Positions 1 to 64,000 of a DNA stretch of 64,000 bases are shown piece by piece. Positions within the stretch are counted from its first letter, which is position 1; the number at the start of each line of letters is the position of its first letter. The notes beneath the pieces are model-generated. The model was not told where the DNA came from. It did no database searches and saw nothing but the letters and a program-made list of their open reading frames with translations. The translations under genes and the position numbers were made by a program. This stretch comes from Burkholderiales bacterium PBB1 (lineage in GTDB: Bacteria > Pseudomonadota > Gammaproteobacteria > Burkholderiales > Burkholderiaceae_C), in NCBI GenBank assembly GCA_002255905.1, contig NKIN01000002.1, forward strand, positions 434,001 through 498,000. The letters run 5' to 3'.

Positions 1-1070
1 TACTTGGCAACGCGTCGGCCGAATTGCGCGAGCTGGTGAATCTGCTGGGATTTCCCTGCACCAACACACTGATGGGCCTGGGCGCCTATCCGTCGAGCGA
101 CCCGAAGTTTTTGGGCATGCTGGGCATGCACGGCACCTACGAAGCCAACATGACGATGCAGAACTGCGACGTCCTGCTGGCCGTTGGTGCCCGATTCGAC
201 GACCGCGTGATCGGCAATCCCGCTCACTTCGCCTCGGTCCAGCGCAAGATCATCCACATCGACATCGATCCCTCATCGATTTCCAAGCGCGTCAAGGTCG
301 ACATCCCGATCGTCGGCGACGTCAAGGAAGTGCTGCAGGAATTGATCGCGCAGATCCGGGATGCACAGGCGCGCCCGGATGCCAATGCACTCGGTGCGTG
401 GTGGTCGCAGATCGCCGACTGGCGTGGGCGCGAGTGCCTGAAGTACACGAACAGCGATGTCGTCATCAAGCCGCAGTACGTGATCGAGAAGCTGTGGGAG
501 TTGACCAAGGACTCCGATGCCTACATCACCTCGGATGTCGGGCAACACCAGATGTGGGCAGCGCAGTACTACCGCTTCGATGAGCCGCGCCGCTGGATCA
601 ACTCTGGCGGCCTGGGGACGATGGGCGTCGGTTTGCCCTACGCCATGGGAATCAAGCTCGCGAAGCCCGAGGCCGATGTCTTCTGCGTCACTGGCGAGGG
701 TTCGATCCAGATGTGCATCCAGGAGCTGTCGACCTGCAAGCAGTACGACACACCGGTCAAGGTGATTTCGCTGAACAACCGGTACCTGGGCATGGTGCGG
801 CAGTGGCAGCAGCTCGACTATGGCGGCCGTTACTCGCACAGCTACATGGACGCGCTGCCTGACTTCGTGAAGCTCGCCGAAGCCTACGGCCATGTGGGGC
901 TGAAGGTCGAGAAGCCTTCCGATGTGGAAGGTGCTCTGCGCGAAGCCATCCGGTTGAAGGATCGGACGGTGTTCCTAGACATCCGCACGGATCAGGAAGA
1001 AAACGTCTGGCCAATGGTCAAGGTCGGCAAGGGCATCAGCGAGATGTTGCTGGGCTCCGAAGACCTGTGA
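1..1070 (+). CDS. ilvB: Acetolactate synthase large subunit, 5'-truncated by window edge
   Basis: Catalytic subunit of acetohydroxyacid synthase, which condenses pyruvate with pyruvate or 2-oxobutyrate in the first common step of Val/Leu/Ile synthesis. Reading frame is open from base 3; about 355 residues of the C-terminal part are present, so the N-terminal TPP pyrimidine domain with the catalytic Glu lies outside. Seen: GARFDDRVIGN in the central FAD-associated domain, then GLGTMGVGLPYAMG, GEGSIQM and NNRYLGMVRQWQ of the TPP pyrophosphate/Mg domain. GEGS stands where many thiamine enzymes have GDGS; I read this as a normal variant. The partner small subunit ilvH follows after 177 bases, then ilvC, as in Burkholderiales. 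Confidence 0.95.
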   Translation, partial: LGNASAELRELVNLLGFPCTNTLMGLGAYPSSDPKFLGMLGMHGTYEANMTMQNCDVLLAVGARFDDRVIGNPAHFASVQRKIIHIDIDPSSISKRVKVDIPIVGDVKEVLQELIAQIRDAQARPDANALGAWWSQIADWRGRECLKYTNSDVVIKPQYVIEKLWELTKDSDAYITSDVGQHQMWAAQYYRFDEPRRWINSGGLGTMGVGLPYAMGIKLAKPEADVFCVTGEGSIQMCIQELSTCKQYDTPVKVISLNNRYLGMVRQWQQLDYGGRYSHSYMDALPDFVKLAEAYGHVGLKVEKPSDVEGALREAIRLKDRTVFLDIRTDQEENVWPMVKVGKGISEMLLGSEDL

Positions 1071-1247
1071 GGCGCTGAACGCCGGTGCCACGCTCGCGCT
1101 ACCTCGCGGGCAGACACATCGGCGAACATCGCGACACCTAGAGACCCTCGCCACCGAAACCCATCGGATCCATTCAACTTTTCAGGTCGCACAGGCAGTG
1201 CAGGCGGTTACCACCGCCCTCCACACTGCCGTGAGCCGACACCGAAC

Positions 1248-1739
1248 ATGAAACACATCATTGCCCTGCTGCTGGAAAACGAAGCCGGCGCGCTGTCGCG
1301 CGTGGTCGGGCTTTTCTCTGCCCGTGCCTACAACATCGAGAGCCTGACGGTGGCGCCCACCGAAGATCCGTCGTTGTCGCGCATGACCATCGTCACCACC
1401 GGTTCCAGCGACGTGATCGAACAGATCACCAAGCATCTGAACCGCCTGATCGAGGTGGTCAAGGTCGTTGACTTGACCGAGGGCGCGTACACCGAGCGCG
1501 AACTGATGCTGATCAAGGTGCGCGCGGTTGGCAAGGAGCGCGACGAGATGATGCGCATGGCCGACATCTTCCGTGGTCGCATCATCGACGTGACCGAAAA
1601 GAGTTACACCATTGAGCTGACGGGCGACTCGTCCAAGCTCGATGCATTCATCGAGGCGATTGACCGTGCCGCGATTCTTGAGACCGTGCGCACCGGTACC
1701 AGCGGGATCGGGCGCGGCGAGCGCATCCTGCGCGTTTGA
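1248..1739 (+). CDS. ilvH: Acetolactate synthase small (regulatory) subunit
   Basis: Regulatory subunit that activates IlvB and confers valine feedback inhibition. At 163 residues it has the usual family length. An N-terminal ACT domain is visible (ENEAGALSRVVGLFSARAYN, residues about 10-30, then IESLTVAPTEDPSLSRMTIV), followed by the C-terminal ALS small-subunit domain (VRAVGKERDEMMRMADIFRGR). The ATG start matches the family N terminus MKHIIALLLENEAG. The 177-base gap from ilvB holds a small GGCGG/CCGCC hairpin near 1202-1217 but no terminator. It is co-oriented with ilvC 49 bases downstream and very probably in one operon. Confidence 0.97.
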   Translation: MKHIIALLLENEAGALSRVVGLFSARAYNIESLTVAPTEDPSLSRMTIVTTGSSDVIEQITKHLNRLIEVVKVVDLTEGAYTERELMLIKVRAVGKERDEMMRMADIFRGRIIDVTEKSYTIELTGDSSKLDAFIEAIDRAAILETVRTGTSGIGRGERILRV

Positions 1740-1773
1740 CCCCCACATCTTTTCCCGAACCCCAAACATCTGA

Positions 1774-2805
<1,032 letters not shown>

Positions 2806-2841
2806 AGTCGGAGCGGTCCTTGTGACCGGCTGAAAGCCATG

Positions 2842-2869
2842 AGCCGCGAGGGTCACCTTGCGGCTTTTT
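2842..2869 (+). terminator. Rho-independent terminator after ilvC
   Basis: A 10-base stem (AGCCGCGAGG with CCTTGCGGCT, one G-U pair) closes a GTCA tetraloop and is followed by five T. It lies 37 bases after the ilvC stop and would end the ilvBHC transcript. pssA starts 28 bases further on, so pssA would need readthrough or its own promoter. Confidence 0.85.
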
Positions 2870-2897
2870 CATGTCCCCCTGCGGTATCCTGCTTCGA

Positions 2898-3734
2898 ATG
2901 AATACGAGCGGAACAGACGACCCCTCTCCCGACCCAGAGAACGACGACGGTCCTCTGCGCCCGCGCCGCAAGGGCGTCTACGTGCTGCCCAACCTGTTCA
3001 CGTTGGCCGCTTTGTTCGGAGGCTTCTATGCCATCGTGATGGCAATGAACGGCCGTTTCGAGCAGGCGGCCGTGGGTGTCTTCTGCGCGATGGTGCTCGA
3101 CAGCCTGGATGGCCGCGTTGCGCGCATGACGAATACCCAGAGCACCTTTGGTGAGCAGATGGACAGCTTGTCCGACATGGTGTCCTTTGGCGCGGCGCCT
3201 GCCCTGATCGTCTATGAGTGGGCGTTGAAAGGCATGGGAAAGGCGGGATGGGTTGCCGCTTTTGTTTATTGCTCGTGCGCTGCATTGCGCCTTGCGCGCT
3301 TCAATACCAACCTCACCGTCGTTGACAAGCGCTACTTCCAAGGCCTCCCGAGTCCGGCTGCAGCAGCCGTCGTGATGGGTTTCATCTGGCTTATGGATGA
3401 CGCCGGCTATCAACAGTCCGATATGCATGGTTGGTTGGCTGGGCTGGCGATGGCGTTGACGTTGATCTCCGGCTTGACGATGGTCACCAACTTGCCGTTC
3501 TACAGTTTCAAGGAATTCAGCCTGAAGCGCACCGTGCCATTTGTCGTCATCGTCGCGCTGGCGCTTGCGATCGCGCTCGTCAACCTGCACCCGCCGATCG
3601 TGCTGTTCGCGTTGTTCTGCCTTTACGCCGGCTCGGGCTATGGCGTCTATGTCTGGCGACGGATGAAAGGTCGGCCCGTCAGCGTCATCGCGACTTCCAC
3701 CGATGAACCTGAAGAGCAGGGCCTTCACCGCTGA
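2898..3734 (+). CDS. pssA: CDP-diacylglycerol--serine O-phosphatidyltransferase
   Basis: Integral membrane enzyme that makes phosphatidylserine, the precursor of phosphatidylethanolamine. The CDP-alcohol phosphatidyltransferase signature is exact: DGRVAR, eight residues, then G-x3-D-x3-D (GEQMDSLSD). Several hydrophobic segments follow (for example around VVIVALALAIALV and VLFALFCLYAGSG). I chose the ATG at 2898 (MNTSGTDD...) because the ATG at 2871 adds nine unrelated residues immediately against the terminator. In many Burkholderiales a phosphatidylserine decarboxylase gene lies between ilvC and pssA; here it is absent. Length about 278 residues fits the family. Confidence 0.95.
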   Translation: MNTSGTDDPSPDPENDDGPLRPRRKGVYVLPNLFTLAALFGGFYAIVMAMNGRFEQAAVGVFCAMVLDSLDGRVARMTNTQSTFGEQMDSLSDMVSFGAAPALIVYEWALKGMGKAGWVAAFVYCSCAALRLARFNTNLTVVDKRYFQGLPSPAAAAVVMGFIWLMDDAGYQQSDMHGWLAGLAMALTLISGLTMVTNLPFYSFKEFSLKRTVPFVVIVALALAIALVNLHPPIVLFALFCLYAGSGYGVYVWRRMKGRPVSVIATSTDEPEEQGLHR

Positions 3735-3751
3735 AAGCCGCGTGCTACATT
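3724..3751 (+). promoter_or_regulatory. Possible promoter of the leu leader
   Basis: TTCACC (3724-3729) and TACATT (3746-3751) are separated by 16 bases. If used, transcription would begin at about 3758, exactly the A of the leader-peptide ATG, giving a leaderless leader-peptide mRNA. This is a pattern match only; the -35 overlaps the end of pssA. Confidence 0.35.
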
Positions 3752-3757
3752 TCAGCC

Positions 3758-3817
3758 ATGAATTCGCTCAAGAATGTTCTGGTAACGCTACTGCTGGGGA
3801 CCGCAAGGGCTCGCTGA
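3758..3817 (+). CDS. Leucine-rich leader peptide (candidate attenuator peptide of leuA)
   Basis: A 19-codon [22 protein letters not shown], ending in TGA. Five of 19 residues are Leu, with three consecutive Leu codons CTA CTG CTG, and CTA is a rare codon in this GC-rich genome. It lies between pssA and leuA and is followed 30 bases later by a strong intrinsic terminator, the classic layout of transcription attenuation of leucine synthesis genes. No convincing ribosome site precedes the ATG. Function is inferred from position, composition and the terminator; it corresponds in role, not in sequence, to enterobacterial leuL. Confidence 0.7.
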
Positions 3818-3846
3818 CCGTTCACGCCTCAACGTTTTCGTCTCAT

Positions 3847-3882
3847 CGGCCCGCTTGCATACGCAGCGGGCCGTTTTGTTTT
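3847..3882 (+). terminator. Attenuator terminator upstream of leuA
   Basis: A 9-base perfect stem (CGGCCCGCT at 3847-3855 with AGCGGGCCG at 3865-3873) closes a 9-base loop and is followed by TTTTGTTTTG. It sits after the Leu-rich leader peptide and about 40 bases before leuA, so transcription into leuA must pass it. Expected behaviour by analogy with other attenuators: stalling at the leader Leu codons lets RNA polymerase through. I could not identify the competing antiterminator by eye. Confidence 0.8.
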
Positions 3883-3923
3883 GCAGGTCCACTTTCTATT
3901 CACATCAGCTGAGGATCATGACC

Positions 3924-5465
3924 ATGACCGACAAACTCATCATCTTCGACACCACCTTGCGTGATGGCGAACAATCCCCGGGCGCTTCGATGACCCGTGA
4001 TGAAAAGCTGCGAATTGCACGGCAACTGGAGCGTCTCAAGGTCGATGTGATCGAGGCGGGTTTCGCGGCATCGTCGAATGGAGACTTTGAAGCGGTCAAG
4101 GCGATCGCTCAGGCCATCAAGGACAGCACAGTGTGCTCGCTGGCTCGTGCCAACGACAAGGACATCGCGCGCGCCGCCGAGGCGCTCAAGGGCGGTGCAT
4201 CCACGCGCATTCACCTGTTCCTTGCGACCAGCGCATTGCACATGGAGAAGAAGCTGCGGATGACGCCAGACCAGGTGTTCGAGCAGGCCAGACTCGCGGT
4301 GCGTTTCGCTCGCAACCTGACGGGTGACATCGAGTTTTCGCCGGAAGACGGCTACCGCTCCGACCCCGATTTCCTGTGCCGCGTGCTCGAAGCCGTCATC
4401 GCCGAAGGTGCCACGACGATCAACATTCCAGACACCGTCGGCTACGCGATCCCCGAGCTGTACGGCAACTTCATCCTCGATCTGCGAACTCGCATTCCGA
4501 ATGCCGACAAGGCGATCTGGTCGGTGCACTGCCACAACGATCTCGGCATGGCCGTGGCCAATTCGCTGGCTGGCGTCAAGATTGGTGGCGCTCGCCAGAT
4601 CGAGTGCACGATCAATGGCCTGGGTGAGCGCGCCGGCAACTGCGCATTGGAGGAGGTGGTGATGGCGGTGCGCACTCGTCGAGATCATTTCGGACTCGAC
4701 GTGGGCATTGATGCCTCACAGATCGTTCCTGCTTCCAGGCTGGTAGCGCAGACCACAGGCTTCGTGGTGCAGCCCAACAAGGCAGTGGTCGGCGCGAATG
4801 CCTTTGCACACGCTTCCGGCATTCACCAGGACGGTGTCTTGAAGGCCCGCGACACCTACGAAATCATGCGTGCCGAAGACGTGGGATGGGCCGCTAACAA
4901 GATCGTGCTGGGCAAATTGTCCGGGCGCAATGCTTTCAAACAGCGGCTGCACGATCTCGGTATCGAACTGGCGTCTGAAACCGAAGTCAACGCCGCATTC
5001 GCCAAATTCAAGGAACTGGCCGACCGCAAGAGCGAAATTTTCGACGAGGACATCACTGCGCTGGTGATGGACGAGTCGGTCACCGCTGAGCAGGAGTACT
5101 ACCGGCTGCTTTCGCTGTCGCAGCATTCGGAAACTGGTGAACGCCCGCATGCCCGGGTCGCGTTTGCCGCAGGAACGACCGAACTGCATGCCGAGGGCCA
5201 AGGCAATGGACCGGTCGACGCCAGCCTGAAGGCCATTGAGTCGAAGCTCGAAACCGGTGCGGAATTGCTGCTCTATTCAGTCAATGCGATCACTTCCGGC
5301 AGCACAGAATCGCAAGGCGAGGTGACGGTGCGCCTGCAGTTGGCTGGCCGTGTGGTCAACGGCGTTGGCGCTGACCCGGACATCGTCGTCGCTTCAGCCA
5401 AGGCGTACCTGTCGGCCCTGAACAAGCTGCGCAGCACCACAGAGCGGGTGGCCGCTCAGGGGTGA
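3924..5465 (+). CDS. leuA: 2-isopropylmalate synthase
   Basis: Condenses acetyl-CoA with 2-ketoisovalerate, the committed step to leucine; its substrate arises from the IlvBH/IlvC pathway encoded just upstream. The HMGL-like catalytic barrel shows [12 protein letters not shown] near the N terminus, HCHNDLG (metal-binding His-x-His) and [13 protein letters not shown]. The C-terminal part (about residues 390-513) is the LeuA allosteric dimerisation domain that senses leucine. I chose ATG 3924 ([11 protein letters not shown]) because AGGA at 3912-3915 is then 8 bases away; ATG 3918 in frame is the alternative. At 513 residues it is the long bacterial form. Expression is probably controlled by the attenuator in front. 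Confidence 0.97.
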
Positions 5466-5528
5466 TCCGACACCACGTGGGCTGACGCTGAATAAGGTAC
5501 TTGAGGAAAGCGACGTAACTTTTTGATA

Positions 5529-5557
5529 TTGCGCGTTTTTTTGGGGTGACCTACACT
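5529..5557 (+). promoter_or_regulatory. Candidate sigma-70-type promoter for the penicillin-binding protein gene
   Basis: TTGCGC (5529-5534) and TACACT (5552-5557) are spaced by 17 bases, 28 bases before the GTG start at 5586. The only other content of the 120-base gap after leuA is AT-rich sequence around 5518-5543. Confidence 0.4.
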
Positions 5558-5585
5558 TCCGTCCACGGTCTGAATCGAGGCACTT

Positions 5586-6635
5586 GTGACATCACTCTCT
5601 CGCTATTGGTTCGCAGTGGTCCTTTCGATGACCGTGGCTTTCGCCGCGCCTCAACCGGTGCGTGCTGAAAGCGATGCGACACCCGCCCCTGTGGTTCGCG
5701 CGCCAGCCAAAAAGAGTCAGCTTGCTCCTCGAGCCAAAGCGCGCAGTGCAACCCGAGCTACTCGGGTATCGGTTCAGCTGAACAGCGCACCTTCTCGCGG
5801 TGCGAAACGCCGGGTGGCGGCCAAGGTGGTTCCCGCGCAGCCTTCGATGGGCGAACTGGCTGGGTTGCGAGCGACTCCCGACAAGTTGGACCTGAAATCG
5901 AGCGTCGCCCTGGTGGTGGATCAGGACACCGATGAAGTTCTGTTCAGCAAGAATTCTCAAGCGGTGTTGCCGATCGCGTCGATCACCAAACTGATGACTG
6001 CCGTGGTGGTCACAGACGCCGCGCTGCCTCTGGACGAGGTGCTGACTGTCACGCAGGACGACGTCGATACCGAAAAGGGCAGCCGTTCGCGGCTCAATGT
6101 CGGCACCCAGCTGACACGCGAGGAAATGCTGCATCTGGCATTGATGTCCTCGGAGAATCGCGCAGCGCACGCACTCGGTCGCAACTACCCAGGCGGTTTG
6201 TCGGCCTTTGTGTCGGCGATGAACGCCAAAGCCCAGCTACTGGGCATGGCCGACACCCGCTATGTCGAGCCAACGGGCTTGTCGAGCCAAAACCAATCCA
6301 GCGCCCGTGATCTGGCAACCTTGGTCAAGCTGGCACACACCCATCCATTGATCCGCGAGCTGTCCACTTCTCCTGAGTATCAGGTAGACGTCGGTCACCG
6401 GCAGCTGCAGTTCCACAACACCAACGGGCTAGTCAGCAACCCAAGCTGGGAAATTGGATTGCAGAAAACTGGTTACATCGCCGAGGCAGGTCGCTGCCTG
6501 GTCATGCAGGCCAGCATGGCGGGCCGCAAGTTGATCATGGTATTTCTTGATTCCAGCGGCCGGTACACCCGGCTGGCTGACGCCGAGCGAGTACGGAAGT
6601 GGATCAACACCAAGTTCCCGAAAGCTGCGTCCTGA
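5586..6635 (+). CDS. pbpG: D-alanyl-D-alanine endopeptidase / penicillin-binding protein (PBP7-like)
   Basis: Periplasmic low-molecular-mass penicillin-binding protein (S11 peptidase) that trims or cleaves peptidoglycan cross-links. All three active-site motifs are visible: SITK at 132-135, SEN at 189-191 and KTG at 294-296. A signal peptide ends near residue 27 (...PVRA-ES), followed by a basic, Ala/Arg-rich linker (residues 28-95) before the catalytic domain. The start is GTG. No C-terminal amphipathic anchor or extra domain is present, which favours the PbpG/PBP7 endopeptidase type over DacA-type carboxypeptidases. It ends 3 bases before the stop of the convergent ATP-grasp gene. Confidence 0.9.
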   Translation: MTSLSRYWFAVVLSMTVAFAAPQPVRAESDATPAPVVRAPAKKSQLAPRAKARSATRATRVSVQLNSAPSRGAKRRVAAKVVPAQPSMGELAGLRATPDKLDLKSSVALVVDQDTDEVLFSKNSQAVLPIASITKLMTAVVVTDAALPLDEVLTVTQDDVDTEKGSRSRLNVGTQLTREEMLHLALMSSENRAAHALGRNYPGGLSAFVSAMNAKAQLLGMADTRYVEPTGLSSQNQSSARDLATLVKLAHTHPLIRELSTSPEYQVDVGHRQLQFHNTNGLVSNPSWEIGLQKTGYIAEAGRCLVMQASMAGRKLIMVFLDSSGRYTRLADAERVRKWINTKFPKAAS

Positions 6636-6638
6636 CGC

Positions 6639-7616
6639 TCAGAACCTTCGGGGTCTGTGCCCTAGTACGAACCGCTTCTTGAAGTACTTCGGGACGCGCA
6701 GCGGCAGTCGCGAGACCGGCTGAGTCACGTCCGCTAGCGCAGACGCCAGGCGCGACCTGACCAGCCTCATGGTCTCGCTGCGGATCGCATTGCGATGTGC
6801 CAGAGTGAGCGACATCGTCGGGTTGGTGTTGATTTCGTAGGCCTGCGGACGCCCGCAGACGATGCCGAAATCCAGCCGACCGAATTGCAGCCCTGCGAGT
6901 TCGAACACCTTCATCACGTAATCGTGGTGTGGGTAGGTGTCCATCTCCGCACGCTCGGCCAGATACTGCTCGGCAGACGCCAGCCCCTCCGTGCCGTTCT
7001 TCGCCACCCAGCCCGCGTCGTTGACCGTGTTGGCGCGGATGATGTGCGGACCGACGCGAAACGCCGCATGCTTTTGGAAGCTGCCGGTATCGGGTTGTGG
7101 CTCGGCGGCATACTCGACGAAGATCAGGTCACGCAGCAGATATCCATGGTCGATGGCCTGCAGCAGAGCCGTATCTGCAGCGACCTGATCGTGCAATAAA
7201 TCGCTGAGGGTTCCACGGTGCGCGGCGATGGTGCGCAGAAACACTGGATACCGCTGCGGGCGTTCACCCGCGCTCGGCAGATAACAAGTGAAGCCGTTGA
7301 GACCTTCCGCATGCAGCATCTTGAGGAAGCTGTCCCGCGGGCGATAGTGGCGCGGGTTGTTCAAGACTGGCAAACCAGCCTCTTGCAGATGGTCGTGCAA
7401 GCGCCCGGCCATCTCGTGCTCGACGGGCGAGAGCCGGTCGAAATCCGTCATCACGTAGGTGCCGCGAGGCAACAACCTGCAGCTCCAGAGTGTTTCGTAG
7501 CTCAGAACGCGACCTGTGACGCCTCGCTCCCGAAGCTGCTCGGGAAGGCCCACAAAGGTGTAGGCGTGGTCGCGGCTGCAGACGTAGATCAGGCGCCGGG
7601 TGCTGATATTGACCAT
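6639..7616 (-). CDS. ATP-grasp domain protein of unknown substrate (possible peptide-modifying ligase)
   Basis: 325 residues from ATG at 7616 (MVNISTRRL); the frame is open further upstream but that part runs into the divergent region. The C-terminal end carries GRLDFG (246-251) and YEINTNPTM (260-268), the metal-binding Glu-x-Asn end motif of ATP-grasp enzymes such as RimK- or glutathione-synthase-like ligases. YVMTDFDRLSP (54-64) resembles the end of a pre-ATP-grasp segment. No signal peptide or membrane segment. Substrate is unknown. It is divergent, 80 bases away, from a small Lys/Gly-repeat peptide and a HExxH peptide-modification protein, so an amide-forming or phosphorylating role on that peptide is possible but unproven. 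Confidence 0.75.
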   Translation of the reverse strand: MVNISTRRLIYVCSRDHAYTFVGLPEQLRERGVTGRVLSYETLWSCRLLPRGTYVMTDFDRLSPVEHEMAGRLHDHLQEAGLPVLNNPRHYRPRDSFLKMLHAEGLNGFTCYLPSAGERPQRYPVFLRTIAAHRGTLSDLLHDQVAADTALLQAIDHGYLLRDLIFVEYAAEPQPDTGSFQKHAAFRVGPHIIRANTVNDAGWVAKNGTEGLASAEQYLAERAEMDTYPHHDYVMKVFELAGLQFGRLDFGIVCGRPQAYEINTNPTMSLTLAHRNAIRSETMRLVRSRLASALADVTQPVSRLPLRVPKYFKKRFVLGHRPRRF

Positions 7617-7696
7617 TGGGGAACTTTGGTGATACGGTCGTCTCGCTGTTGTGGAAGCCCGTTTCCAATCCATCCTAGTTCATCCAAGGAACGCCA

Positions 7697-7891
7697 ATGA
7701 TCTCTGTGCCCCTCGATCCCAAGAAGTTGCTCGGCTTCAAGCTGATCACACAACTGCCTGCCGAGTCCTCAGCCGCGATCGCCGGCAAAGTGGGAACCAA
7801 AAACACCATTCGCAAAGAGGGTGTTCGACTTGGCGCCAAGGTGGGTGCCAAGGTCGGCGGCAAGGTGATCCTTCCAGCATCTCGCGCCTGA
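7697..7891 (+). CDS. Small cationic KVG-repeat protein, candidate RiPP precursor peptide
   Basis: 64 residues, ATG with a good ribosome site (AAGGA at 7686-7690, 6-base spacing). The N-terminal part (PLDPKKLLGFKLITQL, residues 5-20) looks leader-like, with a hydrophobic LLGFKLI patch. The C-terminal part is Gly/Lys/Val-rich with KVG at 31-33, 48-50 and 52-54 and Lys every fourth residue at 48, 52 and 56. I count nine Lys and three Arg against three acidic residues, and no Cys. No signal peptide of classic type. It lies directly upstream of a HExxH putative peptide hydroxylase and divergent to an ATP-grasp gene, which suggests it is their substrate. No named family recognised; function is inference. 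Confidence 0.6.
   Translation: MISVPLDPKKLLGFKLITQLPAESSAAIAGKVGTKNTIRKEGVRLGAKVGAKVGGKVILPASRA
7832..7867 (+). repeat. Three 12-base tandem units inside the small peptide gene
   Basis: GGCGCCAAGGTG, GGTGCCAAGGTC, GGCGGCAAGGTG run in tandem and encode GAKV-GAKV-GGKV (residues 46-57). The units differ mostly at third codon positions, which argues that the repeat is kept at protein level. Confidence 0.8.
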
Positions 7892-7932
7892 TCACCTTCC
7901 CGTCAGCCGTGCGAGGGTGCGCAGTACCGCTT

Positions 7933-8907
7933 ATGGAGGAGCGGCTGGCGTTTGCACCTTCCGCGGTGCGTGGGATCGCCCTTGACGCTGCAATGCATCG
8001 CGAACTGGCGTCGAGCCTGGATCACTTGATCGATGCCTGCGCCGCCGAAGCGCCGGACATCACCCGAGCGCTCGAATCGCCCCGTGCATTGCTGGCCGCG
8101 GGGCACGCCTTGCCTCCCTGCGCATTCGGTCTTTACTTTCAGTTGGCGAGTTCGCTCTTCGATGGCAATGAGCCCGCCTCTCGATGGGCCGCGGCGCAGC
8201 TTTCCGCGACTGTGCCCCGTCAGACGGGGTTGCAGATGCTAGGTTGGGGCAGCGCGCAATCTGCGGCATTGGAGACGGTGTTGGCGCTGCGGATGGGCGA
8301 TGATGTCCGTCAATTCGCGGACGTTTCGGAAGCGACTGTCCAGCAATTCGCAGCACTGGTCAAAGAAGGGCTGGCGCTCCTGCTGGCCGGAGCGCCCGAA
8401 CTGTATGGCGAGGTCACCGCGCTGCTTTCGGAGATGCTGTTCGCCCAGGCCCCACCCGGGGCCGTGTTGGAATTCGACGGTGCATCGCACTATCAGCTGT
8501 GGGGCCTGCTGCTGTTGAATCCCTCACACCATCGGACACCGCTGGCCGTTGCCGAGGTGCTGGCGCATGAGGCGGGCCACAGCCTGCTGTTCGGTCTCAC
8601 CATCGATGAACCGCTGGTGCTCAACGACGATGACGAGTTGTTCGTTTCGCCACTCCGACCTGACCCACGGCCCATGGATGGCATCTATCACGCGACCTTC
8701 GTCTCCGCCCGGATGGCCTGGACCATGGAGGCGCTGGCGGAGAGCGGTCTGTTGAGTCCCGAAGACCAGCAGCGTGCTCGCGACGAGGCCGCCAAGGACC
8801 GCATCAACTTCACGAATGGCTGGAAAACCGTGACTCAGCAAGGCCGCCTGTCGGCGACCGGTGCGCAAATCATGGAGAACGCTTACCGCTGGATGCGCCA
8901 CGGCTGA
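7933..8907 (+). CDS. HExxH-motif putative peptide-modification protein (aKG-HExxH-type peptide beta-hydroxylase family)
   Basis: 324 residues from ATG 7933; a longer in-frame extension overlaps the small peptide gene in another frame and is rejected. It contains HEAGH at residues 212-216, then SPLRPDPRP (239-247) and a further His at 253 (MDGIYHATF). HExxH, DPRP and the following His together are the pattern I know from the NCBIfam HEXXH motif-domain family (TIGR04267), proposed to hydroxylate RiPP precursor peptides. No signal peptide, so it is not an exported metalloprotease. The gene starts 41 bases after the 64-residue peptide, and its 3' end overlaps the convergent IclR gene by 38 bases. 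GTG 7909 is an alternative start. Confidence 0.75.
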   Translation: MEERLAFAPSAVRGIALDAAMHRELASSLDHLIDACAAEAPDITRALESPRALLAAGHALPPCAFGLYFQLASSLFDGNEPASRWAAAQLSATVPRQTGLQMLGWGSAQSAALETVLALRMGDDVRQFADVSEATVQQFAALVKEGLALLLAGAPELYGEVTALLSEMLFAQAPPGAVLEFDGASHYQLWGLLLLNPSHHRTPLAVAEVLAHEAGHSLLFGLTIDEPLVLNDDDELFVSPLRPDPRPMDGIYHATFVSARMAWTMEALAESGLLSPEDQQRARDEAAKDRINFTNGWKTVTQQGRLSATGAQIMENAYRWMRHG

Positions 8908-9718
8908 TGCGTCTGACATTGTTCTGCGGTGCTGCGTCCAACTGCACAGGCGTGCGCTGGTACCCCAAGGCGGCCGAGATCTGATCGGCCGTCTCGCGCA
9001 AGCGCTCCAGCCAGCGCTCCTCGAGCCGGTCTGCAGGCGCGGAGATCGACAAGCCAGCCACCAGCAGTCCCTGGTCGTCGTAGATGCCCGCGGCCATGCA
9101 GCGCACCCCCAATTCCAGCTCCTCGTCATCGCGTGCGGTGCCTCGTGCCAACACGGTCGACAGTTCTCGTTCCAGCACTGCGACCTCGGTGATGCTGTTG
9201 CGCGTATGCCCGATCAGCCCACTGCGGGTGGCATAAGAACGTACTCGTTGTGCGTCGTCCTGCGCCAGGAACAGCTTGCCCACCGAAGTCAGATGCAAGG
9301 GCGCCCGGCCACCGACAGCCCGCACCACCTGCATGCCCGAGCGCTCGCTGTAGGCGCGCTCGATGTAGACGATCTCGTCACCTTGTCGCATCGACAGATT
9401 GACCGGCTGCTGCGTCAGCCGGTGCAACTCTCGCATCGGACCGATCGCTGCCTCGCGCACATCCAGTCGCGCCTTGACCAGGTTGCCAAGCTCCAGAAGC
9501 CGCATGCCCAGGCGATAGGTCCCTGACTCCGGTCGGTCGACGAATCGACCCGCTACCAGATCGTTGAGGATGCGGTGCGCCGTAGAGGGGTGCAGCCCAG
9601 TCGTCTCACTGATCTGCTTCAACGGTACGGCGTCAGGGTGCTGCGCCAGAACATCTAGCACGGCGAAGCTGCGTGCCAGCACTTGCACGACAGGGGTGGC
9701 GTGATCAGGGCTTTTCAT
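8870..9718 (-). CDS. IclR-family transcriptional regulator
   Basis: DNA-binding regulator of about 282 residues. The N-terminal winged helix-turn-helix reads VPLKQISETTGLHPSTAHRI, followed by the wing (RFVDRPESGTYRLG) and the IclR effector-binding domain, with the usual SVGKLFLAQ and C-terminal MAAGIYDDQGLLVAGLSISAP. ATG 9718 (MKSPDHATPVVQVLARSFAV) was chosen because it starts just before the conserved Q-V-L-x-R-x-F helix. The gene stands alone and its regulon is unknown. An inverted repeat just upstream (9736-9766) may be its own operator. Its last 38 bases are antisense to the end of the HExxH gene. Confidence 0.92.
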   Translation of the reverse strand: MKSPDHATPVVQVLARSFAVLDVLAQHPDAVPLKQISETTGLHPSTAHRILNDLVAGRFVDRPESGTYRLGMRLLELGNLVKARLDVREAAIGPMRELHRLTQQPVNLSMRQGDEIVYIERAYSERSGMQVVRAVGGRAPLHLTSVGKLFLAQDDAQRVRSYATRSGLIGHTRNSITEVAVLERELSTVLARGTARDDEELELGVRCMAAGIYDDQGLLVAGLSISAPADRLEERWLERLRETADQISAALGYQRTPVQLDAAPQNNVRRISRGASSGKRSP

Positions 9719-9735
9719 CCCGCGCATTCTCCCTG

Positions 9736-9766
9736 CATTCCGGAGCACTTTTTGTATGACGGAATG
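9736..9766. promoter_or_regulatory. Inverted repeat upstream of the iclR-type gene, candidate autoregulatory operator
   Basis: CATTCCG (9736-9742) and CGGAATG (9760-9766) form a perfect 7-base inverted repeat with a 17-base AT-richer spacer, 18 bases before the regulator's start. Its location and palindromic form suit a dimeric IclR-type repressor; binding is not shown by sequence alone. Confidence 0.4.
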
Positions 9767-9799
9767 ATCGCTGACATCCAGCCAGGCGATGCGTGGGCA

Positions 9800-9823
9800 A
9801 CGCCTGCACGACCTTGCAGGCGT
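9800..9823. repeat. Stem-loop between the SRPBCC gene and iclR gene
   Basis: ACGCCTGCA (9800-9808) and TGCAGGCGT (9815-9823) make a perfect 9-base stem with a 6-base loop, 6 bases after the stop of the minus-strand SRPBCC gene. No T run follows on either strand, so it is not a standard intrinsic terminator; it could protect the mRNA 3' end. Confidence 0.5.
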
Positions 9824-9829
9824 GCTGGG

Positions 9830-10276
9830 TCAGCCGGGGAGATCGGGCTCGACCAGCGTTGCCAGTTGTGCCAACGACTCCTGCCAGCCCAGGTAGCACA
9901 TCTCCAGTGGAATGATGTCGGGAATCCCGTCCTGCACGATGCTGACGTCCGTGCCGCACAGCACGGGCTTCAGCGCCACCGACACCGTCAGCACACCTGG
10001 CAGGTTTGGATCGTCGAACTGATCGGTGTAGCGAATCAGCTCGTTGGGCACCAGTTCGAGGAACTCGCCGCCGAATGAGTGCGCATGTCCTGACGCGAAG
10101 TGGCGAAAGGACATCCTGAACTTGCCTCCGGCCCGAGCGTCCATCAGATGCACCTGGCAGGTGTGACCGTAGGGTGGGAGCCACTTGGCAAGCGCATCCG
10201 ATTCGACGAACGCGCGATAGACCCTTTCGGGCGCGGTACGAAGTACGCGGTGGAGCTGGACGCTGCGTGAGGACAT
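9830..10276 (-). CDS. SRPBCC / AHSA1-family protein (START-like lipid or ligand binding fold)
   Basis: 148 residues spanning one activator-of-Hsp90-ATPase-1-like (SRPBCC) domain. The typical opening is ERVYRAFVESDALAKWLPP, with a central VHLMDARAGGKFRMSF strand and FLELVPNELIRYTDQFDD, and the family C-terminal WQESLAQLATLVE helix. Such proteins bind hydrophobic ligands or act in stress or detoxification; no specific ligand can be deduced. It is cytosolic, with no signal peptide. ATG at 10276 fits the domain start. It stands alone, on the same strand as iclR, and is not obviously in an operon. Confidence 0.85.
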   Translation of the reverse strand: MSSRSVQLHRVLRTAPERVYRAFVESDALAKWLPPYGHTCQVHLMDARAGGKFRMSFRHFASGHAHSFGGEFLELVPNELIRYTDQFDDPNLPGVLTVSVALKPVLCGTDVSIVQDGIPDIIPLEMCYLGWQESLAQLATLVEPDLPG

Positions 10277-10486
10277 GCCGATTTCCCTTTCAGATCCCTG
10301 CGGTGGCGGAGCAACGGCCGCGGGCGGTCGACGTGTGGAATGTAGCGGCGTTTGAGCGGTCGACCTGGTTGGTATCGCCCTCGGATGAGGCCTGCCGTCG
10401 AGTGGCGCTGGACAGCGGCGCTGTTAATGTCCGGTCTGGTGGATCACTGCCGTCCTGGGTGGCGGAACACGTGCATGTCGAGGAAC

Positions 10487-11644
10487 ATGAATTCCGCGAA
10501 GAACCGTGCTGACTGCCAGCGTCTCAGGCGCTGGTGCCGAGCCGGCGTGCTGCTCGCCGGTCTGATGCAGGCGGCGGGGACGGCATTTGTGTGGGCTGCG
10601 CCGGAACCAGTACCGCCGAGCACGGCGCTGCAGGCGGACGCGCTGTCGCGTCACGCCCTGCAGGTCACCGCACCGCGCGTCAACGATCGGCTGACGTCCC
10701 GCGAGCTCGGGCTGGTGATCAACACCAATGATCCGTACTCGATCGCGGTCGGCGAGTTCTACCGCGAGGCGCGACAGCTGACAGACGCGCAGGTGCTGCG
10801 TGTCGAGCTGCCGCGACGAGCCGAGCTGACGCCCGAGGAGTTCGAGGCGCTGCAGGCGCGCATCAATTCGTTTTTCGGCCCCGACATCCAGGCACTGGCC
10901 CTGGCCTGGGTCGAGCCGTTCGCCGTGGCCTGCAACTCGATCACTGGGGCGCTGGCGCTTGGCTATGACGCGGCGCTGTGCTCGAAGTCGTGCGCCCCCT
11001 CGCGATCCTCGCGCTACTTCAACTCAGCCACCGCACGGCCGTACACCGATCTGCAACTGCGGCCCTCGATGCTGCTGGCCGCGAAGGATGTGGCAATGGC
11101 CGAGGCGATGATCCAGCGAGGCGTGGCGTCCGATCACACCTTGGGTCTGCGCGGTGCGCCTGATGTGCATGCCCATTACCTGATCACTGCCGACAAGGCG
11201 CGCAGCGCGCGGGCGCCGTTGTTTCCCGCGCCAGGTCGCGTCAAGGGTTTCGGTGTCGACATCCATGTCGACGAAGCCGAGGTGCTGCAAGGTGCCGAGC
11301 GTTTGCTGCTTTACGAGACAGGCAAGGTGAAGGTCGAGCAGCTGGACACGCTGCACTGGGTGCCCGGCGGTCTGGGTGATCACCTCACCTCGTATGGCGG
11401 TCGACTCGATGGCAAATACGGACAGATGAGCTCACTGGAATGGATCGCCTCCGGGGCCACCGGCAGCTACGGCACGGTGTCGGAGCCTTGCTCACATCCG
11501 CAGAAGTTTCCACATCCGCAGATCGTGCTGCTGCACTATGTGCAGGGCGCCACGCTGATCGAAGCCTATTGGAAGAGCGTCGCGTGGCCGCAGCAGGGCT
11601 TGTTCATCGGTGAGCCGCTGGCCGCACCTTTCCCCTTGCGCTGA
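10487..11644 (+). CDS. Secreted TIGR03790-family protein of unknown function
   Basis: About 385 residues. A signal peptide is evident (RRWCRAGVLLAGLMQAAG..., cleavage near AFVWA-AP). The mature protein begins a domain with LVINTNDPYSIAVGEFYREARQL, the opening I associate with the TIGR03790 family, which has a sporadic distribution and no known function. Other marks are GYDAALCSKSC, a region around RPSMLLAAKDVAMAEAMIQRG and a C-terminal HYVQGATLIEAYWKSV. ATG 10487 has GAGG four bases upstream; ATG 10475 in frame is possible. It is convergent with hpnE, 28 bases apart. The 210-base gap before it holds a GCGGTCGAC direct repeat (10324 and 10356) but no clear promoter. Confidence 0.8.
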   Translation: MNSAKNRADCQRLRRWCRAGVLLAGLMQAAGTAFVWAAPEPVPPSTALQADALSRHALQVTAPRVNDRLTSRELGLVINTNDPYSIAVGEFYREARQLTDAQVLRVELPRRAELTPEEFEALQARINSFFGPDIQALALAWVEPFAVACNSITGALALGYDAALCSKSCAPSRSSRYFNSATARPYTDLQLRPSMLLAAKDVAMAEAMIQRGVASDHTLGLRGAPDVHAHYLITADKARSARAPLFPAPGRVKGFGVDIHVDEAEVLQGAERLLLYETGKVKVEQLDTLHWVPGGLGDHLTSYGGRLDGKYGQMSSLEWIASGATGSYGTVSEPCSHPQKFPHPQIVLLHYVQGATLIEAYWKSVAWPQQGLFIGEPLAAPFPLR

Positions 11645-11672
11645 ATGACCTGCGCAGGGGCGCGGTACGGGC

Positions 11673-12965
11673 TCACGCGTTGCGCCAGGTCCGCGCGGCA
11701 TGCACACCTGAGCGCACTGCGCCTTCCAGTGTGGCGGGGTAGGGGCCTTCGATATAGTCGCCCGCAGCCATCAGGCCAGCGGTGATGCGCGGAGGTGGGC
11801 GCTGCAGGCGCGGCTTGCAGCGGAAGGTGGCGCGCTTCTCGTTGAATACCCGCAGCGTCTGCGGTGGTGTCCGCAGATGTGCAGCCAACTGTGCATTCGC
11901 CTGTGTCAACACGGCATGCGCGGTCGCGTCGGGGCCCGCCTCGACCCAGGGCTCTGCGGCGCTGATGACGAAGCTCAACAGGCCGTCGCGACCGCTCAGC
12001 CAGCCGTGATCGAAGACGAACTGTGCCGGGCCGTGCGGCGCATCGGCACGCAGTACCGTCATCGGTTGCGGCAGCCGCGTGCCCTGTGACATCGCGTACA
12101 CCGTGACGATGGGCTCGTACCACAGCGCGGCAGCGCAGCGACCCCACAGCGGTGCGTGGGCACGTGCGAGCCGGCCGGCTTCGCTGGCGGTGCAGGCCAG
12201 CACCACCCCGTCGAACGGTTCGCCATCGACCTGCCACCACGCGCCTTCGGATTCAAGATTCATGATGCGTCGAGAGGTCAGCACGCGAGCGCCACGCTGC
12301 GTCAGCCATTGCCGCGCAGGTTCGGGCAGCAGTTCGCCCAGCGGCTGGCGCGGCAGCAGCAGATCTGCGGAGCCAGGCCCGGAGAACATCGCGTCGTGCA
12401 GCACGCGCAGGAACACGCGTGCGCTGGCCTGCGGGGCAGGCGTATTGAGTGCCGAGACGCACAGTGGCTCGATCAGATCTCGCTGCACTGCCTCAGGCAG
12501 GTCAGAGCACAGGCTGCTGACGGTCAGGTCAGAGCGGCAGGTGAAGCCGATGCTGGCCCAGTAAAGCGCTTTCAACAACAGCGCCGAGCGTTCGCGCAGC
12601 GTCCAGCCACGATGTGCCAGCACGCCACGGGCGAATGACAGGATCGGCGGGCCACTGGGCAGCCGAAGCCCGACACCCTGGGTGTCGACCAGGGCCAGTG
12701 CGGTGCGCATCATGACGGCCGTGCTGTCGACGCCGAGCTGTCGCATCAGGCGCAAGGTCTCGCTGTAAGCGCCGATCAGGATGTGCTGGCCGTTGTCCAG
12801 CGCTGGCTCGACCTGGCTGACACTGCGGGCGCGCCCACCGAGCGTGGGTGCCATCTCGAACAGCGTCACCTGATCGCCGAGCATGGTGGCTTCCACCGCA
12901 GCGGCCAGCCCGGCCCAGCCCCCGCCGATCACCGCCAGCCGGCGGCCTGTCGAGGCGCGGTCCAA
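11673..12965 (-). CDS. hpnE: Hydroxysqualene dehydroxylase
   Basis: FAD-dependent amine-oxidase-like enzyme that reduces hydroxysqualene to squalene, the last step of the HpnCDE route. The N terminus carries the dinucleotide motif VIGGGWAGLAAAVEA and LFEMAPTLGGRARSV, with an FAD-binding segment near the C terminus (GLMAAGDYIEGPYPATLEGA). At 430 residues it is normal for the family. The ATG at 12965 directly abuts the stop of hpnD, so the two are translated from one message. It is the last gene of the minus-strand hpnC-hpnD-hpnE operon. Confidence 0.95.
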   Translation of the reverse strand: MDRASTGRRLAVIGGGWAGLAAAVEATMLGDQVTLFEMAPTLGGRARSVSQVEPALDNGQHILIGAYSETLRLMRQLGVDSTAVMMRTALALVDTQGVGLRLPSGPPILSFARGVLAHRGWTLRERSALLLKALYWASIGFTCRSDLTVSSLCSDLPEAVQRDLIEPLCVSALNTPAPQASARVFLRVLHDAMFSGPGSADLLLPRQPLGELLPEPARQWLTQRGARVLTSRRIMNLESEGAWWQVDGEPFDGVVLACTASEAGRLARAHAPLWGRCAAALWYEPIVTVYAMSQGTRLPQPMTVLRADAPHGPAQFVFDHGWLSGRDGLLSFVISAAEPWVEAGPDATAHAVLTQANAQLAAHLRTPPQTLRVFNEKRATFRCKPRLQRPPPRITAGLMAAGDYIEGPYPATLEGAVRSGVHAARTWRNA

Positions 12966-13817
12966 TCAGCGGCCCTGCCAGTGGGTGCGCAACGCGATCC
13001 ACAGCTTGCGCACGGGTGTGAGCGAGGTGCGCTGGTGCAGCACCTGAAAGCCATCTGCCTCGATCTCACGCAGCAGGCTGCGGTAGATGTTGGCCATCAT
13101 CAGCCCCGGCTTCTGTGGCTGGCGGTCTACATCGGGCAGCAGCGCCATCGCCTCGTCGTAGGTCTGGTGTGCCCGCTCGGCCTGAAAGCGCATCAGTGCG
13201 GTGAAGCGGTCGCTGTAGCCATAGGGTGCGGTGCGAAGAAGCAGTTCGTGGGCCTTGACATCGAAGCGCTGCAACTCCGACACCGGCAGGTAGATGCGGC
13301 CGCGCCGCGCGTCGTCGCCGACGTCGCGGATGATGTTGGTGAGCTGCATCGCCAGGCCGAGCTTGTGGGCGTACTGGACTGTGGCGTCGCTGCTGCGTCC
13401 GAAGATGCTCGATGCCACCTCGCCGACGATGCCGGCCACCAGATGGCAATAGCGGGCCAGACCCGGGAAATCGAGGAATCGGGTCTGCTCCAGGTCGATC
13501 TGGCAGCCATCGATCACCGCCTGCAAGTGCCTGGCCTCGATCGAGAACGGCTCGGTGTGCGGCATCAGGGCCTTCATCACCGGATGGCTCGGTCGCCCGG
13601 CAAAGGCGTTCGCCACCTCGCCTCGCCACCAGGCCAGTTTCGTGGCCGCAACGCCGGCGTCGCTGGTCTCGTCGACCACGTCGTCGACCTCTCGACAAAA
13701 GGTATAGAACGCCGTGATCGCAGCGCGCCGCGGCGGCGGCAGGAACAGGAAGGCGTAGTAGAAACTCGAGCCGCTCTTGGCGGCCTTGTCTTGCACGTAT
13801 TGTTGTTCTGGCGTCAT
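12966..13817 (-). CDS. hpnD: Presqualene diphosphate synthase
   Basis: Squalene/phytoene-synthase-fold enzyme that joins two farnesyl diphosphates into presqualene diphosphate. Both Asp-rich Mg/diphosphate motifs are present: REVDDVVDE near residue 40 and NIIRDVGDDARRGRIYLP in the middle. Start chosen at ATG 13817 (MTPEQQYVQDKAAKSGSSF), which overlaps the hpnC stop as ATGA; the longer frame reads back into hpnC. 283 residues. It works with HpnC and HpnE encoded on either side. Confidence 0.95.
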   Translation of the reverse strand: MTPEQQYVQDKAAKSGSSFYYAFLFLPPPRRAAITAFYTFCREVDDVVDETSDAGVAATKLAWWRGEVANAFAGRPSHPVMKALMPHTEPFSIEARHLQAVIDGCQIDLEQTRFLDFPGLARYCHLVAGIVGEVASSIFGRSSDATVQYAHKLGLAMQLTNIIRDVGDDARRGRIYLPVSELQRFDVKAHELLLRTAPYGYSDRFTALMRFQAERAHQTYDEAMALLPDVDRQPQKPGLMMANIYRSLLREIEADGFQVLHQRTSLTPVRKLWIALRTHWQGR

Positions 13818-14668
13818 GCGGTTTTTCGGGTCAAGGTCGTCGTAGTGGCACGCATCCGGGCGGCACGCCACAGCAGCAGCGGTGCGTCGGCTTTGCCGAT
13901 GCGCGGACGCTGCTGCAGCGTCGCGTAGTCCATGTGTTCGATCTTGTCGGCAATGCGCAAACCGCCTTGCACCACCAGACGCAATTCCCAGCCAGCGCGT
14001 CCGGCCACGCGGTGCACCAGCGGTGCGCCCTGCAGCATCAGCGTGCGCGCCCAGGCCGTCATCTCTGCGATCAGGCCGCGCGTGGCCGGGCTGTCCTGTC
14101 GGGCGAGCAGGCTCTCCACCGACAGGCCGTGCGACGCGATGTCGGCCAGCGGCAGGTACAGGCGGCCGCGCGCGGTATCGATGCCCACGTCCTGCCAGAA
14201 ATTGATGAGTTGCAAGGCGGTGCAGATCGCGTCCGACTGCGCGAGTGACTCCGCGTCGCTGACCCCGTAGAGATGCAACAGCAGCCGACCGACCGGGTTG
14301 GCCGACCGGCTGCAGTAGTTCAGCACCTCGGCCCGGTCGGCGTAGCGGGTCTTGACGACGTCCTGTTCGAAAGCGCTGAGGAGATCGGCCAGCAGGGCGA
14401 CGGGCAAGTGATGACGGGCCATCGCCTCGCTCAGGGGTCCGAATACCGTCTGCCAGCGCGGCGAGGGGGTATTGCCTGCGGCGACGGTGGCCAGGTCGGC
14501 GCGGTAGGCGGACAAGTCGGCCAATCGCTGCGCGGCAGGTGCATTGCCCTCGTCGGCAATGTCATCGGCTGTTCTGGCGAACCAGTAGATGGCCGCGACC
14601 GTCCCCCGCAGCGGGGCGGGGCACAGCCACGAAGCGACGGGGAAATTTTCGTAGTGCTCAACGCTCAC
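13814..14668 (-). CDS. hpnC: Squalene synthesis protein, hydroxysqualene synthase
   Basis: Converts presqualene diphosphate to hydroxysqualene. Also of the squalene/phytoene synthase fold, with ARTADDIADE and NFWQDVGIDTARGRLYLP as its two Asp-rich motifs. Start set at GTG 14668 (VSVEHYENFPVASWL), which matches the usual HpnC N terminus; an ATG at 14701 would add 11 residues. First gene of hpnCDE. No squalene-hopene cyclase gene is in the window, so the product pathway (hopanoids or other) cannot be read from here. Confidence 0.93.
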   Translation of the reverse strand: MSVEHYENFPVASWLCPAPLRGTVAAIYWFARTADDIADEGNAPAAQRLADLSAYRADLATVAAGNTPSPRWQTVFGPLSEAMARHHLPVALLADLLSAFEQDVVKTRYADRAEVLNYCSRSANPVGRLLLHLYGVSDAESLAQSDAICTALQLINFWQDVGIDTARGRLYLPLADIASHGLSVESLLARQDSPATRGLIAEMTAWARTLMLQGAPLVHRVAGRAGWELRLVVQGGLRIADKIEHMDYATLQQRPRIGKADAPLLLWRAARMRATTTTLTRKTA

Positions 14669-14717
14669 GGCGCATATTGTCCATGCAGCTGCGACTCTCA
14701 CGGTTAAACTCGTGGGC

Positions 14718-14736
14718 TTTCCGCGGTGCGCGGAAA
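14718..14736. repeat. Perfect short hairpin between hpnC and tRNA-Leu(UAG)
   Basis: TTTCCGCG (14718-14725) and CGCGGAAA (14729-14736) form an 8-base stem over a GTG loop. It lies in the divergent spacer between the hpnCDE operon and the tRNA gene. No T run follows on either strand. Role unknown; an operator or processing stem is possible. Confidence 0.5.
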
Positions 14737-14782
14737 CTCGAGTCTGATGGAAGCGCGTGCTCCTGTCGTTTGAATCGGCCCC

Positions 14783-14869
14783 GCGCGGGTGGCGAAATTG
14801 GTAGACGCACCAGGTTTAGGTCCTGACGCCAGCAATGGTGTGCGGGTTCGAGTCCCGCCCCGCGCACCA
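14783..14869 (+). tRNA. tRNA-Leu(UAG)
   Basis: 87 bases with encoded CCA. Acceptor stem GCGCGGG pairs with CCCGCGC, T arm is GCGGG-TTCGAGT-CCCGC, and the long variable arm of a class II tRNA is present. The anticodon loop TTTAGGT gives anticodon UAG, which reads CUA codons, including the rare CTA in the leu leader peptide of this window. It lies 35 bases upstream of tig. Confidence 0.97.
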
Positions 14870-14904
14870 GCCACAACACAACGTTCATAGAAAGTTTTCA
14901 GATC

Positions 14905-16212
14905 ATGACAGTGACCGTCGAAACCCTCGAAAAGCTGGAACGGCGAATCACGCTGACCGTCTCCGCTGAAGCGATCAATGGCGAGATCAATGCCCGCCTG
15001 AAAGAGCTCGCACGCACCGCCAAGGTGGACGGCTTCCGTCCCGGCAAGGTGCCGCTGAGCGTGATGTCCAAGCGCTTCGGCAGGTCGGTCGAGAACGAGG
15101 TGATTCATGACAAGCTCGGCAAGGAATTCGCCAAGGCGGTCTCCGAGGCCAATTTGCGCGTGGCCGGTGCGCCGCGTCTGTCTGAAAAGAACACCGACAA
15201 CGCCAATGAGCTGACGTTTGATGCGCTGTTCGAGGTGTTTCCGGAAGTCACGATTGGCAAGCTGGAGGATGCCGAGGTAGAGCGCTTCTCCGTGGAAGTG
15301 GACGAGGCGGCCATCGATCGCACGATCGGCATCCTGCGCAAGCAGCGCCGCACCTTTTCTGCCCGCCCCGCTGGCGAAGGTGCCGTCGAGACCGATCGCG
15401 TGACCATCGACTTCGAAGGCAAACTTGACGGCGTGCCGTTCGAATTCGGCACCGCGACCGACTTCCAGTTCGTGATCGGCGAAGGTCAGATGCTCGAGAC
15501 CTTCGACCAGGCTGTCCGTGGCATGAAGGTCGGCGAATCGAAGACCTTCCCGCTGACCTTCCCCCAGAACTACCAAACCCAGGAGCTGGCCGGCAAGGAG
15601 GCCGACTTCCTGGTCACGATCAAGGCCATCGAGGCATCGCACTTGCCCGAACTGACCGACGAATTCGCCCGCTCCCTGGGCATCGCCGACGGTTCGGTGG
15701 AGAACCTGCGCAAGGACGTGCGCGCCAACCTCGAACGTGAGGTCAAGGCTCGCATTCAGGTACGCAACAAGGCGTCGGTGATGGAGGCCTTGATCAAGCA
15801 CAGCGAGCTCGAGGTGCCCAACGTGCTGGTCGATGATGAATTGAACCGTCTGGTCGAGAACGCGCTGGCCGACATGAAGCAGCGCGGCAACAAGTCGATC
15901 ACCAAGGAGCAGATTCCACCCAAGATCTTCCTGCCTCAAGCCGAACGCCGTGTTCGGCTGGGGTTGGTGGTCGGTGAGTTGGTGCGGTTGAACGACCTGC
16001 AGCCGCAGCCCGAGCAGTTGCACGCCCACATCCAGGAACTGGCTCAAAGCTACGAGAAGCCCGCAGAAGTGTTCAGCTGGTACCTGGGCGATCGCCAGCG
16101 GATGGCAGACGTCGAGGCGACGGTGGTCGAAGGCAACGTCACTGACTTCGTACTCGCTCGCGCCAAGGTGATCGACAAATCGCTGACCTTCGACGAACTG
16201 ATGGCGAGCTGA
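14905..16212 (+). CDS. tig: Trigger factor, ribosome-associated chaperone and peptidyl-prolyl isomerase
   Basis: Binds at the ribosome exit tunnel and shields nascent chains. The N-terminal ribosome-binding domain carries the signature GFRPGKVPLSV (residues about 44-54); a central FKBP-type isomerase domain follows (about 160-245, VTIDFEGKLDGVPFEFG) and then the C-terminal chaperone arms. At 435 residues it is full length. First gene of the conserved tig-clpP-clpX-lon block, so protein folding and degradation factors are encoded together. Confidence 0.98.
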   Translation: MTVTVETLEKLERRITLTVSAEAINGEINARLKELARTAKVDGFRPGKVPLSVMSKRFGRSVENEVIHDKLGKEFAKAVSEANLRVAGAPRLSEKNTDNANELTFDALFEVFPEVTIGKLEDAEVERFSVEVDEAAIDRTIGILRKQRRTFSARPAGEGAVETDRVTIDFEGKLDGVPFEFGTATDFQFVIGEGQMLETFDQAVRGMKVGESKTFPLTFPQNYQTQELAGKEADFLVTIKAIEASHLPELTDEFARSLGIADGSVENLRKDVRANLEREVKARIQVRNKASVMEALIKHSELEVPNVLVDDELNRLVENALADMKQRGNKSITKEQIPPKIFLPQAERRVRLGLVVGELVRLNDLQPQPEQLHAHIQELAQSYEKPAEVFSWYLGDRQRMADVEATVVEGNVTDFVLARAKVIDKSLTFDELMAS

Positions 16213-16364
16213 CACCGGAGCATCTCCGACGATGGGCACCGTGCTGCGAGGCCGGTGCCCTTGTTCGTTCCGGGGTGTCTCGGCAATCGTGGTTGTGACG
16301 ACATAATTCCGAGCCGTGGGTTGAGACAGGCCCGCCACCGACAAACACAACAAGGACAAAACGC

Positions 16365-16973
16365 ATGAGCGCACTTGACACGCAAGGCCTGGGCATGGTC
16401 CCGATGGTCATCGAGCAATCCGGCCGTGGCGAACGCGCCTACGACATCTATTCGCGCCTGCTGCGCGAGCGCGTGATCTTCCTGGTCGGCCCGGTCAACG
16501 ATCAGTCGGCCAACGTTGTCGTTGCGCAACTGCTGTTCCTGGAAAGCGAGAACCCGGACAAGGACATCTCGCTTTACATCAACTCGCCCGGGGGCTCGGT
16601 CAGCGCGGGCTTGTCGGTCTTCGACACCATGAATTTCATCAAGCCCGACGTGTCCACCTTGTGCATGGGCATCGCAGCCAGCATGGGCGCATTCCTGCTT
16701 GCCGCGGGCACCAAGGGCAAGCGCTTTGCATTGCCGAATTCCCGCGTGATGATTCACCAGCCATCTGGTGGTGCACAGGGTCAGGCGACCGATATCGAGA
16801 TTCAGGCGCGTGAGATCCTGAAGCTTCGTGAGAGTCTGAACCAGACGCTGGCTGAGCGCACCGGCCAGCCGATCGAAAAAGTCCGCATCGATTCGGAACG
16901 CGACTACTTCCTGTCGGCCAGCGAGGCGAAGGACTATGGCCTGATCGACGAGGTGATTTCCAAGCGCTCCTGA
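16365..16973 (+). CDS. clpP: ATP-dependent Clp protease proteolytic subunit
   Basis: Serine peptidase that forms the double-heptamer chamber used by ClpX. The catalytic triad is visible: Ser106 in GIAASMGAF, His131 in VMIHQPSGG and Asp180 in DSERD, spaced as in other ClpP proteins. 202 residues with a short N-terminal propeptide region. A strong terminator separates it from clpX 115 bases downstream, so the protease and its unfoldase may be transcribed separately. Confidence 0.98.
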
Positions 16974-17002
16974 TCGGCACAAACAGCCTGATCAATGCAG
17001 CC

Positions 17003-17042
17003 AACGGGGCCTTTCTTCACCGCAAGGCCCCGTTTTCTTTTG
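17003..17042 (+). terminator. Rho-independent terminator between clpP and clpX
   Basis: AACGGGGCCTT (17003-17013) and AAGGCCCCGTT (17024-17034) form an 11-base perfect stem with a 10-base loop, followed by a T-rich run (TTCTTTTGTT). It is 29 bases after the clpP stop. An A+T-rich segment with TATTAT at 17046-17051 follows and could be the -10 of a clpX promoter, though I see no good -35. Confidence 0.9.
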
Positions 17043-17087
17043 TTCTATTATCGAAACAGCACTTTCGCCAACCGGTAGCACCTTTTC

Positions 17088-18356
<1,269 letters not shown>

Positions 18357-18400
18357 GTTGAATCCGGTCTGCCGTGCGGCGTGACCCATCCGCGCGGCTT

Positions 18401-18428
18401 CTTGCAATCGCCAGCTCAAGCCTCAGAT
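18401..18428 (+). promoter_or_regulatory. Possible heat-shock (sigma-32-like) promoter of lon
   Basis: CTTGCAA (18401-18407) and CCTCAGAT (18421-18428) are spaced by 13 bases, in the range of sigma-32 promoters (CTTGAA ... CCCCATnT), and lon is a known heat-shock gene. Both elements deviate from consensus. CTCAG...CTGAG just after can also form a small hairpin. Confidence 0.25.
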
Positions 18429-18451
18429 AGGCCTGAGAAAGAGAGGTTTTC

Positions 18452-20890
<2,439 letters not shown>

Positions 20891-20901
20891 GCATCGCCGT
20901 A

Positions 20902-20930
20902 TCAATTGTTGGATGGTTTCGGTGTACACT
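20902..20930 (+). promoter_or_regulatory. Possible promoter of the tRNA-Gly gene
   Basis: TACACT (20925-20930) has a G/C-rich discriminator right after it (GCGAGACGCG), typical of stable-RNA promoters under stringent control. TCAATT at 20902-20907 is at the right distance (17 bases) but is a poor -35. The tRNA begins 30 bases downstream. Confidence 0.3.
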
Positions 20931-20960
20931 GCGAGACGCGATGTTTGTTGTGTCGCGTAT

Positions 20961-21036
20961 GCGGGAGTAGCTCAGTTGGTAGAGCGCAACCTTGCCAAGG
21001 TTGAGGTCGCGAGTTCGAGCCTCGTCTCCCGCTCCA
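20961..21036 (+). tRNA. tRNA-Gly(GCC)
   Basis: 76 bases including CCA. Acceptor GCGGGAG pairs with CTCCCGC; D arm AGCTCAGTTGGTAGAGC; anticodon loop TTGCCAA gives GCC; T arm GCGAG-TTCGAGC-CTCGT. First of three tRNA genes between lon and etfB. Confidence 0.97.
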
Positions 21037-21044
21037 ATAAATAG

Positions 21045-21072
21045 AAAAAGGGAAGCAATCGCTTCCCTTTTT
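21045..21072. terminator. Bidirectional terminator-like hairpin between tRNA-Gly and tRNA-Cys
   Basis: AAAAAGGGAAGC (21045-21056) pairs perfectly with GCTTCCCTTTTT (21061-21072) around an AATC loop. The flanking A and T runs give an intrinsic-terminator form on both strands. Only 24 bases separate it from tRNA-Cys. Confidence 0.85.
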
Positions 21073-21096
21073 CGTCACCGGGTCGGCGACCCACAT

Positions 21097-21170
21097 GGCG
21101 CGGTAGCAAAGCGGTTATGCACCGGATTGCAAATCCGATCAGCCCAGTTCGACTCTGGGCCGCGCCTCCA
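21097..21170 (+). tRNA. tRNA-Cys(GCA)
   Basis: 74 bases with CCA. Acceptor GGCGCGG pairs with CCGCGCC, anticodon loop TTGCAAA gives GCA, T arm CCCAG-TTCGACT-CTGGG. Located 24 bases after one terminator-like hairpin and 9 before another. Confidence 0.96.
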
Positions 21171-21179
21171 GTATTCTGC

Positions 21180-21208
21180 AAGCCTCGTCTGTGTACGAGG
21201 CTTTTTTT
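21180..21208 (+). terminator. Rho-independent terminator between tRNA-Cys and tRNA-Leu(UAA)
   Basis: AAGCCTCGT (21180-21188) pairs with ACGAGGCTT (21195-21203) around CTGTGT and is followed by a run of T to 21208. tRNA-Leu(UAA) begins only 8 bases after the T run, so no separate promoter fits between them. Confidence 0.9.
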
Positions 21209-21215
21209 CGAGCGC

Positions 21216-21307
21216 GCCCGGGTGGTGAAATTGGTAGACACCGCAGACTTAAAATCTGCTGCTTAGCGTCAAGCGGCGTACCGGTTCGATTCCGGTCCCG
21301 GGCACCA
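21216..21307 (+). tRNA. tRNA-Leu(UAA)
   Basis: 92 bases with CCA. Acceptor GCCCGGG pairs with CCCGGGC; the anticodon loop CTTAAAA gives UAA; a long class II variable arm (TGCTTAGCGTCAAGCGGCG) and T arm ACCGG-TTCGATT-CCGGT are present. Third tRNA of the cluster. Confidence 0.97.
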
Positions 21308-21401
21308 TTCGAACACAGCCGATTTCATGGCAACGTCAAGCACACTTCGGCGCCTTAAAATCTGAAGCTTTCCGGTCATCTTGACCGCGGGGGCACAGGG
21401 C

Positions 21402-22151
21402 ATGAAGGTGTTGGTGGCAGTCAAGCGCGTCGTTGATTACAACGTCAAGGTGCGCGTCAAGTCGGATGGCAGCGGTGTCGATCTGGCCAACGTCAAGATG
21501 AGCATGAACCCCTTCGATGAGATTGCGATCGAAGAGGCAGTGAGACTGCGCGAGAAGGGCGTGATCACAGAAATCGTCGCGGTGTCTTGTGGGGTGCCAG
21601 CTTGTCAGGAAACGCTGCGCACCGCGATGGCCATTGGTGCCGATCGCGCCATCCTCATTGAAACCGATGTTGAACTGCAGCCGCTGGCGGTGGCCAAGCT
21701 CCTGAAGTCGCTGGTGGATCGTGAGCAGCCAGGGTTGGTCATTCTGGGCAAGCAGGCGATCGACGATGACTGCAACCAGACGGGCCAGATGCTTGCTGCA
21801 CTCGGTGGTTTGCCGCAGGCCACGTTCGCATCGAAGGTCGAGGTGGTTGATGGCCATGCGCAGGTCACGCGCGAAGTCGACGGCGGGCTGGAGACGCTGA
21901 AGCTCCTGCTGCCGGCTGTCATCACGACCGACCTGCGCCTCAACGAGCCGCGCTACGTGACGTTGCCCAACATCATGAAGGCGAAGAAAAAGCCGCTGGA
22001 AGTCGTCAAGCCTGCTGACCTCGGCGTTGACGTGACACCGCGCATCAAGACGCTGAAGGTCACCGAGCCGCCCAAACGCAGCGCGGGGATCAAGGTGCCT
22101 GACGTGGCCACACTGGTTTCCAAACTGAAAAACGAAGCGAAGGTGATCTGA
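21402..22151 (+). CDS. etfB: Electron transfer flavoprotein subunit beta
   Basis: Carries AMP and, with EtfA, one FAD; it accepts electrons from acyl-CoA dehydrogenases such as the one encoded just downstream. 249 residues from ATG 21402 ([19 protein letters not shown]), the conserved family N terminus; the in-frame GTG/ACG upstream is not used. ETF beta signature region [20 protein letters not shown] is clear. etfA starts one base after the stop, indicating an etfBA operon. Confidence 0.97.
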
Positions 22152-22152
22152 G

Positions 22153-23097
22153 ATGACGACGCTGGTGATTGCCGAACACGACAACGCATCGCTGAAGGGC
22201 GCCACACTGAACACCGTTGCCGCTGCGTTGAAGATCGGTGGCGATGTTCACGTACTGGTCGCAGGTTTGGACGCTTCCAACGCTGCCCAAGCGGCTGCTG
22301 CGATTCCCGGCGTCAGCAAGGTGCTGCACGCCGATGCGCCTCGCTTCCAGCATGGTCTGGCCGAAGCCATTGCAGCCCAGGTGCTGGCCGTGGTCGCGGC
22401 GGCGGGCGGTGCGTACACCCATTTGTTGTTTGCCGCCACCGCATCGGGCAAGAACATCGCGCCTCGCGTCGCGGCTTGCCTTGATGTGGCGCAGATTTCC
22501 GACATCACGCAGGTGGTGTCCGCCGACACCTTTGAGCGACCGATCTACGCTGGCAATGCGATTGCCACGGTGCAAAGTGCCGATCGCATCAAGGTTGTCA
22601 CCGTGCGCGCCACCGGCTTTGACCCTGTTGCGTCCGATGGTGGGTCGGCGCCTGTCGAAGCGGTCACGCCGGCTGCGGATGAGTGCAAATCCAGTTTTGT
22701 CGGTAGCGAAATCGCCCGCAATGACCGACCAGAACTGACCGCCGCAAAGATCATCGTCAGTGGTGGCCGCGCGCTGGGCAGCGTCGAGAAATTCAACGAA
22801 GTGCTGACGCCACTGGCCGACAAGCTGGGCGCTGCGCTTGGCGCGAGCCGAGCAGCAGTGGACGCGGGGTATGCACCCAACGACTGGCAGGTCGGTCAGA
22901 CCGGCAAGATCGTCGCACCCCAGCTGTATGTGGCGGTTGGTATCAGCGGTGCAATCCAGCATCTGGCCGGGATGAAGGACAGCAAGGTCATCGTCGCGAT
23001 CAACAAGGATGGCGAGGCCCCCATCTTCAGCGTGGCCGATTACGGGCTTGAGGCGGATCTCTTCGCCGCGGTGCCTGAACTGGTCTCAGCCCTCTAG
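22153..23097 (+). CDS. etfA: Electron transfer flavoprotein subunit alpha
   Basis: FAD-binding subunit of ETF, passing electrons to ETF:ubiquinone oxidoreductase. 314 residues. The N-terminal half has the ETF fold; the C-terminal FAD domain shows [31 protein letters not shown] and [14 protein letters not shown]. It is separated by 1 base from etfB and by 12 bases from the acyl-CoA dehydrogenase gene, consistent with one transcript for a beta-oxidation electron path. Confidence 0.97.
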
Positions 23098-23109
23098 CCT
23101 GGACAAACG

Positions 23110-24930
23110 ATGAGCTACCTCGCTCCGGTCAAGGACATGCTCTTTTGCATGAAGGAGCTGGCCGGACTGGAGGCACTGAGTCGATTACCGGGCTTCGAAG
23201 ATTCGGGTCTGGATACGGCTGAAGCCGTACTCAGGGAAGCGGGACGTTTCTGCGCCGAGGTCGTCGAGCCACTGAACGCGGAGAGTGATCGGTATCCGCC
23301 GGTCTGGCGTGACGGTGAGGTCAGCACCTCGGCTGGATTCAAGGACGCCTTTCGTCAGTTCACCGCGGGTGGCTGGCAAGGCTTGCAGCACCCGCTCGAG
23401 TTCGGCGGGCAAGGGCTGCCCAAGACGATCGGCGCGGCTTGTGCCGAGATGCTCAACAGTGCCAGCCTCAGCTTCGCGCTGTGTCCGCTGCTGACCGACG
23501 GTGCGATCGAGGCGCTGCTGACGGCAGGAAGCGCCGAGCAGCAGCGCTTTTTTCTGCCGAAGATGATCGACGGCACCTGGACCGGCACGATGAACCTGAC
23601 CGAGCCGCAGGCCGGCTCCGATCTGGCCATGGTGCGCACGCGGGCGGTGCCTCAAGGGGATGGAAGCTATCGCCTCAGCGGCCAGAAGATCTACATCACC
23701 TATGGTGAGCACGACATGGCCGAGAACATCGTGCACCTCGTGCTGGCCCGCACGCCCGATGCGCCGCCGGGTGTCAAGGGCATCAGCCTGTTCCTGTGCC
23801 CGAAGTTTCTCGTCAATGCCGATGGCTCGCGCGGTGCGCGCAACGACGTGTACTGCGCGTCGATCGAGCACAAGCTCGGCATCAAGGCCAGCCCGACGGC
23901 GGTGCTGGTGTTTGGTGACGACAAGGGCGAGGTTGGTGCCGGTGCCATCGCGCAACTGATCGGCGAGGAGAACCGCGGCCTCGAGTACATGTTCGTGATG
24001 ATGAACGCGGCGCGCTTTTCGGTCGGTGTGCAAGGTATCGGCGTGGCCGAGCGGGCCTATCAGCGTGCAGTGGGATACGCACGTGATCGCGTGCAGAGCA
24101 AGCCGGTCGATGTCTCGCTGCCCGCAGGCGCCGCCATCATTCACCACCCCGACGTGAAGCGCATGCTGATGACGATGCGTGCGCACATCGAGGGCTGTCG
24201 CGCGCTGGCCTGTGTGTCGGCGGCGGCGTTCGACAAGGCGCATCACCATCCCGACGCCGCCGTGCGCCAGGCCAGCCAGGTGTTCCATGAATTCACCGTG
24301 CCGCTGGTCAAGGGTTACAGCACCGAGATGAGCATCGAAGTCACCAGTCTCTGCGTCCAGGTGCATGGCGGTATGGGCTACATCGAGGAAACCGGTGCCG
24401 CGCAACATTTCCGCGATGCCCGCATCCTCACCATCTACGAAGGCACGACCGCCATCCAGGCCAACGACCTGCTCGGGCGCAAGACCTTGCGTGATGGCGG
24501 TGAACTGGCCCGCTCGATCGCAGGTCAGATCGAGGGCGCCGAAGCGGCACTGGCGGCGAGTACGAGCGTGGCCGCGCGTTCGATGCGGCGGTGGCTGCAG
24601 GCGTCTCGCAAGGCATTCCTCGATGTGGTTGATTTCGTGCTCACCCATGCCCGAAGCAAGCCCAGTGCGGTGTACGCTGGTTCGGTGCCATATCTGATGC
24701 TGGCCGGGCAGTTGCTGGCCGGGTGGCAGTTGGCCCGCGCGCTGTTGGCCGCCGAAGAGCAGCTTGCCGATGAGTCCGAACAAGCGCAAGGCGACGCGGC
24801 CTTCCTGAAGGCGAAGATCGCCACTGCCCATTTTTATGCCGAGCACATCCTGAGCACGTTGCCTGGCCTGCGCGACGCAATAATCGACGGTGCCGACAGC
24901 GTTGGCGCACTGGCAGTCGAGTCATTTTGA
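23110..24930 (+). CDS. Acyl-CoA dehydrogenase (FAD, large C-terminally extended type)
   Basis: Oxidises acyl-CoA to trans-2-enoyl-CoA and delivers electrons to ETF. 606 residues: N-terminal, middle (NLTEPQAGSDLAMVRTRAV) and C-terminal helical ACAD domains, with the catalytic Glu in TIYEGTTAIQANDLLGRK, followed by an extra acetyl-CoA-dehydrogenase-like C-terminal region of about 130 residues. This long form is common in beta-oxidation of Burkholderiales; chain-length preference cannot be told. The gene follows etfBA closely and its stop overlaps the TTG start of the next flavoprotein by 3 bases. Confidence 0.93.
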   Translation: MSYLAPVKDMLFCMKELAGLEALSRLPGFEDSGLDTAEAVLREAGRFCAEVVEPLNAESDRYPPVWRDGEVSTSAGFKDAFRQFTAGGWQGLQHPLEFGGQGLPKTIGAACAEMLNSASLSFALCPLLTDGAIEALLTAGSAEQQRFFLPKMIDGTWTGTMNLTEPQAGSDLAMVRTRAVPQGDGSYRLSGQKIYITYGEHDMAENIVHLVLARTPDAPPGVKGISLFLCPKFLVNADGSRGARNDVYCASIEHKLGIKASPTAVLVFGDDKGEVGAGAIAQLIGEENRGLEYMFVMMNAARFSVGVQGIGVAERAYQRAVGYARDRVQSKPVDVSLPAGAAIIHHPDVKRMLMTMRAHIEGCRALACVSAAAFDKAHHHPDAAVRQASQVFHEFTVPLVKGYSTEMSIEVTSLCVQVHGGMGYIEETGAAQHFRDARILTIYEGTTAIQANDLLGRKTLRDGGELARSIAGQIEGAEAALAASTSVAARSMRRWLQASRKAFLDVVDFVLTHARSKPSAVYAGSVPYLMLAGQLLAGWQLARALLAAEEQLADESEQAQGDAAFLKAKIATAHFYAEHILSTLPGLRDAIIDGADSVGALAVESF

Positions 24931-25895
24931 GCGCTCCACGCCATCCGTTTCCCGCGGTTCTGAGGAACCTTCCACTGCCCATCATCGGCGCTCCGCTGTT
25001 CATCATCAGCCATCCGCAGTTGGTGATTGCGCAGTGCAAGGCTGGGGTCGTCGGTTCGATGCCGGCACTGAATGCCCGCCCGGCGTCTCAACTCGATGAC
25101 TGGTTGTCCGAGATCACCGAGACGCTGGCAGCGCATGATGCGGCGCATCCGCAGCAGCCAGCAGCGCCGTTCGCGATCAATCAGATCGTCCACAAGAGCA
25201 ACGATCGCCTCGAGCACGACATGGCGTTGTGCGTGAAGCACCGGGTGCCGATCATCATCACTTCGCTCGGTGCGCGCGCTGAAATCAACGATGCGGCACA
25301 CAGCTATGGCGGTGTGGTGCTGCACGACGTGATCAACAACAGCTTTGCGCACAAGGCGGTCGAGAAGGGCGCCGATGGGCTCATCGCAGTGGCAGCCGGG
25401 GCGGGCGGACATGCGGGCGTGAAGAGCCCCTTCGCATTGATCGAGGAAATTCGCGCATGGTTCGATGGCCCGCTCGCGCTCAGCGGGGCCATCGCCACCG
25501 GTGATGCGGTGCTGGCAGCGCAGGCCATGGGCGCCGACTTCGCCTACATCGGGTCTGCATTCATTGCCACCGACGAGGCGCGTGCCTCCGACGCCTACAA
25601 GCAGATGATCGTCGACAGCTCCAGCGACGACATCGTCTACAGCGACCTGTTCACTGGCGTGCACGGCAACTACCTGAAGGGTTCGATCCAGAACGCCGGA
25701 CTCGATCCCCATGCCTTGCCCGCTGGTGACAGCCGCGCGATGAACTTCGGCGGTGAGTCCATCAAGGCCTGGAAAGACATCTGGGGCAGCGGGCAGGGCA
25801 TCGGCGCGGTACGCCAGGTCGTGCCGGCGCGCATGTTGATTGCGCGCCTGGTGGCCGAATACGAGCGGGCCCTGATCCGCCTGACAGCGCGCTGA
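24927..25895 (+). CDS. Nitronate monooxygenase-like FMN flavoprotein
   Basis: Member of the 2-nitropropane dioxygenase / nitronate monooxygenase family (TIM barrel, FMN). Marks are PIIGAPLFIISHPQLVIAQ, AGVVGSMPALNARP, AAGAGGHAGVKSPFALIEE (FMN phosphate region) and GADFAYIGSAFIAT. 322 residues. The most likely start is TTG 24927, overlapping the acyl-CoA dehydrogenase stop as TTGA, so it is translationally coupled. Real substrate unknown; many relatives are NAD(P)H:quinone reductases or enoyl reductases, which would suit the fatty-acid context. Confidence 0.85.
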   Translation: MSAPRHPFPAVLRNLPLPIIGAPLFIISHPQLVIAQCKAGVVGSMPALNARPASQLDDWLSEITETLAAHDAAHPQQPAAPFAINQIVHKSNDRLEHDMALCVKHRVPIIITSLGARAEINDAAHSYGGVVLHDVINNSFAHKAVEKGADGLIAVAAGAGGHAGVKSPFALIEEIRAWFDGPLALSGAIATGDAVLAAQAMGADFAYIGSAFIATDEARASDAYKQMIVDSSSDDIVYSDLFTGVHGNYLKGSIQNAGLDPHALPAGDSRAMNFGGESIKAWKDIWGSGQGIGAVRQVVPARMLIARLVAEYERALIRLTAR

Positions 25896-26109
25896 CAGGC
25901 GATGAAGCGGGTGAACACAGCGCTGTTGCGGCCCATGCCCGCTCAGGTCGCGGTGTTAAAGTCGCAGTGGTGACTTGAATGGTCCTTCCCGTCCCCCTAC
26001 GCTGATTTGCAGCTTAGTCGGGTCGCTTGTCCGCCCACCGGTGCAGCCGGGTCGCGGAAGGTTTTTAAACCCACTATCGCGCTGGAAACCGGCGCATGAG
26101 GTGAGCGAA

Positions 26110-28968
26110 ATGATGCAGGAATACAGAGCGAATTCGCATCTGTTCGGAGGCAATGCGCCCTACGTCGAAGAGATGTACGAGGCCTACCTCGACAACCCCG
26201 GTTCGGTATCCGACAACTGGCGATCCTATTTCGACGCGTTGCAGCACCTGCCCGCGGTCGATGGGTCCGACGAACGCGATGTAGCGCACGCGCCGGTCGT
26301 CGAGTCCTTTGCCCAGCGTGCCAAAGCCAATGCGCTTGGCAACCGGGCCAGCAGCGCCGATCTAGCGATCGCGCGCAAACAGGTTCATGTGCAGTCGCTC
26401 ATCGCTGCGTACCGCTTCCTCGGCTCGCGTTGGGCTGATCTTGATCCGCTGAAGCGCCAGGAGCGTCCAAAGATCCCCGAACTCGAGCCGGCCTTCTACG
26501 ACCTGTCCGAAGCGGACATGGACATCTCGTTCAGCGCCACCAACACCTACTTCTCGACGGCCGAGCAGATGACGTTGCGGCAGATCGTGCAGGCGCTGCG
26601 CGAGACGTACTGCGGCTCCATCGGTGCCGAGTACATGCACGTGACCCAACCGACCGAGAAGCGCTGGTGGCAAGAGCGCCTGGAGTCGATCCGTTCGAAG
26701 CCGCATTTCAGCGCCGACCAGAAGAAGCACATCCTCGATCAGCTCACCGCGGCCGAAGGGCTGGAGCGCTACCTCCACACCAAGTACGTGGGTCAGAAGC
26801 GTTTCTCGCTCGAAGGCGGTGAGAGCTTCATCGCGTCGATGGATGAACTGGTGCAACGCGCTGGCGTCAAGGGCGTGCAGGAAATCGTCATCGGCATGGC
26901 GCACCGTGGCCGACTCAACGTGCTCGTCAACACGCTCGGCAAGACGCCGGCCGAGTTGTTCTCCGAGTTCGATCACACCGCGCCAGAAAACCTGCCGTCG
27001 GGTGACGTCAAGTACCACCAGGGTTTCTCCAGCGACGTGACCACGCCCGGTGGCCCGGTTCACCTGAGTCTCGCGTTCAACCCGTCGCATCTGGAAATCG
27101 TCAACCCGGTGGTCGAGGGTTCGGTCAAGGCCCGTCTGGACCGCCGCGGCGACGCGAAGGGCCAGTCGGTGCTGCCCATCATCGTGCATGGTGACGCGGC
27201 GTTCGCTGGCCAGGGTGTCGTCATGGAGACGCTGGCGCTGGCGCAGACGCGTGGCTATTTCACCGGTGGCACGGTGCACCTGGTGATCAACAACCAGATC
27301 GGCTTCACCACGAGTGACCCGCGTGACACGCGCTCGACGCTGTATTGCACTGACGTGGTCAAGATGGTCGAGGCGCCTGTGCTGCACGTGAACGGCGACG
27401 ACCCCGAAGCGGTGGTGCTCGCCACGCAGATGGCGCTCGACTATCGGCAGGAGTTCAGCAAGGACGTGGTCGTTGACATCGTCTGCTTCCGCAAGCTGGG
27501 CCACAACGAACAGGACACGCCGGCGCTGACCCAGCCGCTGATGTACAAGAAAATCGCGCAGCATCCCGGCACGCGCAAGATGTACGCCGACAAGCTGGTC
27601 GCCCAGGGCGTGCTCACGTCCGATGGCCCGGATGCCATGGTCAAGGCCTTCCGCGCAGCGATGGACGAAGGCAAGAACGCCTACAGCCCGGTGCTGACCA
27701 ATTACAAGAGCAAGTTCGCCGTCGACTGGGCGCCGTTCCTCGGCAAGAAGTGGACCGATGCGGCCGACACCGCCTTGCCGCTGGCCGAGATCAAGCGCCT
27801 GGCCGAGCGCATCACCGCGCTGCCCAAGAACTTCAAGGCGCACCCGCTGGTCGAGAAGGTGCTGGCCGACCGCGCTGCGATGGGGCGTGGCGAGATGAAC
27901 GTCGACTGGGGCATGGGCGAACACCTCGCCTTCGCCTCGCTGGTGGCCAGCGGCTATGCGGTGCGCCTGTCGGGCGAAGACTGCGGCCGAGGCACCTTCA
28001 CCCACCGGCATTCGGTGCTGCACGACCAGAACCGCGAGAAGTGGGACGAAGGCACGTACACGCCGCTCAAGCACGTGGCCGAAGGCCAGGCACCGTTCGT
28101 GGTGATCGATTCACTCCTGTCCGAAGAGGCGGTGCTCGGTTTTGAATATGGCTACGCCTCGGCCGAGCCCAACACGCTGGTCATCTGGGAAGCGCAGTTC
28201 GGCGACTTTGCCAACGGTGCCCAGGTCGTGATCGACCAGTTCATCGCGTCGGGTGAGGTCAAGTGGGGCCGTGCGAACGGCCTGACGCTGATGCTGCCGC
28301 ACGGTTACGAAGGCCAAGGCCCTGAGCATTCGTCGGCGCGTCTCGAGCGCTTCATGCAATTGGCTGCCGACAACAACATGCAGATCGTGCAGCCAACCTC
28401 GGCCAGCCAGATCTTCCATGTGCTGCGCCGGCAGATGGTGCGCATGTTCCGCAAGCCGTTGGTGATCTTGACACCGAAGTCGCTGCTGCGGGCCAAGGAT
28501 GCAGCGTCGCCGCTCAGCGAATTCACACGGGGCGAGTTCCGCACCGTCATCGGCCCGAGCAGCCCGGACATCGAGCCCGACAAGGTCAAGCGCGTGATCG
28601 CCTGCTCCGGCAAGGTGGCTTACGACCTGCGCAAGCGCCGCGATGCAAAGAAGCAGAACGACGTGGCCATCGTGCTGGTGGAGCAGCTGTATCCGTTCCC
28701 ACACAGGGCCTTCGCGGCAGAGCTGAAGAAGTACCCGAACGCCACCGAAATCGTCTGGTGCCAGGACGAGCCCCAAAACCAGGGTGCGTGGTTCTTCGTG
28801 CAGCACTACATCCACGAGAACATGCTCGATGGTCAGAAGCTCGGCTACGCGGGCCGCCCGGCCTCTGCCTCTCCCGCGGTGGGTTATGCCCACCTGCACC
28901 AGGAGCAGCTGAAGTCGCTGCTTGATCAGGCCTTCGGCAAGCTGAAAGGCTTCGTGCTCAGCAAGTGA
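26110..28968 (+). CDS. sucA: 2-oxoglutarate dehydrogenase E1 component
   Basis: Thiamine-diphosphate E1 of the 2-oxoglutarate dehydrogenase complex in the TCA cycle. 952 residues from ATG 26110, supported by GAGG at 26098-26101 with 8-base spacing; the frame extends further upstream without family similarity. Motifs: the N-terminal segment NAPYVEEMYEAYLDNP that binds E2, GMAHRGRLNVL, and the ThDP fold HGDAAFAGQG...INNQIGFTTS. It is followed by odhB and lpdA, making the whole complex one cluster. The 214-base gap upstream holds no gene and no convincing promoter. Confidence 0.97.
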   Translation: MMQEYRANSHLFGGNAPYVEEMYEAYLDNPGSVSDNWRSYFDALQHLPAVDGSDERDVAHAPVVESFAQRAKANALGNRASSADLAIARKQVHVQSLIAAYRFLGSRWADLDPLKRQERPKIPELEPAFYDLSEADMDISFSATNTYFSTAEQMTLRQIVQALRETYCGSIGAEYMHVTQPTEKRWWQERLESIRSKPHFSADQKKHILDQLTAAEGLERYLHTKYVGQKRFSLEGGESFIASMDELVQRAGVKGVQEIVIGMAHRGRLNVLVNTLGKTPAELFSEFDHTAPENLPSGDVKYHQGFSSDVTTPGGPVHLSLAFNPSHLEIVNPVVEGSVKARLDRRGDAKGQSVLPIIVHGDAAFAGQGVVMETLALAQTRGYFTGGTVHLVINNQIGFTTSDPRDTRSTLYCTDVVKMVEAPVLHVNGDDPEAVVLATQMALDYRQEFSKDVVVDIVCFRKLGHNEQDTPALTQPLMYKKIAQHPGTRKMYADKLVAQGVLTSDGPDAMVKAFRAAMDEGKNAYSPVLTNYKSKFAVDWAPFLGKKWTDAADTALPLAEIKRLAERITALPKNFKAHPLVEKVLADRAAMGRGEMNVDWGMGEHLAFASLVASGYAVRLSGEDCGRGTFTHRHSVLHDQNREKWDEGTYTPLKHVAEGQAPFVVIDSLLSEEAVLGFEYGYASAEPNTLVIWEAQFGDFANGAQVVIDQFIASGEVKWGRANGLTLMLPHGYEGQGPEHSSARLERFMQLAADNNMQIVQPTSASQIFHVLRRQMVRMFRKPLVILTPKSLLRAKDAASPLSEFTRGEFRTVIGPSSPDIEPDKVKRVIACSGKVAYDLRKRRDAKKQNDVAIVLVEQLYPFPHRAFAAELKKYPNATEIVWCQDEPQNQGAWFFVQHYIHENMLDGQKLGYAGRPASASPAVGYAHLHQEQLKSLLDQAFGKLKGFVLSK

Positions 28969-28984
28969 TGCACAGGCGGGCCGT

Positions 28985-29010
28985 GTGCGGCGTCATGACG
29001 GACGCCGCAC
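28985..29010. repeat. Perfect stem-loop between sucA and odhB
   Basis: GTGCGGCGTC (28985-28994) and GACGCCGCAC (29001-29010) form a 10-base stem with a 6-base loop, 17 bases after the sucA stop. No T run follows, so it is probably an RNA-stabilising or processing element rather than a full terminator. Confidence 0.6.
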
Positions 29011-29111
29011 GTCGCACCGGCCGATTGCTGTCCTCAAACCGCCCCCCAGTTCAGTGCACGGATTCGCCGACGGCTTGCGTTGCCGCGGCTTGAAATCTCA
29101 GAAAGAAAATC

Positions 29112-30380
29112 ATGTCCATCGTTGAAGTCAAAGTTCCTCAGCTCTCAGAATCAGTTGCCGAAGCCACGCTGCTGCAGTGGAAGAAGAAGCCCGGCGAGGC
29201 TGTCGTCATCGACGAAATCCTGGTCGAGATCGAAACCGACAAGGTCGTGCTGGAAGTGCCTGCCCCGGCATCCGGCGTGATGGCGCAACTGGTGAAGAAC
29301 GACGGCGAGAGCTGCGTGGCAGAGGAAGTCATCGCGCGCATCGACACCGAAGCCGCAGCGCAGATCAGCCCTCTGGCCGTCAAGGCCGTGCCACCGCAGG
29401 CCACGGCAGCTCCCGCAGCAACAGCTTCAGGCAGTGCGAGCGGCGTCGCGATGCCCGCAGCGGCGAAGATCATGGCCGACAACCAAATGGAGTCGGGTTC
29501 GGTGCCTGGCACCGGCAAGGGCGGCCGTGTCACCAAGGGTGATGTCACCTCGGCGTTGGCTGCTGGCGCAAAGGCCCCTGTGGCCGCTGTCGCATCCGCT
29601 CCGGTGGCGGTGCCCGTGGCGGCCGCCGTCGCTCGAGCCCTGCCTTCCGTGCCTGCGCCGGTCGCGCTGAACCTGGGCGACCGTCCGGAGCAGCGTGTGC
29701 CGATGTCGAGGCTGCGCGCTCGTGTTGCCGAGCGTCTGCTGCAATCCCAGGCCACCAACGCGATCCTGACCACGTTCAATGAGGTGAACATGGCCCCGGT
29801 GATCGAGATGCGCAAGCGCTTCCAGGAAAAGTTCGAGAAGGAGCACGGGGTCAAGATCGGCTTCATGAGCTTCTTCGTGAAGGCGGCCGTGGCGGCGCTG
29901 AAGAAGTACCCGATCATCAATGCGTCGGTCGATGGCAACGACATCGTCTACCACGGCTACTTTGACATCGGAATCGCAGTGGGTTCGCCGCGCGGCCTGG
30001 TGGTGCCGATCCTGCGCAATGCCGATCAGATGAGCTTTGCGGACATCGAGAAGAAGATTTCCGAGTTCGGCAAGAAGGCCGGCGAAGGCAAGCTGACGCT
30101 CGACGACCTGACCGGCGGTACGTTCTCGATCAGCAATGGCGGTACCTTCGGTTCGATGCTGTCCACGCCGATCATCAATCCGCCGCAGTCGGCCATCCTG
30201 GGCGTGCACGCCACCAAGGACCGGGCCGTGGTCGAGAACGGCCAGATCGTGATTCGGCCGATGAACTACCTGGCCATGAGCTACGACCACCGCATCATCG
30301 ACGGCCGTGAGGCCGTGCTGGGTCTCGTTGCGATGAAGGAAGCGCTGGAAGACCCGGCCCGCCTGCTGTTCGACATCTGA
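29112..30380 (+). CDS. odhB: Dihydrolipoyllysine-residue succinyltransferase (E2 of 2-oxoglutarate dehydrogenase)
   Basis: Core E2 of the complex, also called sucB. One N-terminal lipoyl domain with Lys44 in [12 protein letters not shown], an Ala/Pro-rich linker, a peripheral subunit-binding domain ([20 protein letters not shown]), a second Ala/Val/Pro-rich linker, and the C-terminal acyltransferase with His393 and Asp397 in DHRIIDG. 422 residues. It follows sucA by 143 bases and precedes lpdA by 27. Confidence 0.97.
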
Positions 30381-30407
30381 CGCACAGACACCCCAAGAAA
30401 GCGATCC

Positions 30408-31835
30408 ATGAGCAAGCAATTTGATGTCGTCGTCATCGGTGGCGGCCCCGGCGGCTACGTGGCGGCGATCCGCGCCGCACAACTGGGTTTCAACACCGCC
30501 TGCATCGACGAATGGAAGAACGAGAAGGGCGGGCCGGCACCTGGCGGCACCTGCACCAACGTCGGTTGCATTCCATCGAAGGCGCTGCTGCAGTCCAGCG
30601 AATACTTCGAGCACGCCGGCCACAGCTTCACCGACCATGGCATCGGCCTGTCGAACCTGAGCATCGACGTGGCGAAGATGCTGGGTCGCAAGGACGCGGT
30701 GGTGAAGCAGAACAACGAGGGCATCCTGTATCTGTTCAAGAAGAACAAGGTGACGTTCTTCCATGGCCGTGGCGCGTTCGTGAAGTCAGGCGACGCCGGC
30801 TACGAGATCGAGGTCACCGGTGCGGTCGCGGAGGTGATTTCCGGCAAGCACGTCATCGTGGCCACTGGATCGAACCCGCGCACCTTGCCCGGTGCCGCTT
30901 TCGATGAAGACAAGATCCTGTCGAACGACGGTGCCTTGCGCATCGGTGCGGTGCCCAAGCGGCTGGGCGTGATCGGCTCGGGTGTGATCGGCCTGGAAAT
31001 GGGCTCGGTGTGGCGCCGCCTGGGTGCTGACGTGACCGTGCTCGAGGGCTTGCCGACGTTCCTGGGTGCGGTCGATCAGCAGATCGCCAAGGAGGCACAC
31101 AAGGCGTTCACCAAGCAAGGCCTGAAGATCGAGCTGGGTGTGAAGATCGACAAGGTCACGTCCGGCAAATCCAGCGTGACCGTGGCCTATGCGAATGCCA
31201 AGGGCGAGGCGACGAAGCTGGAAGTCGACAAGCTGATCGTGTCGATCGGTCGGGTGCCGAACACGAACGGACTGAATCCCGAAGCAGTCGGCCTGAAGCT
31301 CGACGAGCGCGGCGCGATTGTCGTGGACGATCATTGCCGCACCAACCTGCCCAACGTATGGGCGGTTGGCGACGTCGTGCGCGGCCCGATGCTGGCGCAC
31401 AAGGCGGAGGAAGAGGGCGTGGCGGTGGCCGAGCGCATCGCGGGCCAGCATCCGCATGTCAACTTCAACACCGTGCCGTGGGTGATCTACACCTCGCCCG
31501 AGATCGCCTGGGTGGGTCAAACCGAGCAGCAGCTCAAGGCCGAAGGCCGCGAGTTCAAGGCCGGCACTTTCCCCTTCCTGGCCAATGGCCGGGCGCGAGC
31601 GATGGGCGACACGACCGGCATGGTCAAGATGTTGGCCGATGCCAAAACCGATGAGATCCTCGGCGTGCACATCGTCGGGCCGTTCGCCTCCGAATTGATC
31701 GCCGAGGCGGTGGTGGCCATGGAATTCAGGGCCAGTGCCGAAGACATTGCCCGCATCTGCCATGCGCATCCGTCGCTCAGCGAATCGACGAAGGAAGCCG
31801 CACTCGCGGTCGACAAGCGGACCTTGAACTTCTGA
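30408..31835 (+). CDS. lpdA: Dihydrolipoyl dehydrogenase (E3)
   Basis: FAD/NAD enzyme that reoxidises the lipoyl arm of OdhB. FAD motif [15 protein letters not shown] at the N terminus, redox disulfide Cys49/Cys54 in [19 protein letters not shown] motif [15 protein letters not shown], and the active-site His454/Glu459 pair in HPSLSEST. 475 residues. Placed right after odhB, it is the E3 of this complex, though E3 can be shared with other dehydrogenases. Confidence 0.97.
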
Positions 31836-31864
31836 CGGGAGATGCGCCTGTTGCCGCCCAGCCC

Positions 31865-32962
31865 ATGTCCGTTCGCCAGCTCTACCACCAGACGCTCGCC
31901 GAGCGCGGTTACCGTGCCGATCCGGCGCAGTTGGCGGCCATCGATGCTTTGGAGCGCTGCGAAAACGAGTGGATTGCCTACAAGTCGCGGCGCCGCAATA
32001 CGCTGACCCGCCTGCTGATCCACCCGGAGATTCCGCGCGGCGTTTACCTGTACGGTGGCGTCGGCCGCGGCAAGAGCTTCCTGATGGATTGCTTCTTCAA
32101 TTCGGTGCCGTTGCAGCGCAAGGTGCGTCTGCACTTCCACGAATTCATGCGCGAGGTGCATCGCGAACTGGCTGACATGCACGGCACGGTGAACCCCTTG
32201 GAAGTACTGGGCAAGCGGATGTCACGCCGCTTCAGGCTGATCTGCTTCGACGAGTTTCACGTGGCCGACATCACTGACGCGATGATCTTGTACCGGTTGC
32301 TCGAATCGCTGTTCAATCATCGCGTGAGCATCGTCACCACGTCGAATTTCCATCCCGATGATCTGTACCCCAACGGCCTGCATCGCGAAAGAATTCTTCC
32401 GGCGATCGAGCTGCTGAAAAATCGCTTGCAGATCGTCAATGTCGATGCTGGTACCGATTACCGCCGGCTCACGCTGGAGCAGGTCGAGACGTATCACACG
32501 CCGCTCGGCCCGGCAGCCGATGCTGCAATGACGTCGGCCTTCGAGCGACTGGCAGAAGCCAAGGACGAGAATCCGGTGATGAACATCGAACACCGCACGC
32601 TGAAAGCGCGCCGGCGAGCCGGTGGCGTCGTGTGGTTCGATTTTCAGGAACTGTGTGGTGGTCCGCGCTCGCAGAACGACTACCTCGAACTGGCATCGCG
32701 GTTCCACACGGTGCTGCTGTCAGGTGTCGTGCAGATGTCGCCCCGACTGGCGTCGGAAGCACGGCGCTTCACCTGGCTGGTCGACGTGTTGTATGACCGG
32801 CATGTCAAGCTGATACTGTCTGCCGAAGTGGAGGCAGAAGAGCTTTACACCGTGGGACCGCTGTCCCATGAGTTTCCGAGAACGGTATCGCGATTGCACG
32901 AGATGAGATCCGCTGAATTTCTCGCACTGGCTCGGCGGCAGGTCGAGACTGCACTGACATGA
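31865..32962 (+). CDS. zapE: Cell division protein ZapE (AFG1-family ATPase)
   Basis: AAA-type ATPase implicated in Z-ring stability under stress, related to mitochondrial AFG1. Walker A GGVGRGKS at residues 64-71, followed by the family motif LMDCFF; Walker B LICFDEFHV, and the AFG1 segment VTTSNFHPDDLYPNGL. 365 residues. It follows lpdA by 29 bases, as in many proteobacteria. Its last 4 bases (ATGA) overlap the next gene. Confidence 0.95.
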   Translation: MSVRQLYHQTLAERGYRADPAQLAAIDALERCENEWIAYKSRRRNTLTRLLIHPEIPRGVYLYGGVGRGKSFLMDCFFNSVPLQRKVRLHFHEFMREVHRELADMHGTVNPLEVLGKRMSRRFRLICFDEFHVADITDAMILYRLLESLFNHRVSIVTTSNFHPDDLYPNGLHRERILPAIELLKNRLQIVNVDAGTDYRRLTLEQVETYHTPLGPAADAAMTSAFERLAEAKDENPVMNIEHRTLKARRRAGGVVWFDFQELCGGPRSQNDYLELASRFHTVLLSGVVQMSPRLASEARRFTWLVDVLYDRHVKLILSAEVEAEELYTVGPLSHEFPRTVSRLHEMRSAEFLALARRQVETALT

Positions 32963-33654
32963 GGCACCTGTTGACTGCTTGCATGAGGTTGTTCGCCCTG
33001 GCGCTGATCGCCCTCACGCTGAGCCCGCTCGCCCAGGCCGCGGCGTCCGACGACAAGAAGCGCATCGCCGAGGCCCGCGCCAAGGCCGATGCCGACTTGG
33101 CGGCGGAGGAAGCGGAGTGCAGGACGCGTTTCGCGGTCACGCCGTGCCTGCTCGACGCGCGCGAGAAGCACCGTGCCATCGTCGAGCCGCTGCGGCGCGA
33201 CGAACTGACCGTCGACGAGCGCGAGCGCAGACAACGTGCGGCGGATCGGCTTGGGCACTTGAGCCGAAAGGCCGAGGCTGCGCGTGTGGCGGCCAGTGCT
33301 GCGGATGCCACGGCCGCGTCGGCGCCGGATGTGTCCGACGTGACCACTGGAAAGCCGTTATTGCCTATCCGACCCCGGCTTCGGTCGGGGTCTGCGTCTG
33401 AGCCGATCGCTGGTGTCGATGCCGCGTCAGCGCCGCCAGCCCAGACGCGCAGAGCGCACAAGCCGAAGCGGCTGACGCCAGCGCCTGATCCGCAGGCCGC
33501 TCAGCGGGCAGAAGATCGCGTGCGCCAAGCCGAAGAACGACGCGCCCGCGTACTGGCGCGCAATGCCGAGCGGAATGCAAAGAAGCCGCCTGCTGCCCCT
33601 CTGCCCGTACCCGCCGGCGCTGCGCCGGCAGCGGCATCTGGCGCTTCACGCTGA
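32959..33654 (+). CDS. Secreted or periplasmic, highly charged protein of unknown function
   Basis: 231 residues, translationally coupled to zapE by an ATGA overlap. A signal peptide is clear (MRLFALALIALTLSPLAQAA), then a charged, probably helical/coiled segment (residues about 30-110, rich in Ala, Arg, Glu, Lys) with two Cys (AECRTRF and VTPCLLD), a low-complexity Ala/Pro region, a second Arg/Glu-rich helix (QRAEDRVRQAEERRARVLAR) and a Pro/Ala tail. No catalytic motif seen. I recognise no family. Coupling to zapE hints at an envelope or division role, which is inference only. Confidence 0.7.
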   Translation: MRHLLTACMRLFALALIALTLSPLAQAAASDDKKRIAEARAKADADLAAEEAECRTRFAVTPCLLDAREKHRAIVEPLRRDELTVDERERRQRAADRLGHLSRKAEAARVAASAADATAASAPDVSDVTTGKPLLPIRPRLRSGSASEPIAGVDAASAPPAQTRRAHKPKRLTPAPDPQAAQRAEDRVRQAEERRARVLARNAERNAKKPPAAPLPVPAGAAPAAASGASR

Positions 33655-33687
33655 TCGACCAGCGCGCGGGCTGGCCCGCTGACCGAA

Positions 33688-34458
33688 TCAGTTGGACAGG
33701 GCTTCCACACGCACCAGAGCAAGCGACAGGTTGTCGCCGCCGCCACGCGCACGCTGGCGAGCCTTGTCAATCAGCATTTCGCTGGCCTCACGCGGCGGCA
33801 GGGCATCGACGATCGCGCCAAGTTCCCTGGGCGTGAAGTAGTGCCACAACCCGTCGCTGCAGGCGAGGATGCTGTCGCCTGGGTCGAGGCGCTCGATGCG
33901 CGTGACTGCCAGCGGCGGGTCTTGCACCGCACCCAGGCAGCCGGTCAGCAGATTGGATTGCGGGTGGTTGTTGGCGTCCTCTTCCGACAACTGGCCTTCG
34001 TTGACCAGCCGCTGCACATAGGAGTGATCGCTGGTGCGGGTGACCATCTCGGCGCCCCTGAAAAAATAAACCCGGGAATCGCCCGCGTGCACGATGTGGC
34101 ACTCGCGATTCGGGCTGATCAGGAACGCCGCCACCGTGCTGTGCGGCTCTTCCTCCGAGGTGATGGCCGTCAACTTGATCATCAGGTGCGCTTCCAGCAC
34201 CAGCTGTTTCAAGGTCTCGGCCGGGTCATCGCGGCTGGGTGCGTAGCGCTCGAACAACTGCTGCGCTGTCAGGATCACCTGATCGGCCGCTTTGCGGCCC
34301 CCGCTCTTGCCACCCATCCCATCAGCCAGCACCCCCAGCGCACAGCCAGGCACACGCGTATGGGGAATGATTTCGACCTGATCCTGCTGGTAAGCCCGAT
34401 CACCGCGGTGGATGCCTGTGGCGGCCGACAGCCGGTGGCCGTTCGAGGTGGAATTCAT
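33688..34458 (-). CDS. PP2C-family serine/threonine protein phosphatase
   Basis: 256 residues from ATG 34458 (MNSTSNGHRLSAATGIHRGD); the frame stays open upstream only as an antisense shadow of the helicase gene. All metal-binding PPM motifs are visible: RGDRAYQQD, ADGMGGKSGG, HAGDSRVYFFR, SDGLWHY and GGDNLSLALV. It is a stand-alone soluble domain, with no kinase gene adjacent, so the substrate is unknown. TATAGT (34466-34471 on this strand) lies so close to the start that a leaderless or very short 5' end is possible. Confidence 0.93.
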   Translation of the reverse strand: MNSTSNGHRLSAATGIHRGDRAYQQDQVEIIPHTRVPGCALGVLADGMGGKSGGRKAADQVILTAQQLFERYAPSRDDPAETLKQLVLEAHLMIKLTAITSEEEPHSTVAAFLISPNRECHIVHAGDSRVYFFRGAEMVTRTSDHSYVQRLVNEGQLSEEDANNHPQSNLLTGCLGAVQDPPLAVTRIERLDPGDSILACSDGLWHYFTPRELGAIVDALPPREASEMLIDKARQRARGGGDNLSLALVRVEALSN

Positions 34459-34593
34459 AGCGAAAACTATAATCGTTGTCGCCGTTGGAAACTCGTGAAG
34501 AGTGGGCAACGGCGCCCTCGATGCACACACGCCTGAACTCACTGCCCGCGCCGAATCCGGCATGAGTCGACTCTCCGTGGCAAGGATCGGATC

Positions 34594-36579
34594 ATGAGTC
34601 CGCTGCACGACGCGGTGCGGCAGGCCTTTGCAGCATCCGGCAGCCTGGCGCAGGCCGACCCCGGTTACACCGAACGCGAGGTGCAGTCGCGCATGGCGTT
34701 GGCGGTGGCCGAGGCCATAGACACGCGCGGCACCCTGGTCGCCGAGGCGGGAACCGGTGTCGGCAAGACGTTCGCCTACCTTGTTCCGACGCTGCTGTCG
34801 GGCGCTCGGGCATTGATCAGTACCGCCACCAAGAGCCTGCAGGACCAGCTCTTCCTGCGCGATCTTCCCCGGCTGCGCGATGCGCTGGCGTTGCCGACCA
34901 CGGTGGCGCTGTTGAAGGGCCGGGCCAGCTACCTTTGTGCCCACCGCCTGAAGCAGGCCCGGCACACCGTCGATTCCGGCGACCGCTGGGCCATGCGCAC
35001 GTTGGCCAAGATCGAGGTCTGGTCGACTCTCACCGTGACCGGTGATCTCGCCGAGATCGACGGCCTCGACGAACGCAGCAGCGCGATCCCGTTGGTCACC
35101 TCGACGCGCGAGAACTGTCTGGGCAGCGAATGTCCGGATTACCGCAGCTGCCACGTGATGAAGGCCAGACGTGATGCGATGGCCGCTGACGTGGTGGTGG
35201 TGAACCATCATCTGTTCTTTGCCGACATGAGTCTGCGCGAGTCCGGCGTTGCCGAACTGCTGCCGAGCGTCGAAGTGGCGGTGTTTGACGAGGCGCACCA
35301 GCTGGCCGAGGCCGGTGTGGCATTTCTCGGTGTCACGCTGTCCAGTGGACAGTTACTGGACACTGCCCGCGACATGCTGGCCACGGGCTTGCAGCAGGCG
35401 CGCGGTCTGGCACCTTGGCAGGAACTGGCCGCAGCCTGCGATCGCGCGGCGCGCGAGTTGCGACTCGTATGCGCTGGAGGATCCGGCGCCGATGGTTCGC
35501 CGCGTGCGGTTCGCGGATCGATGAAGCTGGGGTGGGGTGAGCGGGCCGGGCGGCCAGCATTCGCGCAGGCGTTGAACCAGACCGCCGCCGCTTGCGTCGC
35601 GGCGCACGCGGCCTTGGACACGGTGTCGGAGTTGTCGCCCGATTTCGCGAAGTTGGCCGACCGGATGGCTCGGCTGCACGAACTGACCCAGCGTTTTGCC
35701 GACGCGGTGTCACCCGGTCAGGTGCGGTGGATCGACCTCACGGCCAATCAGTGCCGATTGGTCGAATCGCCGCTGGACATCCGCGATGCCTTGCGTGAGC
35801 AGATGGCCGCTGCGCCCAAGGCATGGATCTTCACCTCGGCCACGCTGGGTGAAGACGATCGTCTGTCGTGGTTCACCGAGCCGGCGGGTCTTGCCGCAGC
35901 GACGACGCTGCGGGTCGGCAGTCCTTTCGACTATGCAGAGCATGGCCGACTGTATGTACCGTCTTCGTTTCCCAAGCCCAATGAGCCGGATCATGCAGCG
36001 GCAGTCGGCCGCTTGGCGGCACGCTGCGCGCGAGCGTTGGGTGGACGCACCTTCGTGCTCACGACCACGCTCCGTGCGCTGCAGACGATTGGCGACCAGT
36101 TGCGATCTGAGTTCGAATCCACCGGAGACGAGATTCAGGTCCTGACGCAGGGCCAACTGCCCAAGCGACAACTGATGCAGATGTTTCTGGCCCAGCCTCG
36201 ATCGGTGCTGGTCGGTTCGCAGACTTTCTGGGAAGGCATCGATGTGCCCGGCGATGCGCTGCAATGCGTGCTGATCGACAAGTTGCCGTTTCCACCCCCA
36301 AACGATCCGCTGGTTGAGGCGCGTGTGAAACGCCTGGAGAGCGAAGGCCGCAACGCGTTCAGCGACTACTTTGTCGCTGAAGCGGCGGTGTCACTGAAGC
36401 AGGGGGCCGGTCGTCTGATCCGCAGCGAGACCGATCGCGGGCTGCTGGTGGTGTGTGATCCGCGTCTGGCGTCGATGAACTACGGCAAGCGGCTGCGGCA
36501 GGCGCTTCCACCGATGCCGCGTCTCGACGACGAGGCGCAGGCGATGGCATGGCTGGCGGCGCTGGCAGCAGATCGGTGA
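34594..36579 (+). CDS. ATP-dependent DNA helicase of the DinG/YoaA family (Fe-S, XPD-like)
   Basis: Superfamily 2 helicase acting in DNA repair. Walker A EAGTGVGKT (51-59), DEAH box at 232-235, and four Cys (115, 175, 180, 186) placed to ligate the XPD-type 4Fe-4S cluster. Helicase C motifs include VGSQTFWEGIDVPGDALQ and QGAGRLIRSETDRG. 661 residues, nearer in length and organisation to YoaA than to the exonuclease-fused DinG of Firmicutes. ATG 34594 follows AAGGATCGG, a fair ribosome site. Confidence 0.92.
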   Translation: MSPLHDAVRQAFAASGSLAQADPGYTEREVQSRMALAVAEAIDTRGTLVAEAGTGVGKTFAYLVPTLLSGARALISTATKSLQDQLFLRDLPRLRDALALPTTVALLKGRASYLCAHRLKQARHTVDSGDRWAMRTLAKIEVWSTLTVTGDLAEIDGLDERSSAIPLVTSTRENCLGSECPDYRSCHVMKARRDAMAADVVVVNHHLFFADMSLRESGVAELLPSVEVAVFDEAHQLAEAGVAFLGVTLSSGQLLDTARDMLATGLQQARGLAPWQELAAACDRAARELRLVCAGGSGADGSPRAVRGSMKLGWGERAGRPAFAQALNQTAAACVAAHAALDTVSELSPDFAKLADRMARLHELTQRFADAVSPGQVRWIDLTANQCRLVESPLDIRDALREQMAAAPKAWIFTSATLGEDDRLSWFTEPAGLAAATTLRVGSPFDYAEHGRLYVPSSFPKPNEPDHAAAVGRLAARCARALGGRTFVLTTTLRALQTIGDQLRSEFESTGDEIQVLTQGQLPKRQLMQMFLAQPRSVLVGSQTFWEGIDVPGDALQCVLIDKLPFPPPNDPLVEARVKRLESEGRNAFSDYFVAEAAVSLKQGAGRLIRSETDRGLLVVCDPRLASMNYGKRLRQALPPMPRLDDEAQAMAWLAALAADR

Positions 36580-36609
36580 GCGCAACGCCCGGAGCAAATC
36601 AGTGGCTCG

Positions 36610-37431
36610 TCACCACAATTGCCACCAGGGCTTCTCGACGTAGTTGATGCCGTCTCCGGTCAGCAAAGCGCTCTTCGGGAAGTTGGTGCGCAGGACACGT
36701 TCAGCGTCGTCGCGCAGCTTGTCCAGACCCAGCTTGTCGTAGCTGCGCGCGAGGATGGAAAGAGCCTCCTCGGTCGCTGGTGAGTACTGGAACTCCTGGA
36801 TCGCGGCCTGGGCCCGGTTCGCCGCAGCCACGTAGGCGCCTCGACGGTAGTAGTAGCGCGCCACGTGTACCTCGTAACGCGCCAGCGTGTTGACGATGTA
36901 GCCCATGCGCTCCTTGGCATCGGCGACGTACCTCGAGTTCGGGTACTGCTCGATCAGCTGCTTGAACGACTCGTAAGAATCGCGCGCGGCTTGCTGGTCG
37001 CGCTCTGTCAGATCCTGTTGCGACAGTTTGCCCAGGAAGCCGAGGTTGTCATTGAAGTTGATAAGGGCTCGGAGATACACCGCGTAGTCGATGGCCGGGC
37101 TCAGCGGATTGACCTTGATGAAGCGGTCGATGGTGGACAGCGCATCCGCTTTGTCGCCAGCCTGGTAGAGCAGATAGGCGCGCTCAAGCTGAGCCTGCTG
37201 CCCGAGTACAGTGCCGGCCCCCTTGCCCTCCAGCCGCTCGTACATCTTGGCGGCGCGGTCGAAGTTGCCATTGGCCTGCTCCGCACGGGCCTCTTCGTAC
37301 AATTTGTCCGCCGGCAGGTTGTCGCTTGGATCTTTGGATGGCGCAGAGGAGCAGCCGGACGCGCACGCGATCAACACAGCGAGTGCCATCAACCCGAAGG
37401 CACCGCGCAGATCGTGGCGCAAAGAGTTCAT
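36610..37431 (-). CDS. bamD: Outer membrane protein assembly factor BamD (lipoprotein)
   Basis: Essential lipoprotein partner of BamA in beta-barrel assembly. Start ATG 37431 gives a lipoprotein signal ending LIACASGC (lipidated Cys near residue 27), followed by TPR-like repeats (KLYEEARAEQANGNFDRAAK, LIEQYPNSRYVADAKERMG). About 273 residues. The frame extends far upstream over rluD but that part is antisense to a real gene. Divergent from rluD, 38 bases apart, the common arrangement. Confidence 0.96.
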   Translation of the reverse strand: MNSLRHDLRGAFGLMALAVLIACASGCSSAPSKDPSDNLPADKLYEEARAEQANGNFDRAAKMYERLEGKGAGTVLGQQAQLERAYLLYQAGDKADALSTIDRFIKVNPLSPAIDYAVYLRALINFNDNLGFLGKLSQQDLTERDQQAARDSYESFKQLIEQYPNSRYVADAKERMGYIVNTLARYEVHVARYYYRRGAYVAAANRAQAAIQEFQYSPATEEALSILARSYDKLGLDKLRDDAERVLRTNFPKSALLTGDGINYVEKPWWQLW

Positions 37432-37469
37432 GATCGACGGTCCACGCAGCATCCCGGCACCCCTGAAAA

Positions 37470-38507
37470 ATGAAGCGGAAGTATACGGTCGGGCCTGAAA
37501 GCGACGGCCTGGCAAGACCGTCGGAATCACTGCTGGCTGCGGCGAGCGAAGATCTTGCCGACCCACCCACTGAGGAAGCCATCGAGCGGCGCGAATCCAC
37601 CGTGGCTCCGGGGCTGCATGGCTCGCGTCTGGACAAGGCGGTGGTGGCCATGGCGGGCGAGTTCTCTCGAAATCACCTGCAGTCGCTGATCGAGGCCGGC
37701 CATGTATGGCTCGAAGGCGTCTGTCAGTCGTCGCCGTCTCGCAAGGTGCAGGCGGGCCAGCGAATTGCGGTCGACTTGATCCCGACGCAGGAATGCCGTG
37801 CATTCAGGCCCGAGGAGATGGCGTTGTCGGTGGTGTTCGAGGACGCCGATGTGATCGTCATCGACAAGCCGGCGGGTCTGGTCGTGCACCCGGCACCCGG
37901 CAACTGGTCTGGAACATTGCTCAACGGCTTGCTGGCACACCACGCCAGCGCCGCCAGCTTGCCGCGGGCCGGCATCGTGCATCGACTCGACAAGGACACC
38001 TCCGGGCTGATGGTCGTGGGCAAGACGCTGGTGGCCGTGACGGCGTTGACGCGCCAGATTGCAGCACGGGATGTTCACCGCATTTACCTGGCGGTGTGTC
38101 ACGGGCACTTCGAGCATCCGACCTTGCGCATCGCTGCGCCGATCGGCCGCGACCCCCGCTCGCGTGTGCGCATGGCCGTACTGCCGGCCGGAGGCCGCGA
38201 GGCCCGCACCGACGTAGAGCGTCTTGCCGTGCGAGATGACATCGCTGACGGCGCCTTGAGCGCGGTGCGTTGCACGCTGCACACCGGGCGCACCCATCAG
38301 ATCCGGGTGCACATGGCCTCTGTGGGGTACCCCTTGCTCGCCGACCTGACTTACGGCGGGCGCGTGGCCTGCGGTCTCAACCGTCAGGCGCTGCACGCCA
38401 CCCGACTGGGTTTCGATCATCCCGTCAGCGGCCGGCCCATGGCCTTCGAGGCACCGCCGCCGGCGGATTTTGCGGCGGTGTGGCAGCTGCTGTGGGATAC
38501 GCGCTGA
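37470..38507 (+). CDS. rluD: 23S rRNA pseudouridine synthase (RluD type)
   Basis: Modifies U1911, U1915 and U1917 of 23S rRNA in known relatives. N-terminal S4 RNA-binding domain (SRLDKAVVAMAGEFSRNHLQ) and catalytic Asp in HRLDKDTSGLMVVGKT; C-terminal GRTHQIRVHMASVGYPLL. 345 residues. The first 45 residues are not conserved-looking and no good ribosome site precedes the ATG, so the true start could be further in. The 246 bases between it and scpB contain only weak short ORFs. Confidence 0.93.
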   Translation: MKRKYTVGPESDGLARPSESLLAAASEDLADPPTEEAIERRESTVAPGLHGSRLDKAVVAMAGEFSRNHLQSLIEAGHVWLEGVCQSSPSRKVQAGQRIAVDLIPTQECRAFRPEEMALSVVFEDADVIVIDKPAGLVVHPAPGNWSGTLLNGLLAHHASAASLPRAGIVHRLDKDTSGLMVVGKTLVAVTALTRQIAARDVHRIYLAVCHGHFEHPTLRIAAPIGRDPRSRVRMAVLPAGGREARTDVERLAVRDDIADGALSAVRCTLHTGRTHQIRVHMASVGYPLLADLTYGGRVACGLNRQALHATRLGFDHPVSGRPMAFEAPPPADFAAVWQLLWDTR

Positions 38508-38753
38508 GGCGTGGTTCCTCCGGTACACTCCGGCACATCCGTCGCATTTGAGACCTTGGCCCTGGTGGCCAACGACCAGACTGCCGCTGATGTCACTGCC
38601 GTCAAAGCGAGAAATTCTCTCGGCGCAGCACATCACCGCACCACCGCCGTGTCATGGCGCCACCCTGTGCAGGGTCCGCGCTCCGAATCGGCTGACGATT
38701 GCAATGCCTGAACATCCGCCGGCCAGGGCCGGACGAGGACCATCACGATAGTC

Positions 38754-39398
38754 ATGAACACACAGGATGCGAAGCGCGTCCTTCAAACCGCACTGATCTG
38801 CGCCCGTGAGCCGCTGACGATCCGTGACATGCGCACCTTGTTCGCAGGCGAGATCGACGCCGACATCATCCGCGGGCTGCTCGACGAGCTGGTGCGGGAG
38901 TGGGAAGGGGAAGGCGTCGAACTGATGGCGGTGTCGACGGGCTGGCGCTTCCAGAGTCGCCCGGAGATGCGCGAGTATCTCGACCGTCTCAACCCGGAAA
39001 AGCCGCCCAAGTATTCCCGGGCTGTGATGGAAACGCTGGCCATCATTGCCTATCGTCAACCGGTCACCCGCGGCGACATCGAAGACATCCGCGGCGTGAC
39101 CGTGGCGGCGCAGATCATCAAGCAGCTCGAAGACCGCGGCTGGATCGAGGCCATCGGGTATCGAGAGACGCCGGGTCGACCCGCGTTGCTGGCTACCACA
39201 CGCCAGTTCCTCGACGACCTCGGCCTGTCCAGCCTCCAGCAGTTGCCCTTGATGCCGAGCGGCGCGTCGCCGCAAGCGTCGTTCGACGATTTATTGGCTG
39301 TAGCTCCGGTGGACGATTCCACCTTGGCCTTGGAACTTTTACCTGACCCAGCGGCGGATGCCGCACCCATGGAACGTCCGAATGAATCCCAATCCTGA
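38754..39398 (+). CDS. scpB: Segregation and condensation protein B
   Basis: Winged-helix kleisin-partner of the SMC-ScpAB chromosome condensation complex. Conserved block [19 protein letters not shown] and the tail [22 protein letters not shown] are diagnostic. 214 residues. scpA and smc are not in the window. Its last 17 bases overlap the start of rluB, a widespread neighbour. Confidence 0.95.
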
Positions 39399-41235
39399 CC
39401 ACGACGCCGACGGTAATCCCGAGCCCTCCGCCGAGCTTCTCGAGCAGACCCCACCAGCCACTGACAAGCCGGTGCGCCGCAAGCGCGCCGCCAAGGTTGC
39501 CCCCGAGCAGGCGGCGGCTGCGCAGGCAGAAGCAGGCGTGTCAGGCAACGAACACATCGAGGCGACTGCCGATACGAGCGCTCCCGCAACCGTGTCTGCG
39601 CCTGAAGGTGCTGAGGAAGCCTCTGAGCCTGAAGAGCTGAGCGGCGGCGATCCTTTGCCCAAGGGGCGTCGCCAGCGACGCCGTGGCCCGCGCTCGGACG
39701 AGGTGCAGATCGCGTCAGCTGAACACGAGTCGGCTGACGAAGGTAACGAAGCGGACGCCGACGAGCCCGGAGAGCTCGAGGCCAGCGGACCGGCCGTTGC
39801 GCCTGCCGATGTCGGCGAAGTGTTCGCGCAGGTACTGTCGGGTGAGTTCGACATCGAACCACCTGCTGATGAACCTGCTGCGCCGCCCAAGCGCGTTCTG
39901 CGCCCGGAGCCTGAAGCGCCGAAATTGCACAAGGTCCTGGCGCAGTCGGGCATCGGCTCGCGTCGCGACATGGAGCAGGCCATTGTTGATGGCCTGGTCG
40001 AAGTCAACGGACAACCCGCCCACACCGGCCAGCGCATCTCGTTTGGGGACCAGGTCAAGGTCAACGGCAAGCCGGTGCGGGTGCGCATCATCCCGCCGCC
40101 GCCGCGGATCATCGCGTACCACAAGCCCACTGGCGAAGTCGTGACCAACGACGATCCAGAGCACCGCCCGACGGTGTTTCGCAGGTTGCCACGCCTCCCG
40201 CAGGGCAAGTGGCAGGCGGTCGGTCGTCTGGACATCAACACCGAAGGCTTGCTGCTGTTCACCAACTCCGGCGATCTGGCGAACCGGTTGATGCATCCGC
40301 GCTTCGGCGTGGAGCGTGAGTACGCGGTGAGGGTGCTGGGCACGCTGGATGCCGAGTCGAAGGCGATGCTGCTGGAGGGCGTCACCATCGACGGCCAGAT
40401 GGCCAGCTTCCGATCGATCGAAAACGGTGGCGGCGAGGGATTGAACCACTGGTATCGCGTGGTCATCACCGAAGGGCGGAATCGCGAAGTCCGCAAGCTG
40501 TTCGATGCGGTCGATCTGACCGTGAACCGGTTGATCCGCATCCGCTACGGCTGCATCGTGCTGCCACGCGGCCTCAAGCGCGGTGTCTGGGTGGATTTGG
40601 AAGACTCTGACATCCGTGCGATACGCCGGCTCGCAGGTGGCGAGGCCGAAGGTGGCCCGCGTGAGCCACGTCCCAACGGTCGTGATGCGCAGCAAGCGCG
40701 GCCGCCACGCGGCCGCGACAAGCCGCCCAAGGGCGATCGCCGCGACGGCCGCCCCCCACGCCCTGACGCGCCGAACCGCGATCGACCTTTGGTCGAAGGA
40801 CGGGGCCCTCGACCACCGATGTCCGAGGCACCGCTGCGCGCCGAGCGCTCGACCGATGAGCGCCCGTCGCGTGACGATGATCTCGACGACGATTTCGATC
40901 CATCGCGTATCCCCAACCCACTCGAGCAAACCTTCGACAAGCGGTTTGTGCAAAACCCCCGGTCGCCTGCTGGAGGGCGCAATTTCCGCAGCGGCGGTGG
41001 TGGTTTCGGTGCTGGTGGTAGCGCACCTCCGGCACCACGCAAGGGTGACGGCCCTAGGCAGCCCGATCCTATGCAAACCTCGGTGGGCTACATCGGCGGC
41101 GACGCGTTCCACCGCAAGAACGCGCGTGGAGGTGGCGGCGGCGGTGGTGGTGGCGGGTATGGTGGCGGCGGCGGGCGCAGCGGCGGTAACCGGGGCGGCG
41201 GGAATGCGGGCGGTGGTGGCCGTCGCGGACGCTGA
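39382..41235 (+). CDS. rluB: 23S rRNA pseudouridine synthase (RluB type) with long acidic N- and Gly-rich C-terminal extensions
   Basis: Core enzyme of about 250 residues: S4 domain [19 protein letters not shown] and catalytic [19 protein letters not shown], which modifies 23S rRNA position 2605 in E. coli. At 617 residues it is more than twice the E. coli length. About 170 residues rich in Glu, Ala and Pro precede the core; about 200 residues follow, first Arg/Pro/Asp-rich and ending in an RGG-like Gly tail (encoded around 41125-41235). ATG 39382 ([11 protein letters not shown]) overlaps scpB. The extensions look disordered and RNA-binding. Confidence 0.93.
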
Positions 41236-41302
41236 TCAGACACCTGCCCACAGTAGAATCCGCGGTTTTGTCTCGCTTTAAATTCCCTCAGGAACGAATG
41301 TC

Positions 41303-41728
41303 ATGGCCATTGAACGCACGCTCTCCATCATCAAGCCCGACGCGGTTGCCAAGAACGTCATCGGACAGATCTACACCCGCTTTGAGAACGCTGGCCTGAA
41401 GGTGATCGCAGCTCGCATGGCTCACCTGTCGCGCGGCGAGGCCGAGGCCTTCTACGCGGTGCACAAGGCGCGCCCGTTCTTCAAGGACCTGGTCGATTTC
41501 ATGATCTCTGGGCCGGTGATGATCCAGGCGCTCGAGGGTGAAGGTGCCATCTTGAAGAACCGCGACCTGATGGGTGCAACCGACCCGAAGAAGGCCGAGA
41601 AAGGCACGATTCGCGCCGACTTTGCCGACAGCATCGACGCGAACGCGGTCCACGGCTCGGATGCCGCTGAAACAGCTGCCGCTGAAATCGCCTTCTTCTT
41701 CCCCGGCGCGCAGGTCTACAGCCGCTGA
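41303..41728 (+). CDS. ndk: Nucleoside diphosphate kinase
   Basis: Phosphorylates NDPs to NTPs through a phospho-His. The active site His117 is in [12 protein letters not shown]; the N terminus [15 protein letters not shown] is typical. 141 residues, full length. ATG is preceded by CTCAGGAACG, a plausible ribosome site. TAGAAT at 41254-41259 could be a -10 element, without a matching -35. Confidence 0.98.
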
Positions 41729-41785
41729 GGTGTGGTCGTTGACCACCGGCCACTGACGCCACAGCCTCGGGCACCCGCGTTCTCC

Positions 41786-42973
41786 ATGGCCGCCGTCAAC
41801 CTGCTCGACTTCGATCTGGCCGGGCTCACGGCATTCTGCGAAAGCCTGGGCGAAAAGCGCTTCCGTGCGACGCAGCTGTTTCGCTGGGTGCATCAGCACG
41901 GTGTATCTGACTGTGCGCAGATGTCCGATCTGGCCAAGTCCTTCCGCGATCGGCTGAGCACAACGTGCGAGGTTCGGGTGCCGGCGCTGCTCAGTGAGCA
42001 GGCCTCTGCGGACGGCACCATCAAATGGCTGTTCGATGTGGGCGGTGGCGACGCGATCGAGACCGTGTTCATCCCTGAGGATGATCGCGGTACCTTGTGC
42101 GTGTCATCTCAAGCTGGGTGTGCCGTGGGCTGTCGCTTCTGCTCCACCGGTCACCAGGGCTTCAGCCGCAATCTCCGCACGGCGGAGATCGTGGCGCAGT
42201 TATGGTTTGCCGAGCACCATCTCCGGCGTCGATTGCAGCTGCCTGAAGGCGTCCGCGCGATCACCAATGTGGTGATGATGGGCATGGGCGAGCCGCTGCA
42301 GAACTATGCAGCGTTGCTGCCCGCGCTGCGGGTCATGCTCGACGACCACGCTTACGGCTTGTCGAGGCGGCGCGTCACGGTGTCGACCTCGGGGGTGGTG
42401 CCGATGATCGACCGGCTGCGAGACGACTGCCCGGTGGCCCTCGCGGTGTCGCTGCACGCGCCCCACGATGCCTTGCGCGACGATCTGGTGCCGTTGAATC
42501 GCAAGTACCCGCTCGCCGAACTGCTGGCCGCCTGCGAACGCTACCTGGCCGCTGCACCCCGCGACTTCATCACCTTCGAGTACTGCATGCTGGATGGTGT
42601 CAACGACAGTCTGGCGCATGCGGCTCAGCTGGTGGATCTGGTGCAAGGTCGCGGAGCGCGCGCTGAGCCGCTGCCCTGCAAGTTCAACCTGATTCCGTTC
42701 AATCCATTCCCGGCTTCCGGGTTGGTCTGCAGCCCGCGCGAGCGCGTCAAGGCCTTTGCCGCGGTGTTGCAGGATGCCGGGATCGTGACCACCATCCGGA
42801 AAACGCGGGGCGACGATATCGATGCTGCCTGCGGGCAACTGGCCGGTGAGGTGCAGGACCGCACCCGAGTGGCCGAGCGTCGCTCGGGCCGTGCGGCCAT
42901 TCCGATCATTCCCGCCGATGTGCCGCCCGTTCGCGCGCCCGCGCAACAGGTGCTCGAGAGGCCCGCACGATGA
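41786..42973 (+). CDS. rlmN: Dual-specificity 23S rRNA/tRNA methyltransferase RlmN (radical SAM)
   Basis: Makes m2A2503 in 23S rRNA and m2A37 in tRNA. Radical SAM cluster Cys112, Cys116, Cys119 in GCAVGCRFC; substrate region [10 protein letters not shown]; and the methyl-carrying Cys of the C-terminal segment ([19 protein letters not shown]). Start at ATG 41786 ([14 protein letters not shown]) matches the family; an upstream in-frame GTG adds 18 residues. 395 residues. Followed by pilW with an ATGA overlap. Confidence 0.96.
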
Positions 42974-43857
42974 CCACTTACACCGCCGTCACCCGCGTCG
43001 CTGTCAGCCCCACGTGGCGACATGCATGTACCGCCACGGCTGTCTTTTTGGCGGCCCTGTTGCTTGCCGGTTGCGTGAGTCGGCCCGATGGCCGGTACCC
43101 TGGGACACCCGCCAATACAGTGAGTCGCAGCCCGTCGTCGACCGAGACACGGGATCGCCCCACCGCGTCGGATGAAACCGATGCCTCGCGCCGCGCCAGC
43201 GTCCGGCTGGAGCTGGCCGGCGCGTATTTCAGTCGCGGGCAGATGACCACGGCGCTCGACGAAGTCAAGAAGTCGATCGCCGTCAATCCCAACGTGGCTG
43301 CAGCGTTCAACTTGCGGGGCCTGATCTACGGCAACCTGGGCGACCATCAACTGGCCGAAGAGAGCTTTCGCCGTGCAATGCAGCTCGACCCCAAGGACGC
43401 GGACGTGATGCAGAACTTCGGCTGGTACCTCTGCCAGCGCGAGCGCTATCCGGAAGCCGATGCGTTGTTCGTCCGCGCTCTGGCAGTGCCGCAATACCAG
43501 GACAGCGCCCGTACGCTGCTGACCCAAGGCGTGTGCCAGGCGCGCAGCGGCAAGACCGATGATGCCGAGCGCACGCTGGTACGCGCCTACGCACTGGAGC
43601 CCGGCAATCCGGCGGTGGCGGTCAACCTCAGTGAAGTTCTCTTTCGCAAGGGGGATCTTGAGCGTGCCCGCTTCTACATTCGACGCGTCAATTCGGTGCC
43701 CAGCCTGGTGAGTGCCCAGACACTGTGGTTGGCAGCGCGCGTCGAACACAAGATCGGCAATGCCCAGGGTGCGGCGGAATTCAGCGAGCAGTTGCGCAAC
43801 CGCTTTCCGCAGTCGCCCGAGGCCACTGCCTTGGCCGAGGGGCGATTCAATGAGTGA
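42970..43857 (+). CDS. pilW: Type IV pilus biogenesis/stability lipoprotein (PilW/PilF)
   Basis: Outer-membrane TPR lipoprotein that assists secretin assembly. Lipobox LLLAGC near residue 35, then TPR repeats ([60 protein letters not shown]). 295 residues. Overlaps rlmN by 4 bases at the start and rodZ by 8 at the end, the conserved rlmN-pilW-rodZ-ispG order. Confidence 0.93.
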
Positions 43858-44764
43858 GCCCGGTACCGACGGCGTGACTCGGCCGACCTCAACGCCGAGC
43901 GCCGGCGCCTTGCTGCGCGCTGCGCGCCAGGCGCAGGGCCTGCACATCGCGGCGCTGGCGGCATCGATCAAGGTTTCGCAGCGCAAGCTGGAGCTGCTCG
44001 AGGCCGATCGTCTTTCCGAGTTGCCCGATGCCACCTTCGCCCGCGCGCTCGCGCAGACCATCTGCCGCAGCCTGAAGATCGATCCGGCGCCGGTGCTGGC
44101 GGCCCTGCCACAGGCCACGGGATACCGACTGGATGCGGTGGACGGTGGCATCAACGCGCCGTTTCGCGATCGTCCTGGGCGCCACGAGCCGGATCGCCGG
44201 TCTGCGTTGGTGTCACCGGCCGTCTGGATCACTGCATTGATCGCTGCGGCTGCGCTGCTGGTCCTCTTGATGCCAGCCCAATGGGCCACATCGATCCAAA
44301 GCGCGATCTCCGGCTCGCAGCCAGCGGCTCCTGTGGCCGCGGCGCCGGCAGCGGTGGTGGCTGAAGCACCTCCGGTTGCCGCGTCGCCAATCGAGACCGT
44401 CGTGGCGTCCGCAGAAGCAGCATCTGCGGCCATGGTTGAAGCGGCGGCCAGTGCGGTGGTCGCCGAACTGACGGCGTCGGCTGCGGGCGGCTTGTCGGTC
44501 TCGGTCCCTGCGGCTGCGTCGGCAGGCGTCGGCCCGTTGCAGCTGAAGGCCAGCGCAGAAACCTGGGTCGAAGTGGTTGACGGCCAATCGAAGGTGCTGG
44601 TGTCGCGCATGCTCGCCAGCGGCGAGGCGCTGGTTCTCGATGGCGCAACACCCTTCAGGCTCAAGATCGGCAATGCAGCTGGCACCGAAGTGGCGTTTCG
44701 CGGGCAGGCCGTCAATCTTGCATCGTCGACGCGCGACAACGTTGCGCGTCTCGAACTGAAGTAG
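43850..44764 (+). CDS. rodZ: RodZ-like cytoskeletal/HTH membrane protein
   Basis: 304 residues. N-terminal HTH of the Xre/RodZ type (LLRAARQAQGLHIAALAASI, KVSQRKLELLEADRL), a single transmembrane helix (VWITALIAAAALLVLLMPA, about residues 125-143), a long Ala/Val/Pro-rich periplasmic linker and a C-terminal DUF4115 beta domain (SAETWVEVVDGQSKVLVSRM). RodZ links MreB to the cell wall machinery. Start ATG 43850 overlaps the pilW stop; the longer reading is within pilW. Confidence 0.9.
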   Translation: MSEPGTDGVTRPTSTPSAGALLRAARQAQGLHIAALAASIKVSQRKLELLEADRLSELPDATFARALAQTICRSLKIDPAPVLAALPQATGYRLDAVDGGINAPFRDRPGRHEPDRRSALVSPAVWITALIAAAALLVLLMPAQWATSIQSAISGSQPAAPVAAAPAAVVAEAPPVAASPIETVVASAEAASAAMVEAAASAVVAELTASAAGGLSVSVPAAASAGVGPLQLKASAETWVEVVDGQSKVLVSRMLASGEALVLDGATPFRLKIGNAAGTEVAFRGQAVNLASSTRDNVARLELK

Positions 44765-44773
44765 GAGAGCAGC

Positions 44774-46090
44774 ATGGGTGATCTGCGAGACGCAGCACGC
44801 GTGGCAACCGACGCCTTCGATGCGCTGGATGAGTACATCGAGCCGGCACGCCCGGCCGACAAGCGCACCCGCCAGGCGCAGGTGCGCTGGGGTTCCCGTG
44901 TGGTGACGATCGGCGGCGCGGCGCACGTGCGCGTGCAGTCGATGACCAACACCGACACCGTCGACGTGATCGGCACCGCGATCCAGGTCAAGGAATTGGC
45001 CAAGGCCGGCTCGGAACTGGTGCGCATCACCGTCAACACGCCGGAGGCCGCGGCGGCCGTGCCGCACATCCGCGATCAGCTCGATCGCATGGGCATCGAT
45101 GTGCCACTGGTCGGCGACTTCCACTACAACGGGCACCGGCTGCTCAGCGAACACCCGGCCTGCGCCGAAGCGCTGTCGAAGTACCGCATCAATCCCGGCA
45201 ACGTGGGCAAGGGCGACAAGGGCGACCGCCAGTTCGCGCAGATGATCGAGATCGCGGCGAAGCTCGACAAGGCAGTACGCATCGGCGTCAACTGGGGCAG
45301 CCTCGATTCCGAGCTTCTGGCGCAGATGATGGACGACAACGCCAAGCTCGCCGAGCCGCACCCGCCACAGCAGATCATGTACCGCGCGCTGATCACCTCG
45401 GCGATCACCTCGGCGAAGCGCGCCGAGTCGCTGGGCCTGAATGGCGATCAGATCATCCTGTCGTGCAAGATGTCCGGCGTGCAGGATCTGGTCAGCGTCT
45501 ACCGAGCGTTGGCCAGGCGCTGCGACTACGCGCTGCACCTGGGACTGACCGAAGCTGGCATGGGCACCAAGGGCACGGTCGCCTCGGCCACCGCGCTGGC
45601 GCTGCTGCTGCAGGACGGCATCGGCGACACCATCCGCGTGTCGCTGACGCCGCAACCTGGCGAGGCGCGTACGCAGGAGGTCGTGATCGCGCTGGAAATC
45701 CTGCAATCGCTCGGCCTGCGCTCGTTCAACCCCAGCGTCACCGCCTGCCCCGGCTGCGGTCGTACCACCAGCACCACTTTCCAGGAGCTGGCCAAGCAGA
45801 TCGACGACCACCTGCGCGCGCAGATGCCTGTCTGGCGCGCCCGCTATCCGGGTGTCGAGAAGCTGAAGGTCGCGGTGATGGGCTGCATCGTCAACGGGCC
45901 CGGCGAGAGCAAGCATGCCGACATCGGCATCAGCCTGCCCGGCACCGGTGAAGCGCCTGCTGCGCCAGTGTTCATCGACGGCGTCAAGGCATTGACGCTG
46001 CGCGGCGACCACATCGCCGAAGAGTTCCACGCGCTGGTCGAACGCTACATCGACAAGCGCTACGGGACGGCTTCTGCCTCGACCACCTGA
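44774..46090 (+). CDS. ispG: 4-hydroxy-3-methylbut-2-en-1-yl diphosphate synthase (flavodoxin)
   Basis: 4Fe-4S enzyme of the MEP isoprenoid pathway, which supplies farnesyl diphosphate for the HpnCDE squalene route in the same window. Cluster Cys occur in [17 protein letters not shown] and [13 protein letters not shown]-terminal TIM-barrel with [14 protein letters not shown]. 438 residues. AGGAGAG lies 6 bases before the ATG. Conserved neighbour of hisS. Confidence 0.97.
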
Positions 46091-46179
46091 GCCGGCCCGA
46101 TCGCGGCACCTGCCGCCACATGTCACTGCTGTCACCTCGCAGACGCTTCGGCTGCGTCCATTGAATTCCAGAGAACGCC

Positions 46180-47475
46180 ATGAGCGACATCATCCAAGCC
46201 GTCAAGGGCATGAACGACATCCTGCCGCCGGAATCTGCGACCTGGGATTGGTTCGAGGGCCGTGTGCGCTCGTTGATGACTCGCCATGGCTACGCCGGCG
46301 TGCGCACGCCCATCGTCGAGCCGACGGCGCTGTTTGTGCGCGGCCTGGGTGAGGTGACCGACATCGTCGAGAAGGAGATGTACTCCTTCGTCGATTCCAT
46401 GAACGGGGACCGTCTCAGCCTGCGCCCTGAGAACACCGCTGGTGTCGTGCGCGCCGTCACCGAACATTCGCTGCTGCGCGATGGTGGCAAGCGGCTGTAC
46501 TACATCGGCGCGATGTTCCGCCATGAGCGGCCGCAGAAGGGCCGTTACCGGCAGTTCCATCAGGTCGGTGCCGAGGCGCTGGGCTTTGCCGGGCCGGATG
46601 TCGATGCCGAGCTGATCCTGATGTGCCGCATGCTGTGGCGCGAGCTGGGCCTGGTCGAAGGCCGTGACCTGCGTCTGGAGTTGAACAGTCTGGGCCAGCC
46701 CGACGAGCGGCGCGCCCACCGCGAAGCCTTGATTGCCCACTTCGAAGCCCATGCCGGATTGCTCGACGACGACGCGAAGCGCCGCTTGCACAGCAACCCG
46801 CTGCGCATCCTCGACACCAAGAACCCGGCGATGCAGTCGCTGGTGGAGGCCGCGCCGCAGTTGATGAGTTTCCTCGGCGACGAGTCGCTGGCGCATTTCA
46901 ACGCGGTCCGCGCGGCACTCGATGCGGCCGGTCTGGCCTACCGCGTCAACCCGCGTCTGGTGCGCGGCATGGACTACTACAACCTGACCGTGTTCGAGTG
47001 GGTCACTGAACGCCTGGGTTCACAGGGCACGGTGTGCGGTGGCGGCCGTTACGACATGCTGATCGAGCAACTGGGTGGCAAGCCAGCCCCGGCCGTGGGC
47101 TGGGGGTTGGGCATCGAGCGGTTGCTTCTGCTGCTGAAAGAAGCCGGTATCGAGGCGCCCGCTGTTTCGCCGGATGCCTATGCGGTGGTGCCGTCGACCG
47201 CAGCCATGCCACTGGCCCTGCGTACCGTGGATGCGCTGCGCGCGGCGGGTGTCTCGGTGTTGATGCATGCGGCCAGCCGCGATGGACTGGGCAGCATGAA
47301 ATCGCAGTTCAAGCGGGCCGACGCCAGCGGTGCCCGTTACGCATTGATTTTTGGCGACGATGAGGTGTCGCGTGGTGAGGTGGCCGTCAAGCCGCTGCGC
47401 GACGCGGGTGCCACGCAGCGCTTGCGCGCGCTTTCCGATGCGGCCCTGTGGGCCGACGAACTGCGCAACGCATAA
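46180..47475 (+). CDS. hisS: Histidyl-tRNA synthetase
   Basis: Class II synthetase charging tRNA-His. Opening [12 protein letters not shown], motif 2 [20 protein letters not shown], His-specific [16 protein letters not shown] and motif 3 [13 protein letters not shown] are seen, then the anticodon-binding domain (about 330-431). 431 residues. The yfgM gene starts 29 bases on. Confidence 0.98.
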
Positions 47476-47504
47476 TCCGAAGCTGTTCGAAACTCCTTGC
47501 AAGC

Positions 47505-48191
47505 ATGGCCACGCATCTCGATCTCGAAGAACAAGAACAGCTTGATGCCGTCAAGCAATTCTGGAAGCGCTACGGCAACCTGGTGACCTGGCTGTTGATT
47601 GCTGTGCTGGTGGCCTATTCCGGCTGGACGGGATGGAACTGGTGGCAGCGTGAGCAAGCGATCCAGGCCGGTGCGATGTTCGACGAACTCGACAAGGCCG
47701 CGCAGGCGGCCGATGGGGACAAGGTCGCGAGCGTGTTCAGCGATCTGAAGTCCCGCTACCCCAAAACGGCGTTTGCGCAGCAAGGGGGTCTGCTGGCCGC
47801 CAAGGTGCAAGCTGAAAAAGGCCAGATTGATGTGGCGCAGGCAACGCTCAAGTGGGTTGCCGCCAATGCAGGCGAAGCCGAGTACCAGACCATCGCGAGG
47901 CTGAGGCTGGCCGGCCTGCTACTCGACAACAAAAAGTTCGACGAGGCGCTGAAGCAACTCGACGCAGCCACCGCCACAGGCTTCGAAGCACTCGTGGCCG
48001 ATCGCCGCGGCGATGTGCTCATGGCCCAGGGCAAGGCCGATGACGCGAAGGCGTCCTACACCAAGGCATGGCAGGCAATGGACGCGAAGACCGAGTACCG
48101 GCAGCTGATCGAGGCCAAACTGACTGCACTGGGTGCTGCTCCACCCGCGACCACAGCCGATGCAGTTGTGCAGACCGGGGTGGCCAAGTGA
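47505..48191 (+). CDS. yfgM: YfgM-family tetratricopeptide membrane protein (ancillary SecYEG translocon factor)
   Basis: 228 residues from ATG 47505 (MATHLDLEEQEQLDAVKQFW), the family N terminus; the frame upstream overlaps hisS. One transmembrane helix (NLVTWLLIAVLVAYSGWTGW, about 24-43) leads to a periplasmic TPR-like domain. YfgM is reported as a partner of PpiD at the SecYEG translocon. It sits between hisS and bamB as in E. coli, and its stop overlaps the GTG of bamB. Confidence 0.93.
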   Translation: MATHLDLEEQEQLDAVKQFWKRYGNLVTWLLIAVLVAYSGWTGWNWWQREQAIQAGAMFDELDKAAQAADGDKVASVFSDLKSRYPKTAFAQQGGLLAAKVQAEKGQIDVAQATLKWVAANAGEAEYQTIARLRLAGLLLDNKKFDEALKQLDAATATGFEALVADRRGDVLMAQGKADDAKASYTKAWQAMDAKTEYRQLIEAKLTALGAAPPATTADAVVQTGVAK

Positions 48192-49315
48192 GGCGCGTTG
48201 CGGTCGTCGCCGCCACCGGTCTCAGTGTGTTGCTGGCGTCTTGCGGGTTGTTTTCCTCTGACAAGGGCAAACCCGAGCCGAAGGAGTTGGTCCCCGTCAA
48301 GCCCACGATCGCCGGCAAAGTGGTGTGGACGTCCAGCACCGCCGAGGTTGAATTCCCCCTCTCGGTCGCAGTCAACGGCAGCACCTTCACCGTGGGGGCT
48401 TCAGATGGGTCCCTCATCGCGCTGGACGCTGCAAAGGGTCGCGAGATCTGGCGTGCCGATGCACAGTCGGCGCTCAGCGCTGGTGTTGGTAGCGACGGCA
48501 AGTTCGCAGCAGTGGTCACCCGCGAGGGACAGATCGTCGTCTTCGAAGGCGGCCGTGAGCGCTGGCGGCAGCCTGCGGGCACCCGCGTCATCACCGCACC
48601 ATTGGTGGCTGGCGAGCGTGTCTTTGTGGTTGGTTTGGACCGAAGCGTCAGCGCGTACGACGCGCTCAACGGCGCCCGGCTCTGGTCAGTGCAGCGTCCT
48701 GGCGACCCCCTGACATTGGCGCAAGCCGGTGTGGCGATGGCCTTCAAGAACACCTTGCTGGTCAGTCAGGGAGCGCGACTCGCTTCGCTGGACCCATCCA
48801 ATGGCGCACTGCGCTGGGAGGTCGCGCTGGCCACGCCGCGCGGCGCCAACGAGATCGAACGATTGGCCGACCTCGTCGGGCCAGCGGTGCGCGTTGGCGA
48901 TGTTGTCTGCGTGCGTGCTTACCAGGCCAGCGTCGGGTGCATCAACGCCGAAACCGGGCAGTTGCTCTGGACCAAGACATTCGGTGGCCGTGGCGGGCTG
49001 GCCGCTGACGAGCACCATGTATACGCGGCAGATGGGGCCGATCGCATCACGGCCTGGAAGGCCCAAACCGGGGAGGTCGCCTGGACTTCCGACGCGTATG
49101 AGTACCGACAACTGACCACACCGTTCAGTCTCGGGCCGGTGCTGGTTTTTGGCGACTTCGAAGGACAGCTGCACTTCCTGTCGTCAGACCACGGTGCGGC
49201 GCAGTTGATCGTGCCGACCGACGGCGCGCCGATGGCGGCCGCGCCCGTGGTGTCTGGCACCACGGTGCTGATCGTCACCCGCGACGGCGGGCTGTTCGCC
49301 TTGCGACCTGAATGA
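48188..49315 (+). CDS. bamB: Outer membrane protein assembly factor BamB (lipoprotein beta-propeller)
   Basis: Non-essential lipoprotein of the BAM complex. Start is GTG 48188, overlapping the yfgM stop (GTGA). Lipoprotein signal VLLASC places the lipidated Cys near residue 19. PQQ-like propeller blades repeat through the sequence ([75 protein letters not shown]). 375 residues. With bamD it gives two BAM lipoproteins in this window. Confidence 0.95.
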
Positions 49316-49339
49316 CGCGGCTTCCGCGGAGCCTGCGTC
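49314..49339 (+). promoter_or_regulatory. Hairpin that may mask the der ribosome binding site
   Basis: GACGCGGCT (from 49314) pairs with AGCC-T-GCGTC (49330-49339), one T bulged; the loop and 3' arm contain CGGAG, the best ribosome site for der at 49341. The fold begins within the bamB stop codon. Translation of bamB would open it, which would couple der to bamB. This is a prediction from base pairing only. Confidence 0.4.
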
Positions 49340-49340
49340 G

Positions 49341-50675
49341 ATGAAGCCGGTCATTGCGATCGTTGGACGGCCGAACGTCGGCAAATCCACGCTGTTCAAC
49401 CGCCTGACCAAGAGCCGCGACGCGATCGTTGCTGATTTCGCCGGGTTGACACGCGATCGCCACTACGGTGATGGCCGCATCGGCGACCGAGAGTTCATCG
49501 TGGTCGACACCGGTGGTTTCGAGCCGACTTGCGACAGCGGCATCGTCAAGGAAATGGCGAAGCAGACGCGCCAGGCCGTGGCCGAGGCCGATGCGGTGAT
49601 CTTCGTTGTCGACATCCGTGGCGGCTTGTCAGCGCAAGACCACGACATCGCACGCTATCTGCGCACCGTCGGCAAGACGGTGGTGCTGGCCGCCAACAAG
49701 GCCGAAGGCATGGTCGATTCACCGTTGCTGGGCGAGTTCTACGAACTCGGCATGGGTGAGCCGCACCCCATCTCGTCAGCGCACGGGCAGGGCATACGCA
49801 GCCTGACCGAAGCCGCCTTGGCCAGCTTCCCCTTCGATGACGACGAAGACGCCGAGATCGACGAAACATCACCGATCCGTCTGGCGGTGGCAGGCCGGCC
49901 CAATGTCGGCAAGTCGACGCTGATCAACACCTGGTTGGGCGAGGAGAGACTGGTTGCATTCGACATGCCCGGCACCACCCGCGATGCGATCACTGTGCCC
50001 TTCGAGCGCAATGGCCAGAAGTTCGAACTGATCGACACCGCCGGCCTGCGCCGCAAGGGCAAGGTGTTCGAGGCGATCGAGAAGTTCTCGGTGGTCAAGA
50101 CGTTGCAGGCGATTGCCGACGCCAACGTGGTGCTGCTGCTGCTCGACGCGACGCAAGGCGTGACCGACCAGGACGCGCACATCGCCGGCTACATCCTCGA
50201 AAGCGGTCGCGCCGTGGTGATCGCCGTCAACAAGTGGGATGCGGTGGACGACTATCAGCGGCAATTGCTCCAACGCTCGATCGAACAGCGACTGGCCTTC
50301 TTGAAGTTCGCGCCGGTGCTGAACATCTCGGCCACGAAACGGCAGGGTCTGGGGCCGGTGTGGAAGGCCATTGCCGATGCGCACGCCTCGGCCACCCGCA
50401 AGATGCCGACGCCTGTGCTGACCCGGCTGTTGCTCGATGCCCTCGAGCACCAGGCGCCCCAACGTGCGGGCATGTTCCGGCCGAAACTGCGCTATGCGCA
50501 CCAAGGCGGGATGAATCCCCCGATCGTGGTGGTGCACGGGAACTCACTGGAGCACGTGACGGCCGCCTACAAGCGCTTCCTTGAAGGGCGCATCCGCGAT
50601 CACTTCAAGTTGACGGGTACGCCGCTTCGCATCGAGATGCGCTCGGGCAAGAATCCGTTCGATGCCAAAGGCTGA
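49341..50675 (+). CDS. der: Ribosome biogenesis GTPase Der (EngA)
   Basis: Essential GTPase with two tandem G domains that acts in 50S assembly. GRPNVGKST occurs twice (about residues 8-16 and 184-192), with NKAEG and NKWD specificity motifs and a C-terminal KH-like domain ([14 protein letters not shown]). 444 residues. The start codon sits right after a hairpin (49314-49339) that includes the GGAG ribosome site. Confidence 0.98.
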
Positions 50676-50756
50676 GGCGATTCCCCCGCCGAGCCGGTTC
50701 CAGCGGGGTCGTGTGTTAACGTTTCTTCCGATAATTCATTCAACACGGAGGATATC

Positions 50757-50999
50757 GTGAGCAATAAAGGTCAGCTGCTGCAAGACCCCTTCCTGAACGT
50801 GCTGCGCAAGGAGCATGTGCCGGTGTCCATCTACCTGGTGAACGGCATCAAGCTTCAGGGGCACATCGAGTCGTTCGACCAATACGTGGTCTTGCTGCGC
50901 AATACCGTGACGCAGATGGTCTACAAGCACGCCATCTCCACGGTGGTCCCCGGCCGGGCCGTGAATTTCCACGCGCCAGACACCCCTGAGGCAGCGTGA
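50757..50999 (+). CDS. hfq: RNA chaperone Hfq
   Basis: Hexameric Sm-like protein that pairs small RNAs with mRNAs. 80 residues: Sm1 ([20 protein letters not shown]) and Sm2 (YKHAIST) are canonical, with a short C-terminal tail. Start is GTG with a strong CGGAGGA at 50746-50752. Upstream GATAAT at 50730-50735 is a good -10 but the -35 is poor. Conserved order der-hfq-hflX. Confidence 0.98.
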
Positions 51000-51015
51000 A
51001 CGTGCCCACCAATCA

Positions 51016-52284
51016 TTGCGGGGCTGCGTCGTCACTTTGAACTCAGAACCCTCTGCCACGGTCGACCTCAATCCTGCGCGCGCGATTCTCGTGGGCGTGG
51101 CGATCGGGCGCGCGCCTGGATTCGACGACACCCTCGACGAACTCGCGCTGCTGGCCGAGTCGGCCGGGGATGTCGCCGTCGCCCGGGTGGTTGCGCGGCG
51201 CAAATCGCCAGATCCTGCGCTGTTCATCGGTTCGGGCAAGGCCGACGAAATCAAGGCATTGATCGAGATGCACCGCGCTGAAGTCGTGCTTTTCGATCAG
51301 GCCTTGGGAGCCGCACAGCAGCGCAACCTCGAGCGCCACCTCGGCGTCGCCGTTGCAGACCGGACGATGCTGATCCTCGAAATCTTCGCCGACCGAGCGC
51401 AAAGCCATGAGGGCAAGCTCCAGGTGGAGTTGGCGCGGTTGCAGTACCTGTCCACTCGCCTGGTGCGCCGATGGAGCCACCTGGAACGACAGCGTGGTGG
51501 CATCGGTAATCGAGGCGGCCCGGGTGAGGCGCAGATCGAACTGGACCGCCGGATGATCGGCGAACGGATCAAATCGGTGAAGGAGCGGCTCGAGAAGGTC
51601 AAGCGGCAACGCAACACCCAGCGAAAGTCCCGCGAGCGCAGCGAGACGTTCCGCGTGTCGCTCGTTGGGTATACCAACGCTGGCAAGTCGACACTTTTCA
51701 ACAAGCTGGTGAAGGCGCGCGCCTACGCCGCAGACCAGTTGTTTGCCACGCTCGACACCACCACCCGGCAGATGTATCTGGAAGAGGCTGGTCGCAACGT
51801 GTCGCTCTCTGACACGGTCGGCTTCATTCGCGACCTGCCACACAAACTGGTCGAAGCCTTCGAGGCCACGCTGCAGGAGGCCGCACAGGCCGATCTGCTG
51901 CTGCATGTTGTCGATGCCGCCAGCCCGAGCCGTGACGAGCAGCGCTTCGAAGTCGAGCGGGTGCTGGCCAGCATCGGCGCGTCACAGGTGCCGCAGATCC
52001 TGGTGTTCAACAAGGCTGATCTCCTCGATCAGCACCAGTCACCGCACACCGAAGTCGACACCATCGTGTTCGACGACGGATGTCACGTGCCACGCGTTTT
52101 CATCAGCGCGCAGCAAGGCTCGGGCCTGGAGGCTTTGCGCAAGCTGATCGCGGAATTTGCCGCCGGCGTCAACGCATCACCCTGGAATTCCAGCGACATG
52201 GCGCCAATATCCCCTTGCGTATCCGATGACATCGATGCATCGGCGCTCCCAGAATCCACCGGAACTTTTCCCCTCCACGCATGA
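51016..52284 (+). CDS. hflX: Ribosome-associated GTPase HflX
   Basis: GTPase that splits stalled or heat-damaged 70S ribosomes. The HflX N-terminal domain includes DELALLAESAG, FIGSGKADEIKALIE and GGIGNRGGPGEAQIELDRR; the G domain has GYTNAGKSTLFN, DTVGFIRDLPH and NKADL. About 420 residues. Start is uncertain: TTG 51016 or TTG 51037 are both possible and neither has a strong ribosome site. The C terminus overlaps hflK by 4 bases. Confidence 0.95.
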   Translation: MRGCVVTLNSEPSATVDLNPARAILVGVAIGRAPGFDDTLDELALLAESAGDVAVARVVARRKSPDPALFIGSGKADEIKALIEMHRAEVVLFDQALGAAQQRNLERHLGVAVADRTMLILEIFADRAQSHEGKLQVELARLQYLSTRLVRRWSHLERQRGGIGNRGGPGEAQIELDRRMIGERIKSVKERLEKVKRQRNTQRKSRERSETFRVSLVGYTNAGKSTLFNKLVKARAYAADQLFATLDTTTRQMYLEEAGRNVSLSDTVGFIRDLPHKLVEAFEATLQEAAQADLLLHVVDAASPSRDEQRFEVERVLASIGASQVPQILVFNKADLLDQHQSPHTEVDTIVFDDGCHVPRVFISAQQGSGLEALRKLIAEFAAGVNASPWNSSDMAPISPCVSDDIDASALPESTGTFPLHA

Positions 52285-53624
52285 AAATCAGTCGTCCCAT
52301 CGAAGTCCCGGGCCGTCCCACGTCGCCCTGGCGCGCGTTGCTAACCAGTGCCCAGGCGCTTTGCATCGCTTTGATCGCTCGCCTGGGCAAGCGGCGTTCG
52401 GTCGAGGTTGCCGGCGTGCCTTCGGCGATGTCCGGGCCATTTCTGAACAAGGGCGACGGCCCGCCCGATCTCGACGAGCTGTGGCGAGATTTCAACAAGA
52501 AGCTCAGCGGCCTGTTTGGCGGCAAGGGCGGTGGTCCACGCACGCCGAACCCTGGTGATGGGGGAAATTTCCAACCTGACATGAAAAGTGCCGGCATCGG
52601 TGTCGGTCTGGTCGCCGGGGTGGCGGCCTTGTTGTGGCTGGGCAGTGGCTTCTTCATCGTCCAGGAAGGCCAGCAGGCCGTGGTGACGTCGTTCGGCAAG
52701 TACAGCCACACCGCGGACGCCGGCTTCCAGTGGCGCATGCCTTACCCGTTCCAGGCTCACGAGACCGTTCCGGTGACCCAGCTGCGCTCGATCGAGGTCG
52801 GCCGCAACTCGGTGGTCCAATCGACGGGGCTGCGTGACTCGTCGATGCTCACCCAGGACGAGAACATCGTCGACATCCGCTTCACGGTGCAGTACCGACT
52901 CAAGGATTCCCGCGCCTACCTCTTCGAAAACCGCAATCCAGACGACGCCGTGGTGCAGGCGGCGGAATCTGCGGTGCGTGAAATTGTCGGCAAGAGCACC
53001 ATGGATTCGGTGCTGTACGAGCAGCGCGACGCCATTGCCAACGAACTGGTCAAGTCCATCCAGACGCAGACCGATCGCCTCAACACCGGCATCCTGGTGG
53101 TGAATGTCAACGTGCAGAACGTGCAGGCGCCAGAGCAGGTACAGGCCGCATTCGACGATGCCTTCAAGGCCGGTGCCGACCGCGAACGCCTCAAGAACGA
53201 AGGCCAGGCCTACGCCAACGATGTGATCCCGAAAGCGCAAGGCACCGCCGCGCGGCTGCGAGAGGAGTCCGAGGGCTACAAGTCACGCGTGGTGGCCCAG
53301 GCAGAGGGTGATGCGCAGCGCTTCGCAAGCGTGCTGACCGAATACAAGAAGGCGCCTGCGGTGACACGTGACCGGCTCTACATCGACACGATGAAAGAGG
53401 TCTATTCGAATGTCAGCAAGGTGTATGTCGACAGCCGCAACAATTCGAACCTGTTGTATCTGCCCCTGGACAAGCTGATCCAGCAGACGGGCGCTGCATC
53501 GGCGCCTGCTGCGGGTGCCGCGATGGCGACAGCCGAAGGCAACACTTCCGGCCCTGCGGCCCAAGGCCCCCTCGACGTGCGCTCGCGCGACGGACAACGC
53601 AGTCGCGATCGCGACGGTCGCTGA
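52281..53624 (+). CDS. hflK: FtsH protease modulator HflK
   Basis: Membrane SPFH protein that with HflC cages FtsH. One N-terminal transmembrane helix (VGLVAGVAALLWLGSGFFIV, about residues 101-120), then the SPFH/band 7 domain (TSFGKYSHTADAGFQWRMPY) and a coiled region. 447 residues from ATG 52281, which overlaps hflX as ATGA. The usual HflK N terminus (GPPDLDELWRDFNKKLSG) appears about 60 residues in, so an internal ATG at 52428 is a possible true start. Confidence 0.94.
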   Translation: MKISRPIEVPGRPTSPWRALLTSAQALCIALIARLGKRRSVEVAGVPSAMSGPFLNKGDGPPDLDELWRDFNKKLSGLFGGKGGGPRTPNPGDGGNFQPDMKSAGIGVGLVAGVAALLWLGSGFFIVQEGQQAVVTSFGKYSHTADAGFQWRMPYPFQAHETVPVTQLRSIEVGRNSVVQSTGLRDSSMLTQDENIVDIRFTVQYRLKDSRAYLFENRNPDDAVVQAAESAVREIVGKSTMDSVLYEQRDAIANELVKSIQTQTDRLNTGILVVNVNVQNVQAPEQVQAAFDDAFKAGADRERLKNEGQAYANDVIPKAQGTAARLREESEGYKSRVVAQAEGDAQRFASVLTEYKKAPAVTRDRLYIDTMKEVYSNVSKVYVDSRNNSNLLYLPLDKLIQQTGAASAPAAGAAMATAEGNTSGPAAQGPLDVRSRDGQRSRDRDGR

Positions 53625-53642
53625 ACCTCGACGGAAACCATC

Positions 53643-54533
53643 ATGAATCGCATCGGTATTTATGTCGTCGGCGCATTGATCGCGTTGCTCGTGGCCTTCT
53701 CCACGCTGTTCATCGTCGATCAGCGGCAGTTTGCGGTGATCTATGCCCTCGGTGAGATCAAGGAGGTCGTCACCGAACCTGGCCTGAAATTCAAGCTGCC
53801 GCCGCCGTTCCAGAACGTCGTGTTCCTCGACCGGCGCACACAAACCCTCGACAGCCCTGAAACACGCCCCATCTTCACCGCTGAGAAGAAGAGCCTGGTC
53901 ATCGACTGGCTGGTCAAGTGGCGGGTGACAGACCCTCGGCAGTTCATACGCAACAACGGCGTCGACATGCGCAACGTCGAGAGCCGATTGAGCCCGATCG
54001 TGCAGGCGGCATTCAACGAAGAGGTCACCAAGCGCACGGTCCAGGCCATGCTGGCGACCGATCGTGACCGGGTCATGCAGGGCGTGCGCAACCGTCTGAC
54101 TGACGAAGCCAAGTCCTTCGGCATCGACATCGTCGATGTCCGGATCAAGCGGGTCGACTTCTCGGCCAACATCACCGATTCGGTGTATCGCCGCATGGAG
54201 TCGGAGCGCAAGCGGGTCGCCAATGAACTTCGTTCCACGGGTGCAGCAGAGGCCGAAAAAATCCGCGCCGACGCCGATCGCCAGCGCGAGGTGATCGTCG
54301 CCGAGGCTTATCGCGATGCCCAGAAGGTGAAGGGCGAAGGCGATGCGAAGGCATCGACGCTGTACGCCGATGCTTTTGGCCGTGATCCGCAGTTTGCGCA
54401 GTTCTACCGAAGCCTCGAGGCGTACCGGACCAGCTTCCGCAACAAGAACGACGTGATGGTTCTGGATCCATCGAGCGAGTTCTTCGATGCGATGCGCGGC
54501 AACAACGGGGGCTCCCCGTCCGGCAAGAAGTGA
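53643..54533 (+). CDS. hflC: FtsH protease modulator HflC
   Basis: Partner of HflK. N-terminal transmembrane anchor (IYVVGALIALLVAFSTLFIV), band 7 domain (VDQRQFAVIYALGEIKEVV) and C-terminal coiled segment with QREVIVAEAYRDAQKVKGEG. 296 residues. 18 bases after hflK and overlapping the next small gene as GTGA. Confidence 0.96.
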   Translation: MNRIGIYVVGALIALLVAFSTLFIVDQRQFAVIYALGEIKEVVTEPGLKFKLPPPFQNVVFLDRRTQTLDSPETRPIFTAEKKSLVIDWLVKWRVTDPRQFIRNNGVDMRNVESRLSPIVQAAFNEEVTKRTVQAMLATDRDRVMQGVRNRLTDEAKSFGIDIVDVRIKRVDFSANITDSVYRRMESERKRVANELRSTGAAEAEKIRADADRQREVIVAEAYRDAQKVKGEGDAKASTLYADAFGRDPQFAQFYRSLEAYRTSFRNKNDVMVLDPSSEFFDAMRGNNGGSPSGKK

Positions 54534-54736
54534 ATGACGCCGGAGACCTCTGGAATCTGCTGCTGCTGGCGTTCGGCCTGATGTTGGTACTGGAAGGGCT
54601 GCTGCCCTTCCTGAGCCCGCCGCAGTGGCGCGCCTTGTTCGCGCAGGCTGCGAAACTCACTGACGGGCAGTTGCGTTTTCTTGGCTTGACGGCCTTGGTC
54701 GTCGGTTGCGCCGTTCTGCTCATCGCCTTCGATTGA
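54530..54736 (+). CDS. DUF2065 (YjeT-like) small membrane protein
   Basis: 68 residues, GTG start overlapping the hflC stop. Two hydrophobic helices (LLLLAFGLMLVLEGLLPFL and LGLTALVVGCAVLLIAFD) flank a short polar turn (SPPQWRALFAQAAKL), which is the DUF2065/YjeT pattern found next to hflC in many proteobacteria. Function unknown. Confidence 0.9.
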   Translation: MNDAGDLWNLLLLAFGLMLVLEGLLPFLSPPQWRALFAQAAKLTDGQLRFLGLTALVVGCAVLLIAFD

Positions 54737-54818
54737 GTACGACCCGACGAGGTCTGGCGAACTGGGGAAGGCACCCGACCCGCCTACAATCCTCGTTTTA
54801 ACAGGGTGGTGGATTCAC

Positions 54819-55985
54819 ATGGTGTCTGCTTGGCTGCTGCCGGAGCACATCGCTGACGTTCTGCCCGCACAGGCACGACAGGTCGAGCGCATGCGCAGAA
54901 CCTTGCTTGATGTGGCTGGCGGTTATGGCTACGAATTGGTCATTCCGCCTCTGGTTGAACACCTCGATTCGTTGCTGAGTGGCACTGGTCGCGAACTTGA
55001 CCTGCGCACCTTCAAGCTGGTCGACCAACTCAGTGGTCGCACGATCGGCATGCGCGCTGACAGCACGCCGCAGGTGGCGCGCATCGATGCACATCTGCTC
55101 AATCGCGAGGGCGTCACGCGTTTGTGCTACTGCGGCCCGCTGTTGCATACGCTGCCTTCAGGCTTGCATGGCACCCGCGAACCGCTGCAGTTCGGCGCCG
55201 AGATCTTCGGCCACCCGGGCCTGGAGGCCGATCTGGAGATCATCGATCTGGCGCTGGACTGCGCGAAGGCCGTGGGCCTGCAGTCGCCGACGCTCGACAT
55301 GAGCGATGCACGCATCGTTCGAGGCTTGTTGGCAGGTGCTGCGATCGACGCTGCGCACATCCATGCGATCGTGGATGCGCTGGCAGCCAAGGACGGTGAC
55401 GAATTGGGCCGACTGACCGCCGGGCTGATGTCCGATGTGCAAGCCGGCTTGCAGTGCCTGCTGCGCCTTTACGGCAACGATGAGGTGCTGACCGCCGCAG
55501 AGGTGCAACTGCCCAAGCGTGCGCCAATCGTCGCAGCACTTCGCGATCTGAGGCTTCTGGGTCGCCATGTCCGCGAGGCCTACCCTGACATACAGGTCGG
55601 CTATGACCTGGCTGATGTCGGCGGCTACGCGTACTACAGCGGCGCCCGATTCGCGCTCTACACGCCCGGCTCCTGCGATGCGCTGCTGCGTGGCGGGCGT
55701 TACGACGAGGTCGGTGCGGTCTTTGGTCGAAGCCGTGCCGCGGTCGGCTTCAGCGTGGTCGATCTGAAAGAGCTTGCTGAGCAGTCGCCGGTGGATCGAC
55801 CGCCCGCTGCGATCCGTGCGCCGTGGTCCGAGGAGCCGTCACTGCGTGCTGCAGTTCGGCGGTTGCGGCAACAGGGCGAGTCCGTCATTTGCCTGCTGCC
55901 CGGCCACGACATGGAAGGCCAGGGATTCGACTGCGACCGGCAACTGGTCATGCAGGACGGCGCATGGGTCGTCAGGACCGTTTGA
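54819..55985 (+). CDS. hisZ: ATP phosphoribosyltransferase regulatory subunit HisZ
   Basis: Catalytically inactive histidyl-tRNA-synthetase-like protein that activates the short form of HisG in histidine synthesis. Class II core motifs are partly kept (GRELDLRTFKLVDQLSGRTI, GMRADSTPQVARIDAHLL) but the anticodon domain is missing. 388 residues. A TACAAT (54785-54790) upstream could be its -10 box, without a clear -35. Lies in the conserved hflC-DUF2065-hisZ-purA order; hisG is not in this window. Confidence 0.94.
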   Translation: MVSAWLLPEHIADVLPAQARQVERMRRTLLDVAGGYGYELVIPPLVEHLDSLLSGTGRELDLRTFKLVDQLSGRTIGMRADSTPQVARIDAHLLNREGVTRLCYCGPLLHTLPSGLHGTREPLQFGAEIFGHPGLEADLEIIDLALDCAKAVGLQSPTLDMSDARIVRGLLAGAAIDAAHIHAIVDALAAKDGDELGRLTAGLMSDVQAGLQCLLRLYGNDEVLTAAEVQLPKRAPIVAALRDLRLLGRHVREAYPDIQVGYDLADVGGYAYYSGARFALYTPGSCDALLRGGRYDEVGAVFGRSRAAVGFSVVDLKELAEQSPVDRPPAAIRAPWSEEPSLRAAVRRLRQQGESVICLLPGHDMEGQGFDCDRQLVMQDGAWVVRTV

Positions 55986-55993
55986 TGGAATGA

Positions 55994-57388
<1,395 letters not shown>

Positions 57389-57428
57389 AAGCAGTCGAAA
57401 TGCCGACCATCAATCGCGGGAGATGCGC

Positions 57429-57950
57429 ATGCTGACCGATGACGGGAAGCACCTCTACGTCTCTTGGGGCGAGTACCACATGCTCATCGAACGGCTGGCG
57501 CTGAAGATCCATGCTTCGGGCTGGGAGTTTGATCAGATCCTGTGTCTGGCTCGAGGTGGCATGCGGCCGGGCGATGTGTTGTCTCGGGTGTTCGACAAAC
57601 CGCTGGGCATCATGTCGACCAGTTCGTACAGGGCCGCAGCGGGAACACTGCAAGGTCGGCTCGACATGGCGACCTACATCACCTTGCCGCAAGGCGAACT
57701 CGGTGGCCGGGTGCTGCTGGTCGATGACCTGGCTGACACCGGTGTGACGCTGCGCGCGGTGGTCGATCGACTGCGTGGCATGCCAGCAATCAGCGAGTTG
57801 CGTTCAGCGGTGATCTGGACCAAGGGAGTTTCGTCTTACCAGCCCGACTATCACGTCGAGTTGTTGCCGACGAGTCCGTGGATCCATCAACCATTCGAAG
57901 AGTACGACGACATGCGGCCTGACAAGCTGGCGAAGAAGTTCGCCATCTGA
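57429..57950 (+). CDS. Purine-type phosphoribosyltransferase
   Basis: 173 residues from ATG 57429, with GGGAG about 6 bases upstream. PRPP-binding motif VLLVDDLADTGVTL and an upstream ILCLARGGMRPGD loop define the type I PRTase fold; the C-terminal WIHQPFEEYDD resembles xanthine/guanine PRTases. The position after purA supports purine salvage. The exact base is not determinable here. The ORF runs further upstream only as a shadow of purA. Confidence 0.9.
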   Translation: MLTDDGKHLYVSWGEYHMLIERLALKIHASGWEFDQILCLARGGMRPGDVLSRVFDKPLGIMSTSSYRAAAGTLQGRLDMATYITLPQGELGGRVLLVDDLADTGVTLRAVVDRLRGMPAISELRSAVIWTKGVSSYQPDYHVELLPTSPWIHQPFEEYDDMRPDKLAKKFAI

Positions 57951-58010
57951 GCGCTGCCCGCGCTGTCGAACATGCGCACTGCCGCTTCAATGGCGGTGCA
58001 TTTCAAACCC

Positions 58011-58043
58011 GAAAACAAAGAAGCCAGCACGTGTGCTGGCTTC
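58011..58043 (-). terminator. Terminator of tRNA-Leu(CAG)
   Basis: GAAGCCAGCAC (58020-58030) and GTGCTGGCTTC (58033-58043) form a perfect 11-base inverted repeat. Read on the minus strand it is followed by TTTGTTTTC, an intrinsic terminator 8 bases after the tRNA 3' end. On the plus strand only a weak T-containing run follows, so it serves the phosphoribosyltransferase gene poorly. Confidence 0.85.
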
Positions 58044-58051
58044 GATATATT

Positions 58052-58136
<85 letters not shown>

Positions 58137-58152
58137 ATTCAGGAAGCCTGAG

Positions 58153-58181
58153 ATCATATCATCGACAAGACAACAAACCAA
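58153..58181 (-). promoter_or_regulatory. Promoter of tRNA-Leu(CAG)
   Basis: On the minus strand TTGGTT (58176-58181) and TATGAT (58153-58158) are spaced by exactly 17 bases; the tRNA begins 16 bases after the -10. This is the best-matching sigma-70-type promoter I found in the window. It lies in the 72-base spacer divergent to rnr. Confidence 0.6.
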
Positions 58182-58208
58182 CCCCCCAGTGCCATTGGCG
58201 CTGACCTC

Positions 58209-60473
58209 ATGAGCGAGGTCGAAGGCACGGTGCAAGGACACCGCGACGGACACGGCTTCGTGATCCGCGACGACCGACAAGCCGATCTGTATCTGTCGCC
58301 CCAGGAAATGCGTGCGGTGCTGCACCGCGATCGGGTCAAGGCACGCATCGTGCGCTTCGACCGCAAGGGCCGCCCCGAAGGCCGTGTGCTCGAGATCATC
58401 GAACGCAAGAAGGCGCCGATCATCGGACGCCTGCTGCATGAAAGCGGTGTCTGGCTGGTGGCGCCCGAAGACAAGCGCTACGGACAGGACATCCTCATCC
58501 CGAAGAACGCCGTTGCCAATGCAACGGCAGGGCAGGTGGTGGCCATCGAATTGACCGAGCCACCGTCGATGTACTCACAGCCTGTAGGTCGTGTGACCGA
58601 AGTGCTGGGCGAGATCGACGACCCTGGCATGGAGATCGAGATCGCGGTGCGCAAGTACGAAGTGCCGCACCGCTTCTCGCCGGAAACCCTGGCGCAGGCG
58701 GCAGGATTGCCCGACAAGATCCGTCCGATCGACCGCAAGCAGCGCATCGACCTGACCGACGTCGCGCTGGTCACGATCGACGGCGAAGACGCACGCGACT
58801 TCGACGATGCGGTGTATTGCGAGCCCGCTGTCGTCGGCAAAAGCGCGGGCCGCAGCAAGGCGCCGAACGGCTGGCGCCTGCTGGTCGCGATCGCCGACGT
58901 CAGCCATTACGTGAAGCCGGGCGAGCCGCTCGACAACGACGCCTACGAGCGCGCCACTTCGGTGTATTTCCCGCGCCGCGTGATCCCGATGCTGCCGGAG
59001 AAGCTCTCCAACGGGCTGTGTTCGCTGAACCCCAATGAAGATCGGTTGGCGATGGTGTGCGACATGCTGATCACCGCCACGGGCGAGATCCAGGCGTACC
59101 AGTTCTATCCTGCGGTCATCAATTCACACGCTCGCTTCACCTACAACGAAGTGGCGGCCATCCTGGGCAACACGCGTGGCCCTGAAGCCATGCGTCGCAA
59201 GGACCGGATCGACGACTTGTTGAACCTCAACGAGGTCTACCGCGCGCTGGTGAAGGAGCGCAGCAAGCGTGGCGCGATCGACTTCGAGACGACCGAGACG
59301 CAGATCGTCTGCGACGACAACGGCCGCATCGAGAAGATCATCCCGCGCACGCGCAACGAGGCGCACAAGCTGATCGAAGAGGCGATGCTGGCGGCCAATG
59401 TGTGTGCCGCTGATTTCATCGCCGGGGCCAAACATCCGTCGCTGTACCGCGTGCACGAAGGCCCGACGCCGGAGAAGAAGACGCTGCTTCAGAACTACCT
59501 GAAGGCGCTCGGCCTGGGCCTGTCGATCAGCGACGACCCGAAGCCGCGCGAGTACCAGCAGATCGCTGCTGCCACCAAGGACCGCGTCGATGCCGAGCAG
59601 ATCCACTCGATGCTGCTGCGCTCGATGCAGCAGGCGATCTACACCGCCAGCAACAGCGGACATTTCGGTCTGGCCTACGAGGCCTACACCCACTTCACCA
59701 GCCCGATCCGTCGCTATCCTGATCTGTTGGTCCACCGCGTCATCAAGGCCATCCTGGGCAGCAAGCGGTATCTGCTGAGCAAAGGCATGGTCGAGTCGAT
59801 GCCCCCCGCGCGCAGCATGGGCAAGTCGCCCAAGCAAGCCAAGCCAGCGAAGGCCGTGACGTTGACCGCCGAGGGCGAGGTGTGGGAGGTGGCAGGCGCG
59901 CATTGCAGCGCCAATGAACGCCGTGCCGACGAGGCTTCGCGCGATGTCGAGGCCTGGCTGAAATGCCGCTACATGCGCGAGCACCTGGGCGAGGAATACA
60001 GCGGTCGTGTCAGTGCGGCCACCAGTTTCGGACTGTTCGTGCAGCTCGATGGTTTGTACGTCGAAGGCCTGGTCCACATCACCGAACTGGGTGGCGAGTA
60101 CTACCGCTTCGACGAGGTCAAACAGGAATTGCGCGGCGAACGCACGGGCGTGCGCTATGCCGTGGGATCGCGGGTGCGGGTGCAGGTCAGCCGCGTTGAT
60201 CTCGACGGCCGCAAGATCGACTTCCGCATGGTGCGCGACGGCGAGGAGGACGCAGCGATGGTGCGTGCGAAGCGCGAGCGCACGAGCGAACGCAATGGTG
60301 ACCGCCATGCCAGCGCGGTAGCCGAACTGGCCAGCGTCAAGGAGACCGACCGAGCAGTGAAAGCCGCTGGCAAGCGCAAGGGTTACAGCGCTTCGGGAGC
60401 ACGCTTGAACCCGGTCCGTGCGGCCAAGACCGCCGCCCGCAAGGGGCCGGCGAAAGCCGCCAAGCGACGCTAG
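58209..60473 (+). CDS. rnr: Ribonuclease R
   Basis: 3'-5' exoribonuclease that degrades structured RNA. Domains in order: cold-shock/OB domain (GTVQGHRDGHGFVIRD), RNB catalytic domain with the Asp cluster DGEDARDFDDAVYC, S1 domain (YSGRVSAATSFGLFVQLDG) and a basic Lys/Arg/Ala tail (about 30 residues). 754 residues, close to the family size. Its last 4 bases overlap the stop of the convergent nnr gene. Confidence 0.96.
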   Translation: MSEVEGTVQGHRDGHGFVIRDDRQADLYLSPQEMRAVLHRDRVKARIVRFDRKGRPEGRVLEIIERKKAPIIGRLLHESGVWLVAPEDKRYGQDILIPKNAVANATAGQVVAIELTEPPSMYSQPVGRVTEVLGEIDDPGMEIEIAVRKYEVPHRFSPETLAQAAGLPDKIRPIDRKQRIDLTDVALVTIDGEDARDFDDAVYCEPAVVGKSAGRSKAPNGWRLLVAIADVSHYVKPGEPLDNDAYERATSVYFPRRVIPMLPEKLSNGLCSLNPNEDRLAMVCDMLITATGEIQAYQFYPAVINSHARFTYNEVAAILGNTRGPEAMRRKDRIDDLLNLNEVYRALVKERSKRGAIDFETTETQIVCDDNGRIEKIIPRTRNEAHKLIEEAMLAANVCAADFIAGAKHPSLYRVHEGPTPEKKTLLQNYLKALGLGLSISDDPKPREYQQIAAATKDRVDAEQIHSMLLRSMQQAIYTASNSGHFGLAYEAYTHFTSPIRRYPDLLVHRVIKAILGSKRYLLSKGMVESMPPARSMGKSPKQAKPAKAVTLTAEGEVWEVAGAHCSANERRADEASRDVEAWLKCRYMREHLGEEYSGRVSAATSFGLFVQLDGLYVEGLVHITELGGEYYRFDEVKQELRGERTGVRYAVGSRVRVQVSRVDLDGRKIDFRMVRDGEEDAAMVRAKRERTSERNGDRHASAVAELASVKETDRAVKAAGKRKGYSASGARLNPVRAAKTAARKGPAKAAKRR

Positions 60474-62023
60474 GCAGGCTGCGTCGGCCAGCGGGCGGTG
60501 CGTCTGTAGCGCAGGTCGTGCTTCAAGCGCCGAATCAGCTCGCTTGCCGGCAGGGCGCCGGGTTGCTGCGGCTCTGCGGCGGCGCCGTGATCGGCGACGG
60601 CTTGTGACGCGACGCTGAATGCCAGAGCCGGCTCGTCGTCGGTTTCTGGCATGGCAGCCTGGGCCCACCGACCACCGATCCAACCGGCCAGTACATCCCC
60701 GGTGCCACCACTGGCAAGGGCGCTGTTGCCCGTGCCGTTGATGTGCGGAACCTGTCCCGGTGCCGCTGTGACGGTTCCCGACCCCTTCAGCACCACCACG
60801 CAGCCGGTCAGCTCGGCAAGCTTGCGGGCGGCGCTCAGTCGATCAGCTTGCACGGTGGCGGTTTCGCAGCCCAGCAACCTGGCGGCTTCCAGTGGGTGAG
60901 GTGTCAGCACCGTGGCCCGCGAGTGCCTGGCACGCGCTTGAAGTTGCGTCAGAAGTTGCACGTCGGCGGCCACCGCATTCAGTGCATCGGCATCGAGCAC
61001 CAGCCGACCGGCCAGGCTCAGCAGGCGAGGCAGGCGGTCGCGTACCGCGTTGCCACCGCCACAGCCGCAGACCACGGTGGCCGCCGCCAGTACCGAGGCC
61101 GGCGATCGAGTCCAGTCGCTGCGCACCATCAACTCCGGGTGCAGCACGTCGAGGCCCGCCTTGTCGGTGTCTTGCAACCACTCGAGGAAAACACGCCCCG
61201 CACCGGCCACCTGAGCCGCTCGCGCGGCCAGCAAGGCGGCGCCAGCCATGCCGGTCGCACCGCCGACGATGCCGACATCACCGAAGCTGCCTTTGTGGCG
61301 GGCGTGCGGACGAAGCTCTGCTGGCGCTGGAGCGCCGCTGAGCCAGGCGTCGGGGGCTGTCGACTCCTCGGCGACGTCAAGCCCATCGAACCAGACAGCG
61401 CCGGCCTGATCTCGGCCATCCGCGGTGAACAAGCCTGGCTTCAGTGTCAGCAGCAACAGCGTGTGATCGGCACGCACGCAGGCCGCACCCAGCCGTCGCC
61501 CGGTGTCAGCGTCCAGACCACTGGGCAGATCGATCGAAACGACCGGGCAGCCAGCAACGTTCAGCCGCTCGATGCAGTCGGCCGTACGACCCTCGGGCGC
61601 TCGTGAGGCACCGATGCCCAGCAGCGCATCGATCGCGACATCGAAGTCATCTGATGGCGATGGCAATCGATCAACGATTTGCACACCTGCGGCGGCAGCG
61701 CGATCGCGCGCGGCGAGCGCATCGGCAGGCGCAGCCCGATCGCCGAGCGCCATGCCCAGCCAGGTGATCTGCACCTGCTTGCCCGCCTGTTGCAAGCGGG
61801 CTGCGGCCTCGAACCCGTCGCCGCCGTTGTTGCCTGGACCGGCAGCCACCCAGATGCGCTGCGCATGTGGCGCGATCGCCAGGGTCAGGCGAGCGACGGC
61901 GTCGCCCGCACGTTGCATCAGCGTGTGGGGCGGCAAGGTGGCGGCGGCCTGCGACTCGATCCGGCGCGTGGTCGCGGCGCAGTGCAGTGGCCAGAGTCGT
62001 GTCGGCGCAAGGATGCGGTGCAT
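60470..62023 (-). CDS. nnr: Bifunctional NAD(P)H-hydrate epimerase / ADP-dependent dehydratase
   Basis: Repairs hydrated NAD(P)H. N-terminal YjeF epimerase domain (GPGNNGGDGFEAAARL, DALLGIGAS) and C-terminal dehydratase domain of ribokinase fold (LDADALNAVA, LTPHPLEAARLLG, NGTGNSALASGGTGDVLAGW). 517 residues, the normal fused form. ATG 62023. Convergent with rnr and on the same strand as the downstream-named oxidase gene, 67 bases apart. Confidence 0.94.
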   Translation of the reverse strand: MHRILAPTRLWPLHCAATTRRIESQAAATLPPHTLMQRAGDAVARLTLAIAPHAQRIWVAAGPGNNGGDGFEAAARLQQAGKQVQITWLGMALGDRAAPADALAARDRAAAAGVQIVDRLPSPSDDFDVAIDALLGIGASRAPEGRTADCIERLNVAGCPVVSIDLPSGLDADTGRRLGAACVRADHTLLLLTLKPGLFTADGRDQAGAVWFDGLDVAEESTAPDAWLSGAPAPAELRPHARHKGSFGDVGIVGGATGMAGAALLAARAAQVAGAGRVFLEWLQDTDKAGLDVLHPELMVRSDWTRSPASVLAAATVVCGCGGGNAVRDRLPRLLSLAGRLVLDADALNAVAADVQLLTQLQARARHSRATVLTPHPLEAARLLGCETATVQADRLSAARKLAELTGCVVVLKGSGTVTAAPGQVPHINGTGNSALASGGTGDVLAGWIGGRWAQAAMPETDDEPALAFSVASQAVADHGAAAEPQQPGALPASELIRRLKHDLRYRRTARWPTQPA

Positions 62024-62090
62024 ATGGGGTCTGCCAGGGCGGTTGGACGCGAGGACGTCGATGATGCGCCGAGACCGATCGGATCGCGCG

Positions 62091-63356
62091 TCAGCGGAAC
62101 CGATCGATCGTCAGCCCTGTGGTGTCGATCTCGGCCATGCCGCCCGAGATCAGGCTCGACAGCACGCGTGCCGAGCCGCAAGCCACCGCCCACCCAACGC
62201 AGCCGTGCCCGAGGTTCAGCCACACGCCCTCCAGGCCGCTGCGACCCAGCACGGGCAAGCCGTCGGGCAAGCTGGGGCTTTCGCCTCGCCACTGTTGCGC
62301 CTGTGCAATACGGGACGCACCGGGAAACCAGTCGTCCAGCGCGCTGTACAGCGTCTTCCAGGCCGCTGCTTCCTGGGCACGACTCATGGCGCCAACCCGT
62401 GTGCCTCCAGACGCACGCAAGCGATTCCCCGCGCGAACGATCGACACGCCGCGCCGAGGATCCAGCAACACCGAGGTCGGACCAACTTGCGGATGAATGT
62501 CGTCCAGGCGCAGTGGCGCAGTCACCGACAACCCCGTCACGCCGACCAGCGGCAACGACAACCCGAGTTTGGTCAGCAACGGAACGGAGGCAAGGCCAGC
62601 GCACAGCACCACAGCGTCAACGGTGTCGCGTGAGCGCTCGGTACCGCGTTGCAGCGTCAACTCGGGCTTCGTGCCGGGCTGGATCGCAACTACCTGCGTG
62701 TTGAAGGCAAAGTGCGCGCCATGCCGTTGGGCGTGCTGCTTGATCAGGTGAGCGAACTCGCGGCTGTTGCCTGCCCCTTCGTCCATAAGGCGCACAGCGC
62801 CGTGCAACGGCGCCTGCGGATTCAGGCCCAGCTCCAGCGCGCGGCATTCGTCGGCTGTCAGCCTCTGATGGCGCACGCCGAGTTCATCGAGCAAGGCCAA
62901 GCCACTCAGCAGGCGGTGCGAGTCCGCTGCACTGCGCGAAACCACCATGACACCCGACGAACGCTCGAAGTCCAGATGCAATGATTGGGTCAGCTCGGCA
63001 GTGCGTGCCCGGCTGTAACCGGCGAGGCGATGCAGCCGGTGGTGCAATTCGCGTTGCATTGCTGCGCGGTTCGCACGCAGCCACTTCAGTTTCCAGCCCA
63101 GGTTCCCCGCAGGTGAGCCCAGCGCGAGCGCCGCGGGCAGCCGACCCCGCAAGGCCAGCCCGAGGAGATTGCCCGAGACGGCCAGCGGCGACCACGCTGC
63201 GGCCCAGCCCTCGCCGTCGAGCCCTGCAGGCGCAAAGCTGGCCTCGGCGGCGATGCTGCTGCCTTGTTCGAACACCGTGACGTCATGACCGGCCGCAGCC
63301 AGTTCGTAGGCAGACGTGACGCCGACGATGCCGGCACCGATCACCGCGATGCGCAT
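62091..63356 (-). CDS. dadA: D-amino-acid dehydrogenase-like FAD oxidoreductase
   Basis: FAD-dependent oxidase of the DadA group that deaminates D-amino acids and passes electrons to the respiratory chain. N-terminal dinucleotide motif VIGAGIVGVTSAYELAAAGH and VFEQ, C-terminal GVWLNLGHGCVGWAVACGSA. 421 residues from ATG 63356; a TTG two codons earlier is possible. No alanine racemase gene is adjacent, so a substrate other than D-Ala is possible and the gene name is a family-level call. Confidence 0.82.
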   Translation of the reverse strand: MRIAVIGAGIVGVTSAYELAAAGHDVTVFEQGSSIAAEASFAPAGLDGEGWAAAWSPLAVSGNLLGLALRGRLPAALALGSPAGNLGWKLKWLRANRAAMQRELHHRLHRLAGYSRARTAELTQSLHLDFERSSGVMVVSRSAADSHRLLSGLALLDELGVRHQRLTADECRALELGLNPQAPLHGAVRLMDEGAGNSREFAHLIKQHAQRHGAHFAFNTQVVAIQPGTKPELTLQRGTERSRDTVDAVVLCAGLASVPLLTKLGLSLPLVGVTGLSVTAPLRLDDIHPQVGPTSVLLDPRRGVSIVRAGNRLRASGGTRVGAMSRAQEAAAWKTLYSALDDWFPGASRIAQAQQWRGESPSLPDGLPVLGRSGLEGVWLNLGHGCVGWAVACGSARVLSSLISGGMAEIDTTGLTIDRFR

Positions 63357-63450
63357 GCTCAACGACTCCGCCCGAACATCGAGACCAGTGTCAACGAGGC
63401 TGCGAGCGAGGCTGAGTAGCGGGGAACGGGGACCGAATTCATGTCGGGGC

Positions 63451-63459
63451 TGATATACT
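63451..63459 (+). promoter_or_regulatory. Extended -10 promoter of the rpsB transcript
   Basis: TGATATACT is a near-consensus extended -10 (TGn-TATACT). The -35 region (about 63431-63436, GACCGA) is poor, as is tolerated with an extended -10. Transcription from about 63466 would give a 5' leader of some 140 bases before rpsB. Confidence 0.55.
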
Positions 63460-63475
63460 CAGCGGGTTTTTCCGG

Positions 63476-63585
63476 GGTGGGATTGATCCCGACCGCGAAC
63501 AAACACATCCGCAAATCCGGCTGCCAAAAGGTGTCGCCAAGCTGTTGGAAAAACTCCAGCAAATCGGCGATTCAGGCTGGATTTT
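63476..63585 (+). promoter_or_regulatory. Structured 5' leader of rpsB (candidate autoregulatory RNA)
   Basis: Two hairpins are visible. The first pairs GGT-GGGA with TCCC-G-ACC (63476-63494). The second pairs TCCAGC (63555-63560) with GCTGGA (63576-63581), with an inner AATC/GATT stem and TTTT directly after, which resembles an intrinsic terminator 23 bases before rpsB. rpsB operons are autogenously controlled by S2 in known bacteria; whether this leader does so is inference. Confidence 0.5.
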
Positions 63586-63608
63586 AGAATCAACCTTTGG
63601 AGTTGTTA

Positions 63609-64000
63609 ATGTCTGTAAGCATGCGTGAAATGCTGGAGGCCGGCGTCCATTTCGGACACCAGACCCGCTTCTGGAACCCCAAGATGGCCCCGTACATCTA
63701 CGGCCATCGCAACAAGATCCACATCATCAATCTTGAAAAGACGCAGCCGCTTTTCAATGATGCGATGAAGTTTCTGCGGCAACTCGCCGCCAAGCGCGGC
63801 ACCGTGCTGATGGTCGGCACCAAGCGCCAGGCCCGCGAAGTGGTGGCACTCGAGGCACAGCGTGCCGGCATGCCCTACGTCGACCAGCGCTGGCTCGGCG
63901 GCATGTTGACCAACTTCAAGACGGTCAAGGGCTCGCTCAAGCGCCTGAAGGACATGCAGGCCCAAGTTGAATCTGGCACGGAAATCCGCATCAAGAAGGA
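63609..64000 (+). CDS. rpsB: 30S ribosomal protein S2, 3'-truncated by window edge
   Basis: About 130 N-terminal residues are present. Signatures [40 protein letters not shown] and [20 protein letters not shown] are unmistakable. ATG 63609 follows GGAG at 63598-63601. In most bacteria tsf, pyrH and frr follow, outside the window. Confidence 0.98.

Follow-up and report, generated by a model that had tools for sequence, protein, structure and literature searches.

Why should a gene for a 64-residue peptide lie between the genes for an ATP-grasp-like protein and a HExxH protein, and do the three products serve one pathway? This question is raised by positions 6639-8907 of a 64,000-nucleotide stretch of Burkholderiales bacterium PBB1 (contig NKIN01000002.1, positions 434,001 to 498,000), called here the window. 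An earlier note, made from the letters of the window, had seen three neighboring genes of peptide-modification type at this place and proposed an undescribed RiPP-like locus. All three genes are indeed present, in divergent orientation: the ATP-grasp-like gene is on the minus strand, whereas the peptide gene in the middle and the HExxH gene are on the plus strand (Table 1). The cassette is real and recurrent, and it is apparently undescribed, bringing together a known enzyme family, ATP-grasp-like proteins of a family that has no name, and precursors of a new family. The pairing of the genes is well supported; the chemistry and the shared pathway of the three are what we infer.

The locus, its boundaries and its peptide gene

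Table 1. Features of the locus in the window
Feature	Position	Strand	Basis
D-Ala-D-Ala (murein) endopeptidase gene	5586-6635	+	Profile score; one flank of the trio
ATP-grasp-like ligase, 325 aa, begins MVN	6639..7616	-	Start moved from 7673
GRLDFG...YEINTNP block near the ligase C-terminus	6819..6881	-	Conserved in family alignment
Intergenic stretch between the divergent genes, with 14-nt invariant block TTTGGTGATACGGT at 7625-7638	7617..7696	.	Alignment of relatives
AAGGAA ribosome-binding site of the peptide	7686..7691	+	Also before the peptide start in five close relatives
Putative precursor peptide gene, 64 aa	7697..7891	+	Homologues at the equivalent place in L005-L009
Leader-like front MISVPLDPKKLLGFKL	7697..7744	+	PLDPKK.LGFKL invariant in 6/6 close loci
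Core unit GKVGTK, incomplete GxKxGxK	7784..7801	+	Core repeat analysis
Core repeat LGAKVGAKVGGK	7829..7864	+	K48, G50, K52, G54, K56 invariant in 6/6 close loci
Alpha-KG-HExxH peptide hydroxylase family protein, 332 aa (GTG 7909) or 324 aa (ATG 7933)	7909..8907	+	TIGR04267
HEAGH putative metal-binding motif	8566..8580	+	H, E, H invariant in 11/11 aligned members; aligned to HE..H of ChlH
Block SPLRPDPRPMDGIYH, holding another conserved His	8647..8691	+	Aligned to SPWREDLRPPSGLLHA of ChlH
IclR-type regulator gene	8870-9748	-	Profile match; other flank of the trio

For the ATP-grasp-like protein, 7616 is the most likely start, in place of 7673, because its five close relatives (loci L005-L009) align from there and two of them, L005 and L006, have no longer frame. 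For the HExxH protein, the GTG at 7909 is probably the start rather than the ATG at 7933, because translation from the GTG gives an N-terminus that fits those of the relatives; the gap behind the peptide stop, given earlier as 41 bases, would accordingly be 17 nt. The ribosome-binding site that had been assigned to the peptide was confirmed. Between the divergent genes, the 14-nt block does not vary among the window and its five close relatives; a pattern scan of this intergenic stretch found no sigma-70-like site, and scans for promoter and terminator patterns found none. Defense-system models gave no match.

The endopeptidase gene on one flank is a cell-wall gene, and it also adjoins the site in genome G103 of the same genus, where the cassette is broken. 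The earlier statement that neither transporter nor peptidase lies next to the locus therefore needs amending for this flank, but it stands insofar as no peptidase or exporter was found to recur right beside the cassettes (19 loci compared). The product may stay in the cell, as the earlier note suggested, although genes elsewhere in the genome might serve for cleavage or export. Other recurring neighbors in this comparison reflect synteny that near relatives share, or belong to a few pairs that are weak or antisense; frames were chosen by length, and some true genes were lost because antisense frames displaced them, for example in L066 and L069 those for hydroxylase and ligase. A generic pair of ABC-transporter ATPases lies 4-7 kb off in L030 and L065, and a signal peptidase gene adjoins the hydroxylase in L067, in that locus only.

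The 64-residue peptide is a selected gene. All of the five further loci L005-L009, which come from metagenome-assembled genomes (three named Burkholderiales bacterium, one Rubrivivax sp. and one Rhizobacter sp.), keep the three genes in an equivalent layout, with the ligase of L008 cut by a contig end. Across these loci and the window, the ligase has a dN/dS of 0.13, the hydroxylase of 0.16 and the whole peptide of 0.32, with 0.087 in peptide residues 2-16 and 0.44 in the remainder. Matches to the peptide at E 0.001 or better were found in 3 of 299 genomes of the window's family, all belonging to the window's genus.

The two enzymes

Against TIGR04267 (aKG-HExxH-type peptide beta-hydroxylase) the HExxH protein, in its 324-residue form, scored 103.3 bits (cut-off 40, E 1.4e-29). 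A 10-row profile of its subfamily retrieved from the PDB the solved ChlH (8s5f) at E 3.5e-10 and, second, 22nu, a chain named radical SAM protein, at E 1.2e-5. Weaker matches of this profile look unrelated. In the profile alignment the window protein has the HExxH and SPxRxDxRPxxGxxHA residues as in ChlH, so that the HEAGH...SPLRPDPRP...H pattern described earlier is upheld; S247-R250, D252, R254, P255, G258 and H261 (332-residue numbering) are invariant in all 11 aligned hydroxylases. The predicted model (pLDDT 57) has 8s5f as its top fold match in the PDB, at low quality (E 9.2e-4, TM 0.41); this prediction and that of the ligase were built on alignments of just six rows, the window and L005-L009. 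By profile and motif, the protein is assigned to the Fe(II)/alpha-KG-HExxH oxygenase family, with a predicted catalytic activity. It shares 44-52% identity with the hydroxylases of the compared loci of family f223 and 30-35% with those of four other loci of the class, and because it is closer to the former, transfer is suggested.

The ligase found no match among Pfam and NCBIfam models at E up to 1. It is common to L005-L009, with 74-80% identity and a shared start. Near its C-terminus lies the GRLDFG...YEINTNP block, which we take to be an ATP-grasp end motif and in which G246, R247, D249, E261 and N263-P266 are invariant in all 12 aligned members. This block matches D-Ala-D-Ala ligases weakly in a PDB profile search (E 0.025), and the D-Ala-D-Ala ligase of genome G554 by hhalign (E 1.8e-5, probability 78). 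The divergent protein, reported earlier to have an ATP-grasp end, we call ATP-grasp-like, a label drawn from the weakly matching C-terminal block. Structure prediction gave a pLDDT of 34 and no usable fold. The weak match of G554 to the ligase profile was set aside as a D-Ala-D-Ala ligase by Pfam, not a family member.

Recurrence of the cassette and the grammar of its precursors

The trio is widespread yet rare. The earlier note had staked its proposal on co-occurrence in other genomes, and co-occurrence was found: among 369 genomes of the class, the ligase profile matched seven (one of them G554) and the hydroxylase profile seven, and six carry both side by side, including G639, where the HExxH protein is a remote one and a precursor was not seen. 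The trio is present also in another family of the phylum. At E 1e-10 the hydroxylase profile matched 9 of 398 genomes of the phylum, and at E 1e-20 it matched 10 of 248 genomes of family f223, in genome draws that partly overlap; L003, which lies inside L007, and L004, inside L006, were each counted once. A plasmid search yielded two remote hydroxylase relatives, in Pantoea (adjoining an MFS transporter) and in an unannotated record of Photobacterium. A Deinococcus plasmid carries one relative of the ligase, and the annotation of the stretch displayed around it names no HExxH protein; the plasmid search with the L046 hydroxylase found none.

An LDxxKLLGF-type front like that of the window peptide is also present in the peptides of distant loci. 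Among 29 HExxH loci, the upstream peptide has the strict form of this pattern in 18 and a looser form, which fails the strict regular expression, in four (L027, L029, L047 and L072); no leader peptide was recognized in the remaining seven (L031, at a contig end, L033, L048, L049, L050, L051 and L073), where frames offered by a loose screen in L048 and L073 were not taken as leaders. The strict expression, framed with the peptides already in view and narrower than the motif itself, has 22 matches in six frames when applied to 30 loci (406,557 bases); 20 shuffles gave 0.25 on average and at most 2. All 22 precede a HExxH gene on its own strand, at a distance of up to about 1 kb, with none elsewhere; the distance in L008 is taken from the aligned hydroxylase start, as the mechanical frame begins further upstream. 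Nine loci (L065-L073) were collected with the hydroxylase profile as sole criterion, at a time when the leader was already known; the leader was present in seven, in looser form in one (L072) and not recognized in one (L073). L066 encodes six precursors in tandem, whose leaders are of one type and whose cores differ; the sixth has a looser leader that fails the strict expression.

Behind the front, the tail unit GxKxGxK recurs across distant loci. In 25 of 28 precursors (three of the six from L066 were left out), the tails contain 69 K.G pairs against 21.6 expected by shuffling and 79 G.K pairs against 21.7; 46 of the K.G pairs have G at position -2, and 47 have K at +4. Clear core repeats are three LGAKIGKAP in L030, LLG(A/D)K(T/I)GSKV in L069 and GLKMGGK in L046. 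A constant front, a variable repeat tail and tandem copies are typical of RiPP precursor logic, and their presence supports the RiPP-like character that had been proposed: a ribosomal precursor with a conserved front and a variable tail lies beside a peptide-modifying enzyme. Such loci are easily missed because the precursors are short (all those tabulated have fewer than 80 residues) and the peptides scanned match no family.

The partner of the hydroxylase varies. Of the 29 loci, 18 have a ligase of the window's type adjoining the hydroxylase, and all 18 except L031 also have a precursor; the count is 19 with L033, whose HExxH protein is remote and where a precursor was not seen. In L034 and L071 a cyanophycin-synthetase-like ATP-grasp protein, scoring well below the cut-off of its family, replaces the ligase, and L030 has a relative of this protein split over two frames; the ligase family and the cyanophycin-synthetase-like protein are not detectably alike (hhalign E 0.53). 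These three loci keep the strict leader upstream of the hydroxylase despite the exchanged partner. The remoter HExxH loci L048, L049, L072 and L073 have AMP-binding enzymes. One protein is common to the AMP-ligase loci L072 and L073.

A proposed pathway and its alternatives

We give a probability of roughly 0.6 to the reading that the trio is a RiPP-type cassette, in which a leader-guided hydroxylase acts on Lys/Gly core units and a ligase forms an amide or ester. The peptide would be the precursor, with residues 1-16 (containing PLDPKKLLGFKL) as the leader recognized by the HExxH enzyme; the leader is most likely the handle of the hydroxylase, because it accompanies this enzyme whichever ligase is present. 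The tail of GxKxGxK units would be the modified core. As an Fe(II)/alpha-ketoglutarate oxygenase, the HExxH protein would hydroxylate one residue per unit, most likely the conserved Lys or its neighbor, since Lys is the constant residue of the unit, and at the beta carbon, as in characterized relatives. That this protein acts on the peptide at all we regard as very likely; that it does so within the GxK units is favored by a modest lean. After or before hydroxylation, the ATP-grasp-like protein would use ATP to form an amide or ester on that peptide. Action of the ligase on the peptide is a good bet, whereas action on its lysines, the weakest step, is tentative and rather against the odds. In the likeliest reaction, which is also the simplest reading of the ligase step, the side-chain amine of Lys would be acylated by a small acid or an amino acid, in preference to ring closure, because Lys is constant and carboxylates are not; the C-terminal carboxylate would be an alternative substrate.

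A bolder reading, which we hold to be doubtful, is that of a new RiPP class with LDxxKLLGF leaders and GxKxGxK cores. Here, the HExxH oxygenase and an exchangeable ATP-dependent ligase (the small ATP-grasp-like protein, a cyanophycin-synthetase-like ATP-grasp or perhaps an acyl-AMP ligase) would hydroxylate and acylate or amino-acylate lysines, in a cyanophycin-like templated decoration.

That an ATP-grasp-like protein, a Lys-repeat precursor and an oxygenase are encoded side by side could also mean a graspetide with an added hydroxylase. In this case, the ligase would close side-chain rings between Lys and Asp/Glu (or Ser/Thr) and the HExxH protein would hydroxylate nearby, as in corallotide, which, in the available part of its description, joins a graspetide synthetase to a Lys delta-hydroxylase on five repeats (PMC13097080). 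The precursors speak against it. The single precursor seen at L027 has no Asp or Glu, that of L032 has one such residue, in the leader, and both adjoin a member of the ligase family, so the ligase cannot generally close side-chain rings; the GAKIGKAP repeats of L030 have none either. Other cores do contain Asp/Glu, up to seven in L070, and might form rings, but these acceptors are not conserved, and graspetide membership was rejected on this ground. The window ligase has no match in the NCBIfam and Pfam libraries, which would include graspetide ligase models. We consider this explanation improbable.

Alternatively, precursor and hydroxylase would be the whole pathway, and the ATP-grasp-like protein a mere neighbor with another substrate. 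The ligase family is not dedicated to HExxH cassettes: for 5 of 13 ligase matches in the 248 f223 genomes, the 10 kb read contain no HExxH protein of this kind, nor do the stretches read around the second ligase copies of G437 (L028) and G202 (L096), and L068 has leader peptide and hydroxylase without a ligase of the window's family in its 11 kb. However, the ligase adjoins the hydroxylase in most loci, as counted above, and the three loci with an exchanged partner carry another ATP-grasp ligase in its stead. Moreover, the three genes decayed together in G103, where between the endopeptidase and regulator genes the ligase is in pieces, two short remnants of the hydroxylase are left and the peptide has no match, neither at the site nor in the whole genome (the search covered the whole genome for peptide and ligase, and 10 kb around the site for the hydroxylase). 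Distances of ligase and hydroxylase also correlate (over 17 loci, r is 0.88, a value reached by 0 of 5000 permutations; over 12 loci, r is 0.68, reached by 4 of 5000), in a test without L006 and the second ligase of L066; species history may account for part of this correlation. Mere neighborhood has a small chance of being right.

A third possibility, of slight probability, is that the HExxH protein acts as a peptidase on leader or core and not as an oxygenase, leaving the ligase as the only modifying enzyme. No other recurring peptidase gene was found, and PflC hydrolyzes its substrate when the leader is absent; yet this hydrolysis, as given in the part of the source available, is of a truncated substrate and does not occur with the full-length peptide anaerobically (PMC12636437), and both profile and motif of the window protein are those of alpha-KG-HExxH oxygenases. 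Finally, chance neighborhood, with the peptide a spurious frame or an unrelated small protein, might suit a short peptide of a kind for which scans gave no family match, but a chance reading frame is ruled out by conservation, selection and co-localization, and the explanation has next to no probability.

The RiPP-type cassette that we prefer offers a searchable grammar of leader and core, and its three genes are compact enough for expression as a complete system. Decoration of lysines by the ligase, if it takes place, would provide a new route to side-chain conjugated peptides and a substrate for an unnamed protein family. Among the matches listed, no description of such a system was found in the open-access full-text literature, and the available parts of the papers found do not report the pairing of a HExxH oxygenase with an ATP-grasp-like ligase.

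How does the cassette compare with known systems? In its C-terminal block the window ligase weakly matches D-Ala-D-Ala ligases; it belongs to a short, unnamed family. It has no NCBIfam or Pfam match, and the acceptor Asp/Glu of graspetides are not conserved here. Corallotide resembles the cassette in combining an ATP-grasp ligase (ATP-grasp-like in the cassette), an Fe(II)/2OG oxygenase and a precursor with repeated Lys units, but its oxygenase is described as a divergent 2OG-Fe(II) oxygenase, and HExxH is not mentioned in the part of the paper available (PMC13097080). The closest likeness in family and motif is to the alpha-KG-HExxH beta-hydroxylases (TIGR04267/IPR026337), whose known members act on RiPP precursors. 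According to the accessible parts of the sources, they include ChlBH, BipH/BpmH, PflC/PosC and PesO, with Asp and His as targets of ChlBH, Gln of PflC/PosC and Pro of PesO (PMC12636437, PMC13060819). The partners named in the available portions of the literature are radical SAM, MNIO, acetyltransferase, arginase and asparagine-synthetase-like proteins, with no ATP-grasp ligase among them (PMC12636437, PMC12707348, PMC12452194, PMC13060819). Unlike the characterized HExxH systems, the cassette described here has an LDxxKLLGF leader and a GxKxGxK core.

The cassette site in relatives of PBB1

The cassette, made up of genes for an ATP-grasp-like ligase, a precursor peptide and an HExxH hydroxylase, has been lost naturally in a genome of the same genus (G103). 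At the same genomic site (locus L097, contig C8, about 4505-5340), the ligase is fragmented and the hydroxylase is reduced to remnants. The short block listed below may be an operator or promoter element.

Conserved element between the divergent genes of the window
Feature	Position (window)	Location	Conservation
14-nt block	7625-7638	divergent intergenic stretch	identical across the window and five close relatives

Tandem precursors

At L066 (G1095, contig C8), the hydroxylase is preceded upstream by a row of six tandem precursor genes, which have a single leader type in common and differ in their cores, and two ligase frames lie side by side on the strand opposite to the precursors and hydroxylase.

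Ligases and HExxH proteins in other settings

Members of the ligase family are also found at a distance from HExxH genes (L091-L095). A methyltransferase-domain protein lies close to the ligase-family member in L093 and L094, and L091 has a protein without a Pfam name that resembles this methyltransferase-domain protein by eye. Remoter HExxH proteins are adjoined by AMP-binding enzymes at four loci (L048, L049, L072 and L073), the AMP-binding enzyme in L048 additionally having carrier-protein and thioesterase domains; in L051 (G962), the gene row comprises a remote HExxH protein, a methyltransferase and an ATP-grasp_4 protein.
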